A stretch of 63,244 bases of DNA from Thiohalocapsa sp. (GTDB lineage Bacteria; Pseudomonadota; Gammaproteobacteria; Chromatiales; Chromatiaceae): positions 1 through 63,244 of the forward strand of contig JAIPFF010000029.1 of the NCBI GenBank assembly GCA_021736785.1, written 5' to 3'. The first letter of the stretch is position 1. The number at the start of each line of letters is the position of its first letter. The notes below the pieces were generated by a model. That model ran no database searches, was not told the origin of the DNA, and was given only the letters and a program-made list of their open reading frames with translations. The position numbers and the translations under genes were made by a program. Below are positions 1 to 63,244 of the stretch, piece by piece.

Positions 1-230
1 GCAGAGCAGCCGGCGGCAGAGGCTGCGCCGGAGACTGTCGAAGCCCCGGCGGAAGCCGCGGCAGAGGCGCCGGCGGAAGCCGAGGTGGCAGAGCAGCCGG
101 CGGCAGAGGCCGCGCCGGAGACTGTCGAAGCCCCGGCGGAAGCCGCGGCAGAGGCGCCGGCGGAAGCCGAAGTGGCAGAGCAGCCGGCGGCAGAGGCCGC
201 GCCGGAAACCGCCGAAGCCGCGGCAGAGGC
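1..230 (+). repeat. 87-bp in-frame tandem repeat
   Basis: Units start at 1, 88 and 175. The first two are almost identical over 87 bp and the third diverges after about 45 bp. Each unit encodes 29 residues, so copy-number change would keep the reading frame. The array may continue upstream of the window. Confidence 0.85.
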
Positions 231-456
231 TCCGGCCGACACGCCGGCGACGGCGGAAACCGCGCCCAGCGCGCCGCCGGCTCAGGCTCCCGCCCCGGCG
301 CAGACCGCCGTTGCACCGCAGGCGCCGGTTGCACCGCCGGCAATGCGCGGACCGCCCAACACCTTCCGTGTTCCGGTGGCGCCGCATCCTTATGCGCCGA
401 ACCGGCCGATGCCGCAGTGGGCGCCGCAGTTCTCGCCGATGCCCGCCTGGCGTTAA
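1..456 (+). CDS. Ala/Glu/Pro-rich repeat protein, C-terminal part
   Basis: The frame is open from the first base, so the true start lies outside the window. The visible 151 residues are low complexity. A 29-residue Ala/Glu/Pro unit is repeated nearly three times, followed by an Ala/Pro-rich stretch and a Pro-rich tail ending in MPAWR. An internal GTG at position 85 could be read as a start, but it sits inside a repeat unit and has no ribosome binding site. The composition suggests a disordered, acidic linker or tail of a larger protein. No catalytic domain is visible and I do not recognise the family. The gene is convergent with psd. Confidence 0.7.
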   Translation, partial: AEQPAAEAAPETVEAPAEAAAEAPAEAEVAEQPAAEAAPETVEAPAEAAAEAPAEAEVAEQPAAEAAPETAEAAAEAPADTPATAETAPSAPPAQAPAPAQTAVAPQAPVAPPAMRGPPNTFRVPVAPHPYAPNRPMPQWAPQFSPMPAWR

Positions 457-673
457 GCGCCCGGCCGGTCCGGCGTTCGTGCCCGCACCGCGGGCGCGGG
501 CGCCGGCACGTCGCAGCCCTCATCGGCCGTCGGGCGCTTTGCGTTCATTCGTCGAGCCGCGCCTGATCCTTCCCTTCGCCCTACACGCGATCCGCGCGTC
601 GCCGACCCGCCGCGATCTCCGCTGCGGTATAGAGGTCGAGATGACCCGGCCACCTCCGCGGTCCGTTGTGCCG

Positions 674-1564
674 TCAGCCGCGCCGCAGCTCGGCGATGGG
701 GCGGCCGCAAACCACCGCCGCGCCCGGCACTAACTCGGGCGCCCAGCGGGCGCTGTCTTTCGGCAACAATACGATGACGGTGGAGCCCATATTGAAGCGG
801 CCCATCTCTGCCCCGCGCGGCAGCGTGACGGTGCCCGGCGTTGCCAGTTTCCGCTGAACGCGGCGGCCGCGCGGCGGCGTGATGCGGCCGGACCAGATGG
901 TTTCGATGCTGCCGACGAAAATAGCGCCGACCAGGATCAGCGCCATCGGGCCGACGTCGGTCTCGAAGACGCAAATCACGCGCTCGTTGCGTGCGAACAG
1001 CCCCGGCACACCCTCGGCGGTGGTCGGGTTGACGCTGAACAGCCGTCCCGGCACATGAATCGTTTCCCGCAGCTTGCCCGCGAGCGGCATGTGAATGCGG
1101 TGGTAGTCTCGCGGCGACAAGTAAAGCGTTGCGAAGAGCCCGTCTTTGAACGCTGTGCTTAGCTCGGGGTCTCCGCCCAACAACGCCGTCAACCCGTAGT
1201 CGTGCCCCTTCGCCTGAATCAGTGCGCCGTTGCGCACGGCTCCGGCCTGGCTGACGGTCCCGTCCACAGGGCTGAGAACCGTATCCGGTGTTGCGTCGAC
1301 TGGACGGACCCCATCGCGCAACGCCCGCGTGAAGAAGGCGTTGAAGGTGCGATAGGCCTCCGGGCGCCCGTCGGCGGCCTCGTCGAGCGAGACATCGAAT
1401 GAGCGCGCGAAAAGCCGGATGGCGCCCGGCATCAGTGGCCCGAGTGGTATCCGTGTCAGCCGAAACATTGCGCCCGAGAGCGCATGCTGAGGCAGTGCGT
1501 GCTGTAGCGCGACGAACAGGCGTTGGCGGATCGTCGCGGTTGGCGGGTTATCGGTTGTCTGCAT
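674..1564 (-). CDS. psd: Phosphatidylserine decarboxylase proenzyme
   Basis: Decarboxylates phosphatidylserine to phosphatidylethanolamine at the inner membrane. The 296 residues match the usual length of the short bacterial form. The self-processing site is a GST motif at residues 260-262, within FNMGSTV. Cleavage before Ser261 would give a short alpha chain of about 36 residues carrying the pyruvoyl group. The SPVDGT motif (Asp101) and the YHRIHMP motif supply the other two members of the Asp-His-Ser maturation triad. The common bacterial LGST is MGST here, a mild change. The start overlaps the end of the SCO-like gene by 17 bp, so the two are probably translationally coupled. Confidence 0.96.
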   Translation of the reverse strand: MQTTDNPPTATIRQRLFVALQHALPQHALSGAMFRLTRIPLGPLMPGAIRLFARSFDVSLDEAADGRPEAYRTFNAFFTRALRDGVRPVDATPDTVLSPVDGTVSQAGAVRNGALIQAKGHDYGLTALLGGDPELSTAFKDGLFATLYLSPRDYHRIHMPLAGKLRETIHVPGRLFSVNPTTAEGVPGLFARNERVICVFETDVGPMALILVGAIFVGSIETIWSGRITPPRGRRVQRKLATPGTVTLPRGAEMGRFNMGSTVIVLLPKDSARWAPELVPGAAVVCGRPIAELRRG

Positions 1565-2198
1565 CTGCGCTCAAATCCGGCCATGCGGCCAATGCGGCGA
1601 CGTCGGCGGCAATTCGGGCCGGCGACTGCGCGGGTGGAAACAGGGCGACCAGCCGGGCGTTCGCGCCGGTGATCAGGAAAAGAGGCGGCAGATCCTGCGG
1701 CGTCGAGGCCGGAGTATCGGTGCCCAGGGCTTGCGCCAAGCGTCGGATCTCCTGCGCGTCGCCGCCGAGGATCGTAATGGCCGGCGAAAGACGCTCGAAG
1801 TCCCGCGCCAGAGCGGGCGCCGAATCCGGGCTGATCAGCGTCAGCGAGAGCCGACGCTGAAGATCGGGGGCGTCGGCGAGCCGGTTGTAGACCTCGATGA
1901 GGCGCGCGACGCTGCGATGCCCGCCGGCGCCGCCGAGAGACGTGAAGGCCATCAACGTCCAGCGGTCGGCCAGATCGGGCCGGCCGAAACTCTCGCCAGA
2001 GGTGGTGGTGAGGACGAAGTCGGGCAGCGGCACGGCCGGGCGAATCATCACCCCGTCGATCGCGGGTGCGCGGTCTTTGCCGAACTGGATCTGATTGCCC
2101 CACTGGTAGCCGAGTACGAATAACCCGACCGCCGCAACGGCCATGATCAGGCGCGGCAGCAGCGGCCGATTGCGGCGACGGTTTGCGGCGGCGGGCAT
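1548..2198 (-). CDS. SCO1/SenC-like membrane-anchored thioredoxin-fold protein
   Basis: 216 residues with a basic N-terminus, one membrane anchor (about residues 15-35) and a periplasmic thioredoxin-like domain. The domain has a WTLMAFTSLGG strand-loop that resembles SCO proteins. SCO copper chaperones normally carry a CxxxC pair after this strand. Here the stretch reads SLGGAGGH and contains no cysteine, so copper or disulfide chemistry at the usual site is unlikely. The gene sits 9 bp after the aminotransferase stop and overlaps psd, giving a three-gene operon. The nearest Shine-Dalgarno (GGAGG) is about 14 bp from this ATG, which is far. The function is unknown; a non-catalytic assembly factor is one possibility. 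Confidence 0.75.
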   Translation of the reverse strand: MPAAANRRRNRPLLPRLIMAVAAVGLFVLGYQWGNQIQFGKDRAPAIDGVMIRPAVPLPDFVLTTTSGESFGRPDLADRWTLMAFTSLGGAGGHRSVARLIEVYNRLADAPDLQRRLSLTLISPDSAPALARDFERLSPAITILGGDAQEIRRLAQALGTDTPASTPQDLPPLFLITGANARLVALFPPAQSPARIAADVAALAAWPDLSADADNR

Positions 2199-2207
2199 CG
2201 GGTCGGG

Positions 2208-3392
2208 TCAGACCTCCGAGAGCACGGACTGCGCCCGGCTCAGGGCCTCTCCGGTATCGCCGCCGGCGCCGAGCGCCTTTAAGGCGGTACCCAATGCGCC
2301 GATGCACAGCAGTACATTCTGCGCCCGGCTGGAGTAACCCATCAGGCCGATGCGCCAGATGCGCCCGGCCAGCGGTCCGAGGCCTGCGCCGATTTCCAAC
2401 CCGTAAAGGTCGAGTAGCTGCTTGCGCAGCAGGGCGTCGTCGATACCGCCGGGGATGGTCACGGCGTTGAGCTGCGGCAGGCGGTCTGCCTCCTTGACCA
2501 TCAACTCCAGCCCTAGGGCTTCCAAGCCGGCCTTCAGCGCCAGGTGGTTGCGCCGGTGGCGTGCCCAGGCCTGCTCGATGCCTTCTTCGTGAAGCATGAC
2601 CAAGGATTCATGCAGCGCGTAAAGCGCATTGACAGGTGCGGTGTGGTGATAGGCGCGCTTACCGCTGCCGCTCCAGTAGCCGAGCACGAGGTTGAGGTCG
2701 AGAAACCAGCTACGGACCGGCTCTTGCCGCGCCCGGACCTTCTCCAGCGCCCGTTCGTTCATGGTCAGGGGGGCGAGTCCCGGCGTGCAGGACAGGCATT
2801 TCTGACTGCCGGCGTAGACCGCATCCGCGCCCCAGGCGTCCACTTCCAAGGGCGAGCCACCGAGGGACGTCACGGCATCGACGATGGTCAGACAGTCGTG
2901 CCGATGGGCGATATCCACCAGCGTCGGCACATCCGAAGCGACACCGGTGGAGGTCTCGGCATGCACGAAGGCAACCAGCTTTGCGTCCGGGTGCAGTTTC
3001 AGTGTCTCGTCGAGCTTATCGGGGTCGACGGCATCACCCCAGGCATCCTCGACGCACACGGGCGTGCCGCCGGCGCGGATCACGTTCTCCTTCATGCGGC
3101 CGCCGAAAACGCCGTTGATACAGACAACGACCTTGTCGCCCGGCTCGACCAGATTGACGAAGCAGGTCTCCATGCCCGCGGAGCCCGGCGCGGAGATGGG
3201 CATCGTCAGCGCGTTGCGGGTCCGGAACGCGTCGCGAAGCAGCTGCTTGAGCTCGTCCATCATGGCCACGAACGCGGGGTCCAAGTGGCCGATGGTCGGC
3301 CGGGCCAGGGCGGACAGGATGCGCGGGTGGACATCGGCGGGGCCCGGCCCCATTAGCGTTCGGACCGGCGGCTGAAAAGAGCTGACAGGCAT
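2208..3392 (-). CDS. Alanine/serine-glyoxylate aminotransferase family protein
   Basis: A class V, fold-type I PLP aminotransferase of 394 residues. Family motifs visible are the N-terminal GPGPADVHPRIL, SAPGSAGMET, the HAETSTG segment, VDAVTSLGG and the PLP lysine in GSQKCLS. Family members transfer the amino group of serine or alanine to glyoxylate. Which donor is used cannot be read from the sequence. The open frame extends further upstream, but the ATG at 3392 is preferred: it has GGAA just upstream and matches the usual N-terminus. First gene of the operon with the SCO-like gene and psd. Confidence 0.9.
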   Translation of the reverse strand: MPVSSFQPPVRTLMGPGPADVHPRILSALARPTIGHLDPAFVAMMDELKQLLRDAFRTRNALTMPISAPGSAGMETCFVNLVEPGDKVVVCINGVFGGRMKENVIRAGGTPVCVEDAWGDAVDPDKLDETLKLHPDAKLVAFVHAETSTGVASDVPTLVDIAHRHDCLTIVDAVTSLGGSPLEVDAWGADAVYAGSQKCLSCTPGLAPLTMNERALEKVRARQEPVRSWFLDLNLVLGYWSGSGKRAYHHTAPVNALYALHESLVMLHEEGIEQAWARHRRNHLALKAGLEALGLELMVKEADRLPQLNAVTIPGGIDDALLRKQLLDLYGLEIGAGLGPLAGRIWRIGLMGYSSRAQNVLLCIGALGTALKALGAGGDTGEALSRAQSVLSEV

Positions 3393-3549
3393 GATGATTC
3401 CGTTGGTTGGCGAGGATCTCGTCGGAGACCATCGGGACGAGATCGCCGACGATTCGAGGGTCGCTGGATAACCCACAAAGTATACCGGTCGCGCGGCGGC
3501 AGCCTCAAGGAGGGCCAGCGGCGCGGCCGTTGGCTGGGAGTGATGACCG

Positions 3550-3954
3550 ATGACCGACAAAGTCGAAAAGACCGATGCGCAATGGCGCGAGACCCTGACG
3601 CCGGAGCAGTACCGGGTATGCCGCCGGCAAGGCACCGAGCCGGCCTTCTCCGGCGCCTACTACGACAACAAGGAGGCCGGCGCTTATCTCTGCGCGGCCT
3701 GTGGTGCGGAACTGTTCAGTTCCGAGCACAAATTCGACTCCGGCACCGGCTGGCCGAGCTTCTGGCAGCCGGCGAACGATGACATGGTGGAGGCGCAGAG
3801 CGACACCAGCCATGGCATGGTTCGCACCGAGGTGCACTGCAGCCGCTGCGGCTCTCATTTGGGTCATGTGTTCCCGGACGGCCCGAAACCTACCGGCCTG
3901 CGCTATTGCATCAACTCGGTGTCGCTGCAGTTCGAGCCGAAAACCGAAGATTGA
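3550..3954 (+). CDS. msrB: Peptide-methionine (R)-S-oxide reductase
   Basis: Repairs R-methionine sulfoxide in proteins. The 134-residue cytosolic single-domain form has two zinc-binding CxxC pairs (Cys48/Cys51 and Cys97/Cys100) and the catalytic cysteine Cys120 in RYCINSVSL. The [10 protein letters not shown] and HLGHVFPDG motifs are typical. The recycling cysteine found in some MsrB proteins is not obvious at its usual place, though Cys24 could serve. It is a single gene divergent from the aminotransferase operon and is followed by lipA on the same strand after 255 bp. Confidence 0.97.
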
Positions 3955-4033
3955 GCAGTGCGAGCGGGCGATGTGTCCGCGCACCTTCGGGCGCGGGGCA
4001 CAGGGCCTGCGCCCGGAGCCGGTCCTCGGGCGA

Positions 4034-4042
4034 TGTTATAAT
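4034..4042 (+). promoter_or_regulatory. Extended -10 element upstream of lipA
   Basis: TGTTATAAT gives a perfect TATAAT hexamer preceded by the TGn extension. No convincing -35 hexamer lies 16-18 bp upstream, which fits an extended -10 promoter. The lipA start is about 170 bp downstream, leaving a long GC-rich leader. Confidence 0.45.
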
Positions 4043-4209
4043 CGGCGGCCAAGCACAGGCCGCGGGCCACCGGGTCCGGTCGCGGTCGTCGGCCGGCGTC
4101 GGCGGACGCGCCGCGGCGTGCCGGCGAGACAACCGCTCTCGCGCACCGAATGTCCGCTCCGGGCGGGCCGGAGCGCCGGCGGGCAGATAACGAACGGAGG
4201 TAACCGAGG

Positions 4210-5187
4210 ATGGCCGAGACCACCGGCATCAATGCGCCGTCGCGACTGACGCCGCAGACCCACCAGCGCGGCAAGGACAAGGTCTCGCGCATCCCGGTCA
4301 AGATCGAAGGCGGGCGCGAAGTGCCGCGCAAGCCGACCTGGATCCGTGCAAAGGCCCCGACCGGCGCCGGTGTCGCGCGCATCAAGCGGCTGCTGCGAGA
4401 GAGCAAGCTCGCCACGGTCTGCGAAGAGGCGCAGTGTCCCAACCTCGGCGAGTGCTTCAACCACGGTACGGCCACGTTCATGATCCTGGGCGATATCTGT
4501 ACCCGGCGCTGCCCGTTCTGCGACGTCGCCCACGGCCGACCGCAGCCCCTCGACGAGGCCGAGCCGGCGCATTTGGCGCAGTCCATTGCGCAGATGGGAC
4601 TGCGCTATGTGGTCATCACCTCGGTCGATCGCGACGATCTGCGCGATGGCGGTGCCGGGCACTTCGCGGCCTGCCTGCGCGCGGTCCGCTCGTCTTGCCC
4701 GCAGACCAAGCTCGAAGTGCTGGTGCCGGACTTCCGCGGGCGCGAGGAGACGGCGCTTGCGCTATTCGGTGGCGACGCCGTGCCCGACGTGTTCAATCAC
4801 AACCTCGAGACGGTACCCCGGCTTTATCGGTCTGCGCGCCCCGGTGCCGACTACGCGGGCTCGCTGCGGCTGCTCAAGCGCTTCAAGGCATTACACCCGC
4901 ACGTACCCACCAAATCGGGCCTGATGCTCGGGCTCGGAGAGACCCGCGACGAAATTCTTGCCGTCATGGCCGACCTGCGCGCCCACGACTGCGACATGCT
5001 CACCTTGGGCCAATATCTTCAGCCGAGCCGCGACCACCTGCCTGTCGAGCGCTTCTGGACACCCGAAGAGTTCGACGCACTGGGCGCGGCCGGGAAGGCC
5101 ATGGGATTCTCCAACGTCGCCAGCGGGCCCATGGTGCGGTCGTCCTATCACGCGGACCGGCAGGCCACCGAACTGGTTGGCGACTGA
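4210..5187 (+). CDS. lipA: Lipoyl synthase
   Basis: Radical-SAM enzyme that inserts two sulfur atoms into protein-bound octanoyl groups to make lipoyl cofactors. The 325 residues hold both iron-sulfur clusters: the auxiliary cluster motif C-x4-C-x5-C (Cys71, 76, 82) and the radical-SAM motif C-x3-C-x2-C (Cys97, 101, 104 in CTRRCPFC). The C-terminal RSSYHAD carries the serine that ligates the auxiliary cluster. A strong ribosome binding site (GGAGG) lies about 10 bp before the ATG. The octanoyltransferase gene lipB, often a neighbour, is not in the window. Confidence 0.97.
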
Positions 5188-5245
5188 TGTCCGGCCGCGG
5201 TGCAGTGCCGGATGCGGACTCCCTCGGCGCGGACCCCGAGGGGGC

Positions 5246-5668
5246 GTGATTTTGAATCTGCTCTGGCTGCTGCTGGCGTTCACGCTCTTCATGGCCGCCA
5301 TTTGGAGCGTCTATGCGCTGAACCGAACGGCCGCGCGCCGGTTCGGCTATGAACCGTTCTCGCTGCCGAATGCCGCGCTGATGCTGGTTGCGAACCTGCT
5401 GCTGCTGTCGTCGCTGTCCGGCCTGCGCGCCCTCGAGCCGGACGCGGACTTGTCCGCGACACTCCCGAATATCGTGCAACTGCTGGGCGCGGCGCTGTTG
5501 TCGGCGGTGACCGCCTTCGTCATCGCGCGCCGCACCAGACTATGGATGGCGCTCTATGCCGTCTCGCTGATGGCCGTCGGCGCCATCGCCTTGTTTCCGA
5601 GCCTGGTCTTTCGTTATTTCGCCTTCGCCACCGGCGACGACGCCGGCGACTTGCCGCCGCGTCACTGA
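5246..5668 (+). CDS. Small integral membrane protein
   Basis: 140 residues from a GTG start preceded by GAGGGGGC; a TTG two codons later is an alternative. About four hydrophobic segments are visible: residues 2-20, 38-58, 70-90 and 98-118. The tail is short and acidic and ends in PRH. No known motif is recognised. It follows lipA by 58 bp on the same strand and may be co-transcribed with it. Confidence 0.65.
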   Translation: MILNLLWLLLAFTLFMAAIWSVYALNRTAARRFGYEPFSLPNAALMLVANLLLLSSLSGLRALEPDADLSATLPNIVQLLGAALLSAVTAFVIARRTRLWMALYAVSLMAVGAIALFPSLVFRYFAFATGDDAGDLPPRH

Positions 5669-5930
5669 CGCGACCGGGGCAGTTGTGCCGCCGGTCTCTT
5701 TTCCTCTCGCGCTCCTTGACAGCAGCCCTTAATTCAGTGCTATGCACAGCCGCGCGGCAGCGGGAAACGTTGCGCGTAGCGCCCTCCGGCAATCGAGAGA
5801 GCGAATCAGGGCTATCTTATAAGATGCTGATAAATAGAGATTAATTATTGTTGGCCAAATGCTGGACGACCTGCCGGAAGGGAAGCAAGGTCAGCCACTT
5901 GGATGACTCGACCACTGCTACTCCACAGAG

Positions 5931-5939
5931 TTATCCACA
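5931..5939 (+). promoter_or_regulatory. Perfect DnaA box TTATCCACA
   Basis: The nine bases equal the consensus high-affinity DnaA site. Two weaker matches lie within about 20 bp. DnaA-regulated promoters, titration sites and origins all contain such boxes, and the sequence alone does not choose between them. Confidence 0.5.
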
Positions 5940-6075
5940 GCGTTTGTGCACAATCACCCAGTTCTAATGAGAACAGTGACTTGTGCGGAAAACTTCAGAT
6001 CTTGTTTGAACTGGAGCGGCGGCCGCCGGCAACATGCTCCAAGGCCCGCGGGATCGGGCCGAGTGCACGCTTGGT

Positions 6076-6119
6076 GCCGGCGGCTTGCCTGGCGGCCGGC
6101 CCCGCGAGCCGCCGCCGGC
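6076..6119 (-). terminator. GC-rich hairpin after the glycosidase gene
   Basis: GCCGGCGGC at 6076-6084 pairs with GCCGCCGGC at 6111-6119, directly after the stop of the minus-strand glycosidase. There is no clear U-tract, so termination is only suggested. Confidence 0.35.
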
Positions 6120-6120
6120 C

Positions 6121-8832
6121 TCAAGCAATCTCGTCGATAAGGGCCGGGCGGTCGCCGCTGTCCAGCCCGCTCCAAGGGCTGATGTCCTTCTGGTAGCGGC
6201 GCATGACCAGATTGGCCAACAGGCCCGTCCAACCGGTTTGATGGGCGCTGCCCAGCCCACTGCCGTCCTCGGCATGAAAGTATTCGTGGAAGAACAGCAG
6301 GTCTTTCCAATGCGGGTCATCGGGCGCAGGCGAGTGGCGGGCCATCGCCGGCACCGGTGCGCCGTTGCTGTGGCGGTAGAGATCGCTCAGGCGGTCGGCG
6401 ATCAGGCTGGCGATCTCCTTTAGGTTCTTGCGCTCGCCGCCGAGGCAGGGCACGGCCACTTTGTAGTCGTCGCCCAGAAAGCGGTGGAAACGCTCCAGCG
6501 AGGACACCAGCGAATAGTTGGTCGGCAGCCAAATCGGCCCGCGCCAGTTCGAGTTGCCGCCGAACATCGGCGACGTGGATTCGCCCGGCACGTACTCGAT
6601 CAGCGCTTCGCCGATACCGGGGATATAGCCCAGGTCGCGATTCTCCGCGTGAATGCGGCTTAGGCTGCGCACGCCGAAGCGCGACAGGAACTGGCTCTCG
6701 TCCAGGAGCCGCGCCAAGATGCGAGCCAGCATGCTGTGATCCACCAGCGCCAGCAGCCGCTCGCCGCGCTCGTTCTCCCAGTCGGGACAGGCACAGACAT
6801 AGCTGCCGTGGAACAATCCGCCTTTGTGCTCGCTGAGCAGGCTCGCGAAGCGCGGGGCGTGCTCGAGCATGCGCTTGTTGACGATCTCGACCGCGAATAG
6901 CGGGATCAGTCCCACCCAGGAATAGACCTCGATCCGGTGCGCCCCTTCGGGGGTCTGCAGCAGATCGGTAAAAAACCCGTTGTCCATGTCCCATAGCGAC
7001 GGCGTCCCGGTCTCCTCGCTGCCGGCGATGGCCTCGGCGATGGCGAGAAACTGCTTGTAGCAGTGAATCGCGATCTCCTCGTAGTCGGGGTCCTGCACGC
7101 AGAGCTCGAGGGCGATCAAGGTCATCTTCAGCGAGAAATGTGCCATCCAGCCGGTGGCGTCCGCCTGCTTCAGGCTGTAGCCCGGCGGCAGCTCGGTGGA
7201 GCGATCGTAGACCGAGATATTATCCAGGCCGAGGAAGCCGCCCTCGAACAGGTTGTGACCCTCGGCGTCCTTGCGATTGATCCACCAGGAGAAATTCAGC
7301 AGCAGTTTGTGGAAGACACGCTGCAGGAAGCCGTGATCGCCGACGCCGCGTTGGATACGCTCGGCGCGGAACACCTTGAGCGCCGCCATGGCGTGGACCG
7401 GCGGATTGACGTCGCCGAAATTCCACTCGTAGGCCGGAATCTGGCCGTTGGGGTGCAGATACCGGTCGGAGAGCATCAGCTCGACTTGCTCCTTGGCGAA
7501 GTCGACGTCGAGCAGTGCCAGCGCGGCGCAGTGGTAGGCGAGATCCCAGGCGGCGAACCAGGGGTACTCCCAGGCATCGGGCATCGAGATGACATCGCGT
7601 GCCTTCAGATGACGCCAGTGCCGGTTGCGGCCTTGTCTGCGCTCGGGGGGTGGCGGCAGCTGATCGCCGTCCAGCCAGCGTGCCACGTCGAAATGGTAGA
7701 ACTGCTTGGTCCAGACCATGCCGGCGAGGGCTTGGCGCAGGATGCGGGCGTCGTTGGCGTTGGCCTCGGGCAACAGGTGGTCGTAGTAAACCGTCGCCTC
7801 CGACCGGCGCTCCGCCAGCGTGCGCTCGATACCGGCAAAGGGCCGCTCGCGCGGTTCCGCGCAGAGCAATAGATCGATGATTGCCTCGTGTCCGGCGCCG
7901 ACCCGCAGTCGGCTCCAGGCTGCCGTCTTGGTGCCGGTGCGCGCGGGATTGACGGCATCGGTCTCGCCGTCGCAGATGTAGCGATGGAATGCGTCCTTGA
8001 CATAGGGGCTGTCGTTTTCACCGCCCCAGAGACGCTCGACGTTCGATTCGTTCTCGGTAAAGAGCAGGTCTGCCTCGGCAGCTCCGTAGAGGTGATAGTC
8101 GCCGAGCACGGCGTGCTCGGCGCGTACGGCCCAGTTGGCGCCCTCCGGCGGCATCGCGGCCATCATCCGCGGGCGCTCGAGCTCGTCGCCCCAGGACCAG
8201 GTATTGCGGAACCACAGCGTCGGCAGCACGTCGATCACGGCCGGGTCCGGTCCATGGTTGCGCACGCGCACGCGGCAGTAGATCTCGTGGGTTGCGGCCT
8301 TGGCGTAGACGACATCCACATCCCAGTAGCGGTTCTCGTCGAAGGCGCCGGTGTCGCTCAGATCGTAGGACGGATCGTGCCGGCTGCGGGCCGCGTTCTC
8401 GTGCATGAGGGCGTCGTAGGGATAGGCGCGCTGAGGGTATTTGTACAGGTAGCGCAGCCAGCTATGACTCGGTGTTGCGTCGAGATAGAAATAGACGTCC
8501 TTGACGTCTTCGCCGCGATTGCCCTCGTGTCCGTTCAGGCCGAAGGCGCGCTCTTTGAGATAGGCGTCGCGCCCGTTCCACAGCGCGATCGCGAAGCACA
8601 AGTGCTGACCCTGGTCGCTGATGCCGCCGAGACCGTCCTCGTTCCATCGATAGGCACGCGAGCGGGCGTGATCGTGGGGGAAATAACCCCAGGCATCGCC
8701 ATCGGGGCTGTAGTCCTCGCGCACCGTGCCCCAAGCCCGCTCGGCCAAGTACGGGCCCCAGTGCCGCCAATCCGCTTCGCCGGTGCGCTGCTGTTCCAGC
8801 CGCTGCCTTTCCGCGTTCAATGGTTGCTGCAT
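6121..8832 (-). CDS. MGH1-like (GH63-related) glucosidase
   Basis: A large cytosolic glycoside hydrolase of 903 residues with no signal peptide. It has an N-terminal beta-rich domain (about 1-330) and an (alpha/alpha)6 barrel. Barrel motifs include YPWFAAWDLAYHCAAL, GQIPAYEWNFGDVNPP, NSNWRGPIWLPTNY and a late GLGSAHQTGWTGLL. These resemble MGH1-like enzymes annotated as glucosidases. Acidic residues in WDLAYH and YEWNFGD are candidate catalytic or substrate contacts. The ATG at 8832 has GAGG upstream and gives the family N-terminus (RLEQQRTGEADWRHWG). The substrate is unknown; storage or osmolyte alpha-glucosides are plausible. It stands alone on its strand. Confidence 0.85.
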   Translation of the reverse strand: MQQPLNAERQRLEQQRTGEADWRHWGPYLAERAWGTVREDYSPDGDAWGYFPHDHARSRAYRWNEDGLGGISDQGQHLCFAIALWNGRDAYLKERAFGLNGHEGNRGEDVKDVYFYLDATPSHSWLRYLYKYPQRAYPYDALMHENAARSRHDPSYDLSDTGAFDENRYWDVDVVYAKAATHEIYCRVRVRNHGPDPAVIDVLPTLWFRNTWSWGDELERPRMMAAMPPEGANWAVRAEHAVLGDYHLYGAAEADLLFTENESNVERLWGGENDSPYVKDAFHRYICDGETDAVNPARTGTKTAAWSRLRVGAGHEAIIDLLLCAEPRERPFAGIERTLAERRSEATVYYDHLLPEANANDARILRQALAGMVWTKQFYHFDVARWLDGDQLPPPPERRQGRNRHWRHLKARDVISMPDAWEYPWFAAWDLAYHCAALALLDVDFAKEQVELMLSDRYLHPNGQIPAYEWNFGDVNPPVHAMAALKVFRAERIQRGVGDHGFLQRVFHKLLLNFSWWINRKDAEGHNLFEGGFLGLDNISVYDRSTELPPGYSLKQADATGWMAHFSLKMTLIALELCVQDPDYEEIAIHCYKQFLAIAEAIAGSEETGTPSLWDMDNGFFTDLLQTPEGAHRIEVYSWVGLIPLFAVEIVNKRMLEHAPRFASLLSEHKGGLFHGSYVCACPDWENERGERLLALVDHSMLARILARLLDESQFLSRFGVRSLSRIHAENRDLGYIPGIGEALIEYVPGESTSPMFGGNSNWRGPIWLPTNYSLVSSLERFHRFLGDDYKVAVPCLGGERKNLKEIASLIADRLSDLYRHSNGAPVPAMARHSPAPDDPHWKDLLFFHEYFHAEDGSGLGSAHQTGWTGLLANLVMRRYQKDISPWSGLDSGDRPALIDEIA

Positions 8833-9091
8833 TCGCGCCTCGATGCCGACTGATTGAGGTCGGTGTTGAATGAGTCGGAAACAACATGCACGTTGACACG
8901 CCCGGCGCCCGACACGCAAGCCGCGGCGGCCGGCCGTGACGCGGTAAAGCCGGCCGCCGGCTTACAAGACCCGATCGGGGTTTGCATCGTTGCGCCCGCG
9001 ACGAGCATGCGGCGGCGTTGCCGGCGGTGGACGCCGGCGGGAGGACTTGGGATATTGCTCCATCGTTGCAGTCCCGGGAGGTATCCGGCCG

Positions 9092-9604
9092 TTGAGCGAG
9101 ACGACGAAAGACGATCTGGATGTCGTATTCCGTGCCTATGGTGCCGCCTGTTTCGCGGCGCAGCATCTCGAGAGTGCGTTGCGGGTTCTATTGGTGCTGA
9201 CCGCCGCGGCCAAGCAACAGCAAATGAATATGCAGGTTCTGCGGTTGGTCGAGTCGGAGACCGCCATGGATACCCTGCGTCAGCTCTTCAATGCCGCGCG
9301 CGAGCGGGAGTATTTTACCGGCGCCGAGGTGAAATCCATCGACCGTGCCATCAAACTGCGCAATTTCGTCATCCACTCGTATTGGCACAAGCACACGATG
9401 CTGCTGTCCACCGCCAAGGGGCGTGCTTGGTTATGCGATGACCTGAAACAGGCGCGGGCGGTGATGCGCGATGCCAACGGCATCGTCAATTCGCTCTGTG
9501 ATCGTTACTGGGCCCAGTACGGCATGAGCACGCAGGCACTCAATGAAGTGGTCGGCGCGCTGTGGGAGGGGGAGAACGATCCGCCGGAGGATCTACTGTT
9601 GTAA
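9092..9604 (+). CDS. HEPN-like helical protein (RNFVIH motif)
   Basis: Starts at TTG with GGGAGG about 9 bp upstream; the open frame extends upstream but has no better start. The 170 residues are predicted mostly helical. Residues 90-97 read RNFVIHSY, which matches the RNxxxHxY signature of HEPN domains of the HepT/DUF86 type. In those toxins it forms the RNase active site. No nucleotidyltransferase antitoxin lies next to it. The neighbours are convergent or divergent, so the gene is monocistronic. The assignment rests on this one motif and the helical pattern. The family as a whole is not recognised. Confidence 0.55.
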   Translation: MSETTKDDLDVVFRAYGAACFAAQHLESALRVLLVLTAAAKQQQMNMQVLRLVESETAMDTLRQLFNAAREREYFTGAEVKSIDRAIKLRNFVIHSYWHKHTMLLSTAKGRAWLCDDLKQARAVMRDANGIVNSLCDRYWAQYGMSTQALNEVVGALWEGENDPPEDLLL

Positions 9605-9626
9605 GCGTTCCGGGGCGCGAGCCTGG

Positions 9627-10064
9627 CTAAGCGAGTAGCCCGGCAAGCGGCGCCGCGAGACCCAGTACCGCAGCGTAGCGCAGGCCCTTGCCGATGGCCG
9701 TCAAGACAAAGAACAGTCCGAAGTGCACGCGCATGACGCCGGCAATGAAAGTCAGCGCGTCACCGCCGACGGGCAGCCACGCCATCAGCAGCGACCAGAC
9801 ACCCCAGCGCCGGTACCAGCGCTGCGCCATCCCGAGCTTGTCGGGCTTGAAGGGAAACCAGCGCCGATCCCGGAAACGCAGCAGCCAGCGCCCCATGGCC
9901 CAGTTCACGGCGGCACCGAGGGTGTTGCCCGCGGTGGCCCAAGCCCACAGCGCCAGCGGGTCGTAACCGGTGGCCTGCAGCCCGGCGAGTGCCAGCTCCG
10001 AGTAGAACGGCAGCAGCGTGGCCGCGACGAAGGCCGCGGTGAACAGACCCAGATAGGCTTCCAT
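9627..10064 (-). CDS. YqaA/DedA-like small membrane protein
   Basis: 145 residues with several hydrophobic segments. The pattern LPFYSELALAGL, GNTLGAAVNWAMGR and MAWLPVGGDALTFIAGVMR matches the YqaA branch of the VTT/SNARE-associated (DedA-like) family. DedA proteins are linked to lipid-carrier flipping and membrane homeostasis; the role of YqaA is not established. It is the last gene of the amidoligase operon, 88 bp after the amidotransferase gene. Confidence 0.85.
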   Translation of the reverse strand: MEAYLGLFTAAFVAATLLPFYSELALAGLQATGYDPLALWAWATAGNTLGAAVNWAMGRWLLRFRDRRWFPFKPDKLGMAQRWYRRWGVWSLLMAWLPVGGDALTFIAGVMRVHFGLFFVLTAIGKGLRYAAVLGLAAPLAGLLA

Positions 10065-10152
10065 GTCGGGCGCGCTCAGGCGTGCGCTTCCGCCGCCGTT
10101 GCATCAGGGGCCGACGACCAGGCGCGGAAACGATTTGCAAGCCGCATGGCGG

Positions 10153-10839
10153 TCACTGCAGGCGCGTGCGGGCACAATCCACCAGCGCCCGGAACAGCCG
10201 CCGCTGGGAGCCGATGTACAGGAGCAGTTCCGGATGCCACTGGACGCCGATCAGGAAGGGGTGGGTGGGGCTCTCGATCGCTTGAACAATGCCGTCGAGG
10301 TCGCGGCCGGCGACGACCAGGTCTTCACCGAGCCGGTCGATGCCCTGGTTATGCAGGCTGTTGATTTTCTTTCGCGGACCTCCGAGCAGTTGCATCAGTC
10401 GGGTACCGGGCTCGACGCGCAGTGTCTTCAACGGAAAAATGGTCCAGCGATTCGAGGTCTCTTTGCGCCGCGAGCGCAGCTCTTGAAACAAACTCCCCCC
10501 GAGGCGCACGTTCAGCAGCTGCGCGCCGCGGCAGATGCCGAGCACGGGCAGGCCGCGGGCCAATGCGCGCTCGATCACCGTGGATTCCAGCGCATCGCGC
10601 TCCGGGTCGTATTTCGGCGTCACCTCGGGCGCTGCGGCGTAGAGCACCGGGTCGACGTCGTGCCCGCCGGTGATGACAACGGCGTCGATGTCGGCGTCCG
10701 CGCGGGGCTTGGCCGGCGTCATCATGACCGGCCGGGCGCCGGCCACGCGCAGCGCCAGCGCCACCAAGAGCCGCGGCGCCTTGCCGCCGCGGGTCGGGCC
10801 GGTGACGCCGATCAGCGGAGCGCGTGCGTGCTCAGCCAT
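10153..10839 (-). CDS. Class I glutamine amidotransferase-like (PuuD-type) hydrolase
   Basis: 228 residues of the gamma-glutamyl-gamma-aminobutyrate hydrolase/peptidase C26 family. The nucleophile elbow is GICRGAQLLN (Cys103), an early loop is ITGGHDVDP, and the catalytic His-Glu sits in GVQWHPE near residue 195. Relatives hydrolyse gamma-glutamyl amides of small amines. Its start lies 28 bp inside the amidoligase gene, so the two are almost certainly coupled. It probably acts on the amidoligase product, or supplies or removes an amide in the same pathway. It is about 25 residues shorter than E. coli PuuD (about 254 aa). Confidence 0.88.
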   Translation of the reverse strand: MAEHARAPLIGVTGPTRGGKAPRLLVALALRVAGARPVMMTPAKPRADADIDAVVITGGHDVDPVLYAAAPEVTPKYDPERDALESTVIERALARGLPVLGICRGAQLLNVRLGGSLFQELRSRRKETSNRWTIFPLKTLRVEPGTRLMQLLGGPRKKINSLHNQGIDRLGEDLVVAGRDLDGIVQAIESPTHPFLIGVQWHPELLLYIGSQRRLFRALVDCARTRLQ

Positions 10840-11816
10840 GAGTCGGTCTGCGCGGCCCAGTCGGTTGTCAGCTGGTCCAGCGGGTGCTGAAGCAAGACGC
10901 TGTAGCGCGCGCACAGCGCCGCGAGCGATTGCGGCCGCGCCGCCAGTCGTTCGACCACCAGCCAGTCCCGCCACGGCCCGCCCAAATCCCAGTGCGGACT
11001 ATCGATCTCGGAGTTGGGCAGCCGATAGTGCAGGGTAGGGCGGGCGACGATGCGTGCGTCCTGCACCGCTCCCTGCACGCGCGCGGCGTCGAGCTCGGTG
11101 AAAAGCGGCAACAGGTCGAGACCGCGGTTGCGGGTGGGGTTGGCGTCCAGATAATCGTCGATCAGGCGATCGCGGTCCGGGCTGTAAGCCGGGTCGACGA
11201 CCAGGCGCGCATAGGCCTTGGGGAAAGGATCGGCGAAAAACGTCAAGCGCCGGGTCAGGTCCACCTGCGCCCGAGACCGCAGCCAGTCCTCGACGCAGAG
11301 GTATGCCTGCAGATAGCGGCGCACGGTGTCCGCGTCGGTATCGGGAAGCTCGGGGTTCAACTGCAGCCCGAACGCGTACAGTAAGTCGTCCCGGGTACCG
11401 CGGGCGCCCGCTTCGCGCAGGCGGTCGATCAGCTGGTTGACTTCGCCGAGCCGCGTCATGTCCAGCGGCGGACTGATGACCTCCACCGGCACGACGCGCT
11501 GCGCGATCGCGCGCAGCGCATCTTCGGCGAGCTCCTGCACGACATCGCCGAAATCATCGCCGCGCTCGCGCCGGCCGAGCTCCTTCAGCAACTCGAAATC
11601 GAGCTCGACGCGCCATGCCCCGGCGGCGTCGCCGTCGATGGCCATTTCGTGCCGTCCCGTTTGCCGCAGCCGGCCGTGCAAGGCATCGCGCACGGTCTCG
11701 GCGGCCTGGTCCAGGGTCAGGCCGCTCAGTTCGATCTCGACGCCGACGCGGCGCGGGTGTCCGTCCGCGCGCACGGCGATGGGAGGCAGCGGCATCGCAC
11801 TCGGTAATTCAACCAT
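10812..11816 (-). CDS. Amidoligase (COOH-NH2 ligase) family protein
   Basis: 334 residues. The N-terminal RRVGVEIELSGL, the early WRVELDFELL region and VEVISPPLDM match the glutamine-synthetase-like amidoligase family. Its glutamates are expected to bind metal and ATP. Later LLYAFGLQLNPELPD and a family-like C-terminal half follow. Members are predicted to form amide bonds between a carboxylate and an amine in small molecules or peptides. The start is uncertain: ATG codons at 11837, 11816 and 11795 are all in frame and none has a good Shine-Dalgarno. It is followed by the overlapping amidotransferase gene and then the YqaA-like gene. The product is unknown. Confidence 0.82.
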   Translation of the reverse strand: MVELPSAMPLPPIAVRADGHPRRVGVEIELSGLTLDQAAETVRDALHGRLRQTGRHEMAIDGDAAGAWRVELDFELLKELGRRERGDDFGDVVQELAEDALRAIAQRVVPVEVISPPLDMTRLGEVNQLIDRLREAGARGTRDDLLYAFGLQLNPELPDTDADTVRRYLQAYLCVEDWLRSRAQVDLTRRLTFFADPFPKAYARLVVDPAYSPDRDRLIDDYLDANPTRNRGLDLLPLFTELDAARVQGAVQDARIVARPTLHYRLPNSEIDSPHWDLGGPWRDWLVVERLAARPQSLAALCARYSVLLQHPLDQLTTDWAAQTDSWLSTHALR

Positions 11817-12230
11817 AACGGGTAAGGCTTGGGGCATCCGCAGCCGCTTCAAGGCCCTCCTGCGCGAGCGCGCAACGGACCCGGGGTCCGGGTGGCGACC
11901 CCGCGCAGCGCCGGGTCTCGCCACTTCGGTTAGAATGAGCACGACAGGCGGGCGTCGACACCCGACATCGCTCGACACCGACCGCGGCATCGGCACGGCA
12001 CGCGCGACCGGGGAGGTCGAGCGCGGCGCGGCTGACGGTGGCAGGTAACCGGAGCCGAGCACGCCGACGTGCCTTCGGCGCCGAACCTCCGCCAGCACCG
12101 GGACCGGTGTCCGGACCCCGTCCGCACGGAAAACAATACGACAAAAGCCCTGACTCGTCGCGCCGGTAAGGCCTCGTTCGGCGGTGGCCTGCCTCAGCCG
12201 TAAGCGCGGCTTCGGGAGCGGAGGATGATC
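11817..12230. other. Divergent intergenic region
   Basis: 414 bp between the amidoligase operon (minus) and a membrane protein gene (plus). A TAGAAT hexamer at 11931-11936 could be a plus-strand -10 but has no clear -35. I see no credible gene; frames open on the minus strand are extensions of the amidoligase frame without a start or ribosome binding site. Confidence 0.5.
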
Positions 12231-13007
12231 ATGCTGTCCACAAAACGTTTCACGGCGGTCGTGACGACCCTGCTCGTATGGGGGTTGGCCGGGGCGCTTT
12301 TCGGCGGGCTCTTCATCGGCCTGTATCAAATTCTCGAAGTACTCGGCCTGTCGGGCTGGCAGCCGATCGTGTTGGGCGCGGTCGCCGCCGCAATGACCAC
12401 GGCGGCTTTCTACAGCGCGATGCCGGTGGCGATGGTTGGGGCGGCCGCGGGCGTCGTCGCTTCCATCGGTTATCTGATACTGGCCGGACATCGGCTGGAG
12501 CTTGCGGTGATTGCCGGCGTCGCCGGCGCGGCGGGTTTCATCGCCGGTGCATTCTTCGCATGGATGGTGCGGCGCAATGCGAGGCCGTTGGCGGAGACCT
12601 TGACCGGCATGCTCGCCGGCCTGGGTGCCGGCGTCATCCTATCGGTGCTGATCAGCATTTACCCGCAGCCCGTCGGGCCTCTCGTGATGGCCGCGGGCGT
12701 TGTCGCGCTGGTAGGTGCGCTGTTTCAGCTGAACGAGCACTGGATCGTGCAGACTTGCCACGGCTGGCTGCCGGACGGGCTCGCGGCGCCATTGGTCTCG
12801 GGGCTGATCGCCGCGATTGTCGGCGTCAGCATCTGGATCATGGGCGGGTCCGCCGCGGCGGGGCTCGACATGGAGACGAAGGGCGCGGTCGACCGCGTGC
12901 TTTCGGAGGTACCGACCGGCTTCATCGGCGGCATGCTCGGCGGCGCCGTAACCGGTCTGGTTCTGGAGCTCCTCGGCTTTCACCTGGAAGAGCACGAGAC
13001 CGTCTGA
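12231..13007 (+). CDS. Polytopic membrane protein of unknown function
   Basis: 258 residues, with about seven hydrophobic segments rich in Gly and Ala. The ATG at 12231 is preferred over the one at 12225 because GGAGG then sits at a normal 6 bp. It resembles a small channel or transporter in composition, but no family motif is recognised. A late loop (DMETKGAVDRVLSEVPTG) separates the last two helices and the tail is acidic (LEEHETV). It is convergent with the Cache-domain gene, with a strong hairpin between them. Confidence 0.75.
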   Translation: MLSTKRFTAVVTTLLVWGLAGALFGGLFIGLYQILEVLGLSGWQPIVLGAVAAAMTTAAFYSAMPVAMVGAAAGVVASIGYLILAGHRLELAVIAGVAGAAGFIAGAFFAWMVRRNARPLAETLTGMLAGLGAGVILSVLISIYPQPVGPLVMAAGVVALVGALFQLNEHWIVQTCHGWLPDGLAAPLVSGLIAAIVGVSIWIMGGSAAAGLDMETKGAVDRVLSEVPTGFIGGMLGGAVTGLVLELLGFHLEEHETV

Positions 13008-13012
13008 GCAGT

Positions 13013-13038
13013 GCCGGCCCGCGACCGGGCGGGCCGGC
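13013..13038. terminator. Perfect 10-bp inverted repeat between convergent genes
   Basis: GCCGGCCCGC (13013-13022) and GCGGGCCGGC (13029-13038) form a perfect stem with a 6-base loop. It lies 6 bp after one stop and 20 bp from the other, so it may serve both directions. No strong U-tract follows. Confidence 0.6.
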
Positions 13039-13057
13039 CCGTTGTGTCGAAGCGGCG

Positions 13058-13504
13058 CTATTTGTAAGCGCCGACGCCGCAGAAGAAGCCTTCGTCGTTC
13101 GTCATGACGTAGCTCGTCTTTTCCTTGACCTCATCGGTGCCGGGGTAGGGCCAGTTGTAGTCAACCCAGCCTTCGCCGCTGTCCTGCGCGACGGCAATCA
13201 TGTCCTTGAACAACTCGTCGCCGTACTTGTTGAAGTCGAGCAGGTTCTTGCCGACCAGCTCGGGCTTGACGGCGTGGGACAGCATGACGCCGTCCATGTC
13301 CATGCAGAAGACGTAGAGATCCTTCTCGCGGAAGTCGCCGTCCTCGGCAGCGAAGGCGTCGAAGGCGGCTGCAGCACCCATCTCGTTCACGGCCTGTTGT
13401 GCCCTCTCCGACATCGCCTTGGCTTCATCGGGACTTGCCATTTCGTCGGCGATGGCGCTTGCGGAAAAGACCAAGGCGGCGGCGGCGATAATCGCTTTTC
13501 TCAT
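13058..13504 (-). CDS. Periplasmic single-Cache domain protein
   Basis: 148 residues with a clear Sec signal peptide (MRKAIIAAAALVFSASAIA) and one small ligand-binding Cache domain. Family marks are YVFCMDMDGVMLSHAV, VGKNLLDF, GEGWVDYNWPYPG and the final FFCGVGAY. Such free-standing domains are secreted sensors or binding proteins of unknown ligand. A good ribosome binding site (GAGAGGAAA) precedes the ATG. There is no adjacent kinase or chemoreceptor. It diverges from amtB across a shared regulatory region. Confidence 0.85.
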   Translation of the reverse strand: MRKAIIAAAALVFSASAIADEMASPDEAKAMSERAQQAVNEMGAAAAFDAFAAEDGDFREKDLYVFCMDMDGVMLSHAVKPELVGKNLLDFNKYGDELFKDMIAVAQDSGEGWVDYNWPYPGTDEVKEKTSYVMTNDEGFFCGVGAYK

Positions 13505-13806
13505 GCCTGATTTCCTCTCTCTCTTTGTGGTTAGGGGACGCCGAAGTTAACCGATGCACCGGCCGCGGTCCAGCATCTCGGCCCTGGCTGGCTATGGAGG
13601 TGAGCGGATCCCGCGGCGCTTGCACTCTCGTGAAGCGTAGTCGCATTTTTTTGGTGCGCGCTTGCCGCCTGGTTTGCGGGCTTCGCGGATCGACGGCAGA
13701 GGCAAGCCGTTGAGATTCGGCGTGTATGTCGATGCACCAGGATCTTTCAGGTAACGGGCATGGAAACTGCTCTGCTGCACCGGTTTTGGTCAATAGGCGA
13801 CGAGTC
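13505..13806. other. Divergent regulatory region between the Cache gene and amtB
   Basis: 302 bp with no credible gene. It contains a candidate sigma-54 promoter for amtB (listed separately) and GATGCACC sequences near 13552 and 13731 that resemble NtrC half sites. An imperfect GTTA/TAAC inverted pair lies near 13532-13550. Confidence 0.4.
13756..13771 (+). promoter_or_regulatory. Candidate sigma-54 (-24/-12) promoter of amtB
   Basis: GGGCATGGAAACTGCT has the obligatory GG-N10-GC spacing (GG at 13757-13758, GC at 13769-13770) and matches most of TGGCACG-N4-TTGCA. It would start transcription near 13782, 25 bp before the amtB ATG. Nitrogen control of amtB by NtrC and sigma-54 is well known. 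Confidence 0.4.
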
Positions 13807-15012
13807 ATGCAGAGTTATCAGTCCGGTACGGACGTCCTGTTTTTGTTGATCGGTGCCGTAATGGTGCTGGCCATGCACGCGGGCTTTGCCTTCCTGGAAG
13901 TGGGCACCGTGCGAGCGAAGAATCAGGTCAATGCGCTGTCGAAGATCCTCAGCGATTTCGCGGTGTCGACCATCGGCTATTTCTTCTTCGGCTTCAGCAT
14001 CGCCTATGGCGTGGATTTCTTCAGCGGTGCCGCCGCATTGCAGGACAAGAACGGTTACGAGCTGGTCAAGTTCTTCTTTTTGCTGACCTTTGCGGCAGCG
14101 ATCCCGGCGATTGTCTCCGGTGGTATTGCGGAGCGGGCCAAGTTCTACCCGCAGTTGCTGGCGTCCCTGGTGCTGGTCAGCCTCGTCTATCCGTTTTTCG
14201 AAGGCATCGTCTGGAACGGCAACTTCGGTGTGCAGGCCTTGATCGAGCGCTGGCTCGGCGCCGGATTCCACGACTTCGCGGGCTCGATCGTCGTGCATGC
14301 GATGGGCGGCTGGATTGCGCTCGCCGCCGTGTTGTTGCTGGGTCCGCGCAGCGGCCGTTACCGCAAGGACGGGGGCATTACCGCCCATCCGCCGTCGTCG
14401 ATCCCGTTTCTGTCTCTCGGCGCCTGGACGCTGACGGTGGGCTGGTTCGGCTTCAACGTTATGTCGGCGCAGAGCGTCGGCGCCGTCAGCGGCTTGGTTG
14501 CGGTGAACTCGTTGATGGCGATGGTCGGCGGCATTCTGGCCGCGTTGATCGCCGGCAAGAACGACCCCGGCTTCCTGCATAACGGACCGCTGGCGGGCCT
14601 GGTGGCGGTCTGTGCCGGCTCCGACATCATGCATCCGCTAGGCGCACTGTTCGTCGGCGCCTTCGCCGGTGCGTTGTTTGTCTACACCTTCACGCTGACC
14701 CAGAACAAGTGGCGCATCGACGACGTGCTCGGTGTCTGGCCGCTGCATGGTCTATGCGGTCTTTGGGGCGGCATCGCCGCGGGGATCTTCGGCATGGAGA
14801 TGCTCGGCGGCCTCGGCGGCGTCACGTTCATGGCGCAGCTCGCGGGCAGTCTGCTGGGTGTTGCAGTGGCGCTGGTCGGCGGGTTCGCCGTCTACGGCAT
14901 CGTCAAGGCGATCATGGGCCTACGCCTGACGGAGGAAGAAGAGTATCTGGGGGCGGACCTCTCCATCCATCGCATCACCGCCGAGCCCGACTACAACCGT
15001 GGTGAAGTCTGA
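13807..15012 (+). CDS. amtB: Ammonium transporter (Amt family)
   Basis: Trimeric inner-membrane ammonium channel. The 401 residues give about eleven membrane helices. Family motifs include AGFAFLEVGTVRAKN, VVHAMGGWIAL with the first pore histidine, GWFGFNVMSA and WPLHGLCGLWGG with the second. The ATG at 13807 starts just before the first helix. An upstream ATG at 13726 would add a polar stretch and lie upstream of the candidate promoter, so it is rejected. The glnK/glnB partner is not adjacent. The C-terminal tail (EEEEYLGADLSIH) keeps the PII-contact type sequence. Confidence 0.95.
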   Translation: MQSYQSGTDVLFLLIGAVMVLAMHAGFAFLEVGTVRAKNQVNALSKILSDFAVSTIGYFFFGFSIAYGVDFFSGAAALQDKNGYELVKFFFLLTFAAAIPAIVSGGIAERAKFYPQLLASLVLVSLVYPFFEGIVWNGNFGVQALIERWLGAGFHDFAGSIVVHAMGGWIALAAVLLLGPRSGRYRKDGGITAHPPSSIPFLSLGAWTLTVGWFGFNVMSAQSVGAVSGLVAVNSLMAMVGGILAALIAGKNDPGFLHNGPLAGLVAVCAGSDIMHPLGALFVGAFAGALFVYTFTLTQNKWRIDDVLGVWPLHGLCGLWGGIAAGIFGMEMLGGLGGVTFMAQLAGSLLGVAVALVGGFAVYGIVKAIMGLRLTEEEEYLGADLSIHRITAEPDYNRGEV

Positions 15013-15022
15013 TATCCATGCC

Positions 15023-15040
15023 CGGGCGAGGCATCGCCCG
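15023..15040 (+). terminator. Hairpin downstream of amtB
   Basis: CGGGCGA (15023-15029) pairs with TCGCCCG (15034-15040) around a GGCA loop, 10 bp after the amtB stop. There is no U-tract. Confidence 0.45.
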
Positions 15041-15163
15041 ATGAAGCGCCGATCGCCGGCGCCCGATCCGGCAGCGTAGCCGGCGGGCTCATCCTGTAGG
15101 CTATTGGGGCGATGGCCGGCGGGCGCGCGTGACAAATGCCGAGCGCTTGGCGCCCGCGAGGCG

Positions 15164-15967
15164 TCAGCGACGGCTACCCAGGATGATGTCGCGCGCACGC
15201 AGGTCTTCGAGCAGTGCCTGGCCGGCCGCGAGCACCTTCTCCGGGTCGGGGTGGGCCAGCTCCGCGGCGATGGTCTGCAACGCGCTTGCCCCGGTCCGAT
15301 CCGGGTGCGCCTCGAGGAGTTGCAGCAGGCGCTGGGTAACCGCGTTGATCTGCATGAACTCGACGCCGTCGCTTCGGTTGCGGTAGACGATCAGATGGGT
15401 CGGTTCGCCGTCCGGCTCGCTCGGCTGGTACTCGGGGCCGATGCGATGCACCGGATAGCGGTAGCTGAGTTGCCAAGCAACCGGCGAGACCAAGGGCACG
15501 CCTGTCAGAAGGTCGCCTGCGGGGTCGGCGAGGGTGTCGTCGGCCTCGTCCTCGCTGGTTCCGACGGCGAGCTCCACCCACTCGTAGTGGGCCAGCTCCA
15601 GCATGAACGGCGGGTCGTCGGCGTGGGCCTCGCGCTCATGGGCGAGGTAGTCCAGCAATTCCTGCGCAAGCTCGGGAAACAGGGGCGTCGAGCAACGATG
15701 GCGGACAAGGAAGTCGCGAACCAGGCCCTGCCAGCACTCGTCCCCGAGAATTTTGTACAGCACCGGGAAAGCGGTCTGCAGCAGCCCGGAGATATTGTTG
15801 AAGAACAGATCGCGATAAATCGCCATCCGCCGGTCTTCGATATCGGCCGGGGCGGGGCGATGCTCCGGGTCGCGAATATGACCGGCAAACGCCAGTTGTG
15901 CGGCGATGAAGCCCGGTGCAGGCGCGGGCGCCGGCGCGTCGGTAGTCGGTCGACGATGCTCAGACAT
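15164..15967 (-). CDS. hvfC: HvfC-type RiPP maturation partner (DUF2063)
   Basis: 267 residues. The N-terminal DUF2063 part (to about residue 130) carries [24 protein letters not shown], quoted in part; LARDF-like VRDFLVRH and [13 protein letters not shown] follow. The C-terminal part is beta-rich and ends in an alpha-helical winged region. In the known family the protein binds the MNIO enzyme and presents the precursor peptide. The start overlaps the hvfB stop by 8 bp, showing tight coupling. Convergent with amtB. Confidence 0.88.
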
Positions 15968-16841
15968 CGGCCGTGCGGGCGCGCGAGCGCGGCGCATGTC
16001 GGCGTTGCATCGCGGCGATGTCCTGTACCTCGGCCGCCAGCGCATCCACCGAAGGAATATTGAAGTCACGCTCGAGCAGCGTCGGCAGCACACCGAAGCG
16101 CGCATAAGCGCGGTCGAGTAGATCCCACACCGGGGCGATGACATCGGCGCCGTGGGTGTCGATCCGCAGATCCTCGGCCTCGACGTAATGGCCGGCGACA
16201 TGACAATAGACCACCCGCTCGCCGGGCAAGGCGCTCAGGAACGCGTGCGCGTCGTAGCCGTGGTTGATGCTGTTGACATAGATGTTGTTGACATCGAGCA
16301 GCAGGTCGCAATCGGCCTCCTGCAGCACCGCGTTGACGAAGTCGATCTCGGTCATCTCCTGTGCCGGTGCGGCGTAATAGGAGACGTTTTCCAGGGCAAT
16401 GCGCCGTTCGAGGATGTCCTGCACCTGCCGCACGCGCTCGGCGACATGGTGAACCGCCTCGGCCGTGAACGGGATCGGCATCAGGTCGTAGAGGTGCCCG
16501 TCATCGGAGCAGTAGCTCAGATGCTCGGTGTAGGCGCGAATGCCATGCCGATCGAGAAATTCCTTGATGCGTCTGACAAACTCCGTATCCAGTGGCGACG
16601 GCGAGCCGATCGATAGCGACAGGCCGTGGCAGACGAAGGGATGGCGCTCGGTCATGGCGCTCAGGTGCCGGGCATAGCGGCCTCCGACGCCGATCCAGTT
16701 CTCCGGGGCGATCTCCCAGAAGTCGACCGTATCCGGTGGCTGCTCGGCCACGGCGCCGATAAACGAGCGCCGCAGACCGAGACCGGCGCCATGAACGGGA
16801 TGGGCAGCGCGTTCGAGCGAGTCCGTTACCGTGTTTTTCAT
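15960..16841 (-). CDS. hvfB: HvfB-type MNIO (DUF692) RiPP maturase
   Basis: Multinuclear non-heme iron-dependent oxidase of 293 residues with a TIM-barrel fold. Likely metal ligands are in HGLSLSIG (His72), TEHLSY (Glu106/His107), ENVSYY (Glu151), LDVNNIYVN (Asp183), NHGYD (His194), CHVAGH (His214/His218), IDTHG (Asp228/His230) and LLERDFNIP (Glu257). Family members oxidise cysteine in a partner peptide to oxazolone/thioamide or thiooxazole. It lies 30 bp after hvfA and overlaps hvfC, so the three genes form one operon. Confidence 0.93.
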
Positions 16842-16871
16842 GGCGATTTACGTGCTAGGCGTCAGGCTGGA

Positions 16872-17150
16872 TCAGCCCTTGTCGCCGCCGCACTTACCCT
16901 CGCCGCACTTACCTTCGCCTTCACCCTTGTCGCCGCCGCACTTGCCTTCGCCTTCACCCTTGTCGCCGCCGCACTTACCCTCGCCGCACTTGCCTTCGCC
17001 TTCCGCGCCGGCCAAGAGCATATAGCCGCTGTCGAGCTGGCTGGCGCCGAACGGGTTCTCCGCGGCGTTGGCCACGTTGACGGCCGACAGGGTACCGACC
17101 AAAGCGGCACCGACAATGGCTGCGGCGGGGGTCATGGTCTTCTTGGACAT
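16872..17150 (-). CDS. hvfA: HvfA-type Cys-rich RiPP metallophore precursor (bufferin-like)
   Basis: 92 residues: a Sec-type signal peptide (about residues 1-30, ending VANAA), a short spacer, and a low-complexity tail with five EGKCG motifs (Cys55, 60, 71, 82, 87) separated by Gly/Asp/Lys/Glu linkers. In Haemophilus-type HvfA peptides the EGKCG cysteines are modified by the MNIO enzyme and the exported product handles copper. GAGG lies 7 bp before the ATG. The next genes are the two maturation enzymes. No HvfD (DoxX-like) gene follows. Confidence 0.93.
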   Translation of the reverse strand: MSKKTMTPAAAIVGAALVGTLSAVNVANAAENPFGASQLDSGYMLLAGAEGEGKCGEGKCGGDKGEGEGKCGGDKGEGEGKCGEGKCGGDKG

Positions 17151-17265
17151 GGATGTATCCTCTAACTGAAAAACTGTGGTGTGTCGTCGCGCGGCGCCTT
17201 ATCGCTGCCGACCCTTCGCATGTCGGGCCCCGGCGCCGCCGCATTGATAGCACATGCTTTACACG

Positions 17266-17296
17266 ATTAAAACAGTGGGTTTTTGTCTCGTGTCAA
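17266..17296 (-). promoter_or_regulatory. Candidate promoter of the hvf operon
   Basis: Read on the minus strand there is an exact TTGACA -35 (17291-17296) and an extended -10 TGT-TTTAAT (hexamer at 17266-17271). The spacer is 19 bp, longer than ideal. It lies 115 bp upstream of the hvfA start. Confidence 0.4.
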
Positions 17297-17376
17297 CGCA
17301 GCGCCATCGCCCATTAGAGACCCGAGCGGACGGTTGGTTCTTTCACGCCGATGCGCTTTTTGTCGTGCGTCGCCCT

Positions 17377-17826
17377 TCATTTAGGCCCGCGACTGCCGCC
17401 GCCGTGCTTTTTGATGCACTTCAGGTAGGCCTTTTCGTCGAGATCGCGTGCGTCTCGTTGCATGCGCCACATGGCCTCGCCGAGGCACTCCATGATCCGA
17501 TGCTCGGCCTCGTGGGTGTCGCCGAGGCAATCGCGCAGGATCCGCCCGTAGAGCTGGCGCATGCCGCGGGGACCGTCCGTCGTCACCTGATCCTGCACGG
17601 CCAAATGCAGGGCCATGTGCAGGAACGGATTGGCTTCGCCGTGGTGCGGCAGCCAGTCTTGCGCCAGCGCCGGCTCGCCGGCCTGCAGCAGCGGGTGGTA
17701 CTCCGGGTGGCGCTTCGCTACTTCGACGATTTGCAGGTGCAGCGGCTCCAGGGGCTCGCCGCCCTGGAAGCGGCGCCATGCCTCGAGGAAGACGCCGCGC
17801 ATGGCCGTGCGGTCTTGGCTGAACAT
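17377..17826 (-). CDS. DUF1841 family protein
   Basis: 149 residues, soluble and mostly helical. The pattern begins MFSQDRTAMRGVFLEAWRRF, then IVEVAKRHPEYHPLL, NPFLHMALHLAVQDQV and HEAEHRIMECLGEAMW. This matches the DUF1841 family, whose biochemical role is unknown. It follows nth on the same strand by 139 bp, a pairing seen in other proteobacteria. The His/Glu-rich helices could bind metal, but that is only a guess. The longer upstream frame has no supporting ribosome binding site. Confidence 0.85.
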   Translation of the reverse strand: MFSQDRTAMRGVFLEAWRRFQGGEPLEPLHLQIVEVAKRHPEYHPLLQAGEPALAQDWLPHHGEANPFLHMALHLAVQDQVTTDGPRGMRQLYGRILRDCLGDTHEAEHRIMECLGEAMWRMQRDARDLDEKAYLKCIKKHGGGSRGPK

Positions 17827-17965
17827 AGGGCAACCGGTGGATTTGCTTCGGGTCAGTTGCGGGCGCCGCCGGCGAGTGGCGAGGTCGCGCGGCGCGGCCC
17901 GTGGTGGGAGAAGATCGGTGCGGCGACAGCGATGGGCAAGTCGCAAGCCGCGATCGTCGGCGCGG

Positions 17966-18640
17966 TCATGCCCGTTCGGGATCGCCGAGATCGGCCGCGG
18001 ACCCGGCTTGCGGCGTTTTGTCTTTATATTCGCAGAGATCCGCGATCGGACAGTCGCCGCAACGCGGCTTTCGCGCGGTGCAGATATAGCGCCCGTGCAG
18101 GATCAGCCAATGATGGGCATCCTGCAGAAACTCGGCAGGCACCAGGCGCAGCAGGCGTTGCTCGACGGCCAGCGGCGTCTTGCCCGGTGCGATTCGGGTC
18201 CGGTTGGCGACGCGGAAAATATGCGTGTCGACAGCCATGGTCGGCTCGCCGAACGCGGTGTTCAACACGACGTTGGCGGTCTTGCGCCCGACACCGGGCA
18301 GCGCCTCCAGTGACTTGCGCTCGCGGGGTACCTCGCCGCCGTGCTCGTGCAGCAGGATGGCGCAGGTCCGGATAATGTTCTTGGCCTTGCTGTTGAAGAG
18401 CCCGATCGTGCGGATGTGGGCCTTCAGCCCGTCTTCCCCCAGCGCCAGGATTGCCGCCGGCGTACTCGCCACGGGAAATAGCCGAGCCGTGGCTTTGTTG
18501 ACCCCTCTATCCGTTGCCTGGGCGGACAGAATCACCGCCACGAGCAACTCGAACGGCGTGCTGAACTCGAGCTCCGTCGTCGGGCTCGGGTTGGCCGCGC
18601 GCAAGCGGCGGAAGATCTCGGTGCGCTTGTCCTTATTCAT
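17966..18640 (-). CDS. nth: Endonuclease III (DNA glycosylase/AP lyase)
   Basis: Removes oxidised pyrimidines and nicks at abasic sites. 224 residues with the helix-hairpin-helix LPGVGRKTA (catalytic Lys120), the catalytic aspartate Asp138 in AVDTHIFR, and the 4Fe-4S loop C-x6-C-x2-C-x5-C (Cys187, 194, 197, 203). The start MNKDKRTEIFRRL is the family N-terminus. Divergent from lexA. Confidence 0.97.
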   Translation of the reverse strand: MNKDKRTEIFRRLRAANPSPTTELEFSTPFELLVAVILSAQATDRGVNKATARLFPVASTPAAILALGEDGLKAHIRTIGLFNSKAKNIIRTCAILLHEHGGEVPRERKSLEALPGVGRKTANVVLNTAFGEPTMAVDTHIFRVANRTRIAPGKTPLAVEQRLLRLVPAEFLQDAHHWLILHGRYICTARKPRCGDCPIADLCEYKDKTPQAGSAADLGDPERA

Positions 18641-18720
18641 GGGGGCGGCAGCATATAACAGCGTGCCCCGGCATGTTGTCGCTTTGCGCCTCGCCGCTGA
18701 TCGCCAGTCCCGGAATGCCT

Positions 18721-18765
18721 GAAACAGGATGCGCGGGAACGGGGTGCGCCGGAATCGGATGCGTC
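18721..18765 (+). repeat. Three 15-bp direct repeats
   Basis: The units at 18721, 18736 and 18751 share the pattern GRAAYRGGRTGCGYS. They are non-coding and sit about 180 bp upstream of the LexA box. Confidence 0.6.
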
Positions 18766-18926
18766 GGAAGAGTCCGGATTCGACGGCACGCTTCGGCCCG
18801 CCGCCGGCGAGCGGCGGCGTGGTTCGCGGCACCTGCCGTCGGCCAAGTGCGGCGAGGCGGGTGCGGCGCAAAGGTTTGCGGGCGTCGAGGCGGGCAACCG
18901 CGGCGGCGATTGGCGGGCGGAACTGC

Positions 18927-18959
18927 TTGCAACCGGCCTGAGGCTGTATAAAATTACAG
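18927..18959 (+). promoter_or_regulatory. LexA (SOS) box and promoter of lexA
   Basis: CTGTATAAAATTACAG at 18944-18959 is a full CTGT-N8-ACAG operator. It overlaps the likely -10 TAAAAT (18949-18954), which is 16 bp from a TTGCAA -35 (18927-18932). The operator lies 29 bp before the GTG start, so LexA should repress its own gene. No second box is seen before imuA. Confidence 0.88.
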
Positions 18960-18988
18960 TTACGCAATCCGCAGCAGCAGGCAGTGCC

Positions 18989-19642
18989 GTGACCGATCAG
19001 CTCACCCCGCGCCAGCGCCAGATCCTGGATCTGATTCGCCGCCATATCCGCGATACCGGCTATCCGCCGACCCGGGCCGAGATTGCCGAGGCCTTCGGTT
19101 TCCGCTCGGTAAATGCCGCCGTCGATCATCTCAAGGCGCTGGCACGTCACGGCGTCATCGAACTGCAGCAGGGCGCCTCGCGCGGCATCCGCTTGCTGGA
19201 GAAAATCGACGATGCGTCGGCATTGCCGGTGGTGGGTCGGGTGGCGGCGGGCAGCCCGATCCTGGCCGAAGAGCATATCGAAGAATATCACCGGCTCGAT
19301 CCTGCGCTATTCCGCCCGCGGGCGGATTATCTGCTGCGGGTGCGCGGCGAGAGCATGCGCGACGCCGGTATTCTGGACGGCGATCTGCTTGCCGTGCACC
19401 GCATCGAAGAGGCGCTGAACGGACAGATCGTCGTTGCCCGGCTGGGTGAGGAGGTCACGGTGAAGCGCTTCCGCCGCGATCCGGACTCGACACACCGCGT
19501 GCAACTGCTGGCGGAGAATCCGGAATTCGCGCCCATCGACGTAGACCTGCGCAGACAGGAATTGGCCATCGAGGGGCTCGGTGTCGGCGTGCTGAGGCTC
19601 GATCTGAGCCGCGAGCACAAAGAGATCCACGTGCCCCGATAA
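18989..19642 (+). CDS. lexA: SOS transcriptional repressor
   Basis: 217 residues from a GTG start. An N-terminal winged helix ([19 protein letters not shown], then [13 protein letters not shown]) binds DNA. The autocleavage site is Ala87-Gly88 in GRVAAGSP. The Ser-Lys dyad is Ser122 (GESM) and Lys159 (TVKR). This is the complete autoproteolytic repressor. It heads a lexA-imuA-imuB cassette and is autoregulated by the box upstream. Confidence 0.97.
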
Positions 19643-19981
19643 ATGGAGCCGCCGAGCAATCGGCCGCGCACTGCTTGCCAACTGCTTGCTACAGGGCATC
19701 GCCGGGCCGGCGGCCCGGCAGCGAGACCGGATCGCGCGACGCCGAAGCGCCGCCGTCGCAGCGTCGGGCCGCCGGACAGGCATATCCCGCATAAAGCGTA
19801 CCGGGGAGATTTTCCGGAAGATCGCCCGAAACCCGAAGCCGCAAAACCCGAAGCCGCAAAACCCGAAGCCGCAAAACCGGCCCCGATCCGACCGGAACGG
19901 ACCCCCGACCTCGACGGAAACAAAGGGCTTGTCGTTGCTCGGCGTCCCGAAATCCAATCCGGATGCCGAATCCGGCCTTGA
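19643..19981 (+). CDS. Possible small Lys/Pro/Arg-rich protein between lexA and imuA
   Basis: This open frame starts with an ATG directly after the lexA stop and ends 2 bp before the imuA ATG, so it fills the gap exactly. It would encode 112 basic residues with a KPEAA repeat (from three 15-bp DNA repeats). No ribosome binding site is seen and the composition is unlike a folded protein. The fit may be chance; the region could equally be a leader or a decayed gene. Confidence 0.25.
   Translation: MEPPSNRPRTACQLLATGHRRAGGPAARPDRATPKRRRRSVGPPDRHIPHKAYRGDFPEDRPKPEAAKPEAAKPEAAKPAPIRPERTPDLDGNKGLVVARRPEIQSGCRIRP
19831..19875 (+). repeat. Three perfect 15-bp tandem repeats
   Basis: ACCCGAAGCCGCAAA occurs three times without mismatch at 19831, 19846 and 19861. 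The unit length is a multiple of three. Confidence 0.9.
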
Positions 19982-19983
19982 CC

Positions 19984-20793
19984 ATGAATCTTGAGCAACT
20001 GCTTTCACAACGGGCCGATCTATGGCGCGGCCGCGGCGCACCGGCCGCGGTGCCCGGCGGTGTCTCGACCGGCTTCGCGGCGCTCGACGATGCGCTGACC
20101 TGGCGCGGCTGGCCGCCGGGCAGTCTGGCCGAGATAATCACCGATCACCACGGCGCCGGCTTCTGGCTGCTGCTGCCGATGTTGGCGATATTGAGCCGGC
20201 AACCGCGCTGGTTGATGCTGGTGGAGCCGCCGTTGATCCCCTATGCGCCGGCGCTGGCCGCCCGCGGGCTGGACCTTGCCCGGCTGGTGGTGGTGCATAC
20301 CGGTGATCAAGCGCCTTGGGCAATGGAGCAGGGTCTGCGCTCCGGTGCCTGCGCCGCGGTACTGGCCTGGGATGACGACCGCGACGCGCGCGCTTGGCCC
20401 GTCGGCGCACTGCGCCGGCTGCAGCTCGCGGCCGCCGCGGGCGATGCACAGGCGCTGCTGATGCGCCCGCCGTCCGCCGCCGGGCAGCCGTCGCCGGCAA
20501 CGCTGCGGCTTGGCGTGCAGACGGCGCCCGAGGGTATCGCCATCGAAGTGCTGAAACAGCGCGGCGGGCGCGCCGGGGCAAGCGTCGTCATCGGCGGCGA
20601 CCGGGCTGGCGACGGCGATGCCCGCCTCGACCGATCCGCCGGGGCGTGTGTCGCCGCCGCTGCCGGTGCACGCCCCGGATTCCCCGCGGGTGCATCGACT
20701 GCTTCGTTTGCCGGCGGGCGCCGCAGTACCCGCTCGGGCTCGCGCGGTACGTCGGCGACGGCCGGCCGGCCGCCGCGCAAGCGCATGCGATGA
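19984..20793 (+). CDS. imuA: Translesion synthesis accessory protein ImuA
   Basis: 269 residues of the RecA/SulA-like ImuA family. The conserved start is VSTGFAALDDALTWRGWPPGSLAEI, quoted here only to mark residues 27-51, followed by GFWLLLPMLAIL and PPLIPYAPAL. It lacks a usable Walker A lysine at the usual place, as is common in ImuA. It acts with ImuB in damage-induced mutagenesis. The stop overlaps the imuB ATG by 4 bp (ATGA). The C-terminal 60 residues are low complexity and Arg/Ala/Gly-rich. Confidence 0.85.
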   Translation: MNLEQLLSQRADLWRGRGAPAAVPGGVSTGFAALDDALTWRGWPPGSLAEIITDHHGAGFWLLLPMLAILSRQPRWLMLVEPPLIPYAPALAARGLDLARLVVVHTGDQAPWAMEQGLRSGACAAVLAWDDDRDARAWPVGALRRLQLAAAAGDAQALLMRPPSAAGQPSPATLRLGVQTAPEGIAIEVLKQRGGRAGASVVIGGDRAGDGDARLDRSAGACVAAAAGARPGFPAGASTASFAGGRRSTRSGSRGTSATAGRPPRKRMR

Positions 20794-22511
20794 ACTGGCT
20801 TGCGGTACATCTGCCCGCATTGGCACTGGAAGTCTACGAGCGGGCCATGCAGCATCCGCCGCCGCTCGCGGTGGGCGAGCGCGAGCGGCTGATTGCCTGT
20901 AACGATGCCGCGCGGGCGCAGGGCGTACGCCCGGGACTGGCCGAGAGTGCCGCCCGGGCGTTGCTGGCGGACTTGCGTATCTTGCCCCGAAGCACCGAGG
21001 CCGAGGAGGCAGCGCTCGCGCGGCTGGCCGCCTGGGCCATGGGCTTCAGCGATCAAGTCAGTCTGGCGCCGCCGGCCGGGCTGGTGCTGGAGGCCGGGCG
21101 CAGCCTGCGGCTGTTCGGCGGCGGCGAATCCTTGCTGCGTCAAATCCGCGAAGGCATCGCGGATCTCGGCTACCGGGCTCGCTGCGTGTTGGCGCCGACG
21201 CCGGCCGGCGCGCTGGCGCTGGCCGCCGTCGCTCCCGCGGAAACGGGCATCTCCGATGACCGGTATGCGGATAGGCCGGACCGTGACCGGGGTAGGGCCA
21301 ATGCGGATCGCGCGGCTGTGGACATGGCGGATCGGCCGCATGGCGATCAATGCAGCGCGGATGCTCTCGCTGCCCGTGGGCTGATCGCGGACCACGATGC
21401 ACTGCGCCGAGCGCTTGCCTTGCTGCCGGTGACGGTGCTCGGGCTCGATCGCCGGGAGCGCGAGGATTTCGACGCCATGGGACTCAAGCGTATCGGCGAC
21501 TTGCTGCGGCTGCCGCGCGGCGGGCTGGCCGAGCGCTTCGGCATCGAGCGGGTGCAGCAGTTGGAGCGCCTGCTCGGCGAGCGGCCCGACCCGAGGCATT
21601 TTTTTCAGCCGCCGCAGCGCTTCCGTGCCGAGCTGCAATTGCCGGCCGAGGTGCCGGATTCCCCGGCACTGGTGTTTGCCTGCCGACGCTTGATCGACGA
21701 GCTCGGCGGCTTCCTGCTGGCACGTCAGGCAGGCGTGCAGCGCCTGCATTGGCGGCTGCGCCATGCGGATTCGGCAGCGACGCGATTCGACCTCGGCGCC
21801 GCGCGGATCGAGCGCGACCCCGAGCGCTGGCTCGCGCTGCTGCGCGAGCGCCTGGAACGGCTGCGGCTGCCGGCTCCGGTGCGCGCCGTCGCGCTGGTCA
21901 GCGAGACGATCCGCCCTCTGGCGCCGGCTTCGGGGGAATTGTTCCCGGAGCATGCCGCGGCTGTCGACCCGGATCCGGCCCTATTGGACAGGCTGCAGGC
22001 CCGGCTCGGCGGTAATGCCGTGCGCGGTCTGATGCTGCTGGCGGATCACCGACCGGAGCGCGCCTGGCGGTGGTGCCGTCCCGGTGAGCAGGGCTTGCAC
22101 CGTCGCGATGGCCGGCAAGTCCGTCGACGGGCCGGCAAGGCACGCAATGCCGACGCTCTCCCCGCTGCCGACCGTGCTGGCGCCGGCCCGGACCCCGCGC
22201 ACCGCGGCACCGGCAACCGCCCGCTCGATGCCGCATGGGGCGCCGACGGGCCGGTCCGCCTCGACCGGCCGCTGTGGCTGCTGCCGGAGCCGATGCCGCT
22301 CGGGCTTCGCAACAAGCGTCCTTGGCTGGATGGCCCGCTGGATCTCGGTCAGGGCTGCGAGCGCATCGAGACCGGCTGGTGGGACGACTTCGAAGTGGCG
22401 AGGGACTACTACGTGGCGACCACGGTCACCGGCGAGCGGCTATGGATTTACCGCGAGATCTACGGCGCGCGGGGCTGGTTTCTGCAGGGGGTCTTCGGCG
22501 GCGAGTACTGA
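20790..22511 (+). CDS. imuB: Y-family polymerase-like protein ImuB
   Basis: 573 residues. The N-terminal MNWLAVHLPALALEVYERA, the CNDAARAQGVRPGL finger-like motif, and the LGERPDPRHFFQPPQRF region are typical of ImuB. The conserved acidic catalytic residues of active Y-family polymerases are not evident, which is the known state of ImuB. It would act as a clamp-binding adaptor for ImuA and DnaE2. A 40-residue insertion rich in Asp and Arg (near residues 150-190) interrupts the finger/thumb region. dnaE2 does not follow; the next gene is on the other strand. Confidence 0.88.
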   Translation: MNWLAVHLPALALEVYERAMQHPPPLAVGERERLIACNDAARAQGVRPGLAESAARALLADLRILPRSTEAEEAALARLAAWAMGFSDQVSLAPPAGLVLEAGRSLRLFGGGESLLRQIREGIADLGYRARCVLAPTPAGALALAAVAPAETGISDDRYADRPDRDRGRANADRAAVDMADRPHGDQCSADALAARGLIADHDALRRALALLPVTVLGLDRREREDFDAMGLKRIGDLLRLPRGGLAERFGIERVQQLERLLGERPDPRHFFQPPQRFRAELQLPAEVPDSPALVFACRRLIDELGGFLLARQAGVQRLHWRLRHADSAATRFDLGAARIERDPERWLALLRERLERLRLPAPVRAVALVSETIRPLAPASGELFPEHAAAVDPDPALLDRLQARLGGNAVRGLMLLADHRPERAWRWCRPGEQGLHRRDGRQVRRRAGKARNADALPAADRAGAGPDPAHRGTGNRPLDAAWGADGPVRLDRPLWLLPEPMPLGLRNKRPWLDGPLDLGQGCERIETGWWDDFEVARDYYVATTVTGERLWIYREIYGARGWFLQGVFGGEY

Positions 22512-22569
22512 CGTCCATACGAGGGCGCCCATGCGAGGGCACCCATGTGCTGGTGCGAGGCGCCGACAC

Positions 22570-23148
22570 TCAGCGCCGCTCGATCGGCTCGCCCCGGCTC
22601 TTGAAGGACAGCCCGCCGTCTCCGACCATAATGGCCTCGATGATCGGCCTGTTGACCGTCTCTTCGGCCGACCATTCCACAAGGAAGTTGGCGCCGGAGC
22701 CACCGCCGCCCTGCTGCTGCTCGATCAACAGCGCATGCGTCTGCATCGGTTTCAAGGCCACCGGGCCGTCTTCGGTCATCTCCCGCAACTGCCTGCCCTC
22801 TCCATCGAAATAGCGCACGCGCTCGATTCGAATCGCATGCTCCGGATCGGTGTTGCGCACGCTGAGTGTTACGGCCAGCGGTGTCGGCGTGCCTTGTCCG
22901 GTATAGATATGGGAGTAGGCGGGTACATAGACCGCGCGCCCGCCGACGACCACATGGGCCGGCAGGCTTGCGCCTTCGGCGACGGCCAAAGGCACATCGC
23001 GGGCGAGCTGCTCCTCGATCTCGTAGAGTTGATTGCCGATCAAGCCGAGCGCCAAGATCAAGATGATCACGGCGATGGTGGCCAGCGCGGTTTTCAGCAG
23101 ATTCGCCGGCGACTCTTGCTTGGCCGTCGTGCTTGAACTCTCCGTCAT
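22570..23148 (-). CDS. DUF3124 family membrane-anchored protein
   Basis: 192 residues with a cytoplasmic N-terminus, one membrane segment (residues 20-42) and a periplasmic domain. The domain motifs VYVPAYSHIY, LAVTLSVRNTD and GGGGSGANFLVEW fit DUF3124, a family of unknown function. GAGGAGAAA lies 7 bp before the ATG. It is convergent with imuB and stands alone. Confidence 0.85.
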   Translation of the reverse strand: MTESSSTTAKQESPANLLKTALATIAVIILILALGLIGNQLYEIEEQLARDVPLAVAEGASLPAHVVVGGRAVYVPAYSHIYTGQGTPTPLAVTLSVRNTDPEHAIRIERVRYFDGEGRQLREMTEDGPVALKPMQTHALLIEQQQGGGGSGANFLVEWSAEETVNRPIIEAIMVGDGGLSFKSRGEPIERR

Positions 23149-23662
23149 CGGTGTTTCTCCTCGTCGAGCAATCGGTGGCGCCCGGGGCCCGGCAGCAAAG
23201 ACCATGCGTGCGTCCCGCGGCATTCGAAACGATCAACATCCGCAACGCCCGTGGGTCCGCGAAAGGGCACCGGGAACAGGCCCGGTTGCACGGCGGGCTC
23301 CGCCGTGACGCGTCTGCCGGGTGGCGAGGAAGTGGCCCGTCTGTGTCGGTGGCGGCGCGTTCGGCGATCAAACAGCAAAACCCACCGGAGCACCGCCGAC
23401 ATGGGCAGGCCGAGTGTAAGCCAGTCGCTGGAGCGAGGCGATCGTGATCGCATCCTCCGCGCGCCGATCGAGCAGATAGCCGCGGCACGGGCAGGGCGTC
23501 CGGTCGTCGGCGCGATCGCTCGACGATGCGCTGCGTCCGATTCGGCAACGGCGTACCATTGCTGGCCGTGGCTCTGGGCAGGCGCGGGCGCACAGGCGTG
23601 CTGCGCATCAACGGCGTCCGCGGCGCCATCGAACCACGCGAGATCAAGGAGCAGCAGATTCC
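23149..23662. other. Intergenic region upstream of a mechanosensitive channel gene
   Basis: 514 bp between divergent genes. Frames that open here are long reverse shadows without ribosome binding sites. I see no repeat, hairpin or promoter that stands out. Confidence 0.5.
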
Positions 23663-25462
23663 ATGACCACCAACGCAGGCGCGGCGAGCTCGAAGTGTCC
23701 GGCGTATATCGCTGACGCCGACCGCATCGATCCGGTGGCGAAACGCCACGACCGCAAGCGCCGGTGTCGGCGGTGGCTTTTGTTCTCGATCGGCCTCGTG
23801 CTGCTGCAACTTGTCTGTCCAGTCGCGGCCTCGCAGACCGCGACGCCGTCCCACACCAATCTCCTGCGTCCTCCGGACACATCCAGCCCGGCGGCGACGC
23901 TCGAGAGCTTCAGCGCCAATCTCGAAAAGGCCTACGCCATTGCCCGGGATCGCTCGCGTCCCAAAGAGGACAGCATCGCGCCCCTGAACCGTGCCGCTCG
24001 AACCCTGAACCTCAGCGAGGTGCCGAAGACCTTTGCCGCGGACGTGGGCACCGAAACAGCTCTGTTGCTGAAGGAAATTCTCGATCGTGTCGGACTGCCG
24101 CCGCTGGCCGTTGTGCCCGATGCGGAAGCCGTGGACCGCCGGGACATCGAAAAATGGCGGATCCCGAACACCGAGATTACGATCGCCCGCGTCGCCGAGG
24201 GTCCGCGCGCCGGCGAATTCCTATTCACGCCGGCGACTGTCGCGCGGGTCAGAGACGACTACCTGCGCGTGCTTGATTTGCCCTACGGCCCGGATGCGAC
24301 GCCGGGCCTGTACGATGCCTACATCTCGACGCCCGGCTCGGGGCTGAGCTTTGTCTGGGGCGAGAATCTGCCTTCCTGGCTCACGCGCCGCGTCTTGGAC
24401 CAGACGGCCTGGCAATGGCTGACCGCGGGTACGGGGCTGGCGCTCGGTCTGCTGTTTTTCGTTGCAGCCTATCGGGCCGGGCGGCGGATGGACGAAGAGC
24501 GTGCGAGCAAAGGACGGCCCACGCGCGCGGGTATGATTCTGGCCCTGTCTCTTACTGTATTGGCGGTGCTCGGGCTCGAGTATTTGATCGACGAAATCAT
24601 CAACTTCACCGGCACCATGCTGGTCGTGAGTATTCGGTTCTTCGTCGTCCTGCTGTATGCGCTGCTGTCTTGGTTGGCGGCGCTCGTCTTCGCGCAAATT
24701 GCCGAGACGATCATTCGCTCCCGCCGCCTGCGGCCCCGGGGCATCGACAGCCAGTTGCTGCGCATCGGCTTCAGGCTGCTGACCGTCATCGCCATCGCCG
24801 CGCTGGTGATCGACGGAGCACAGCGCATCGGGCTGCCCGCCTATTCGGTGATCACCGGTCTCGGTGTCGGCGGCTTGGCGGTCGCGCTGGCCGCGCGTGA
24901 AACCCTTGCCAATCTATTCGGCTCGCTTGCCATCATGCTGGACCGGCCGTTTCGGATCGGCGATTGGATCAAGCTCGGAGAGAGCGAGGGCACCGTCGAG
25001 GACATCGGCTTTCGAAGCACGCGCATTCGCACCTTCTACGATTCATTGCTGTCCGTGCCGAACTCCCTGACCGTGAACGCCGCGATCGACAACATGGGGC
25101 AACGCACTTACCGCCGCGTCTACACCACGCTGGGCATTCGCTACGACACACCGCCGGCGCGCATCGAGGCCTTTCTGGAGGGCATCAAGGAGATCATTCG
25201 GGACCATCCCGCGACACGCAAAGACGTCTTTCACGTCGTACTGAACGACCTCGGCGCACACAGCATCGACGTCATGCTGTATTTCTTTCTCGAGGTGCCC
25301 GACTGGGCCGAGGAGTTGGTGGAGCGCCAGCGCGTCCTGCTCGACATCGTCCGCCTCGCCGATCGCCTCGAGGTGCGCTTCGCATTCCCGACACGGAGCA
25401 TCGAGATCGATACGCCGCCCGATCTCGGACGCGCACCGGCCCCACCGCCCGCCGCATCCTGA
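23663..25462 (+). CDS. Large MscS-type mechanosensitive channel
   Basis: 599 residues. After an N-terminal hydrophobic signal segment (about residues 33-56) comes a periplasmic domain of some 190 residues. At least four membrane helices follow (about 252-275, 290-310, 320-350 and 370-390). The MscS pore helix and beta domain contain GLGVGGLAVALAARETLANLFG, quoted partly, then DRPFRIGDWIKLG and VPNSLTVNAAIDN. The C-terminal domain ends near residue 590. It should release solutes on osmotic downshock. AAGGAGC lies 13 bp before the ATG. Confidence 0.92.
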   Translation: MTTNAGAASSKCPAYIADADRIDPVAKRHDRKRRCRRWLLFSIGLVLLQLVCPVAASQTATPSHTNLLRPPDTSSPAATLESFSANLEKAYAIARDRSRPKEDSIAPLNRAARTLNLSEVPKTFAADVGTETALLLKEILDRVGLPPLAVVPDAEAVDRRDIEKWRIPNTEITIARVAEGPRAGEFLFTPATVARVRDDYLRVLDLPYGPDATPGLYDAYISTPGSGLSFVWGENLPSWLTRRVLDQTAWQWLTAGTGLALGLLFFVAAYRAGRRMDEERASKGRPTRAGMILALSLTVLAVLGLEYLIDEIINFTGTMLVVSIRFFVVLLYALLSWLAALVFAQIAETIIRSRRLRPRGIDSQLLRIGFRLLTVIAIAALVIDGAQRIGLPAYSVITGLGVGGLAVALAARETLANLFGSLAIMLDRPFRIGDWIKLGESEGTVEDIGFRSTRIRTFYDSLLSVPNSLTVNAAIDNMGQRTYRRVYTTLGIRYDTPPARIEAFLEGIKEIIRDHPATRKDVFHVVLNDLGAHSIDVMLYFFLEVPDWAEELVERQRVLLDIVRLADRLEVRFAFPTRSIEIDTPPDLGRAPAPPPAAS

Positions 25463-25810
25463 ACCGACGACCAGCGGCGGACATCCGGTGTATTTGCACC
25501 GATTGCGGTTGAGATCCACCACCAAGCGCCTCCCGTTCAATCGCCAAGGCGCGTCGGCTTGCGATGATGGGCATGCGACCGGGCCCGTCGTTGCCTACCG
25601 TGGCGCCCGGTCGGGCCGAACGGCCGCGGTCCGTGGTACGAGAATTGCGCCGTTCCGTTTGGTGGACGCGACGCGTCGTAAACGCCAAAACCGACGGGAC
25701 ACGAGTCACCCGCGCGCGGGTGCCGGCACCCGTTGGACGCATGGTCCGCGTGTTGCCTGTCGGCAAGGGGCGGAATGCAAGCGGGGCAGTGCAAGCGAAG
25801 GAGGAATCGA
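25463..25810. other. Intergenic region after the MscS gene
   Basis: 348 bp before a small acidic protein gene. Two short frames open here but lack good starts and have shadow-like composition. Nothing else is visible. Confidence 0.45.
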
Positions 25811-26089
25811 ATGACTGAAGAAACGCCCGATGAGCGGGCGCATCGGCGTGCCAAGGCCGGCTTCGAGATGGTCTCGGCGAAAGACGTCGCTGCGCGCGAG
25901 GACATGGACACCGAGCACAAGATCGCGCTGTTGCAACAGTGGGAGCAAGACCTGCGCGAGCAAATGGTGGCCGAAGAAGAGAATATGACCGGCGCCGACG
26001 CGGCCTTGTCCGAGACCCTCTCGGATGTGCTTTCGGCGCTCGAGCAATTGGGCGCCGAGCGCACGCCGACGCCCACCAAGCACGGGTGA
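25811..26089 (+). CDS. Small acidic hypothetical protein
   Basis: 92 residues, hydrophilic, rich in Glu and predicted helical: an amphipathic stretch of residues 30-80 could form a coiled coil. GAGGAA is close to the ATG. It overlaps or abuts the CBS gene (stop at 26089, next start at 26095), so the two are likely co-expressed. No motif is recognised. Confidence 0.65.
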   Translation: MTEETPDERAHRRAKAGFEMVSAKDVAAREDMDTEHKIALLQQWEQDLREQMVAEEENMTGADAALSETLSDVLSALEQLGAERTPTPTKHG

Positions 26090-26094
26090 GCACG

Positions 26095-26526
26095 ATGACG
26101 TTGATTCAAGCGATGCGGACCGATCTGCCCGTGTTGCGGCCCGACGACACATTGGCGGAGGCGGCCGAGCGCATGGCCGCGGCCGGCGTCCTGCTGCTGC
26201 CCATTGCCGATGACCAGGACCGCGCCCTGGGTGCCGTGACTGCGCTCGATGTGATGGCGCACCGCGCGACCGGGTCGGCCGCGTCCGAGCAAGTCGCGGT
26301 GCGCGACGCCGCTTACCGGCAGCCGGTCAGCTGCGAGCCGGGCACGGCATTGGCGCAGGTCCGCGCACAACTCTGCGCGGAGCGTCAGATCGCGGCCTTG
26401 GTGGTGGAGCCGGACGGGCGGCTGCTGGGCGTGCTCGACATCTTCGACCTGCTGCAGGCGGAATCTGCACCGCGCTCCGCGGGGCCGGAGCCGGAGCATG
26501 TGCACCGCGTGCGCGGCGACGGGTAA
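26095..26526 (+). CDS. Two-CBS-domain protein
   Basis: 143 residues forming a CBS pair: the first half has VLRPDDTLAEAAERMAAAG and LGAVTALDVMAH, the second PVSCEPGTALAQVRAQL and LGVLDIFDLLQ. CBS pairs bind adenosine nucleotides and sense energy status. The ATG at 26095 has GGTGAG upstream; an in-frame GTG at 26086 overlaps the preceding stop and is an alternative. It acts in the cytosol with an unknown partner. The next gene is a sigma-54 response regulator, 236 bp on. Confidence 0.88.
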   Translation: MTLIQAMRTDLPVLRPDDTLAEAAERMAAAGVLLLPIADDQDRALGAVTALDVMAHRATGSAASEQVAVRDAAYRQPVSCEPGTALAQVRAQLCAERQIAALVVEPDGRLLGVLDIFDLLQAESAPRSAGPEPEHVHRVRGDG

Positions 26527-26762
26527 CCGCCGACTGGAGGCAGGCCAGCAGGGGCGGGTGCCGGCATCCCCGGATGCCGACGCTGCAGGCCGGAGATCCC
26601 GCGCCGTTCGAGGCGCATGCCGCGCCGATCCGCCACCGGTGCCGGCAACCGGTAGAGGATCGTGCCGCTGGCGCCGGCCGGTCCGGCTGCTAATCTGAAC
26701 ATGGCGCCCGCGCGACGCGCCCGAACCGCCGGGTGCTCCTTTTCCCGATCCGTAGGAGCTCT

Positions 26763-28190
<1,428 letters not shown>

Positions 28191-28217
28191 GGCCTCGGCT
28201 CGGGATCAGATACCGCC

Positions 28218-29882
28218 ATGCAGCTGCAGCCGCTTGCCGCTGTCCTTGATCGGGGGCGGCGTGCGCTCGGGCAATCGCGCGTTACAACAGGCCGGGTCGC
28301 GCGGTTTGCCGGGCGTGGCTACCGGGCGTTGCACTATCTATGGCACTTGCTGCTGTGGTCGCGGATCTCCGTCGGGCGAAGCGGCGTGCTGCCGATCGAA
28401 CTGCCCCGTGAGCTGCTCCTGCAAAAGGGCATCGTCGTCGATCCGCCCTCGCTTGCTGTCTCGGGTCATGCCGATGCGCAGTCGTTCTCCCGGGGCTTCG
28501 CCGAGATTTATACGCTGCTGTTCGCCAATCTGCAGTCGGCGGATCTGTTGTCGCCCACAAGGCACGCGATTCCCGGCCCGGCGTTTCGCGGCGTCTACCT
28601 GTGGGATTCCGCCTTCATTGCACCGATCTGGCGCTGGTGGGATATCGAGGTCGCCGCCGATGTCGTGCTGGCGGTGGTGGATCTGCGCGCCGGAGACCGC
28701 CTCCAGCACGTGGTGACCGAATTCCATCAGTCGCGCTACACGCAGCCGCCGCTGATCGCGCCCGCGATCCGATGTCTGGCCGAGGCTTTGTCCAAGGAAC
28801 GTGCGCAGGCCTTGATCGCGAAGGTTTACGGGCCGTTGTGCGCCTATCAGCGGTGGCTGGACGCCAACCGCAGATTGAGTGACGGCCTCTATGCCTGGGC
28901 GCATCCCTACGAATCCGGCGTCGAGAATGCGCCGCGCTTCAGCAATACCGACGAGAGCGTGAAGCGCAACACCGCGGTAATCGGTGCCGTGGATTTCAGC
29001 AGCTACGTGGTACTTCAGCTGGAGAGTCTCGCCGAGATGGCGCAGCGGCTCGGTCGCGATGCGGACAGGGCAGCCTTCACCGCCGAGGCGGACGCCTTGC
29101 GCGGGCGCATCGAGCATCTGCTTTGGGACGAACGGGCAGGGTCGTACTTCGATCGGGACGGTGCCGGCGCCCCGATTCGGGTCGAGACGATCGCCTCGCT
29201 GCTGCCGCTCTGGGCCGGCGTACCCAGTACCGATCGCGCGCGGCGTCTAGTGGCCCGAATCATGGATCCGAATGGCTTCGGTACGCTGATGCCGCTGCCG
29301 TCGGTTGCCCGCGACGCGCCCGTATTCGAGAAGGACATGTGGCGAGGACCGGTCTGGCTGAACACCGCCTATGCGGTCGTGCTCGGCCTGTTGCGCTACG
29401 GCTATCAGCGCGAGGCCGGGGAGATCGCCTATCGGCTCTGCCGCGGTGTTTATCGGGTTTACCACGGCGAACGGCGCATCTACGAGTTCTATGACCCGGA
29501 TGCGCACGAAACCCGGGCGCTGCGGCGCAAGCGCGGGAACTGGTGGAAGGCCCTGACCCTCGGTCGCGGTCCGCAACGGGAGTTCGTCGGCTGGACAGGT
29601 CTGGCGAACAACCTGCTGCTGGAGGTATTGCTCGGACTCCAAGCAGGACCCGACAGGCTCACCGCATGCCCGCGCCTGCCGGCTGTTTGCGTCGGCATGA
29701 CGCTCAAGCTGGACTTGCCCGAGCCGGCGGTCGGTTTGGTCGTCGACATGGTGGGCCGGGACTGTTTCCGCATCACGGTGTCGCGGGGTGGTCGCTCGGC
29801 CGTGGTGACGACCGGATTTGCGCATCGAGCCGATCTGATTGCCGCCCTCGACGGAGAGCATCCATGCGCTACTGCGATCTGA
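28218..29882 (+). CDS. MGH1-like (GH63-related) glycoside hydrolase
   Basis: 554 residues, cytosolic. Barrel motifs are FRGVYLWDSAFIAPIWRWW, RYTQPPLIAPA, YAWAHPYESGVENAPRFSN (in part), DMWRGPVWLNTAYAV and EFVGWTGLANNLLLEVL. These fit trehalase-like/MGH1-like glycosidases. An acid in WDSAF and one near HPYESG are candidate catalytic residues. The substrate is unknown: trehalose, mannosylglycerate or glucosylglycerate types are possible. The next glycosyltransferase gene overlaps its end by 19 bp, suggesting a make-and-break pair. Confidence 0.85.
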   Translation: MQLQPLAAVLDRGRRALGQSRVTTGRVARFAGRGYRALHYLWHLLLWSRISVGRSGVLPIELPRELLLQKGIVVDPPSLAVSGHADAQSFSRGFAEIYTLLFANLQSADLLSPTRHAIPGPAFRGVYLWDSAFIAPIWRWWDIEVAADVVLAVVDLRAGDRLQHVVTEFHQSRYTQPPLIAPAIRCLAEALSKERAQALIAKVYGPLCAYQRWLDANRRLSDGLYAWAHPYESGVENAPRFSNTDESVKRNTAVIGAVDFSSYVVLQLESLAEMAQRLGRDADRAAFTAEADALRGRIEHLLWDERAGSYFDRDGAGAPIRVETIASLLPLWAGVPSTDRARRLVARIMDPNGFGTLMPLPSVARDAPVFEKDMWRGPVWLNTAYAVVLGLLRYGYQREAGEIAYRLCRGVYRVYHGERRIYEFYDPDAHETRALRRKRGNWWKALTLGRGPQREFVGWTGLANNLLLEVLLGLQAGPDRLTACPRLPAVCVGMTLKLDLPEPAVGLVVDMVGRDCFRITVSRGGRSAVVTTGFAHRADLIAALDGEHPCATAI

Positions 29883-31102
29883 CACTGGCCTACACGGAAA
29901 CCAGCGGCGGCATCCGCACCTATATCGATGCCAAGCGGCGCTACATCGCGGAGAACAGCAACGACGAGCATGTCTTGATCGTGCCCGGAGAGGCCGATCG
30001 AATCAGCACCGAAGGCCGGCTGGTGAAGATGGAGATCAGAAGCCCACTGATCCCGGGGTGTCAACCCTACCGTTTCTTCTGGCGCCCGGCGAAGGTGCGC
30101 CACGCCTTGGAGCAGGCAGCGCCCGACGTGGTCGAACTGGGCAGTTTTTTCGTCTCTCCCTGGGCCGCATTCCGGTATCGGGAGGAGTGCCGTTCGGTCG
30201 CACGGTCCTGCCTCGTGTCGGCCTATTTCCACACCGATATCGCGCATGCCTACGTGGGGGCACCGCTGCACAAGTTCCTCGCCGAGGGCGCGCAGGAGAT
30301 CAGCGACACGCTGGCCCAATGGGGCGAGAAGATCAGCGGTGCGCTCGAGAGCAGCGCCGAGGAGACCTTCGGCGCGATCTTTCGCCGCTGTGACTTGACC
30401 TTTGCCGCGACGCCCGTGCAAGCCGCCCGAATTGCGGAATACGGCGTGCAAGGGACGTATGTCGTGCCGTTGGGCGTGGACTTGTCTCAGTTCTCGCCGC
30501 GGCGGCGCACCGCGGCTTGGCGCGAGCAATTGTGCGTGGGCGATGATGACTTGCTGCTCGTCTACTGCGGGCGCCTCGATGCCGAGAAGGCGGTACATGT
30601 GCTCGTGGACGCCTATGCAGCGCTGCTCGGCAACGCAGACGGGCCGCGTTTTCATCTGGCCATCATCGGCGACGGACCGCTGCGCGAAGAACTGCTGCAG
30701 CGTGCGCGCGATCTGCCGCGCCTGCATGTGCTGCCCTACCTCCGGGACCGCGCCGCCTATGCCCGAGCCTTGGCGTCGGCGGATATTTACGTCACCGCGG
30801 GTGCCCATGAAACCTTCGGTCTTGCCGTCGTCGAAGCGCAGGCATCCGGACTGCCCGTCGTGGGTGTCGCCGCCGGGGCACTCACCGAGCGCGTTGCCGA
30901 AGACCGGGGCCGGCTGGGGCCCGTGGACGACGCCGCGGCTATGGCGGACAACATTCGCGCGGTGGCGCACGATCGCGACAGACTCGGAGCCGCCGCGAGG
31001 GCCTATGTGCTCAGTGCCGGGTTCAGTTGGACGCGCAGCTTCGAAAAATTACTGACCGTTTACGAGGAGGCAATGGCGGCACAGAGGGCGCACAAGCGCT
31101 GA
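29864..31102 (+). CDS. GT4-family glycosyltransferase
   Basis: 412 residues of the GT-B fold. The N-terminal half has MRYCDLTLAYTETSGGIRTY and the donor half has VYCGRLDAEKAVHVLVDAY, IIGDGPLREELL and the ETFGLAVVEAQASGLPVV loop. GT4 enzymes are retaining and use nucleotide sugars. GGAGAG lies 6 bp before the ATG at 29864; the longer frame upstream is a shadow. Coupled to the glycosidase by overlap. Confidence 0.9.
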   Translation: MRYCDLTLAYTETSGGIRTYIDAKRRYIAENSNDEHVLIVPGEADRISTEGRLVKMEIRSPLIPGCQPYRFFWRPAKVRHALEQAAPDVVELGSFFVSPWAAFRYREECRSVARSCLVSAYFHTDIAHAYVGAPLHKFLAEGAQEISDTLAQWGEKISGALESSAEETFGAIFRRCDLTFAATPVQAARIAEYGVQGTYVVPLGVDLSQFSPRRRTAAWREQLCVGDDDLLLVYCGRLDAEKAVHVLVDAYAALLGNADGPRFHLAIIGDGPLREELLQRARDLPRLHVLPYLRDRAAYARALASADIYVTAGAHETFGLAVVEAQASGLPVVGVAAGALTERVAEDRGRLGPVDDAAAMADNIRAVAHDRDRLGAAARAYVLSAGFSWTRSFEKLLTVYEEAMAAQRAHKR

Positions 31103-31109
31103 GCATCCC

Positions 31110-31919
31110 ATGACCGCGATCCTCTCTCTGCTGCTCGTCGTTACGCTGTCGATCCTGGTCACGCGGATCGCCGCCATCGCGCTGCGCCATACCGGCCTGT
31201 CCCGGCAGACCGCCCGCTTTCAGGCGCGCTCCGCTTTCTCCGGGGCCGGATTCACCACCAGCGAGTCCGAGAAAGTCGTCAATCACCCGGTGCGCCGACG
31301 CATCGTCCTGACGCTGATGCTGCTCGGGAACGCCGGTATCGTGACCGCCGTCTCGTCGCTGATCCTTGCGTTTGTCGCCGACGGCGGCAGCGGAGACGGC
31401 TTCGCGCTGGTCTATAAAATACTGCTGCTGGTCAGCGGTTTGGTCGCCCTTTGGGGCGTCGCCACCAGTCGCTGGGCAGACCGTGTGCTCTCGCGGCTGA
31501 TCGAGCGGGCACTGCAGCGCTTCACGCATTTGGATGTGAGCGACTACGAGGGGCTGCTGCACTTGGCCGGCGACTATCGGATCGTCGAGATGGCCGTGGA
31601 ACCGAACGGCTGGATCGACGGTCAGGCGCTCGGCGAGCTGCGGCCGGCGGACGAGGGCATTCTCGTGCTCGCCATGGTGACGGCCGACGGCGACTGGATC
31701 GGCACCCCGGCCGGGGATACGCGCCCGCGCAGCGGCGACACGCTGATCGTCTACGGGCGGTCGAGCGCGATTCAAGGGCTGACGACGCGACGCGCCGGCG
31801 ATGAGCGCGGCCACGCCGAAGCCGTTGCCGACCAGGGCTTGGTCGCCGATACGGAGCGCAAGCGCGCACGGCCGAGTGCATCTGGCTCGGAAACCACCGA
31901 CGGCGGGGGCGGCGCCTGA
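31110..31919 (+). CDS. TrkA-C (RCK_C) domain membrane protein
   Basis: 269 residues. The N-terminus has a membrane segment (1-23), a loop with SAFSGAGFTTSESEKVVNHP, then two more segments (about 70-92 and 100-120). A TrkA-C domain covers about 150-230 (YRIVEMAVEPNGWIDGQALGEL, quoted in part, and IGTPAGDTRPRSGDTLIVYG). The C-tail of 40 residues is disordered. There is no pore signature and no TrkA-N domain. It may sense or bind ions or nucleotides. The GFTTSESE loop recalls the TrkH-type membrane fragment. It starts 7 bp after the glycosyltransferase. Confidence 0.8.
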   Translation: MTAILSLLLVVTLSILVTRIAAIALRHTGLSRQTARFQARSAFSGAGFTTSESEKVVNHPVRRRIVLTLMLLGNAGIVTAVSSLILAFVADGGSGDGFALVYKILLLVSGLVALWGVATSRWADRVLSRLIERALQRFTHLDVSDYEGLLHLAGDYRIVEMAVEPNGWIDGQALGELRPADEGILVLAMVTADGDWIGTPAGDTRPRSGDTLIVYGRSSAIQGLTTRRAGDERGHAEAVADQGLVADTERKRARPSASGSETTDGGGGA

Positions 31920-32026
31920 ACGAATAAACGCGCACCACGCCGCCCGCGCAGCGGTGGCGCCGAGCGTGCCGCCGGCGAGTCCGCCTGCCGGGTCCGCCTC
32001 CCCGGGTCTGCCTGCCGGTCTGCCCG

Positions 32027-32524
32027 CTAGTCCGCCCGGCGGCAAACGGACTCGCGCCGCCACTGGGCCAGCAACTCGCCCGCGTGCAGGGCGCTGTTGC
32101 GGTCGTGGCTGCCCAGCCACTCGGTCATCGTGCGCGCGCCTTGCCGAAGAATCCGGCTCGCGTTTGCGTCGCGCTGCAGCTCGGGCAGCGCTTCGATCAA
32201 CGCGAGGGTCTCGTTGCCGGGTAGGCCGTGGCGCTCGAGCAGCAGGCTGTAGGCGCTCGCAAAACCGATGTCGTCGGCGATCGCGCGACGCGTCTTCAAT
32301 TCCTCTCCTGCCCCGAGCAGGAAGAGCTGCAGGCAGAGCCGCGAGCCCGAGTCGTCGGGCAGCTCGGGCAGGCTCGCGATGGTGCCGGCCACGAACGCGG
32401 TCAAGGCGTCCGGCGCGGCCTCCGCCGCGCCGTGTCGAGGGGGCGGCTGCTCGACGTGCCGACCGGGGGCGGGATGGGCGGGTATGGTCCTGCCGTCGGG
32501 CGTCGTTTGCGTGAATCGCTGCAT
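32027..32524 (-). CDS. Hypothetical protein
   Basis: 165 residues from an ATG with GGGAGG upstream. The first 40 residues are polar and Pro-rich; the rest is predicted helical, with no membrane segment. It faces the TrkA-C gene across 107 bp. I do not recognise the family. Confidence 0.65.
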   Translation of the reverse strand: MQRFTQTTPDGRTIPAHPAPGRHVEQPPPRHGAAEAAPDALTAFVAGTIASLPELPDDSGSRLCLQLFLLGAGEELKTRRAIADDIGFASAYSLLLERHGLPGNETLALIEALPELQRDANASRILRQGARTMTEWLGSHDRNSALHAGELLAQWRRESVCRRAD

Positions 32525-32867
32525 GTGGGTGCCTCCCGTCGTTGCTGATGATGTCGAGCGCTTACGTCGAAAACGGCTGTCCTTGCTCAGTGTCGATAAG
32601 CAAACGGGGTGCCAGCGACAGGCAGCGATCGCTCCGGGTAGGGCGCCGGCCCGGCGTCGCGCAAACGCGAGCGCCGTCGCCGGGCCATTCGCGCACCAGG
32701 CCGGCGGCGGGTGGGAGCCGAGAACGCTGGTCGGGCGCGTCGGTCGGGCACCCATGGCCATTTGCCGGCTCGCACCCAAGTCCCGGCGACCGCCGTCGCG
32801 GGCTGCGAGTCGGTGGCGTCGGATCACGAATCGGTGCAAATCCACCGATCACCGGTGAGATCGCGCG
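32525..32867. other. Intergenic region between the hypothetical gene and the DUF4010 gene
   Basis: 343 bp, no credible gene. Near the DUF4010 stop is a small inverted repeat (32831-32848) and a palindrome TCACCGGTGA (32849-32858). Confidence 0.45.
32831..32848 (-). terminator. Possible terminator of the DUF4010 gene
   Basis: TCGGTG pairs with CACCGA around a CAAATC loop, 19 bp after the stop. No U-tract. Weak. Confidence 0.3.
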
Positions 32868-34211
32868 TCATCCGTCGATTGGCGGCATCCACTCCCATGC
32901 CTGCCGGGCGAGGTCGGACAAGTGGCTCATCAGCGCGGTTTCTCCGGCGAGCACCAGCAGCAGACCACCGGCGCAGACGCCGATCAGCGGCAAGCCGGCA
33001 CGCAGGCCGAGCGCGGTGTTGCCGATGCCGCCGCAGACCGCAGCCTTGAAGACAGCATTGCTGGTGGTGGCCAGCACGATCGCGACTGCAGCGATGTGGC
33101 GGGTGACCGAGTCCGCCTCCATCCTCGCCACCGACAAAGTGATCGCGTTCAGATCGGCAATGCCCGAAATCGCCGCGACCGTCAGCACGCCGGTGTCGCC
33201 GAAGCGCTCCGAGGCCAGTCGCCCGAGAAGGACGACGATGGCCAGCAGCAGACCGAAGCGCAACGCCATGCCGAGCGCCAGCGGGTTGTCGAGCTGCACC
33301 GTGGCCCCGTGCGAGTCCGTGCCGCGCCGCAGCCACAGCAACGCCGCGGCCAGCGTCGCCAACAGCGTCATCGACGCCAGCGCGGGTGCGAGCCGCCCGA
33401 GCAGGGCAGGCTGAATCAGCGCGACGATGATCAGGATGCGCGGAAACAGCGTCGCATTGGCAATCAGAACAGCGGCGCCGAGCAGGTTCGCGTCCGCGCC
33501 CGGGCGTCGCGCGAGCCGGGCCATCTGCAGCGTCAAGGCGGTCGACGACGCCAGCCCGGCGAGCAGTCCCGTCAGCATGACGCCGGCTTCGGCGCCCGTC
33601 ATTTTGACGGCGAAATAGCCGACGTAGGAGATCGCCGCAATCAATACCACCATCCACCAAAGCTCGTAGGGGTTCAGCGCGGCGCCGGGACCGAAGCCCT
33701 GATCGGGGATGATCGGCAACATCACCACCGAGATCAGCAACAGCTTCAGCGTGGCTTGCAGCTCGGCGCGCTTGAGCTTGGCGACCCAGGCGTGCATTTG
33801 CGGCTTGAAGCCGAGCAGCAACGTGGAAACAACGGCCGCCGAGGCGGCAACCGCCATCTCGCCGTATGTTGCCAGTGCACCGAGCGCGAAGGCGAGCAGG
33901 CCGGCAATCAGGCTGGTCATCCCGGAATCGCCGGTCTCGCGGACACTCAGCGCATAGGCGGCGACACTGGCCGCCGCAAGTGCCGCCAAGCCCCAGGCGA
34001 GCACCTCCGCGTCGAACTTCTGCGCCAGCACCGCGCAAACGCCGCCGAGCAGGCCGATGAGACCGAAGGTCCGCACGCCCGCGGGGCGAGAGACGTTGCG
34101 GTCCTGCTGACCGTGCCAACCCCGCTCGAGACCGAACAGCAGGCCGATCGCAAGCGCCGCGCCGAGGCCGAGCAGGAGTTGCTGTTGTGCGAGGGAGACC
34201 GCGGTGTTCAT
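32868..34211 (-). CDS. MgtC/SapB and DUF4010 family membrane protein
   Basis: 447 residues with about 12 hydrophobic segments. The N-terminal region (LGLGAALAIGLLFGLERGW) is MgtC/SapB-like and the rest is DUF4010, with NPYELWWMVVLIAAISYVGY and DLNAITLSVARME. Function unknown; transport or membrane stress is a possibility. The ATG at 34211 is chosen because AAAGG precedes it; an upstream in-frame start exists. Confidence 0.88.
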   Translation of the reverse strand: MNTAVSLAQQQLLLGLGAALAIGLLFGLERGWHGQQDRNVSRPAGVRTFGLIGLLGGVCAVLAQKFDAEVLAWGLAALAAASVAAYALSVRETGDSGMTSLIAGLLAFALGALATYGEMAVAASAAVVSTLLLGFKPQMHAWVAKLKRAELQATLKLLLISVVMLPIIPDQGFGPGAALNPYELWWMVVLIAAISYVGYFAVKMTGAEAGVMLTGLLAGLASSTALTLQMARLARRPGADANLLGAAVLIANATLFPRILIIVALIQPALLGRLAPALASMTLLATLAAALLWLRRGTDSHGATVQLDNPLALGMALRFGLLLAIVVLLGRLASERFGDTGVLTVAAISGIADLNAITLSVARMEADSVTRHIAAVAIVLATTSNAVFKAAVCGGIGNTALGLRAGLPLIGVCAGGLLLVLAGETALMSHLSDLARQAWEWMPPIDG

Positions 34212-34328
34212 GTCCCTTTCGATGCAAGCCTCGGTCCGTGCCGACGGCACGGGATAGTCCGCGGCGGAAGATCGGCGCATGTGCGTCTCGGCAGGGACGG
34301 CGCGCGCTGCAATGCGTGCATCTGCTTA

Positions 34329-37300
34329 TCAGGCGCCGTGGGAGGCCGGATCGTCGATGCCGTCATCGCGCTCGCGCTGACGCTCGAGCTCGCGGGCGAG
34401 GGCGGCGCGGGGGGTGGTCTTGCGCGCCAGGATCAGATACAGCGCCGGCACCAGAAACAGCGTCAGCACCGTTGCGGCGAGGACGCCGCCCAGGATCACC
34501 GTGCCGATGATGCGCCGGGTCTCGGCCCCCGGGCCGATGGCGAGCGCCAACGGCAGGGCGCCGAAGAAGGTGGCGATGGAGGTCATCACGATCGGGCGCA
34601 GGCGCACGCGCGCCGCGTGCTCGACGGCGGCACGAAGATCCTCGCCGCGGTCGCGCAGCTGGTTGATGAACTCCACCAGCAGGATCGCGTTCTTGGCCAT
34701 GATGCCGACGGCGAGGATAAAGCCGATTTGGCTGTAGATATTGATCGAGCCGCCACCGATCCAGAGCGCAACCAGGCCGCCGACGATCGCCAGCGGCACG
34801 CCCGCGAGAAGGACGACCGGCTGCACGAGGCTCTCGAACTGGGCCGCAAGCACCAGAAAGACGATGACCATCGCCAGCGCGAAGGCATAGAGGAAGGCTC
34901 GCCCGGAGCGGGCATAGTCTTCGCTGACACCGAGATAGCGCACTTGCGCCTGCGCCGGCAGGATCTTTTTCGCCTCGGCCTCCAGCGCTGCCAACGCGTC
35001 GCCGAGCGCGGCGCCGCCGGCGAGGGATGCCTTGATGGTGATCGCCGGGCGTCGATCGACGCGGATCAGCTCGGCAGCACGCCCGATCAGGCGCGTCTCG
35101 ATGAGTCCGGCCAGCGAGACCAGCTCGCCGTCTTCGGTCCGCATATAGACGTCCTTGAGATCGTCGGGAGCAGCGCGGTCTCGGGGGCGAGCCCGCACCA
35201 TGACCTCGTAGGTCTCCGCGTCGATCGAAAAATCCGTGATGTCCTCTCCGCCCATCAGGATCTGCAGCGTGCGGCCGATATCGGCGACGGCGATGCCGAG
35301 CGCCGCCGCCCGGTCGCGGTCGACAAGGATCTGCAGCTGCGGGTTGGTGGGCTGGTAGTCCAGACGCACCTGAGCCAGGGACGGGATGGTCCGGGCGCGG
35401 GTCAAAATTTGCCGGGCCCATTCGTGCAACTGGTCGATGTCCTCGCCGGTGATGGCGAGCTGAACCGGCTGCTCGAAGCCCGACCCGGCCAGGCTCGGCG
35501 GATTGATGGCAAAGGCCTGTGCGCCGGCGATGCCGGCCAGGCGCGGGATCAGCGACTCGGTGACGTCGAACTGGGTCTGCTCGCGTTGCCCCCAGTCTTT
35601 CAGCCGCAGGATGATCAGACCGGAGTTGACCGGCCCCTGACCGGCGCTGCGCGGCGCCACCAGCGAGATCACGTGCTGCGCGGGCCCGTCCTCGGCGGTC
35701 AACGGCAGCAATACCGCCTCGATCTCGCTGAAGATGTCGAGCATCGCGTCGAGTGTCGTGCCCTCGGGCGCCGCCACCGGGATCAAGATCGCCCCCCGGT
35801 CCTCCCGCGGCGATAATTCGCGCGGCAGCTCGCGCCACAGCAGCCAGCCGCCGGCGGCCAGCACGACGGCCAGCGCCAGCACCAGCCAGCGCACCGCCAG
35901 CACGCCCCTGAGCAGGCGCAGATAAGCGTCGGCGGCCGCATCGAAGCCGCGCCCGACCAGCCGGTAGAGCCGCGCGTCGCGGATGCGGCGGGCGTCGATC
36001 AGCTTGGAGGCCACCGTCACGCCGAGCGTCAGCGCGACAATACTCGACAGCGCCAGTGCGCCGCCCAGTGCCGCCGTGAACTCGGAAAACAACCGCCCGG
36101 TGTCGCCGCGCAGCAGCGCCAGCGGCGCGATGACCGACAGCAGCACCGTGGTCGTGGAGATCACCGCGAAGGCCACTTCGCCGGCGCCCATGTCTGCGGC
36201 CAGCAGCCGCGGCTTCTCCTTCTCCGAATAACGGAACACGTTCTCGGCCACCACGACGGCGTCGTCCACGAGCATGCCGATGGCAAGAATCAGCGCCAGC
36301 AGGGTCAGCACGTTCACCGAGAAGCCGAACAGATAGAGGACGATGAACGCACCGACCACGGAGGCCGGAATCGTCGCTGCCGGGACCAGCGTTGCGCGCC
36401 AGGAGCCCAGGCTCAAGAACACCACCGCGACCACCAAGGCGATGGTGATCAGCAAGGTCAGCAAGATCTGCCGGATCGATGCCTCGACGAAGACGGCCTC
36501 GTCGAACGCCACGGTGACATCGACGTCGTCCGGGATACGCGACTGCAATTGCTGCAGACGCTCGCGCACGCCGGCCGAGACGGCAACGAGATTCGATCCC
36601 GACTGGCGTACGACACCCAGCCCGATGGCGTCTTCGCCGTCGAGCCGCGCGGCGGTGCGGTAGGACTCCGGGCCATATTGCACCTCGGCGACGTCGCCGA
36701 GGGTCACCCGCGTGCCGTCGACGTCGCGCAGGATCAGCCCCCGGAACTCCTCGGGGCGCGTCACTTCCGTCATGGTGCGCAGCGTCAGCTCGCGGGTATC
36801 GGAGACCAGCCGACCGGCGGGCAGCTCCAGATTCTGCGCCCGCAGCGCGCGCTCCACATCGAGCACCGTCAGCCCCTTGGCGGCGAGCTCGGAGAGGTTC
36901 AGCCGGATGCGCATGGCGTAGCGGTACTCGCCGCCGAACAGCACCGTGGCGACACCCGGCACGGTCGACAGCGGGTCGATCAGCACGCGGTCTGCGAAGT
37001 CCGAGAGGGCGAGCCGGTCGAGCGTCTCGCTGGTCAGCACCAGCCAGAGACTGACCTGCGCCGCGAGCGAGCGCTGGGAGATCTCGGGTGCTTCGGACTC
37101 GTCCGGCAACTCGTTGCGGATCGCCGAGACCCGATCCCGCACGTCCGCGGCGGCCAGGTCCAGATTACGGGCAAGGGAGAACTCCACCTCGACGCGAGCG
37201 CGCCCGTCGCGGGAGCTGGCACGGATACGGCGCACGCCGTCGATGCCGCTGACCGCCTCTTCGATGGGCTCGGTCACCTCGCGCTGCACCACTGCCGCCG

Positions 37301-37463
37301 ATGCGCCCGGATAGATCACCGTGACCAGCACGGTCGGGTCGTCGATGTCCGGATACTCGCGCACCGGCAGGTTCATCACGGCCGCCACGCCGAGCACGAT
37401 CAGCAGCAGCGACAGCACGGTCGCCGCAACGGGCCGGATGACGGCGAGGGTGGTCGGCTTCAT
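34329..37463 (-). CDS. RND efflux permease (HAE1/AcrB type)
   Basis: 1044 residues, the usual length. Twelve membrane helices with two large periplasmic loops. The TM4 proton-relay pair is in LAIGMLVDDAVVVAEN and the matching TM10 lysine in VGIMAKNAILLVEFINQ. It forms the inner-membrane pump with the membrane-fusion protein encoded just upstream (4-bp overlap). The outer-membrane channel gene is not in the window. Substrate cannot be read from the sequence. Confidence 0.95.
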   Translation of the reverse strand: MKPTTLAVIRPVAATVLSLLLIVLGVAAVMNLPVREYPDIDDPTVLVTVIYPGASAAVVQREVTEPIEEAVSGIDGVRRIRASSRDGRARVEVEFSLARNLDLAAADVRDRVSAIRNELPDESEAPEISQRSLAAQVSLWLVLTSETLDRLALSDFADRVLIDPLSTVPGVATVLFGGEYRYAMRIRLNLSELAAKGLTVLDVERALRAQNLELPAGRLVSDTRELTLRTMTEVTRPEEFRGLILRDVDGTRVTLGDVAEVQYGPESYRTAARLDGEDAIGLGVVRQSGSNLVAVSAGVRERLQQLQSRIPDDVDVTVAFDEAVFVEASIRQILLTLLITIALVVAVVFLSLGSWRATLVPAATIPASVVGAFIVLYLFGFSVNVLTLLALILAIGMLVDDAVVVAENVFRYSEKEKPRLLAADMGAGEVAFAVISTTTVLLSVIAPLALLRGDTGRLFSEFTAALGGALALSSIVALTLGVTVASKLIDARRIRDARLYRLVGRGFDAAADAYLRLLRGVLAVRWLVLALAVVLAAGGWLLWRELPRELSPREDRGAILIPVAAPEGTTLDAMLDIFSEIEAVLLPLTAEDGPAQHVISLVAPRSAGQGPVNSGLIILRLKDWGQREQTQFDVTESLIPRLAGIAGAQAFAINPPSLAGSGFEQPVQLAITGEDIDQLHEWARQILTRARTIPSLAQVRLDYQPTNPQLQILVDRDRAAALGIAVADIGRTLQILMGGEDITDFSIDAETYEVMVRARPRDRAAPDDLKDVYMRTEDGELVSLAGLIETRLIGRAAELIRVDRRPAITIKASLAGGAALGDALAALEAEAKKILPAQAQVRYLGVSEDYARSGRAFLYAFALAMVIVFLVLAAQFESLVQPVVLLAGVPLAIVGGLVALWIGGGSINIYSQIGFILAVGIMAKNAILLVEFINQLRDRGEDLRAAVEHAARVRLRPIVMTSIATFFGALPLALAIGPGAETRRIIGTVILGGVLAATVLTLFLVPALYLILARKTTPRAALARELERQRERDDGIDDPASHGA

Positions 37464-38560
37464 TGCCGCGCGCTACCTTCGCGCTCGGGCGCGACCTGCA
37501 CGCGCATGCCGTCACGCAGCACGCCCAGCCCGGCCGTGACGATGCGCTCGCCCGCCTGAACGCCCTCGACGATCTCGACCCAGCCGTCGCGGCGAGTCCC
37601 CGTGCGCACCGTGCGCCGGTCGGCCTTCGAATCGTCGCCGAGCACATACACCCGCTGCACCGGCCCGCGCGCCACGACGGCCGCTTCCGGTACCCGCACG
37701 ATCTGCCGCTCTGCGAGCAGCAGCTCGGCCTCGAGGTACATACCGGGCTTCAGCAGCCCGTGGGTATTGTCGATACGGACCTCCAGGGGCAGCGTGCGCG
37801 TGGCGCGCTCGACGGCGGAGCCGACGAAAGTGACGGTGCCCTCGAAACGACGCTCGGGATAGGCCGGCGTGCGCGCGCGCACCGCCATTCCCGGCTCGAT
37901 CCGCGCAACCTCGGTGCCGGGAACATCGACCAGCAGGTCCAGGGAATCGGTACGGCGTAGCCGCGTGATCGGCGTGTCCGGCTGCACCAGCGCGCCGGGA
38001 CTGATCAGACGGCGGTCGGTCACGCCGGCAAACGGGGCCGTCAGCGTGAGGTCGTCGAGGCGCTCGCGGGCGAGATCCACCTCCGCGCGGGCCGACTTGG
38101 CCGCGGCGACGGCGCGATCGAGCTCGCCCTCGGAGACGAACTGCTCGCGCCCGAGCTCGCGCATGCGCCGCAGGTCGTGCTCGCGCTCCACCAGCCGGGC
38201 CTCGGCACGGTCGAGCTCGGCGCGTGCCGCGGTGGTCTCCAGGCGCACCAGCACCTCGTCCTTTTCGACGCGCGCGCCCTCGGTAAACGCGATCCGCTCG
38301 ACGCGGCCCGGCGCCTCGGCGGTGATCATGACCGATTCCGGCGCGATCAGCGTCCCCGTCGCCGACAGCCGCTCGGGGACGTCGGCGCGCTCGGCGGTCG
38401 CTACCTCGACCACCGGCGGCGGCCGCGCGCCCGGGCGCTCCCCGGCTTCGCCGAGCAGCGCCATCAAGGTGTCGCGCTGCATCCATGCGATGACGCCGGC
38501 CGCGATGATGACCGCGGCGGCGATCAGTGCTGCGACGCCGCGGCGGGAGACGGTGCGCAT
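37460..38560 (-). CDS. RND periplasmic adaptor (membrane fusion) protein
   Basis: 366 residues. One membrane anchor (about residues 8-26) is followed by the barrel-sandwich (PERLSATGTLIAPESVMIT in part), a helical hairpin (about 110-170) and a beta-barrel domain with PDTPITRLRRTDSL. It links the pump to an outer-membrane protein. The adaptor and pump overlap by 4 bp (ATGA). Confidence 0.93.
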   Translation of the reverse strand: MRTVSRRGVAALIAAAVIIAAGVIAWMQRDTLMALLGEAGERPGARPPPVVEVATAERADVPERLSATGTLIAPESVMITAEAPGRVERIAFTEGARVEKDEVLVRLETTAARAELDRAEARLVEREHDLRRMRELGREQFVSEGELDRAVAAAKSARAEVDLARERLDDLTLTAPFAGVTDRRLISPGALVQPDTPITRLRRTDSLDLLVDVPGTEVARIEPGMAVRARTPAYPERRFEGTVTFVGSAVERATRTLPLEVRIDNTHGLLKPGMYLEAELLLAERQIVRVPEAAVVARGPVQRVYVLGDDSKADRRTVRTGTRRDGWVEIVEGVQAGERIVTAGLGVLRDGMRVQVAPEREGSARQ

Positions 38561-38578
38561 TCGGTCGAAGGAACGTCG

Positions 38579-39400
38579 CTACGACACCTCCGCCGCGCCG
38601 GAGGGCTGCGGCGGCTGCGGTACCAGCGTGTCCCGGTAGGCGTGCCAAGTGGCGAAGCCGAGCCAAGGCATGATAACGATCAGTCCGATGCAATAGGTGA
38701 GCAGGCCGACCGTCGTCAGCGCGGCGATCAGCAGCGCCCAGAGGGACATCGCCGGCCAGTTCTCGCCGACGGCGCGCCAGCTGGCGAAGCTGGCATTGAA
38801 TGCATCGACGCGCTGATCGACCAGCATCGGAAGCGACAGGGCGGTGATGCGAAACAGCACCAGCGCGAGCACGACGGCGATGCCGCCGTAGACCGCCAAG
38901 AACGCCGGACTTTCGAGGAACATCACCGGCAGCGGGCGCACCTGTTCGTACATCGGCATCAGCTCGTGGTAGACGCCGCCGAACAGCAGGTTCGACAGCA
39001 TGATCCAGTTGAGAAAAACCAGCAGCAGGAAGATGCCCATCAGGCCGATGCTCGAGCGGTTCACCGCGAGTTGCTGCACCAGCGAGAGCGTGTCGCCGGG
39101 ATCATGCTCGGAGCGGTGCTTGGCCATTGCCATCAGCCCCACCGACAGCAGCGGCGCAACGATCAGAAAGCCGCCGAACAGGAAGGGCACCAGATAGAAG
39201 CGGTCCATCGCCATGGTCAAGTAGGCAAAGGCCGCGGCGAGCGCGGCGATCAGCAGGCCGTAACTCAGGCCCGCGACCGGCGCGGCGCGCAGATCTTCCC
39301 AGCCCTTCTGCAGCCATTCGAATGGCTTGCGAGCGGCAAGGTGAGTGATCTCGAACGAGCGCCGGGGCAGATTCGAGGTGGAAAGGATATAGGTGCTCAT
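38579..39400 (-). CDS. DUF2189 family membrane protein
   Basis: 273 residues with six membrane segments. Start MSTYILSTSNLPRRSFEI has GGGAGATCC upstream; the end is QPSGAAEVS. The motif PFEWLQKGWEDLRAAPVAGL is typical of DUF2189. Role unknown; it lies upstream of the RND operon with an 18-bp gap, so they may be co-transcribed. Confidence 0.88.
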   Translation of the reverse strand: MSTYILSTSNLPRRSFEITHLAARKPFEWLQKGWEDLRAAPVAGLSYGLLIAALAAAFAYLTMAMDRFYLVPFLFGGFLIVAPLLSVGLMAMAKHRSEHDPGDTLSLVQQLAVNRSSIGLMGIFLLLVFLNWIMLSNLLFGGVYHELMPMYEQVRPLPVMFLESPAFLAVYGGIAVVLALVLFRITALSLPMLVDQRVDAFNASFASWRAVGENWPAMSLWALLIAALTTVGLLTYCIGLIVIMPWLGFATWHAYRDTLVPQPPQPSGAAEVS

Positions 39401-39489
39401 GATGGATCTCCCGCGTCTGTGTTGTCGTCGCATGGAACGGGCCGCGGCCGGCCAAGCAGCAGTCGCCGCCGGAGCGGGGCCGCCGGCCG

Positions 39490-40137
39490 TCAGCGCGACG
39501 CCTCTTCGGCGGTCGGCGGCGCGTCGCCGTAAAGCACGCTGACCTCCGAGCGGTCCAGCACACCGTCGTTGTTGACGTCGAGCTCGACCCAGTCGGTGCC
39601 GATCCGTGGGCTGCCGAGGGCCTCCGTGCTGGACAGAACCCCGTCATGGTCCAGATCGAGGTCGCTGAACGGACGTAATGGCTCGCTCTGCTCGGCCACC
39701 TCCTGCAATCTGCTGCCGCTTGTCAGGCGAGACAGCGCGATGTCGCTCGGTACCGGCTCGAACCGGTCGGAGTCGAGCGCCGCGGCGGTCGGGACAGCGG
39801 CCGCGGCACGATCTGTCGGCGCCACGAGGCGATCGTCGGCGGTGTCGAATCCGGACAGCGGGAAGACCGCGCCGCCGGCGTCGGCGTCGAGCTCGCCGGA
39901 TCCGACCAAGGCGACGAGGTCGCCGTTGCGATCGCGCAGGACGTCGGCTACTCGGCCGATCACCGCGCCGCCGCGATCCTCGACCAGCACCCCGCGCAGC
40001 TGTTCGACGGTGCGCTCGCCGATGGCGGCGGGCAGCCCCGGGGCGGCGGAAGCGGCCTGAGCGGCCGCAGTCGCGCTGCATACGATGCCGGCAGCGGCGA
40101 GTGCGATGACGGCCAATAGCCTCGATTGTGCTTGCAT
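39490..40137 (-). CDS. Exported PRC-barrel-like protein with EF-hand-like repeats
   Basis: 215 residues. A signal peptide (1-about 30) is followed by a PRC-barrel-like stretch (VEDRGGAVIGRVADVLRDRN), an Ala-rich linker, and two C-terminal EF-hand-like loops: DLDHDGVLSSTE and DVNNDGVLDRSE. The loops have the DxDxDG pattern of calcium sites. GGGAGG lies 5 bp before the ATG. Periplasmic calcium-related role is inferred. Confidence 0.8.
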   Translation of the reverse strand: MQAQSRLLAVIALAAAGIVCSATAAAQAASAAPGLPAAIGERTVEQLRGVLVEDRGGAVIGRVADVLRDRNGDLVALVGSGELDADAGGAVFPLSGFDTADDRLVAPTDRAAAAVPTAAALDSDRFEPVPSDIALSRLTSGSRLQEVAEQSEPLRPFSDLDLDHDGVLSSTEALGSPRIGTDWVELDVNNDGVLDRSEVSVLYGDAPPTAEEASR

Positions 40138-40269
40138 GCGTTCCTCCCGTATCTGAGTGTCGGAGCGTGTTGCCGCGGGGCGGCCCTCGGTCGGTGTCGT
40201 CGAGGCAACGCTCACTTACTCCCGAGAAGCAACGGCTGTGCCGACGTCGGCTGCCGCACCCTCGCGGCA

Positions 40270-41817
40270 TCAATTGCGGATGTCCCCGCGCAACGCACGG
40301 CGCGGGGGAATTCCGTGCGCGGCGACGTCCGCGCTCAGCGCCTTGAACAGTCCCAGGCAAGCAACCAGCAGGAACACCGTCATGGGCAGGCCCGACGTCA
40401 GAGACGCCGTGCGCAGCGCCGTGAGTCCGCCCGAGATCAGCAAGGTCGCGGCGACCGTCCCTTCGGCGACTGCCCAGAACACCCGCTGCGCCCGGGGCGG
40501 GTGAGGATGCCCGCCCGAGGTGACCATGTCGTCGACCAAGGAGCCCGAATCCGACGATGTCACGAAGAAGACCGCCACCATCAGCGTCGCCAGCACGGAG
40601 GAATAGGCTGCCAGCGGCAGCCGCGCCAGCAGGGCGTGCAGGCCCGCCGCCGCGTCGCCGGCAACCGTCTGCGCCAGATCGGCAGTGCCGGCCATCTGCA
40701 GGTGCAGCGCGGTCCCGCCGAAGACGGACAGCCAAAGGAAGGTGAGCAGCACCGGCACGAGCAGCACCGCCAGCACGAACTCGCCGATGGTGCGCCCCCG
40801 CGAGATCCTTGCAACGAAGACACCGACGAAGGGCGACCAAGAGATCCACCAGCTCCAGTAGAACAGCGTCCAGTCGGATTGCCAGGTATTCTCGGGGCGC
40901 AGATCGAGCCATAGGCTCATTTGCACCAAATGCTGCAAATAGGCACCGGTCGACGTCACGAAGACCTCGATCAAATAGATCGTCGGGCCCGCCAGCAGCA
41001 GGAATGTCAGCAACAGTGCGGCCAGCGCCACGTTGAAGCGCGACAGGAGCTTGATGCCCTGACCGACACCGCTGACGACGGAGATGGTCGCGATCAGGGT
41101 GATCACGCCGATGATGATGATCTGTACCCACTGGGCTTGCGGGATGTCCCAACTGCGCGTCAAGCCCGCGTTGATCTGCATCGCGCCGAGGCCGAGCGAG
41201 GTTGCAACGCCGAATAGCGTGCCGACAGTGGCCAGGATATCCACCGCATGACCGATCGGACCGTAGATGCGCCGGCCGATGATCGGATACAACAGCGAGC
41301 GCGGCGCCAGCGGCAGCTCATGACGGAAATGGAAGTAGGCGATGGACAGCCCGAAGACGATGTAGACCGCCCAAGGATGCAAGCCCCAATGAAAGAAGGC
41401 GAGACGCATGGCCTGAGCGACCGCACCGGTCTGTGAATCGACCGGGAAGGGCGGCGTTTGCCAATGCGTCAAGGGCTCGGCCACTCCCCAAAAGACCAGC
41501 CCGGTTCCCATGCCGGCGCTGAACATCATCGCCAGCCAGGACAGATAGCCGAACTCCGGCACTGCCCGATCACCGCCGAGGCGGATGTGGCGAAAGCGGC
41601 TGAACGGCAGGTAGAGCACGAACGCCAGCATCAGCGTGGCGCCAAGGATGTAGAGCCAGCCGAAGTTGTCGATGATGGCATCTTGGAGCGCGCCGAACAG
41701 CGCTCGGGAGACCTCCGGCCAGCCGACGCCGAGGCCGACGAAGCCGATGACGAGTGCGGCGGAGCCGAGAAATACGGTCGGCTCCATGGCCGAGAAGATG
41801 CGCGAGGCTTTGAGCAT
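40270..41817 (-). CDS. BCCT-family osmolyte transporter
   Basis: 515 residues with about 12 membrane segments. Family motifs are AGMGTGLVFWGVAEPLTHW, WWISWSPFVGVFVARISRG and TSSDSGSLVDDMV. The GMGxG motif is seen in ion-coupled betaine/choline symporters. Uptake of betaine, choline or a related osmolyte is likely. The ATG at 41817 gives the normal N-terminus; a longer frame begins with GTG upstream but without a ribosome binding site. Confidence 0.93.
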   Translation of the reverse strand: MLKASRIFSAMEPTVFLGSAALVIGFVGLGVGWPEVSRALFGALQDAIIDNFGWLYILGATLMLAFVLYLPFSRFRHIRLGGDRAVPEFGYLSWLAMMFSAGMGTGLVFWGVAEPLTHWQTPPFPVDSQTGAVAQAMRLAFFHWGLHPWAVYIVFGLSIAYFHFRHELPLAPRSLLYPIIGRRIYGPIGHAVDILATVGTLFGVATSLGLGAMQINAGLTRSWDIPQAQWVQIIIIGVITLIATISVVSGVGQGIKLLSRFNVALAALLLTFLLLAGPTIYLIEVFVTSTGAYLQHLVQMSLWLDLRPENTWQSDWTLFYWSWWISWSPFVGVFVARISRGRTIGEFVLAVLLVPVLLTFLWLSVFGGTALHLQMAGTADLAQTVAGDAAAGLHALLARLPLAAYSSVLATLMVAVFFVTSSDSGSLVDDMVTSGGHPHPPRAQRVFWAVAEGTVAATLLISGGLTALRTASLTSGLPMTVFLLVACLGLFKALSADVAAHGIPPRRALRGDIRN

Positions 41818-41915
41818 AGCGAGCTGCCGTGGCTGACCGCTCGGGCCGGGCAGAACCTCCACGCAAGACACGGACCGCGGTGCCGGGCGCGGCCCACTAG
41901 CGGCGGCAAACGCGG

Positions 41916-42860
41916 CTAGCGGCCCTGCGCGTTACCGGCGGGGGACGGGACGGGTGCGCCCTCGGCGCCGCGGGAGCCGCCGTCGGCCGGGCCGCGCCGG
42001 CACGCTGTGAAGAAGTCGTCGACCAGCGCCTCGCGGCATTTGGCGATGAGATCGCGCACCGCGTATCCGTGCGGGTCCGCCCGCGCTTCCTCGCGTGCCA
42101 TATCGGCGAGTTGACGCGCCACGCTGCATTTTTCTTCATCCGCGCAAGCGCCGTCGTCGCCGCAGGCCTGGCTAACCAGCTGCCGGCAGGCTCTCAAGTC
42201 GGCCGCTGCCGGTTCGCCGTCCGACGGTGTTTGCGCCGCGCTTGCGGCGGTGTCGGGGGTGACGTTCCGGGGTGCGGCGTCGCGCGGTGACGGCGAATAC
42301 ATCGGACCGGGCGGCGATGTATCCCGCCCCGCGCCGGCCGCCGGCCCGCGCGCCGCCGGCGAGCGCGGAGGCGGCGGGAGCATACCTCGCTCGCGCGCCA
42401 TCGCCTTGTCCGGGACGACGCGGCCTTCGATGACGGTCAGCTCGCCGCCATCGCTGAGCCGGTGGATACCGTCCCAAAGCTGAACCTGCTCGCCGTCGAT
42501 CTGCACCGTCGGGCGATTGCTGCGGGGATCGATGCGCACGGTCCTGCCGTCGACGAGCTCGGCAGTCCAGGCGTCCGGCAAGCCGGCCCCGGGGTTGTCG
42601 CCTCCGCGATCGGGTGTCTGCGCCGGACATTGTGCAAGCGGACTCGCCATCAATGCGCCGAACATCAGTGCGGCGCCCAGCGCTCGGCGGCGGCGCGCTG
42701 CGGGCACTGCCGCTGCGCGCCGGGCTCCGTATCCGCGCCCGGCGGCAGCGATGGCCGCGGCGAGGCCTGCTATTGCCGCGGCGCGCCGCGGCGGCGGGTC
42801 GGGGATCTCTGCCCTTTGCTCGCCAAACCGGTGAGGAGGGAGGTGCCCATGCGCGCTCAT
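41916..42860 (-). CDS. Hypothetical exported or anchored protein
   Basis: 314 residues from an ATG with AGGAG upstream. Two hydrophobic stretches near residues 31-42 and 60-80 precede an Ala/Pro/Arg-rich stretch. A beta region (VDGRTVRIDPRSNRPTVQID) follows. The C-terminal part has six cysteines, as in CRQLVSQACGDDG, then CADEEKCSVARQLADM. I do not recognise the family; the Cys-rich helices look disulfide-bonded. Confidence 0.6.
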   Translation of the reverse strand: MSAHGHLPPHRFGEQRAEIPDPPPRRAAAIAGLAAAIAAAGRGYGARRAAAVPAARRRRALGAALMFGALMASPLAQCPAQTPDRGGDNPGAGLPDAWTAELVDGRTVRIDPRSNRPTVQIDGEQVQLWDGIHRLSDGGELTVIEGRVVPDKAMARERGMLPPPPRSPAARGPAAGAGRDTSPPGPMYSPSPRDAAPRNVTPDTAASAAQTPSDGEPAAADLRACRQLVSQACGDDGACADEEKCSVARQLADMAREEARADPHGYAVRDLIAKCREALVDDFFTACRRGPADGGSRGAEGAPVPSPAGNAQGR

Positions 42861-43079
42861 GCTCGGAGCTCCTGTGCACATCATCTGATGGAATCCTTGT
42901 CGGGGGACAATGGCGGCGAAGCGATCGCGGCGAGCCCTGTTCGCGGTCACCGGTCCCGGCCCCCGGGGCCGGATGGTGGTTTTGCGCCGGCGCGGGGCAT
43001 CTGCCCCGTTCATTACCGCCCGCCGCCCTTGCTCGCCCGTGGCATGCGGATTCGGTGATCGGGACCGGCGTCCGCGGCC

Positions 43080-43745
43080 TCAGCGCTCGTAGACCAGTTG
43101 CTCTTCGTCGATGCCGAAACTCGCCAGATGGTCATTGATGTCCTTGACGAAGGCATCGGGCCCGCAGACATAGAACATTCCGTCGCGCTGGCCGATGTTC
43201 GCCTCCAGGAAGTTCGCGTCGATCCGTTGGCCCTGTCGGTTCGGATCGTTCTCGCGGCTGAAGGAGAGCACCAAGTCCTCGCCGAGGTAATGGTGCAGTT
43301 CCTTGGCGCAGATGACGTCGCGCTCGGACTTGTTGGTGAGCAGCAGCCGGTGGCCGTCGAGCTGATTCTGGGCGGCGAGCCGGCGCAGGATGGCCAAAAA
43401 CGGCGTCAGCCCGGTTCCCGCGGCGATGAACGTGCCGGGCCCCTGGTATTTGATCGTGCCGAAGGCATCGCCGACCAAAAGCCCGGCACCGGGTGACAGC
43501 GCATGCAGGTGCTCGGTGACGCCGTCGCGCTCGGGATAGCGCTTCAGGGTGAGCTCCAGGATCAGGTCTTCCGGCTGCGATGTCGGCGTGAACGGGCGGC
43601 CCTGATCGCGCCAGGGATCCTCGTCGATCATCAGCTCGATGCCCTGGCCCGGTTGCCAGTCCAAAGGCCGCGGGCGCTCGAGCAGCAGGCGTCGAACGTC
43701 GTGTGTGACGAACTGGCTCATCAACAGTTTGACGGGCGTCGGCAT
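43080..43745 (-). CDS. FAD/NAD(P)-binding ferredoxin reductase-like protein
   Basis: 221 residues, a compact flavodoxin-reductase type. FAD-binding motifs are RPFTPTSQPED and VGDAFGTIKYQG; NAD(P)-binding motifs are AAGTGLTPFLAILRR and FYVCGPDAFV. GGAG lies 7 bp before the ATG. The electron acceptor is unknown. The frame continues upstream as a shadow of the CHAD gene. Located 26 bp after the CHAD gene stop on the same strand. Confidence 0.9.
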   Translation of the reverse strand: MPTPVKLLMSQFVTHDVRRLLLERPRPLDWQPGQGIELMIDEDPWRDQGRPFTPTSQPEDLILELTLKRYPERDGVTEHLHALSPGAGLLVGDAFGTIKYQGPGTFIAAGTGLTPFLAILRRLAAQNQLDGHRLLLTNKSERDVICAKELHHYLGEDLVLSFSRENDPNRQGQRIDANFLEANIGQRDGMFYVCGPDAFVKDINDHLASFGIDEEQLVYER

Positions 43746-43771
43746 GGCAGGTCTCCACGGTGGCTGCTGTC

Positions 43772-44743
43772 TCAATGACCGCCAGCAAGTCCAGTGCCAC
43801 CGGGCAGTCCGCCGGCCGCGGCATGCTCTCGGCGCCAGACCGACCAGTAGGTGCCGAGCCGCGCGGCCAGTCGTTTCGGCGACTCCGCGTAGATGCGCTG
43901 TCCCAGCCAATTCGCCCGACCCCGCAATTCGGCGCTGCGCCGATCCATCAGCGCCAGCAGGAGTTGTCCGCGCTCGGCGTGCGCGTGCATGTCGACGGCC
44001 CGCGGCAGGATCTCGCGCAGCACCGTCAGGTCGTGGTCGTCGCCGAGCAAATCGGCCAGCGCCTTGACCTCGGAGCGGGTGGGCTTGAGCAGGCGCGGCC
44101 AGGCCGGGCGCAGCAGGCGTAGGTGGTAGCGCAGGTACTTGGCGCGTTTGCGCCACTCGTGGAAGTCTTCGGGGTGCCGGGTATCGTAGGCTTGCTGCAT
44201 GGCCTTGCGGCCACGCCGGTAGACTTTGCGCAGACCGCCGTCGAGGAGCTTCCATTGCGCCTCGGGGTCGGTCTCGGCCTCCGGCAGCATCCAGCCGTCG
44301 ACGCGCGCGCGCGCCTCGCGCATGTCGTCGCGGAACGCCGCCAGGCGTTGCCCGAAGTCGTCCATGGCGTCGAGGGTGTGCTCCCTGTGGCGGGTGAGTG
44401 CGGCGCGGATCGGCGCAAATTCCAGAACGTTCAGACCGTCGGCGAAGTGTGCGATCAGCGCGTCGTAGGTCTCGATGGCCGCCTCGGCGTCGCGAACCCG
44501 CGACAGCGACGCGGCCGCATCCCTGAACACCGCATTCTCGTACTTGTAGAGCGCCGGGGCAGCCTTGCGTACAAGACGCAGCAGCCCGCGCAGCTTCTTG
44601 CAATCTTTGCGGACCTCATGGACGACCTCGTGCGGGTCGGCATGCTCTGCTTCGACCCATTCGATCGCGTCGTCGATCAGTTCGGCGGCAATCCGCCGGA
44701 CGCCGTGGTCGATGGGCTCATTTTGCTCGAATTGATAGGCCAT
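43772..44743 (-). CDS. CHAD domain protein
   Basis: 323 residues, a helical CHAD domain with two HxxRxxxKxxR-type motifs: HEVRKDCKKLRGLLRLVR and HEWRKRAKYLRYHLRLLR. CHAD proteins bind polyphosphate through these basic helices. GGAGG lies 8 bp before the ATG. The flavin reductase follows downstream. Confidence 0.92.
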   Translation of the reverse strand: MAYQFEQNEPIDHGVRRIAAELIDDAIEWVEAEHADPHEVVHEVRKDCKKLRGLLRLVRKAAPALYKYENAVFRDAAASLSRVRDAEAAIETYDALIAHFADGLNVLEFAPIRAALTRHREHTLDAMDDFGQRLAAFRDDMREARARVDGWMLPEAETDPEAQWKLLDGGLRKVYRRGRKAMQQAYDTRHPEDFHEWRKRAKYLRYHLRLLRPAWPRLLKPTRSEVKALADLLGDDHDLTVLREILPRAVDMHAHAERGQLLLALMDRRSAELRGRANWLGQRIYAESPKRLAARLGTYWSVWRREHAAAGGLPGGTGLAGGH

Positions 44744-45026
44744 AGGGCTGCCTCCGCGGGTTGCGGCGGACGGTGCTCGATGCGGCAAGAAGACGCTCGC
44801 CGAGCGAGTTTCGCCCGGCGCTCGGCCCAAGCCCTCGCCGGCACCGGCCGGATCGGGACGGGTCGGACATCGGCCCTCTTATCGCTGCCGGCGCGGGGGA
44901 AAGGTCGCCGCCGCTGCTTGTGGTCCAATAAAACAGCAGGTAAGCAAACGCCGTGCCGTATGACCGGGTCGGGGTCAACAGCACAGCGGGTTAACGGCAG
45001 CCGTCTAGAGGCAGCCCTCCAGTAGC

Positions 45027-45788
45027 TCAGGGCAGCGGCGTACCGACGACGGGCAGCTCGAACACGACACTGCGCTCGTCTACGAGCAAGCTGCCTCCGC
45101 CGTCGCGGACGACGCGCTCGGCCGCCTGCAGCATCAGATGTTGGTCCGCACTCGGCAGCGGCGAGCGCGACGGCGTATCGCCGTCGGCCGAGAAACGCAG
45201 CCTGATCAGGGCATCCCCGGTTTCGCATTGCAGCAGCGGGCGCGGGCGTCCACCGTTATTGGACGCGCTGCAGCCGATCAAGCGCAGCGCATGCATGACG
45301 CCGGCCTCGAGCGCTTCCGGACACAACATCACCTCGGCCCCGTCGCCGTCGGTGCGAGCGTCGTTGTTTACCCGCCCGCCGTTCAGGCGCACGACGCGGG
45401 CCGCGATCTGGTCCACCCGTGTCAGGCGCTGAGGGCCATCGGCGAAGCGAGCGGAACTGACCGTGTCGGTGATGATGGTGGACAGGCGCGCCGCGGCGCC
45501 GAGCACCGAATCGAGCCGTTCCATGCGCGTGCTGTCCTCCGGCGCTTCCATCTGCATTGCCTCGCAAACCAGCTCGATGACGCTGAGCGGCGTGCGCATG
45601 CCGTGAGCCAGTTGCCGGGCCTGCTCCGACAGCAGGGAACGCCGCTCCAGTTCGGCCAAACGCTCCCGCTCGTCGCGCACGCCGCGGTTGTCTGCACCGC
45701 TGTCTTCGTTGCGCGGTTGCGGATCGTCCGGGTCCCGATCGGATACGACCGGGCCGCGTAGCTTTGGATCTAGTGAGTCTGGACTCAT
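45027..45788 (-). CDS. Degenerate histidine-kinase-like protein
   Basis: 253 residues. A HisKA-like dimerisation helix with a candidate phospho-histidine is seen in QLAHGMRTPLSVIELVCEAM. The ATPase part is poor: no clear N-box, DxGxG or GxGxGL, though a GGSLLVDERSVVFELPV end resembles the G2-box region. No sensor domain or membrane segment. It may be a phosphotransfer or regulatory relative of the hybrid kinase upstream, from which it is separated by a terminator-like hairpin. AGAGG precedes the ATG. Confidence 0.65.
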   Translation of the reverse strand: MSPDSLDPKLRGPVVSDRDPDDPQPRNEDSGADNRGVRDERERLAELERRSLLSEQARQLAHGMRTPLSVIELVCEAMQMEAPEDSTRMERLDSVLGAAARLSTIITDTVSSARFADGPQRLTRVDQIAARVVRLNGGRVNNDARTDGDGAEVMLCPEALEAGVMHALRLIGCSASNNGGRPRPLLQCETGDALIRLRFSADGDTPSRSPLPSADQHLMLQAAERVVRDGGGSLLVDERSVVFELPVVGTPLP

Positions 45789-45940
45789 CACCTCTGCCTG
45801 TTTTTTGGTTGCGCCTCGATTTCTTATTTTGATGGCCCGTGACAGGATATGAACAGCGTGTACGGCCGGATGGCTCCGACTTGATCCAAAACCATCCTGC
45901 CGACAGGAGTTCTTCGCGGTTGGCCTGCCCTGTCTCATAG

Positions 45941-45985
45941 CTTAAGCAAAAGCGGTGCCCGGCCAAGGTCGGGCCGTCTGCACCG
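45941..45985 (-). terminator. Rho-independent terminator after the hybrid kinase
   Basis: A nested stem (CGGTGC/GCACCG outside, CGGCC/GGCCG inside) at 45953-45985 is followed on the minus strand by GCTTTTGCTT. It lies 7 bp after the kinase stop. Confidence 0.65.
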
Positions 45986-45992
45986 GGCCATG

Positions 45993-48866
45993 CTAATCGA
46001 GCGCCGTCGCAGCGTCCCCCAGCACTGCCTCCAAGGTCTTGCGCCGGACCGGCTTCGTGATATGGCGGTCGAACCCGGCCTCGCGCCCTTTGCGGATGGT
46101 GCCGCTGTCGCCATAGCCGGAGACCGCAATCAGCTGCAGCGCGCGCGTGCTCGGCACCGCCGCGCGCAACCGCCGGGCGGTCTCGAAGCCGTCCATCTGC
46201 TGCATACCGATGTCGAGCAGCACGACCGACGGGCGGAACACCTCGGCGGCCTCGAGCGCCGCGGCACCGCTGGTTCGGACCTCGACATCGTGTCCGAGCA
46301 GCCGCAGCAGCGTGCCCATGCCGTCGGCGACATCCGCATTGTCGTCGACCACGAGCACGCGCAGCCGGCCCGGCGTGTCGGGCGCCCCGGCGTCGGATAC
46401 TTCGATGCCGTCGCGCGGCGGGCGGGCGCGGGGCAGCGTCACTCTGAACTCCGCCCCCTTGCCTTGTCCCTCGCTGCGCACCTCGATACGCCCGTCGTGC
46501 ATGTGGGTCAGCCGAGCCGCGACGGCGAGTCCGAGGCCCAGGCCTCCCGGCGACCGGTCGAGATGGCGCTGCCCCTGGGAGAAGGCGTCGAACAGGCCCG
46601 CGCCCAGCGCCGGGTCGATGCCCTCGCCGTCGTCGATCACGCGGATCACGACGGTGCGCTCGTCGGCCTCGGCCGCGAGCCGAATGGTGCCGCCCGGGGG
46701 CGTGTACTTGGCCGCGTTGTTCAGCAGGTTGCACAGCACTTGAGAGAAACGTGCCGGGTCCGCGCTGAGATAAACGGGGTCGTCCGGTAGCGAGACATCG
46801 AAGTCGTGGCGTCGCTCTTCGATCAGCGGCAGCACGCTGTCGACGGACTGCTCCAGCAGGGCGCGCAGCCGGCACAACCGTTTGTCGAGGCTGAGCTGGC
46901 CGCGAGTGATGCGCGAGACGTCGAGCAGGTCATCCACGAGCCGGCCCAGGTGGCGCGACTGGCGGTCGATGACGGCGATCGCCCAGCGCAGCTTGGGGTC
47001 GTCGGGTGCGATCTCCTCCATGATGTCGACGGCGCTGCGTACCGGCGCCATCGGATTGCGCAGCTCGTGGCCGAGAATGGCGAGGAACTCGTTTTTTTGC
47101 CGGTCGGCCTGTTCCAAAGCCTCGCGTGCGCGCACCAGTTCGTCCACGTCGGAGGCAGCGCCGAACCACTTCACCAGGTTGCCCCGGGCGTCGTGGATCG
47201 GACGCACACGGGTCTCGAACCAGCGGTAGCCGCCCCCGGCACAGTGCAGCCGGTAGCGGAACCGCAGCTCTTCGGTTCCGCCCGCACCGTCGCGCCAGAG
47301 CGACGCCACCCGTTCCCGGTCCTGCGGATGCAGCGCCTGCAGCCAGCCGGCGCCCACGGCGCTGCCGCCATCGGCGCCGGTGATCCGATAGAAGCGGGTG
47401 TTGACGTAGTCGGTTGCGCCGCCGGCGTCGGCCGTGAACAGGATGTCCGGTACGGTCTCGGCCATGTCGCGGAAACGGGCCTCGGACTCGGCCAGGCGTG
47501 CCTCGGTGCGCCGCTGCTCGGTGATCTCGCGGGCAACGATGTTGATGCCGGTGATGTTCCCTTGCCCGTCGGTCATCGGCAGCCAGCTCTCGAGCCAAGT
47601 GCGCGGCTGATCGGGATGGGCCGCGGTTGCGGCGTTGATTTCGACGTCCATCACCGCCTCGCCTTTGCTGAGTACGCGCTCGATCACCGCTTCGGCCTGC
47701 TGTGCCAGATCCGGCGCGACCTCGCGCAGACTTCGCCCGATGTGCGCGTCGGCGGGCAAGCCGTTCATGTCGGCCATACGGGCGTTGACGCGGCGAAAGC
47801 GCAGCGATTCGTCCAGTACGCATAGACCGACCGGGGCGTTGGCGTAGATTCCCTCGAGCTCCTGTAGATGGCGCTGCAGCCCTTGCTGGCTCTCGAGCAG
47901 CGCACGCTCGGCGCGCTTGCGTTGGCGCACGTCGATGCCGATCCCCACGCGCTGCGTCGGGGACAGGCCGACATTGGTCCAGCTGACGTCGATGAGCATG
48001 CCGTCCTTGGCGAGCATCCGGAAATCCCGCCACTCGCCTTCGACCTCGGTGGCGAAAGCCTGGACTTCTGCGCGCAGCACGGGATCGGGATAGCAGGCCT
48101 GCATGATGTCGAATTCCGCGACGTCGCGATTGCTCCAGCCGAGCAGTCGCTCGAACTCGCGGTTTACCCGCAGATCCTTCAGGCCGACATCGAAAACCGT
48201 CACCATCACCGGGATGCGGTCCATGATCGCGACCAACAAATCCAGACGCTTCTGCTGTCCGCCCGGCAATACGGCCGGCGCGGGCGCGTCGGTTCGCGCG
48301 GGCGCGCCGGGGGACGCTGCGCCCGTGTTGCGCGGGGGGGACAGCGGGGAGGGGCAAATCGCTTGCGGCTGGTCGGAGTCGGGGTCGGAGGCCGGATCAG
48401 AGGTCGGATCGGAACGCGGGTCCGAAACCGGGTCCGAAACCGGGTCCGAAGCCGGCGCCGGGCCGCCCGCCGCATCGGGGGGCGTCACATCGGCGATGAT
48501 GCCGAACAGTCGGATCAATACGCCGTCGGCATCGAATTGACCCATGCCGTGCTCGTGCAGCAGGCGCTCGCGGCCATCCGCCGTATGCATCCTGTAGCGG
48601 GTACAGTAGCCGGGGCGGCGCGGCGACAATGCATCGACAGACGCGCGCAGTCCGGCCAAATCTTCGTCGATGATCGCTGCAAGGCGGCGGCCGCCGTCAC
48701 CGCTCCAACCGTCTGCGCCGGATGGGACTCCAAGCAGCTCGGCGCCGTAGGGATCCAACCGCAGCCGGTTGTTCGGCAGATCCCAGTCGAATGCGAACGT
48801 CTCCACTGCGCGCGCGGTTTGCGGATTTCGGGCGGAGGGGCTATCGAGGGCAGAGTTCGTCAACAT
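45993..48866 (-). CDS. PAS-containing hybrid histidine kinase/response regulator
   Basis: 957 residues, cytosolic. In order: an N-terminal PAS-like region (1-about 130), a linker with an SDP repeat (about 140-165), three PAS domains (about 205-330, 340-460 and 465-590), HisKA (GHELRNPMAPVRSAVDIM), HATPase (NLLNNAAKYTPPGG, DDGEGIDPAL, GGLGLGLAVAARL) and a C-terminal receiver with phospho-acceptor Asp in VVLLDIGMQQMDGFE. There are no membrane segments, so it senses an internal signal. No separate output regulator is adjacent. Confidence 0.95.
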   Translation of the reverse strand: MLTNSALDSPSARNPQTARAVETFAFDWDLPNNRLRLDPYGAELLGVPSGADGWSGDGGRRLAAIIDEDLAGLRASVDALSPRRPGYCTRYRMHTADGRERLLHEHGMGQFDADGVLIRLFGIIADVTPPDAAGGPAPASDPVSDPVSDPRSDPTSDPASDPDSDQPQAICPSPLSPPRNTGAASPGAPARTDAPAPAVLPGGQQKRLDLLVAIMDRIPVMVTVFDVGLKDLRVNREFERLLGWSNRDVAEFDIMQACYPDPVLRAEVQAFATEVEGEWRDFRMLAKDGMLIDVSWTNVGLSPTQRVGIGIDVRQRKRAERALLESQQGLQRHLQELEGIYANAPVGLCVLDESLRFRRVNARMADMNGLPADAHIGRSLREVAPDLAQQAEAVIERVLSKGEAVMDVEINAATAAHPDQPRTWLESWLPMTDGQGNITGINIVAREITEQRRTEARLAESEARFRDMAETVPDILFTADAGGATDYVNTRFYRITGADGGSAVGAGWLQALHPQDRERVASLWRDGAGGTEELRFRYRLHCAGGGYRWFETRVRPIHDARGNLVKWFGAASDVDELVRAREALEQADRQKNEFLAILGHELRNPMAPVRSAVDIMEEIAPDDPKLRWAIAVIDRQSRHLGRLVDDLLDVSRITRGQLSLDKRLCRLRALLEQSVDSVLPLIEERRHDFDVSLPDDPVYLSADPARFSQVLCNLLNNAAKYTPPGGTIRLAAEADERTVVIRVIDDGEGIDPALGAGLFDAFSQGQRHLDRSPGGLGLGLAVAARLTHMHDGRIEVRSEGQGKGAEFRVTLPRARPPRDGIEVSDAGAPDTPGRLRVLVVDDNADVADGMGTLLRLLGHDVEVRTSGAAALEAAEVFRPSVVLLDIGMQQMDGFETARRLRAAVPSTRALQLIAVSGYGDSGTIRKGREAGFDRHITKPVRRKTLEAVLGDAATALD
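48371..48453 (-). repeat. 12-bp/4-residue repeat encoding an SDP linker
   Basis: The stretch codes for a Ser-Asp-Pro-x repeat (SDPVSDPVSDPRSDPTSDP in part), about seven units long. It lies between the first and second PAS regions of the hybrid kinase. Confidence 0.8.
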
Positions 48867-49109
48867 GATCTGGTCCGGGCGGATACGGATTCAGCTCTGG
48901 TGTCGTGCGCTGTCGCGATCTCTCTCCGGGCTCGCGGTTCGCGCCTTGCCGGCCGTGCGCGCCAGGCGCCGAGCGGCGGCCGGTCAAGGCGGCCGACCGG
49001 TAGAGGCGGTTCACCGGACGCGTCACGGGTGCCGCTGCCAAGCACGGAACTTGCTTCGAGCAGAGACCGGACTCGCGCAACTAAAATCAACCTTGAAGGA
49101 GTGTATTCG

Positions 49110-49775
49110 ATGCGTCTCGGGTCGACGATCACCCGTTTGAGAAACCTGTTTTTGCAAGGGATCGCGTTACTGGCGCCGCTGATCATTACCCTTGCCTTAT
49201 TGATCTGGCTCGGCCAGTCCGCGGAGCAGTTCATGGGCGGGCTATTGCGCCATTTGATGCCCGACCAGTGGTATGTGCCGGGCATGGGTCTTCTGGCCGG
49301 CATCGGCGTGACACTTGCGGCGGGCCTGCTGGCGAACCTGTTTCTGGTGCGCTGGTTGCTGAATGTCGCCGAGCGCGTCGTCGACCGCATTCCGCTGGTG
49401 AAGACGCTGTTCCAAGGGCTGAAGGACGTGGCGCGCTTCTTCGGCCAGAACGGCGACCGCACGCTCGGCCGACCGGTGGTCGTCGAGCTCGAAGGCTTAC
49501 GGCTGGTGGGCTTCGTCATGCAGGAACATGCCGAGTTGCCGCTGCGCTCGACGGACCCGCCGCGCGGTCTGGTCGCGGTCTACCTGCCCATGAGTTATCA
49601 GGTGGGCGGCTATACGGTCTACTTGCCCTCCGATCGCGTCGGTAGTCTGGACGTCGGCACCGAACAGGCCATGCGCGCGGTGCTGACCGGCGGATCGCTC
49701 GGCGCCGGCATGCAGACTGCGCCCGGGCAGCGCTCATCCGACGACAAGGAAGAAGCGCAGGGCGGCGCTGCATGA
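49110..49775 (+). CDS. DUF502 family membrane protein
   Basis: 221 residues, two membrane helices (about 14-37 and 55-82), then a soluble domain with VDRIPLVKTLFQGLKDVARFF and GLVAVYLPMSYQVGGYTVYL. The family is widespread and of unknown function. AAGGAG lies 8 bp before the ATG. Convergent with csbD. Confidence 0.92.
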   Translation: MRLGSTITRLRNLFLQGIALLAPLIITLALLIWLGQSAEQFMGGLLRHLMPDQWYVPGMGLLAGIGVTLAAGLLANLFLVRWLLNVAERVVDRIPLVKTLFQGLKDVARFFGQNGDRTLGRPVVVELEGLRLVGFVMQEHAELPLRSTDPPRGLVAVYLPMSYQVGGYTVYLPSDRVGSLDVGTEQAMRAVLTGGSLGAGMQTAPGQRSSDDKEEAQGGAA

Positions 49776-49812
49776 CTGCAAGTGCAGATTGGCGCGACGC
49801 CGCCCGCGCCGA

Positions 49813-49836
49813 GCGCCCGGCGCGAGCGCCGGGCGC
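49813..49836. terminator. GC-rich inverted repeat between DUF502 and csbD
   Basis: GCGCCCGGCGC (49813-49823) and GCGCCGGGCGC (49826-49836) form a strong stem between convergent genes. No U-tract. Confidence 0.55.
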
Positions 49837-49842
49837 GGCCGA

Positions 49843-50031
49843 TCAGGTGGCCTCGTCCACCTGCTTTTCCGCCTCTTCCTTGGTGATGCCGTAAAGCTCC
49901 TGCAGGCGGCCGACAAGCTTGTCGCGCTCGCCGTTGATCTGTGTGACATCATCGTCCGTGAGCTTGCCCCAGCGCACCTTCAGCTCACCCTTGGCCTTCT
50001 CCCAGTTTCCTCGGATTTGCTCCCAGTTCAT
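49843..50031 (-). CDS. CsbD family stress protein
   Basis: 62 residues, MNWEQIRGNWEKAKGELKVR and WGKLTDDDVTQINGERDKL with ELYGITKEEAEKQ. This is the standard CsbD (YjbJ-like) small hydrophilic stress protein. GGAGAG lies 8 bp before the ATG. It is convergent with DUF502. Confidence 0.93.
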   Translation of the reverse strand: MNWEQIRGNWEKAKGELKVRWGKLTDDDVTQINGERDKLVGRLQELYGITKEEAEKQVDEAT

Positions 50032-50460
50032 CGCATGCTCTCCTGGCCGTATCGACGGCCCGTTGCGGTGGATTCCCTGGCCTTGATGCACGCGTCGGAC
50101 CAAATATCGGCCCGGCGCCGCAACGCGCTCGATTGCGCCCGCGTGCTCTACAGGCGCCGGGCGTGCCCGTGCCAACCCTGGCAATGCGCCGCACTTGCAT
50201 CGGTGCATCTCAGCACCGCCTCGGTGGAAATGCACCATGCGGCCCGGCACCCCTGCTTGCGCGGCGCATGGCCGGATCGCTGCCGGTCCGCGGCGCACCC
50301 GTGCAGTCATCGAAGGCGCTGCGGTGTGCGGCGATTCGCCGGGGCACGGCCCGGTGCGGCCCGCACATTGCTTGCAGCCTGGTAGGCAGCAATTCCTCTG
50401 ATGCCGCGGGCGCCGCCGCTGCCGCCGGCACCGCGCGCCGATCGACAGCTAGGAGGCCCC
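50032..50460. other. Divergent intergenic region
   Basis: 429 bp between csbD and a small stress-like gene. Frames through it are shadows. No repeat, box or hairpin stands out. Confidence 0.45.
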
Positions 50461-50676
50461 ATGAGCGCCATCGTCACAGCCGTTTACGGCTCCGATACCG
50501 CCGTTACCAATACCATCGAGGATCTGGTCGCGACCGGCATACCGCGCGATCGGATCGTCACGGATGCCTCCGGTCACCAGGTCAGCGTGACCGCATCCGA
50601 CGCGGCGGAGCCGGAAATCACGGAAATTCTGCAACGTCATCAGCCGACGGCCATCAAGACGCGCTCCGCGACCTGA
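50461..50676 (+). CDS. Small hypothetical protein, general-stress-like
   Basis: 71 residues with AGGAGG 5 bp before the ATG. A beta-alpha-beta pattern (IVTAVYGSDTAVTNTIEDL then IPRDRIVTD) recalls the N-terminal part of YflT-like general stress proteins, but the match is weak. It lies upstream of the Tal-Tkt gene, 97 bp on. Confidence 0.6.
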   Translation: MSAIVTAVYGSDTAVTNTIEDLVATGIPRDRIVTDASGHQVSVTASDAAEPEITEILQRHQPTAIKTRSAT

Positions 50677-50773
50677 CGCGCCGCGGGACCGCCGTGGCGG
50701 CGTTGGTCCGCCTGCTTTGCGAACCGAACTTTGCGAACCGAATGATCCTTCTGCAATCCGGAGCACCGAGCCT

Positions 50774-53700
50774 ATGAGCCAACCCGCCCAAAGCCGACTC
50801 GCCCTACTCGGTCAGCACGGCCAGAGCTTCTGGCTGGACAGCCTGTCCCGGCAGATGCTGGAGGATGGCAGCCTGTTGCGGCGCATCGAGACGCAAGGGC
50901 TCTCCGGCGTGACGTCCAACCCGGCCATCTTCGAGCGTGCCATGGGCGACTCCCCGCTCTACGATCCGCGCATTCGGGTCGCCATGGCGCAGGCCGACAT
51001 GCAAGCGCCCGATGGTCCGGAGCGACTCTACGAGCTGCTGGCGGTCGACGACGTCCGCGACGCCTGCGATCTGCTGCTCGGCGTGTACCGCGACACCGGC
51101 GGCGCAGACGGCTTCGTGAGCCTCGAGGTGTCGCCTCACCTGGCCTACGATCCCGCCGCAACGTTGCGCGGGGCGCGCGAGCTGTGGAATGCGGTCGGCC
51201 GACCGAACCTGTTGATCAAGGTACCGGGCACAAAGCCCGGTCTGCACGTCGTGGAGTTGCTGCTCGAGGCCGGCATCAACGTCAATATCACGCTGTTGTT
51301 CGGCCTCGATGCCTATCGCGAGACACTGCAGGCCTATATCCGCGCGATGGAGCACCGGCTGAATGACGGCAAGCCCCTGGACACCGTCGCCTCGGTGGCG
51401 AGCTTCTTCCTCAGCCGGATCGACGTCGCCGTCGACCGCGAGTTGCGCCAGAGGATGCACCCGCAAGTGGAGCCGCGCATCCGGGACGAGGCGGCCGAGC
51501 TCCTGGGTCAGTCCGCGGTGGCCAATGCGCGCCTTGCCTATGCGGAATTTCGCGAAATTTTGAACAGCGAGCGCTGGCAACGCTTGGCGGAGCACGGAGC
51601 GCGGCCGCAGCGCATCGTCTGGGCGAGCACCGGAACCAAGAACCCGGACTACTCCGACGTGATGTACGTCGAGCCGCTGATCGGCCCCGACACGGTCTCG
51701 ACAATGCCCGCGGCCACCGCCGACGCGTTCGACGACCACGGCAAGATCGAGCTCGCGCTCGAGACCGATCCGGGCCCGGCGCGGGTGGTCATGCATCGGC
51801 TTGCCGAGCTCGGTGTCGATTTCGCCGCCGTCACACAGCAACTCGTCGGCGAGGGCGTGCAGAAGTTCATCGACCCGTACGACACGCTGCTCGAGCGTCT
51901 CTCCAAGCGCGCCGAGCGCCTGCGTCACGCCGGCGATACCGTTCCCCTCGAAGCGGTCGCGGGCCGGTTGCGCGCCGAGGTGATCACTATGACCACGGAG
52001 GCCGGATCGGGGCATGCGACGTCGTCGCTATCCTGCGCCGACCTGGTGGCGGCATTGTATTTCAGCGAGATGCGCTGGGACCCCAATGCCCCCGGCGCAC
52101 GCGACATGGACCGGCTGTTGTTGTCGAAAGGGCATGCAGCACCGATTTTGTGGGCCGCATTGTCCGAGGCCGGTGCCATCGACACGGATCTGCTGACGCT
52201 GCGCCGGCTGGACAGCGACCTGGAGGGACATCCGACGCCCGAGAACCCCTGGGTGCCGGTGGCGACCGGCTCGCTGGGACAAGGCCTGTCGGTTGCCAAC
52301 GGACTGGCGCTGGCCGATCGCATGGACGGCATCGACGCGCGCATTTTCTGCCTGCTCGGCGACGGCGAGTGCTCCGAGGGCTCGGTCTGGGAGGCGGCCC
52401 AGTTCGCGGCGGACAACGCCCTCGAGCGAGTGGTCGCCGTGGTCGACGTCAACGCGCTGGAGCAGAGCGGCCCGACACCCTACGGTCATGACACCTCGGT
52501 GCTGGCAGGCCGCTTCCGGGCCTTCGGTTGGCGTGTCTTCGAGATCGACGGGCATGATTTCGTGGACGTGCTCGATGCGCTGCGCCGGACCCGCGATGCG
52601 GGGCCGACCGCCATCCTGGCGCGGACCGTCAAAGGCAAGGGCGTTTCTTTCCTGGAGGGCGCCGAAGGGTGGCACGGAAAGGCCCTGGACACGGAACAAC
52701 GAGACCGGGCGCTGGCGGAGATCGCCCCGTCGCAGTTGCGCACGCCGGTGGAGCCGCGCCGGGTGCCGGCAGGTGAGGGCGCATCTGCCGCCGGCGGCGG
52801 CGCGCGGGCCATCAGCGTCGATCGGGCGGCAGTGGAGGAGATGACCGCGGACACCGAAGCGCCGATCGAAACGGATTACCCCAAGGGCAGCGAAGTGGCC
52901 ACGCGCAGCGCCTTCGGCAGTGCGCTCGAAAAGCTCGGTGCGCGGATGGACGACCTTGTCGTTCTTGACGGCGACGTCAAGAACTCCACCAAAACCGAAG
53001 CCTTTGCCGAGCGATTTCCGCATCGGTTCATCGAGGCCCAGATCGCCGAGCAGAACATGCTCGGCGTCGCGCTCGGACTCGCCGCCAGCGGCAAGCGACC
53101 CTGCGTGGCGACCTTTGCCGCGTTCCTGACCAGAGCCCACGACTTCATTCGAATGGCGGCGCATTCGCACCCGCCGCATTTGGTGATCTGCGGCAGCCAT
53201 GCCGGCGTGTCCATCGGCGAGGACGGGCCGTCGCAAATGGGCCTCGAGGACATCGCGATGTTCCGCGCGCTCGACGGTGTCACCGTGCTCTATCCCTGCG
53301 ATGCCGTGAGCGCCGAGCGGCTCACGCAAGCCGCACTGCTGGAGCCGGGAATCGTTTACCTGCGCACCACCCGCGGCAAGACCCCGGTGATCTACGGGCC
53401 GTCCGAGCAGTTTCATGTGGGCGGCAGCAAGACGCTGGCGGAGTCGAAGGACGATCGCCTGACCCTGGTTGCGGCGGGTGTTACCGTTCCCGCGGCGCTG
53501 GAGGCCCACGCGCGGCTGCTTGAGCAGCGCCTGACGACCCGGGTGATCGATGCCTACTCGGTCAATCCGCTCGACGTGGAGACGCTGCAGCGGGCCGCGA
53601 CCGAAACCGGCACGCTGCTGGTCATCGAGGACCATAACCGCCACGGCGGGCTCGGTGAGGCGGTTGCGGCACAGGTCGGGCGGCTCGGGCGCGTATTCAG

Positions 53701-53809
53701 GCTGGGTGTTGCCGGTGAGCCCCATTCCGGCACGCCGGAGCAATTGATGGATCGCCACCGGATTTCCAGTGCCGCGATCGCCAACGAGGCGCTGGCGGTA
53801 GCCGCGTGA
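50774..53809 (+). CDS. Transaldolase-transketolase fusion protein
   Basis: 1011 residues. Residues 1-about 375 are a transaldolase with SNPAIFE and the Schiff-base Lys149 in LLIKVPGTKPGL. A transketolase of about 620 residues follows: GHATSSL, the thiamine-diphosphate motif GDGECSEGSVWEAAQF (near 530), RTVKGKGVSFLEG, and the catalytic Glu759 in EAQIAEQNMLG. Both enzymes are non-oxidative pentose phosphate enzymes, so the fusion could channel intermediates. The junction linker is short. The ATG at 50774 has GGAG 10 bp upstream. The two parts are each complete. Confidence 0.93.
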   Translation: MSQPAQSRLALLGQHGQSFWLDSLSRQMLEDGSLLRRIETQGLSGVTSNPAIFERAMGDSPLYDPRIRVAMAQADMQAPDGPERLYELLAVDDVRDACDLLLGVYRDTGGADGFVSLEVSPHLAYDPAATLRGARELWNAVGRPNLLIKVPGTKPGLHVVELLLEAGINVNITLLFGLDAYRETLQAYIRAMEHRLNDGKPLDTVASVASFFLSRIDVAVDRELRQRMHPQVEPRIRDEAAELLGQSAVANARLAYAEFREILNSERWQRLAEHGARPQRIVWASTGTKNPDYSDVMYVEPLIGPDTVSTMPAATADAFDDHGKIELALETDPGPARVVMHRLAELGVDFAAVTQQLVGEGVQKFIDPYDTLLERLSKRAERLRHAGDTVPLEAVAGRLRAEVITMTTEAGSGHATSSLSCADLVAALYFSEMRWDPNAPGARDMDRLLLSKGHAAPILWAALSEAGAIDTDLLTLRRLDSDLEGHPTPENPWVPVATGSLGQGLSVANGLALADRMDGIDARIFCLLGDGECSEGSVWEAAQFAADNALERVVAVVDVNALEQSGPTPYGHDTSVLAGRFRAFGWRVFEIDGHDFVDVLDALRRTRDAGPTAILARTVKGKGVSFLEGAEGWHGKALDTEQRDRALAEIAPSQLRTPVEPRRVPAGEGASAAGGGARAISVDRAAVEEMTADTEAPIETDYPKGSEVATRSAFGSALEKLGARMDDLVVLDGDVKNSTKTEAFAERFPHRFIEAQIAEQNMLGVALGLAASGKRPCVATFAAFLTRAHDFIRMAAHSHPPHLVICGSHAGVSIGEDGPSQMGLEDIAMFRALDGVTVLYPCDAVSAERLTQAALLEPGIVYLRTTRGKTPVIYGPSEQFHVGGSKTLAESKDDRLTLVAAGVTVPAALEAHARLLEQRLTTRVIDAYSVNPLDVETLQRAATETGTLLVIEDHNRHGGLGEAVAAQVGRLGRVFRLGVAGEPHSGTPEQLMDRHRISSAAIANEALAVAA

Positions 53810-53903
53810 GCGCCGCCCGGCAAAGTCGTCTTGTCGGTCGCCGCCGACCGAGTCGTCGTTCGCGACCGGCGCCGGGTCTTACCGGCCCCGGTACATAGCC
53901 CGG

Positions 53904-53930
53904 GCGGTGGAGGCTTTTCGCCTCCGCCGC
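53904..53930. terminator. Hairpin between Tal-Tkt and pilZ
   Basis: GCGGTGGAGGC (53904-53914) pairs with GCCTCCGCCGC (53920-53930) around a TTTTC loop, with one G-T pair. It lies between convergent genes. Confidence 0.55.
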
Positions 53931-53938
53931 ACCGGCAA

Positions 53939-54325
53939 TCAGCCGCTGTAGTAGCCGGCCGGCCGCGGCGCCGCCGGGGAATCCGGATAGACGCTCGCCG
54001 CGGGCGGATCGGGATCGAGCTCGGCGCAGGTGAGATGCCTCAACGTCTTTTGCGCTTGGGCGTCGAGCGAGCGGAACATGAGCCCCAGTCCTCGCTCGTC
54101 CCGGTGAACGATCATCGCCGGCAGGCGCACGCTGACTCGGTCGCTGGATAAAGGCACGGTTAGTCGGACATCGACACAGCCGGCGCGCGCCGGGCATGTC
54201 AAGGTAGCGATAAAGATGCCGCCTTGGCTGATGTTGACGGCCTCGCCGCGGGCACAGGCGCCGTCGTTGAAGTGCAGGGTGACCGGAATCGATAGCGGGA
54301 AACGTGGGTGCCAGCGATGCTCCAT
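53939..54325 (-). CDS. PilZ domain protein
   Basis: 128 residues. The c-di-GMP motif RxxxR is RWHPR at the N-terminus, and the second motif is NISQGGIFI. A GLGLMF strand follows. The tail is Pro/Ala-rich. GGGAGG lies 8 bp before the ATG. Likely binds c-di-GMP; the partner is unknown. Confidence 0.9.
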   Translation of the reverse strand: MEHRWHPRFPLSIPVTLHFNDGACARGEAVNISQGGIFIATLTCPARAGCVDVRLTVPLSSDRVSVRLPAMIVHRDERGLGLMFRSLDAQAQKTLRHLTCAELDPDPPAASVYPDSPAAPRPAGYYSG

Positions 54326-54679
54326 CACCAAGCCTCCCGCGCGTCCGCGCCGGGCGGTGTCGGTTGCGGGCGCTCCGCGCGGCTGCGCCGGGCAGCCCAA
54401 TGCCGCTCGCAGAGGGCGCCGGCGAGCTCACGGATCCGGACCGCAATGGCCTTGGGGGGGTCGGCATGCGTTGAACGCATTGTCGTCATGTCTCTTCCTC
54501 CTCGGGGTTCGCCGCGGTGCGCTGCCTCTTGCCCTTATCATAGATTGTTGTCGGCAATGCAGACCCGCTGTCGGATTTTGGATTATCCCTCACTGTATCC
54601 CTAAGAAATAACCCGAAAATTACACGGACCGCAAGCGCAAGGTCATTCCCGGCAACCGGCTCCGACCGCACGCGAAGCA
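54326..54679. other. Intergenic region upstream of pilZ
   Basis: 354 bp with a locally AT-rich stretch (54540-54620) that may hold the pilZ promoter. GATAAT and TATGAT hexamers are on the minus strand but no -35 fits well. No gene is supported. Confidence 0.45.
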
Positions 54680-55156
54680 TCAGCGGGGCTTGTTCAGCCT
54701 CTGCTCGGCATTGCTGCTGAGGCGCAGATAGACCGCGAGCGAAACCACCATCAACGAAGACACCGCGAAAAGGATTGCAGGGAACACCAACAGGCTCAGG
54801 TCGGTACTGGCCGCGCCGAGCACGAATACCAGGGCCTCCAGCGTCAGCGCGATCACGATGACGACGATGAATTTGGTCAGCGTCTCGCGGGCCTCGGAGG
54901 CCGAGCGTAGCTCTCGGTCGCGGAGCACTTCTTCCTCCATCAGATACTTCGCGACGTCGAAGACCGCCAGCGAGACGACCACCAGACCGATGCCGTCGAG
55001 TAACGATTGCTTGAGCGGCTCGCGGGATTCGAAGGCGCGCCAGACGTCCAGACCCGCGGCGCCGATCATCGCCAGGCTGATCAGCGTCAGTGCCAGGGCG
55101 GCGATGCTGTAGAGGACGCGCGTCAGCGCGGAGAAAATCTTCTCATGTGTTTTCAT
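54680..55156 (-). CDS. Small integral membrane protein
   Basis: 158 residues with four membrane helices (about 12-36, 52-68, 92-114, 120-146). A charged loop (YLMEEEVLRDRELRSASEA) lies between the second and third. No family is recognised. The end is RLNKPR. Confidence 0.7.
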   Translation of the reverse strand: MKTHEKIFSALTRVLYSIAALALTLISLAMIGAAGLDVWRAFESREPLKQSLLDGIGLVVVSLAVFDVAKYLMEEEVLRDRELRSASEARETLTKFIVVIVIALTLEALVFVLGAASTDLSLLVFPAILFAVSSLMVVSLAVYLRLSSNAEQRLNKPR

Positions 55157-55429
55157 GGTTGTGCATAAAGCACGTGGGATGCCAGTTGCCTCTGCCGATT
55201 GCCTCTGTCATTTGCGCCCATCGGCGAAGCCGGAGCCGACCTGGAAGGAACGCCGGCGGCAGGGCTGCCGGCTTGCACGGCGGCGCCCGGGTGCGCGGAC
55301 AGGGCCGCACGCAAGTGGCCGCGGGGCCGTGAGCTTCGGCGGCGCATCGTGCTAACCTTCGGAATCGATCGGCCTCGCTCGAGATCGGATCGCCCCCCTT
55401 TAAGCCCATTTTCGATCAGGAGACATTTC

Positions 55430-56341
55430 GTGCTGAAAGTCCGCAACGTGCATCGCTGCAGGTATTGGTGCGGCGTCGTTGCGCTGTTTGCGCTGCTTGT
55501 CCTCGCTGGTTGCGCCGGGCTCGACCCGTCCCGCATCCCGGCGATCGACGGCGGGAGCGACGGCGAGCGGCTGCCCGGTAAGATCGTCTGGCATGACTTG
55601 CTGAGCGAGGATCCCGCTGCCGCCCGGCGCTTCTACGGGGGGCTTTTCGGCTGGACGTTCGACGATGTCGACGTCGGTGGAGGCAAGACCTACACGGTAG
55701 TGCGCCACCGTGGCCGCGCCATCGCAGGTCTGGTGGACGGCCGCGGCAGCAACCCGGACGTCAACGTCTCGCGCTGGATACCGGTGCTGTCCGTGACCGA
55801 TCTTGATCAGTCCGTCGCCTATGCCCGCGCCAACGAGGCGCCTGTCTTCCAGTCGCCTGTTTTCTTGGCGCAGCGCGGGCGCATGGCCGTGATCGGCGAC
55901 CCGGAGGAGGCGGTGTTGACGTTGCTGCAGAGCAACACCGGCGATCCGCCCGATCGGGAGGCGGGCGCCGGAGACTTCCTGTGGAACGAGCTTTGGAGCA
56001 CGGACCCGGCGAGCGCGGTCGATTTCTACACAGGGCTGGTACCGGCCTTCGATGTCAAGCTGCTCGAAGGTGACGCCGGGCCCTATCGCATCCTGAAGAG
56101 CGGCGGCTTGCCGCGGGCGGGCGTCCTCGCGTCGCCGGTACCGCAGATGCCCGCAACCTGGATGGCCTATATCAAGGTCGAGGACGTCGGCGCCGTCGCG
56201 GCCGAGGCCGAGGCGTTGGGCGGGCGGGTTCTGCTGCAGCCGCGCGAGAATCCCCGCGGCGGCGAAGTGGCCATTCTGAGCGACCCGGCCGGCGCCGGGT
56301 TCCTGATCCAGACCTGGGACGGCGGACAGGGTACGCCCTGA
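55430..56341 (+). CDS. Exported VOC-domain lipoprotein
   Basis: 303 residues from a GTG start with AGGAGAC upstream. A lipoprotein signal peptide ends in the lipobox VLAGC. Two tandem VOC (glyoxalase-like) domains follow, each about 120 residues: GKIVWHDLLSEDPAAARRFY begins the first and FLWNELWSTDPASAVDFYTG the second. VOC proteins are usually cytosolic, so the export signal is unusual. Substrate unknown. Confidence 0.88.
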   Translation: MLKVRNVHRCRYWCGVVALFALLVLAGCAGLDPSRIPAIDGGSDGERLPGKIVWHDLLSEDPAAARRFYGGLFGWTFDDVDVGGGKTYTVVRHRGRAIAGLVDGRGSNPDVNVSRWIPVLSVTDLDQSVAYARANEAPVFQSPVFLAQRGRMAVIGDPEEAVLTLLQSNTGDPPDREAGAGDFLWNELWSTDPASAVDFYTGLVPAFDVKLLEGDAGPYRILKSGGLPRAGVLASPVPQMPATWMAYIKVEDVGAVAAEAEALGGRVLLQPRENPRGGEVAILSDPAGAGFLIQTWDGGQGTP

Positions 56342-56449
56342 TCTGTTACCGCCGGGATCCGTTAGTGGCAGGCGGCGTGACGAAAAGCGGTCGCCGAGAC
56401 TCAATTCCCGGCGGCGTTTGTCGACGGCAACGCAGAGAGGAGCACCCTT

Positions 56450-56614
56450 ATGACCCGCAATCTGTCTCGCTTCATCATTGCCGCGGCTTGCTGCGCGGCG
56501 CTTGCCGGCTGTAATGGCGGTGGCATCTACGCCAACGTCGGCATTGCCGGACCCAGCGTCGATCTCGGTCCCGTCTCGCTGAATACCGGCGTGCATCTCG
56601 GTCGCTGGCTGTAG
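56450..56614 (+). CDS. 54-residue small lipoprotein
   Basis: ATG with GAGGAG upstream. The sequence has a signal segment ending in a lipobox (ALAGC) and a short Gly-rich mature part (VGIAGPSVDLGPVSL). It is small but has all marks of a lipoprotein. Function unknown. Confidence 0.7.
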   Translation: MTRNLSRFIIAAACCAALAGCNGGGIYANVGIAGPSVDLGPVSLNTGVHLGRWL

Positions 56615-56905
56615 CGTCGTTCGCCGCCTTTCCGGGCGTCTTTCCGGGCGCCCGCCTCGCACCATGCGCGGCGCCGGCACGCCGTCCGCGCACGAGCCGG
56701 TTTCCGACACAAGCAGCGCCCGCGGTCCCGGTCCCCGGCCGCCGATCAGCCATCGGCCCGTCGCGGTGCAGACGAGCTTGCGCTGCAGACAACCTCGACC
56801 CGGCATCGGGCCTCGGCCCAGTCGCGGATCGAGGCGTTGCGGTCAGCACAACCCGGGTTATGCCGGTTGCATAGGCGGGTTTCACGGGACGGTTTCGTGG
56901 GCGGG

Positions 56906-58039
56906 TTACGCGATCGGTTCCCCCGGTAGGGCAGCCGGCGGCGGAACGAGCACGAACTTGCCGACGTGTCGCTTATCGAGAAATTCCCGCTGCGCGTCGG
57001 CGATGCGCGACAGCGGGAATACCTTCGCCAATAGCGGCCGAAGCTCGCCCCGCTCCAAGTAAGAAACGAGATCCGGGAACACTCGCTCGTCCCAGGCGGT
57101 GCAGCCGATCATGGTGAGATCCTTCAAATAGAAATCCCGCATGTCCAGCGTCACCAGCGGGCCCGCGATTGCCCCCGACGAGACGTATCTGCCGCCGCGC
57201 CGAAGTAATGCGAGCATGTCGCCGAAAGTCGCGCCGGCGACATTGTCGACCACGATATCCACGGCCTCTTTGCCGAGCAGCTGCACGGGGTCATCGCCGC
57301 GCGCAATCACGCGATCCGCGCCGACGGCAAGCACCTGCTCGATTTTGTGGCCACCCGCGATTGCCGTCACGCGCGCGCCGCGCCGCTTGGCCAGCTGAAC
57401 CGCCGCGGAGCCGACGCCGCCGGAAGCGCCCGTGACCAATACGTGATCGTCTGCCCCGACGGCGGCGCGCTGCAGCATATTCTCGGCGGTACCATAGGCG
57501 CATGGAATCGTGGCGAGCTCGGCGTCGCTCCAGTCGCACTCGACCGGGAAGACTTCCGCGGCGGGAACGCGCACGAACTGCGCAAAGGCCCCGTCGAAGT
57601 CGGAGCCCAACCACAGGGTCTCCATGGACTCGAAGCCCCGCCGGCGCATGCAGGCGCGCACCAGCACACGCCGATGCATCAGATCCCGGCCGACATCCGG
57701 GGCGACGTCGACGACGCGCCCGCAGCAATCGGTGCCCTGAATGAACGGAAAGGGCGTCGGATCGTTCCACCCGCCATCGGCCGATACCGTTTCACTGATG
57801 CCCTGTGCTGTCGCGGAGTCCGCCGTCGCCCCGGATACCGCGCTGGAATACCAGCCGACCCGCGTATTGATTTCGGTATTGTTGACCCCGGCGCCGAGCA
57901 CTTGGAGCAGAGCTTCTCCCGGACCGATCGCCGGCACCGGCACATCGCGGAGCTCGAGTTTGTCGTAGCCGCCGTTGCCAGTGGTGACGACCGCCTGCAT
58001 CGTCGGCCTATCCCCGGTGATGTCGAATCTATTTGTCAT
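56906..58039 (-). CDS. Zinc-binding-type alcohol dehydrogenase family (quinone reductase-like) protein
   Basis: 377 residues of the MDR superfamily. The Rossmann motif is TGASGGVGSAAVQLAKRRG. The catalytic zinc ligands of classic ADH are not evident. A 40-residue insertion (about 60-100) precedes FIQGTDCCGRV. The reaction is an NAD(P)H-dependent reduction of unknown substrate. It diverges from nothing close and stands alone. Confidence 0.87.
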   Translation of the reverse strand: MTNRFDITGDRPTMQAVVTTGNGGYDKLELRDVPVPAIGPGEALLQVLGAGVNNTEINTRVGWYSSAVSGATADSATAQGISETVSADGGWNDPTPFPFIQGTDCCGRVVDVAPDVGRDLMHRRVLVRACMRRRGFESMETLWLGSDFDGAFAQFVRVPAAEVFPVECDWSDAELATIPCAYGTAENMLQRAAVGADDHVLVTGASGGVGSAAVQLAKRRGARVTAIAGGHKIEQVLAVGADRVIARGDDPVQLLGKEAVDIVVDNVAGATFGDMLALLRRGGRYVSSGAIAGPLVTLDMRDFYLKDLTMIGCTAWDERVFPDLVSYLERGELRPLLAKVFPLSRIADAQREFLDKRHVGKFVLVPPPAALPGEPIA

Positions 58040-58222
58040 GCATGACTCCAGCCGTTTTGCATCGCGCCGTTCTGCCGCGGGCCGGCATTCGGACGCCGTC
58101 GGCGAAGAATGACATATCCGCGAAATCCACGGCCGAGCGTGCGGCCGCCGTCGGCCGATCGCCGCTGACGGGCGTGGCCGTTTTTCCGAGTTCCGGCGTC
58201 GTTCGGCCGCAGGGGCGGGGTG

Positions 58223-59047
58223 TTATCCAGCGTCCGCCGGCGCCGACCCTTCCCGTAATGGCGGTGCTGCCGCGAAGCGGATGCCGAGGCGCATCAGCTC
58301 CGCTTTGCCGCGCACGGTGAGATCGGTCACGAAATCGAACTGCTGGCGCGCATCGATGGGGTAGGCCCGGATTCGATAGCGGGTGCTCCACGGCGTTTCG
58401 TCCGCGACGACCGTCATGGACCGACCGACGGCCAGGTAGGGGCTTGTCAGGGCGACGTCCTGCAGCGCTTCGCGTGCGCGGTCCGCGTTGTGCTCCGGGT
58501 GGAGATAGAACTGCGCGACACACTGAAGTTGAGGGCCGCCGTTGTTGGCGTTGCTGATGGGCTGATTCCAAAGCATCAGGTGCGGAATCGTGACCAGATC
58601 GTCGTCCGGCGTGACCAGTTGCAGGGCGCGCATGCCGACGTGCTTCACCTCGCCATAGATGCCCGCGATCTCGACCCAGTCGCCGGTGCGGTAGGGCGAC
58701 TCGCCGACGGCGACGATTCCGGCGACCAGGCTGCTGGCATAGTCCTTGAGCGCGAAGCCGAGCGCGATGCCGATCGAGCCCAGCACGGCGATCATATTCT
58801 GCAGCGACGGCTCGATCACGATCGGCACGATGAGCAGGAAGGCAGCCAACACGATCAGCAGCCGCAACAGCGGCACCATGGCAAGCAGAAAGTGCCGGCG
58901 CTTGCCCCGAAGACGGTTTGCGAGCCAAGGCAACGCCTTCTGAACGGCAATGACAAGTACGGCCGCCCCGGCCACGATCAGCGCAATCTCCAACAGGGCG
59001 CCAGCGCCCAAGTCCCTCAGCAGCGTGGAGATCTTCTGTTCATTCAT
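58223..59047 (-). CDS. MscS-type mechanosensitive channel (short form)
   Basis: 274 residues with three membrane segments (about 16-36, 60-82, 83-105). The MscS motif LGSIGIALGFALKDYASSLV in the pore helix is followed by SPYRTGDWVEIAG, IPHLMLWNQPI and the beta domain. GAGGAGAA lies 7 bp before the ATG. Located 49 bp after the P-loop-less protein gene on the same strand, so they are co-transcribed. Confidence 0.92.
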   Translation of the reverse strand: MNEQKISTLLRDLGAGALLEIALIVAGAAVLVIAVQKALPWLANRLRGKRRHFLLAMVPLLRLLIVLAAFLLIVPIVIEPSLQNMIAVLGSIGIALGFALKDYASSLVAGIVAVGESPYRTGDWVEIAGIYGEVKHVGMRALQLVTPDDDLVTIPHLMLWNQPISNANNGGPQLQCVAQFYLHPEHNADRAREALQDVALTSPYLAVGRSMTVVADETPWSTRYRIRAYPIDARQQFDFVTDLTVRGKAELMRLGIRFAAAPPLREGSAPADAG

Positions 59048-59096
59048 GGGGTTCTCCTCGGAGGCATCGAAATTTCCTCGGAGTCGGAGGTTTTCC

Positions 59097-60344
59097 TCAG
59101 AGCGGGCCGATCGGAAAGCCCCGCTCGCGCAAAAATGCGCGAACCGGGGCATAGCCCGTGGCCGTGACGCGCCAGCGGTCGTCGAGGTCGCGCTCTACGA
59201 TCTCGGCGGCCGACAGTTGCGGCAAGATGGTCTGCACGCGGAATCGATGCAGAGGCAGTAGCGCGGCCAGCATCCACGCGGGCAGTCCGTTATGCAGCAG
59301 CAAGGTGTGCAAGACCAACGCGGCGTCCTCGCGCAAGCTGTCGGGCAGCTCGGGCTCGTCGCGCAGACCGGAGACCCAAACGATCTCCGTGTCGCGCTCT
59401 CCTTGCGGTGGCTCGTCCTGCTGCGGCGACTCGCCGTTCTCGTCCCCGTCCGGCTCGGAGCGCAGGCGCGCCCTCCAAAGCGCTCGGGCGATCGCCGGAT
59501 TACCCCCGGCCTGCGCGGCGAGATTCTGCATGTCCAAGCCGCCGTCGCCGTCGTCTTCGTCGTTGACGGCGATGATGCGCTTGCCCGTGCGCGCGTTGCA
59601 AAAGTGCAGCGGGCGATCCGCGTCGACCGCGGCCAAAGAGCGTAGCAGTCGCGCCAGGCGTTGGCTGTCTAAGGCTTGAACCGTGAGCACGCCGGCAACG
59701 GGCATCGGCGCGACATGGCGAAGATAGGCCCAGGCCCAGCTGTCGCAGCCGATGACGCCGCGTCCCAAATCACCGATCGACGCCCGCGCCAGCAGCGCCC
59801 GCACCGATTCCAGTCCGGCAGGGTGGCGCAGCCAGCAGTGCTCCAGGTGGGGGAGTACCCAGGACTGCGCATCGCCGGTCCAGGCGTCCAGCCACGCCGT
59901 GCCGCCCGCGAGCAGATCGTCGAAGGAGGGGGGCTCTATCCGGCGGGCATCCTGCCGCGCCGCCAAGGCCCGCAGCAGATCGGCGACCCCGCCCCCGGGC
60001 GGGCCGATCAGGAAACTCACCGGGAGCGGCCGCGCATCTCGCGCCAGGGTTTGCCGCAAGACCTCTGCGCCGGCGTCCCAGTCGAGGGGGCGGACCAACG
60101 TGTCCAACCTTTCCCGCGGCAGTCCGCTTAGATCGGCCTCGGCCTTCGCAGGTGTGTTGCCGTCCCGCTTGCCCCGTCCGAACAGACGCTTCAGCGAAAC
60201 CCACCGGTGTTGGGCGGCGCTGACGGCCGGCTTGTCCGGCGGGCGGTAATCGCCAAGCGGGACGAATTCCCAGAGCGTCTCCTTCGAAAAAGTCTGGTTT
60301 GAAGGAGAAGCCTGCTCGCCCGGATTCGAACCCTCTTCGGTCAT
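59097..60344 (-). CDS. Putative NTPase-like protein with degenerate P-loop
   Basis: 415 residues. A putative P-loop FLIGPPGGGVADLLRAL is AAA-like but lacks the lysine and Ser/Thr of Walker A, so ATP binding is doubtful. A late winged-helix-like region (QTILPQLSAAEIVERDLDDRW) ends near GPL. The N-terminal 80 residues are polar. Paired with the MscS gene. The ATG at 60344 is chosen, with a TTG at 60350 as an alternative; no good ribosome binding site is seen. Confidence 0.6.
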   Translation of the reverse strand: MTEEGSNPGEQASPSNQTFSKETLWEFVPLGDYRPPDKPAVSAAQHRWVSLKRLFGRGKRDGNTPAKAEADLSGLPRERLDTLVRPLDWDAGAEVLRQTLARDARPLPVSFLIGPPGGGVADLLRALAARQDARRIEPPSFDDLLAGGTAWLDAWTGDAQSWVLPHLEHCWLRHPAGLESVRALLARASIGDLGRGVIGCDSWAWAYLRHVAPMPVAGVLTVQALDSQRLARLLRSLAAVDADRPLHFCNARTGKRIIAVNDEDDGDGGLDMQNLAAQAGGNPAIARALWRARLRSEPDGDENGESPQQDEPPQGERDTEIVWVSGLRDEPELPDSLREDAALVLHTLLLHNGLPAWMLAALLPLHRFRVQTILPQLSAAEIVERDLDDRWRVTATGYAPVRAFLRERGFPIGPL

Positions 60345-60558
60345 AGCCAAGGCCGGTGCGTTCTGACGAATGAGCCGAGTCTCGTTGCGGCGCGACCCGC
60401 GGACCGCTCGCCGCGGATGCCGAGCGGCGGTGTTTCGCGCCCCGGCTTGTGCCGCGGCGTCGAGTCGGCCCTCTGCCGCGGCCGCGGCGAGCCTCGATGC
60501 CCGCCGCGTGCCGGGACATGCCCCGAGAACGGCGTGCCGCGCCCGCTGGGGCGGTTAT

Positions 60559-62013
60559 CTAAGTATCGCCGAACTCGGCGGCGATACGCGCGCCGACGTC
60601 CGGGTCCACTTTGCGCCAATATTCGAACGCCCGCTCCAGCACGGGCCGGGACACGCCCTTCTTGAGGTGCCCGACGACGTTCGAGACCAACCGCTCGCGG
60701 GCGGCATCATCCATCACTTCACGAACCAGGATGCCGGGCTGAACAAAGTCGTCGTCGTCCCGATGCGGCACGTAGGCCGCGTGCATGAATTCGCCGTCCG
60801 CTTCCCATTTCTCGGTGTAAGGGTTGCGCTCGGGGTCCGCCTGCGGGCCGCCTTTGGAATTCGGCGCATAGACCGGATCGCCGACGTTTTGAACCCGCAT
60901 CACGCCATCCTTGCTATAGCTGTGCACCGGGACCTTGGGCTGGTTGACCGGGATCTGCTTATAGTTCACGCCCATGCGCGCGCGATGTGCGTCGGAGTAG
61001 GAGAAGACGCGGGCGAGCAGCATTTTGTCCGGGCTGAAGCCGATTCCCGGCACGATATTGTTCGGCTCGAAGGCGGCTTGCTCGATCTGGGTATGGTGAT
61101 CCGTCGGGTTGCGGTTCAACGTCATCCGCCCGACCTCGATCAGCGGATAGTCGCCGTGCGGCCATACCTTGGTCAGGTCGAAGGGATTGAAGCGATAGTC
61201 CTTCGCCTCGTCGAAGGGCATGATCTGAACCTTCAGCGTCCATGTCGGATAGTCTCCGCGCTCGATCGCCTCGTAGAGGTCGCGGGTGTGATAGTCGCCG
61301 TCCTCGCCGGCGATCCGGTCGGCCTCCGCCTGGGTCAAGTTCTCGATGCCCTGATCGGTCTTGAAGTGATATTTGACCCAGAACCGCTGCCCCTTGGCGT
61401 TGACCCACATGTAGGTATGGCTGGAGTAGCCGTTCATGTGCCGCCAGGTCTTCGGAATGCCGCGGTCGCCCATCAGCCAAGTCACCTGGTGCGCCGTCTC
61501 CGGAGACAGGGTCCAGAAATCCCACTGCATGTCGTGATCGCGCATATTGGTATCGGCGCGGCGCTTTTGGGAGCGGATAAAATGCTGGAATTTCATGGGG
61601 TCGCGCACGAAGAAGATCGGCGTATCGTTGCCCACCATGTCGTAGTTGCCGTCGCTGGTATAGAACTTCAGCGCGAAACCGCGCGGATCGCGCCAGGTAT
61701 CGGGGCTGCCGCGCTCGCCGGCCACGGTGGAGAATCGCGCCAGCATGTCTGTCTTTGTGCCGGGCTGGAAGAGGGCGGCTTTGGTGTACGCGCTGACATC
61801 GTTGATGACTTCGAAGGAGCCGAACGCACCGCTGCCCTTCGCGTGCGGTTGCCGTTCGGGAATCCGCTCGCGATTGAAGTTGGCCATCTGCTCGATCAAG
61901 TAGTGATCCTGCAGCAGAATTGGGCCGTCCGGCCCGACCGTGAGTGAGTATTCGTCGCTGTGGACCGGGATTCCGGCGTCGGTTGTCGTCGGTTTGCGGC
62001 TGTCGTCACTCAT
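60559..62013 (-). CDS. kat: Monofunctional catalase
   Basis: 484 residues, a clade-3-like small-subunit heme catalase. The distal histidine is His57 in [12 protein letters not shown]; the heme-ligand tyrosine is in [20 protein letters not shown] lies 6 bp before the ATG. It degrades hydrogen peroxide in the cytosol. No OxyR or ahp gene is adjacent. Confidence 0.96.
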
Positions 62014-62112
62014 GCTGTCACCTGAATCGTCTGGGTGTGAATGTCTCGCCGACCGGCGGGCAAGTCGGCTTTTCCTGATGCCCGCGCCCGCCGGGCCGCG
62101 CTGACGGCTGCG

Positions 62113-62712
62113 CTAGGGGGCTGCTTTAGGGGGCTCCTCTAGCGGGGGCCCCTCGTTCCCGAAAGCCTCGATGGCCGCATCGGTGTCGCGGGCGGGCAGA
62201 GGCCGCGTCCCGGCCGGCACGTCGCAACGACCGCCGAAGCACGTCTGCAGCTGGTTCACCACGCATCCGGTGGCCTCGATATTGGCGTCCGCCGCGGGGT
62301 GGGCTTCCAGTACGCGGCGCGCATAGCCGTCGTTGGAAAGCTCACCGTGGTACAGATCCGTGGTGAGCGACAGGAAGCCCGGGTCGCGCTCGAGCAGTGC
62401 CGCGACGGTCGAGTCGCCGACGGACAGGCCGCCGCATGCATGCCGCACAAGCCGCAAGAAGCCCTCTTCGCTCGGCTCCCAAACCGGTTGCGACCGAACC
62501 TCGGGGCCGGGCTCGGCGAGCTCGTCGAACGGGGCCTGGGTGCGCGGATTCCCGCCGCATCCGGCGAGCAAAAGCAAAACTCCGGCAGACACTGCGAGGG
62601 GCACCGAACACGCGGCAGTGCGGCGCTCGCCCGTTCCTCGGCGTTCTGCCGAGAGGCCGGGCACGACGATGGCTTCAACGCAGTTTTCGTTCGTCATGCA
62701 ATGCGCAGGCAT
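62113..62712 (-). CDS. Hypothetical lipoprotein
   Basis: 199 residues from an ATG with GAGGAA 7 bp upstream. A signal segment with the lipobox LLLLAGC (Cys near residue 52) is preceded by a long N-terminal stretch of 35 residues, longer than usual. The mature part has four cysteines (HACGG, TGCVV, TCFGGRCD), likely disulfide-bonded. The family is not recognised. Confidence 0.65.
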   Translation of the reverse strand: MPAHCMTNENCVEAIVVPGLSAERRGTGERRTAACSVPLAVSAGVLLLLAGCGGNPRTQAPFDELAEPGPEVRSQPVWEPSEEGFLRLVRHACGGLSVGDSTVAALLERDPGFLSLTTDLYHGELSNDGYARRVLEAHPAADANIEATGCVVNQLQTCFGGRCDVPAGTRPLPARDTDAAIEAFGNEGPPLEEPPKAAP

Positions 62713-63036
62713 CTGAATTCCTCGGTCTCGTCCGGCGCGCCGGCAGTCCGGTGCACTCTCCCGCCGACGACGCAGATGTCATGCCAGGATGCCGAGGCGC
62801 CCGGGGCCCCTGGCGCCCGTGGCAGGACGGGTCGAGCTTCGGGGCGGGGCCGGGTCAGCTCCGTGGCGGGGCCGGGCCAGCTCCGTGGCGGGGGTGGGTC
62901 AGCGCCGTGGCGGGGCCGGGTCAGCTCCTCGGCGGGCGCCGGCCCCCGATGGCCCGCTGCTTGCTGCGGCCTCGATGCGCCGAGGCTCGAGCCTCGTCGG
63001 GAGACATCACAAGCCAACTGCAACTGGAGTCGAGTC
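62713..63036. other. Divergent region with a 22-bp minisatellite
   Basis: 324 bp between a lipoprotein gene (minus) and an entericidin-like gene (plus). It holds the 22-bp tandem repeat listed separately. No gene is supported. Confidence 0.6.
62844..62931 (+). repeat. Four 22-bp tandem repeats
   Basis: Units start at 62844, 62866, 62888 and 62910. The first is GCGGGGCCGGGTCAGCTCCG plus two bases; the others carry 1-4 changes. The unit length is not a multiple of three, so the array is non-coding. Confidence 0.85.
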
Positions 63037-63195
63037 ATGCTGCAACCTGCTTGGTTTCGATCATTGATCCCCGGTCTGCTTGCCGCGCTGGCGCTGACGT
63101 TGAGCGGCTGCAATACGGTCGAGGGTGTCGGCGAGGACCTGGAGGCGGCCGGGCAAGGCCTGGAAGACAGCGCCGAGGACAACAAGCGCTATTGA
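63037..63195 (+). CDS. Entericidin A/B family lipoprotein
   Basis: 52 residues. Signal segment with lipobox LTLSGC, then NTVEGVGEDLEAAGQGLEDS. This is the entericidin A/B pattern. GGAG lies 8 bp before the ATG. Entericidins are small membrane lipoproteins linked to stress and cell lysis. Confidence 0.88.
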   Translation: MLQPAWFRSLIPGLLAALALTLSGCNTVEGVGEDLEAAGQGLEDSAEDNKRY

Positions 63196-63244
63196 GTCAC
63201 CTCGGCCGCCGACCGGTGGCCGCGGCGCAAGCGCCGCGGGGTTG

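Follow-up and report, generated by a model that had tools for sequence, protein, structure and literature searches.

The window (the whole stretch of 63,244 nucleotides of Thiohalocapsa sp. DNA that was analysed, from the contig called C62 here) carries the operon hvfABC on its minus strand, with a DUF1841 gene upstream and an ECF-type promoter-like element in the intergenic region between them:

17826-17377, minus strand: DUF1841 gene, upstream of hvfA, a conserved neighbour
17314-17344, minus strand: conserved ECF-type promoter-like element, GAAAGAACC-N12-GGGTCTCTAA, in the DUF1841/hvfA intergenic region
17150-16872, minus strand: hvfA, open reading frame for a 92-aa precursor with a Sec-type signal (by eye), the linker ENPFGASQLDSGYMLLAGAEG and a core with five EGKCG motifs (NF050137)
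16841-15960, minus strand: hvfB, MNIO (DUF692) maturase of 293 aa (PF05114, NF003818, structure 3BWW, alignment of 42 HvfB sequences)
15967-15164, minus strand: hvfC, DUF2063/RRE partner of PME type 1, 267 aa (PF09836, PF22106, NF050145)

Thirty nucleotides separate hvfA from hvfB, and hvfB overlaps hvfC by 8 nucleotides. HvfB scores 361 bits against PF05114 and 452 bits against NF003818 ('HvfB family', cut-off 360); its closest solved structure is 3BWW (E 4e-75). HvfC matches PF09836 and PF22106 and scores 326 bits against NF050145 (cut-off 142), and is thus an HvfC-family protein; its closest solved structure, 3DEE, is a weak match (E 9e-4). HvfA, for which a Pfam search gave no match, lies above the cut-off of NF050137 ('KCGExKCG_twice'; 33.7 against 19.5) and below that of the narrow HvfA equivalog NF050188 (30.9 against 95 bits), which counts against the preferred reading given below, passing NF050188 being no requirement for the EGKCG captophorin/oxazolin class. 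The open reading frames and the family cut-offs bear out an earlier note on this DNA, which had described hvfABC as a 92-residue precursor with five EGKCG motifs, an MNIO enzyme and a DUF2063 partner, tightly spaced.

Comparison of 42 loci found the HvfB gene next to HvfC in every one and EGKCG-type precursors before hvfB in most of the readable loci, and the hvfABC arrangement is therefore not due to chance. In 13 of the 42, the window included, nth and the DUF1841 gene both accompany hvfBC at the locus, which suggests that hvfBC with these neighbours occupies an old chromosomal site; one other genome of the genus (G007) keeps the order on both sides (lexA, nth, DUF1841, hvfABC and a gene for a 260-aa membrane protein). 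Elsewhere in the window (13058-15012), a gene for a small secreted single-Cache-domain protein is divergent to an ammonium transporter gene.

Each of the five Cys of HvfA lies within an EGKCG motif, and the DNA of the core is a tandem array with units of 15, 33 and 48 bp. HvfA has exactly five Cys in this genome and in four others of the genus (G001, G005, G008, G009), six in G003, four in G007 and two in G002 (the last read from the alignment of upstream regions). Between the signal peptide and the core, 29 of the 32 correctly placed precursors have the pattern F..[LIM]xxG[YF] (FGASQLDSGY in the window; the count leaves out the row of locus L040, which has a wrong coordinate), a segment that may be recognised by HvfC.

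Product class and chemistry

Thirteen His, Asp, Glu and Asn residues are invariant across the 42 HvfB sequences (H72, H107, E151, N152, D183, N185, N186, H194, H214, D228, H230, E257 and D259), those of the metal-site motifs among them. Residue 24 is R or K in all 40 sequences that reach that position, residue 25 is R in 36 of these 40, and F260 is F in 41 of 42. By motif, FonB being outside the alignment, R24, R25, D259 and F260 of HvfB correspond to Arg15, Arg16, Asp249 and Phe250 of FonB, published as residues of EGKCG selectivity and catalysis (PMC13097082); so judged, R24/R25 and D259/F260 occupy the EGKCG-selectivity and catalytic-base positions.

With an EGKCG-repeat precursor directly before the MNIO gene (its signal peptide judged by eye), an HvfB-type MNIO above the equivalog cut-off that has the metal-site motifs and the EGKCG-selectivity residues, and a DUF2063/RRE partner (PME1), the hvfABC of the window is confirmed as an ordinary representative of an established RiPP class (oxazolin/captophorin). 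By analogy, its product is very probably an exported copper-binding peptide of known kind. The family scores and the HvfB residues thus support the earlier view of an operon for an exported, Cys-modified and probably copper-binding RiPP, two details of which call for correction. Oxazolone/thioamide had been given as the established modification; the products of EGKCG peptides, oxazolin itself included, are now reported to be 5-thiooxazoles (PMC13097082; PMC13419390). The peptide had also been called a bufferin, a name that in these sources properly covers Buf1 and Buf2, the EGKCG family being named Buf_EGKCG/oxazolin (PMC12452194) or captophorin (PMC13097082); HvfA, with five Cys and a match to NF050137, is neither a DUF2282 protein nor a 6/12-Cys precursor of the bufferin kind.

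Reasoning from these characterised systems, HvfC (RRE) would present HvfA, its signal peptide still attached, to the diiron MNIO HvfB, which would carry out a four-electron oxidation of the Cys at each of the five Lys-Cys-Gly sites to give 5-thiooxazole. Each modified Cys is reported to lose 4 Da (PMC13419390), and the predicted mass shift of HvfA is -4 Da per site, at most about -20 Da. Modification is placed before export because HvfBC is described as preferring full-length HvfA to HvfA lacking the signal sequence (PMC13419390); the modified peptide would then be exported by Sec and sequester Cu(I) in the periplasm.

Like the window, the H. influenzae oxazolin operon hvfABC(X) encodes a signal-peptide precursor with EGKCG repeats, an MNIO and an RRE/DUF2063 partner, but its hvfX lies in the operon and its HvfA contains three AEGKCGEGKCG units with six Cys in all, whereas in the window's genome hvfX is unlinked and the five EGKCG motifs are irregularly spaced. 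The fontiphorin genes fonABC and the captophorins share the EGKCG precursor, and the FonB residues Arg15/Arg16 and Asp249/Phe250 have equivalents in HvfB; fontiphorin has seven modified sites (PMC13097082), whereas HvfA can have at most five. The bufferin genes bufABC (Buf1, DUF2282 type), to which the literature gives a role in copper stress, have the same order of precursor, MNIO and DUF2063 protein; the bufABC of this genome, on contig C66, differs from hvfABC in its precursor and in its BufB, which scores 328 bits against NF050167 (cut-off 310) and carries L and N in place of R25 and F260.

This second, bufferin-type locus (L071:4174-10317, on its own contig, C66) encodes an NDH-2-like flavoprotein, a four-Cys precursor resembling DUF2282 proteins by eye but matching no NCBIfam model, BufB, a BufC-like DUF2063 protein, a Lactamase_B_2 protein and an ECF sigma factor. 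The gene overlapping that of the sigma factor encodes a Cys-containing protein with a single membrane segment as judged by eye, which has no family match and is anti-sigma-like by position.

HvfX encoded at an unlinked locus

The earlier note had found no HvfD and no sigma factor or anti-sigma gene beside hvfABC and had called the set minimal. The absence of HvfD and of a sigma factor holds for contig C62, on which there is neither a DoxX match nor a match to the Sigma70_r4_2 profile; it does not hold for the genome, which has DoxX matches on contigs C47 and C34 and four ECF genes. The C47 protein belongs to NF050144 ('HvfX family Cu-binding RiPP maturation protein'; 239 bits, cut-off 80) and the element before hvfA points to an ECF factor encoded elsewhere, so that 'minimal' does not describe the set. 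The DoxX-like partner of the system would thus be supplied by the unlinked HvfX locus.

Among 93 genomes (this one included), HvfC above the cut-off is found in 38 and HvfX in 26; HvfX is present in 24 of the 38 genomes with HvfC and in 2 of the 55 without (Fisher p 1.9e-10, the relatedness of the genomes being such that p-values overstate independence). By hand count, HvfX is linked to the hvf locus in 15 of these 24 genomes and unlinked in 9, and one of the unlinked cases is in a single-contig genome (G036). The C47 HvfX shares 81-82% identity with the stand-alone copies of G005 and G001, 65-68% with the hvfABC-linked copies of the genus, and up to 73% with linked copies elsewhere. No ECF-type element was found before the unlinked HvfX gene of this genome; just 5' of it (L072:4154-5320), the reading frames repeat one unit many times, by eye a repeat array.

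In G059, the unlinked HvfX has an EGKCG precursor of its own alongside, and none was found at the hvfBC locus of that genome. Such pairs of precursor and HvfX (L081:4740-5943 in G059; L088:4530-5706 in G065, a genome only 75% complete) lie on contigs without an HvfC match, and their precursors are candidates for modification in trans.

A conserved element upstream of hvfA

The element emerged as a shared block when hvfA upstream regions were aligned. It is 31 bp long, spans -194 to -164 from the hvfA ATG, and by its form is a putative promoter. The pattern GAAAGAACC-N14-GTCTCTAA, one mismatch at most being allowed, was found in 4 of the 10 genomes of the genus (this one included), in each as a single copy 5' of hvfA, and the reversed pattern occurs in none of the 10. 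Nineteen fixed bases are kept in these four genomes despite different neighbours, which are nth and DUF1841 in the window and a linked HvfX gene in the other three. Thus, a conserved ECF-type promoter-like element stands before the first gene of hvfABC, as in an ECF-controlled operon.

A slightly longer pattern, with up to three mismatches, gave 10 matches and no control matches. These precede hvfA (4), a DoxX gene (2; contig C34 of this genome and G001), a gene for an exported protein of about 100 aa (3; C66:37374 in this genome, G005 and G009) and an NDH-2-like flavoprotein gene (1; G009). With a second consensus, the 93 genomes gave 21 matches against 10 control matches; of the 21, 14 precede genes of these four kinds and the other 7 resemble background. 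A weight matrix built from nine sites before genes other than hvfA scored at least 24.5 in 6 of 32 hvfA upstream regions, the matrix being partly dependent in that its sites were found using the hvfA site. All six lie at -194 to -217 with a spacer of 12, and they belong to four genomes of the genus and to two other genera; the hvfA element of G091 was scored by the matrix and found by no pattern. The runners-up scored 15.5 (G050) and 13.3 (G001, the weak element of its hvfA), G024, G046 and G072 scored lower still, and the best control scored 12.6. This test covered the HvfB loci in which hvfA was found and readable with a fixed start, and so omitted 10 of the 42 (L014, L040, L048, L053, L055, L058, L064, L065, L074 and L075).

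The DoxX gene on contig C34 (L073/L101), a second one beside that of HvfX, has no NCBIfam HvfX match and has the three-mismatch copy of the element just upstream; G001 (L096) has a similar arrangement. The exported protein (L098, L099, L100, L109, L156, L104) has a repeated GNPD and a C-terminal PDLSY or PDIGY and no Pfam or NCBIfam match; the element precedes its gene in five genomes of the genus, and G018, of another genus, has what by eye is a divergent counterpart. As for the flavoprotein, a homologue (72-73% identical) adjoins bufABC in this genome, with no element match of 12 or more before its gene; the element-bearing copy lies 5.5 kb from a bufABC set in G009 and 1.6 kb from a stand-alone HvfX in G005.

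Nearer to hvfA lies a second block, GCTATCAA, at -101 (window 17244-17251, minus strand), perhaps a proximal promoter; the other five of the six genus genomes aligned have TGTTATC or TGATATC at -111 to -117. Two further readings of the region were rejected: a MerR/CueR-type arrangement of TTGACA and spacer 5' of hvfA, noted by eye, was not conserved in the alignment, and no known structured RNA was found, the window matching nothing in Rfam at gathering thresholds.

Candidate sigma factor and regulation in trans

There are 16 matches to Sigma70_r4_2 in this genome, of which four are ECF factors (on contigs C12, C1, C80 and C66) and twelve were read as response regulators; a factor missed by that model would not appear in this count. 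Seven of the 10 genomes in the genus have the ECF factor of the type on C80, namely all six that have any copy of the element and G006, which has none, and three genomes with hvfABC (G002, G003 and G007) have neither this ECF factor nor a copy of the element. Among 30 genomes with hvfABC, the hvfA element is present in 6 of 11 with the C80-type factor and in 0 of 19 without it (p 7.8e-4, an optimistic value, four of the six element-bearing genomes being of one genus). Of the genomes with the factor, G001, G050, G024, G046 and G072 have the low scores before hvfA given above, which counts against the link, as does G006. The table was filled by hand at an ECF threshold of 140 bits, with G015 (132) and G089 (119) counted as negative, and covers genomes that were among those searched, which leaves out L076 and L077. 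The C80-type gene lies 0.5-2.3 kb from the element-bearing gene of the exported protein in four genomes (G001, G004, G005, G009), and it is followed by a receiver-domain gene in this genome and, as judged by eye, in that of G004. A search upstream of the C80-type ECF genes themselves gave no element.

The element upstream of hvfA suggests that an ECF factor encoded elsewhere controls the operon in trans, and it is probable, by this pattern of co-occurrence, that the C80-type factor is the one that recognises it. A less likely choice is another ECF factor of the same genome, whether that on C66 beside bufABC, that on C1, which we take to be ECF26-like, or the RpoE-like one on C12. A weak element (16.6) does lie 186 nucleotides before the C66 ECF gene, and the element resembles the promoter GGAATAA-N15-CGTCTCTAC reported for RpoE4 (ECF26) of S. 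meliloti (PMC6180224). Five of the other nine genomes of the genus carry the element, however, and none of the nine has a close relative of the C66 factor (matches of 26-31%, and one 43-residue fragment at 44%) or a match to the C1 factor at E 1e-20; both were rejected as the shared regulator, an argument that covers these two factors.

It is also conceivable, though improbable, that the product is as proposed and that a sigma-70 extended -10 promoter nearer hvfA drives the operon, the distal element being a relic or serving another factor. The conservation of the TGTTATC/TGATATC block would fit this, since it extends to two genomes that lack a strong distal element (G001 and G003), but a scan of 14900-17500 with the sigma-70 consensus gave no site, the distal element keeps its fixed bases amid changing neighbours, and further copies precede other genes with a common functional flavour. 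The ligand or stress, too, might be other than copper, with the EGKCG peptide serving against gold, hypochlorite or sulfur species. We consider this doubtful: the H. influenzae cluster is reported to be under RpoE2, a hypochlorite-response factor (PMC7907618), a related Legionella MNIO/DoxX operon is described as responding to gold as well as copper, and DoxX proteins have been tied to oxidative and sulfur stress, but modified EGKCG peptides, fontiphorin and gonophorin, bind copper in mass spectrometry (PMC13097082), and copper binding is also described for bulbicupramide, which derives from a precursor of this kind.

The preferred reading, to which we give a probability of roughly 80%, is that of a captophorin/oxazolin hvfABC operon with HvfX from an unlinked locus and a distal ECF promoter read by the C80 factor. 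Transcription would most likely start at the distal ECF-type promoter about 165-195 nucleotides before hvfA, read by the ECF factor whose gene on C80 precedes the receiver-domain gene, with elements of this kind also standing before the second DoxX gene and the gene of the small exported protein.

Control of such clusters by an ECF factor in trans is known in kind. The hvf/doxX cluster of H. influenzae is under RpoE2, encoded elsewhere in its genome (PMC7907618); the window's genome differs from that case in that the candidate sigma factor gene is followed by a receiver-domain gene. In Neisseria, an ECF factor also governs a related set of genes (NMB2140-2145: DoxX-like, three hypothetical proteins, rpoE and anti-sigma), which differs from that described here in having the sigma and anti-sigma factors in the same operon and the promoter GTMAGBWTT-N12/13-CGTCTAAH (PMC2893595), and RpoE7 of S. 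meliloti is reported to control DUF692/DUF2063 genes with yet another promoter (PMC6180224). What appears to be new here, as far as sequence can tell, is the element upstream of hvfA, its recurrence and its tracking by a pair of ECF and receiver genes; a description of the C80-type factor, its promoter and its gene set as a regulon was not found in the open PMC literature.

Somewhat better than even, in our judgement, are the chances of a broader proposal, that hvfABC in this genus and some related genera is part of a small regulon of the ECF factor whose gene is paired with that of a stand-alone receiver-domain protein, with the promoter GAAAKAAYCC-N11-GGGTCTCTA. The regulon would cover a DoxX protein, the GNPD/PDLSY-type exported protein of about 100 aa and, in some species, the flavoprotein whose homologue lies beside bufABC, and the captophorin would be a single branch of a response to envelope stress in which EGKCG peptides, DoxX proteins and perhaps bufferins take part together, HvfX doing so in trans.

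Thus, this genome appears to encode, at other loci, the membrane partner and the stress-type sigma factor that seem to be missing from this cluster, and for clusters of this kind a local gene list alone misleads. Through the 31-bp element the operon is tied to one specific sigma factor, to a second DoxX gene and to an exported protein that is uncharacterised, and the element offers a direct way of finding the signal by which EGKCG peptides are induced and of learning what HvfX and DoxX proteins do.
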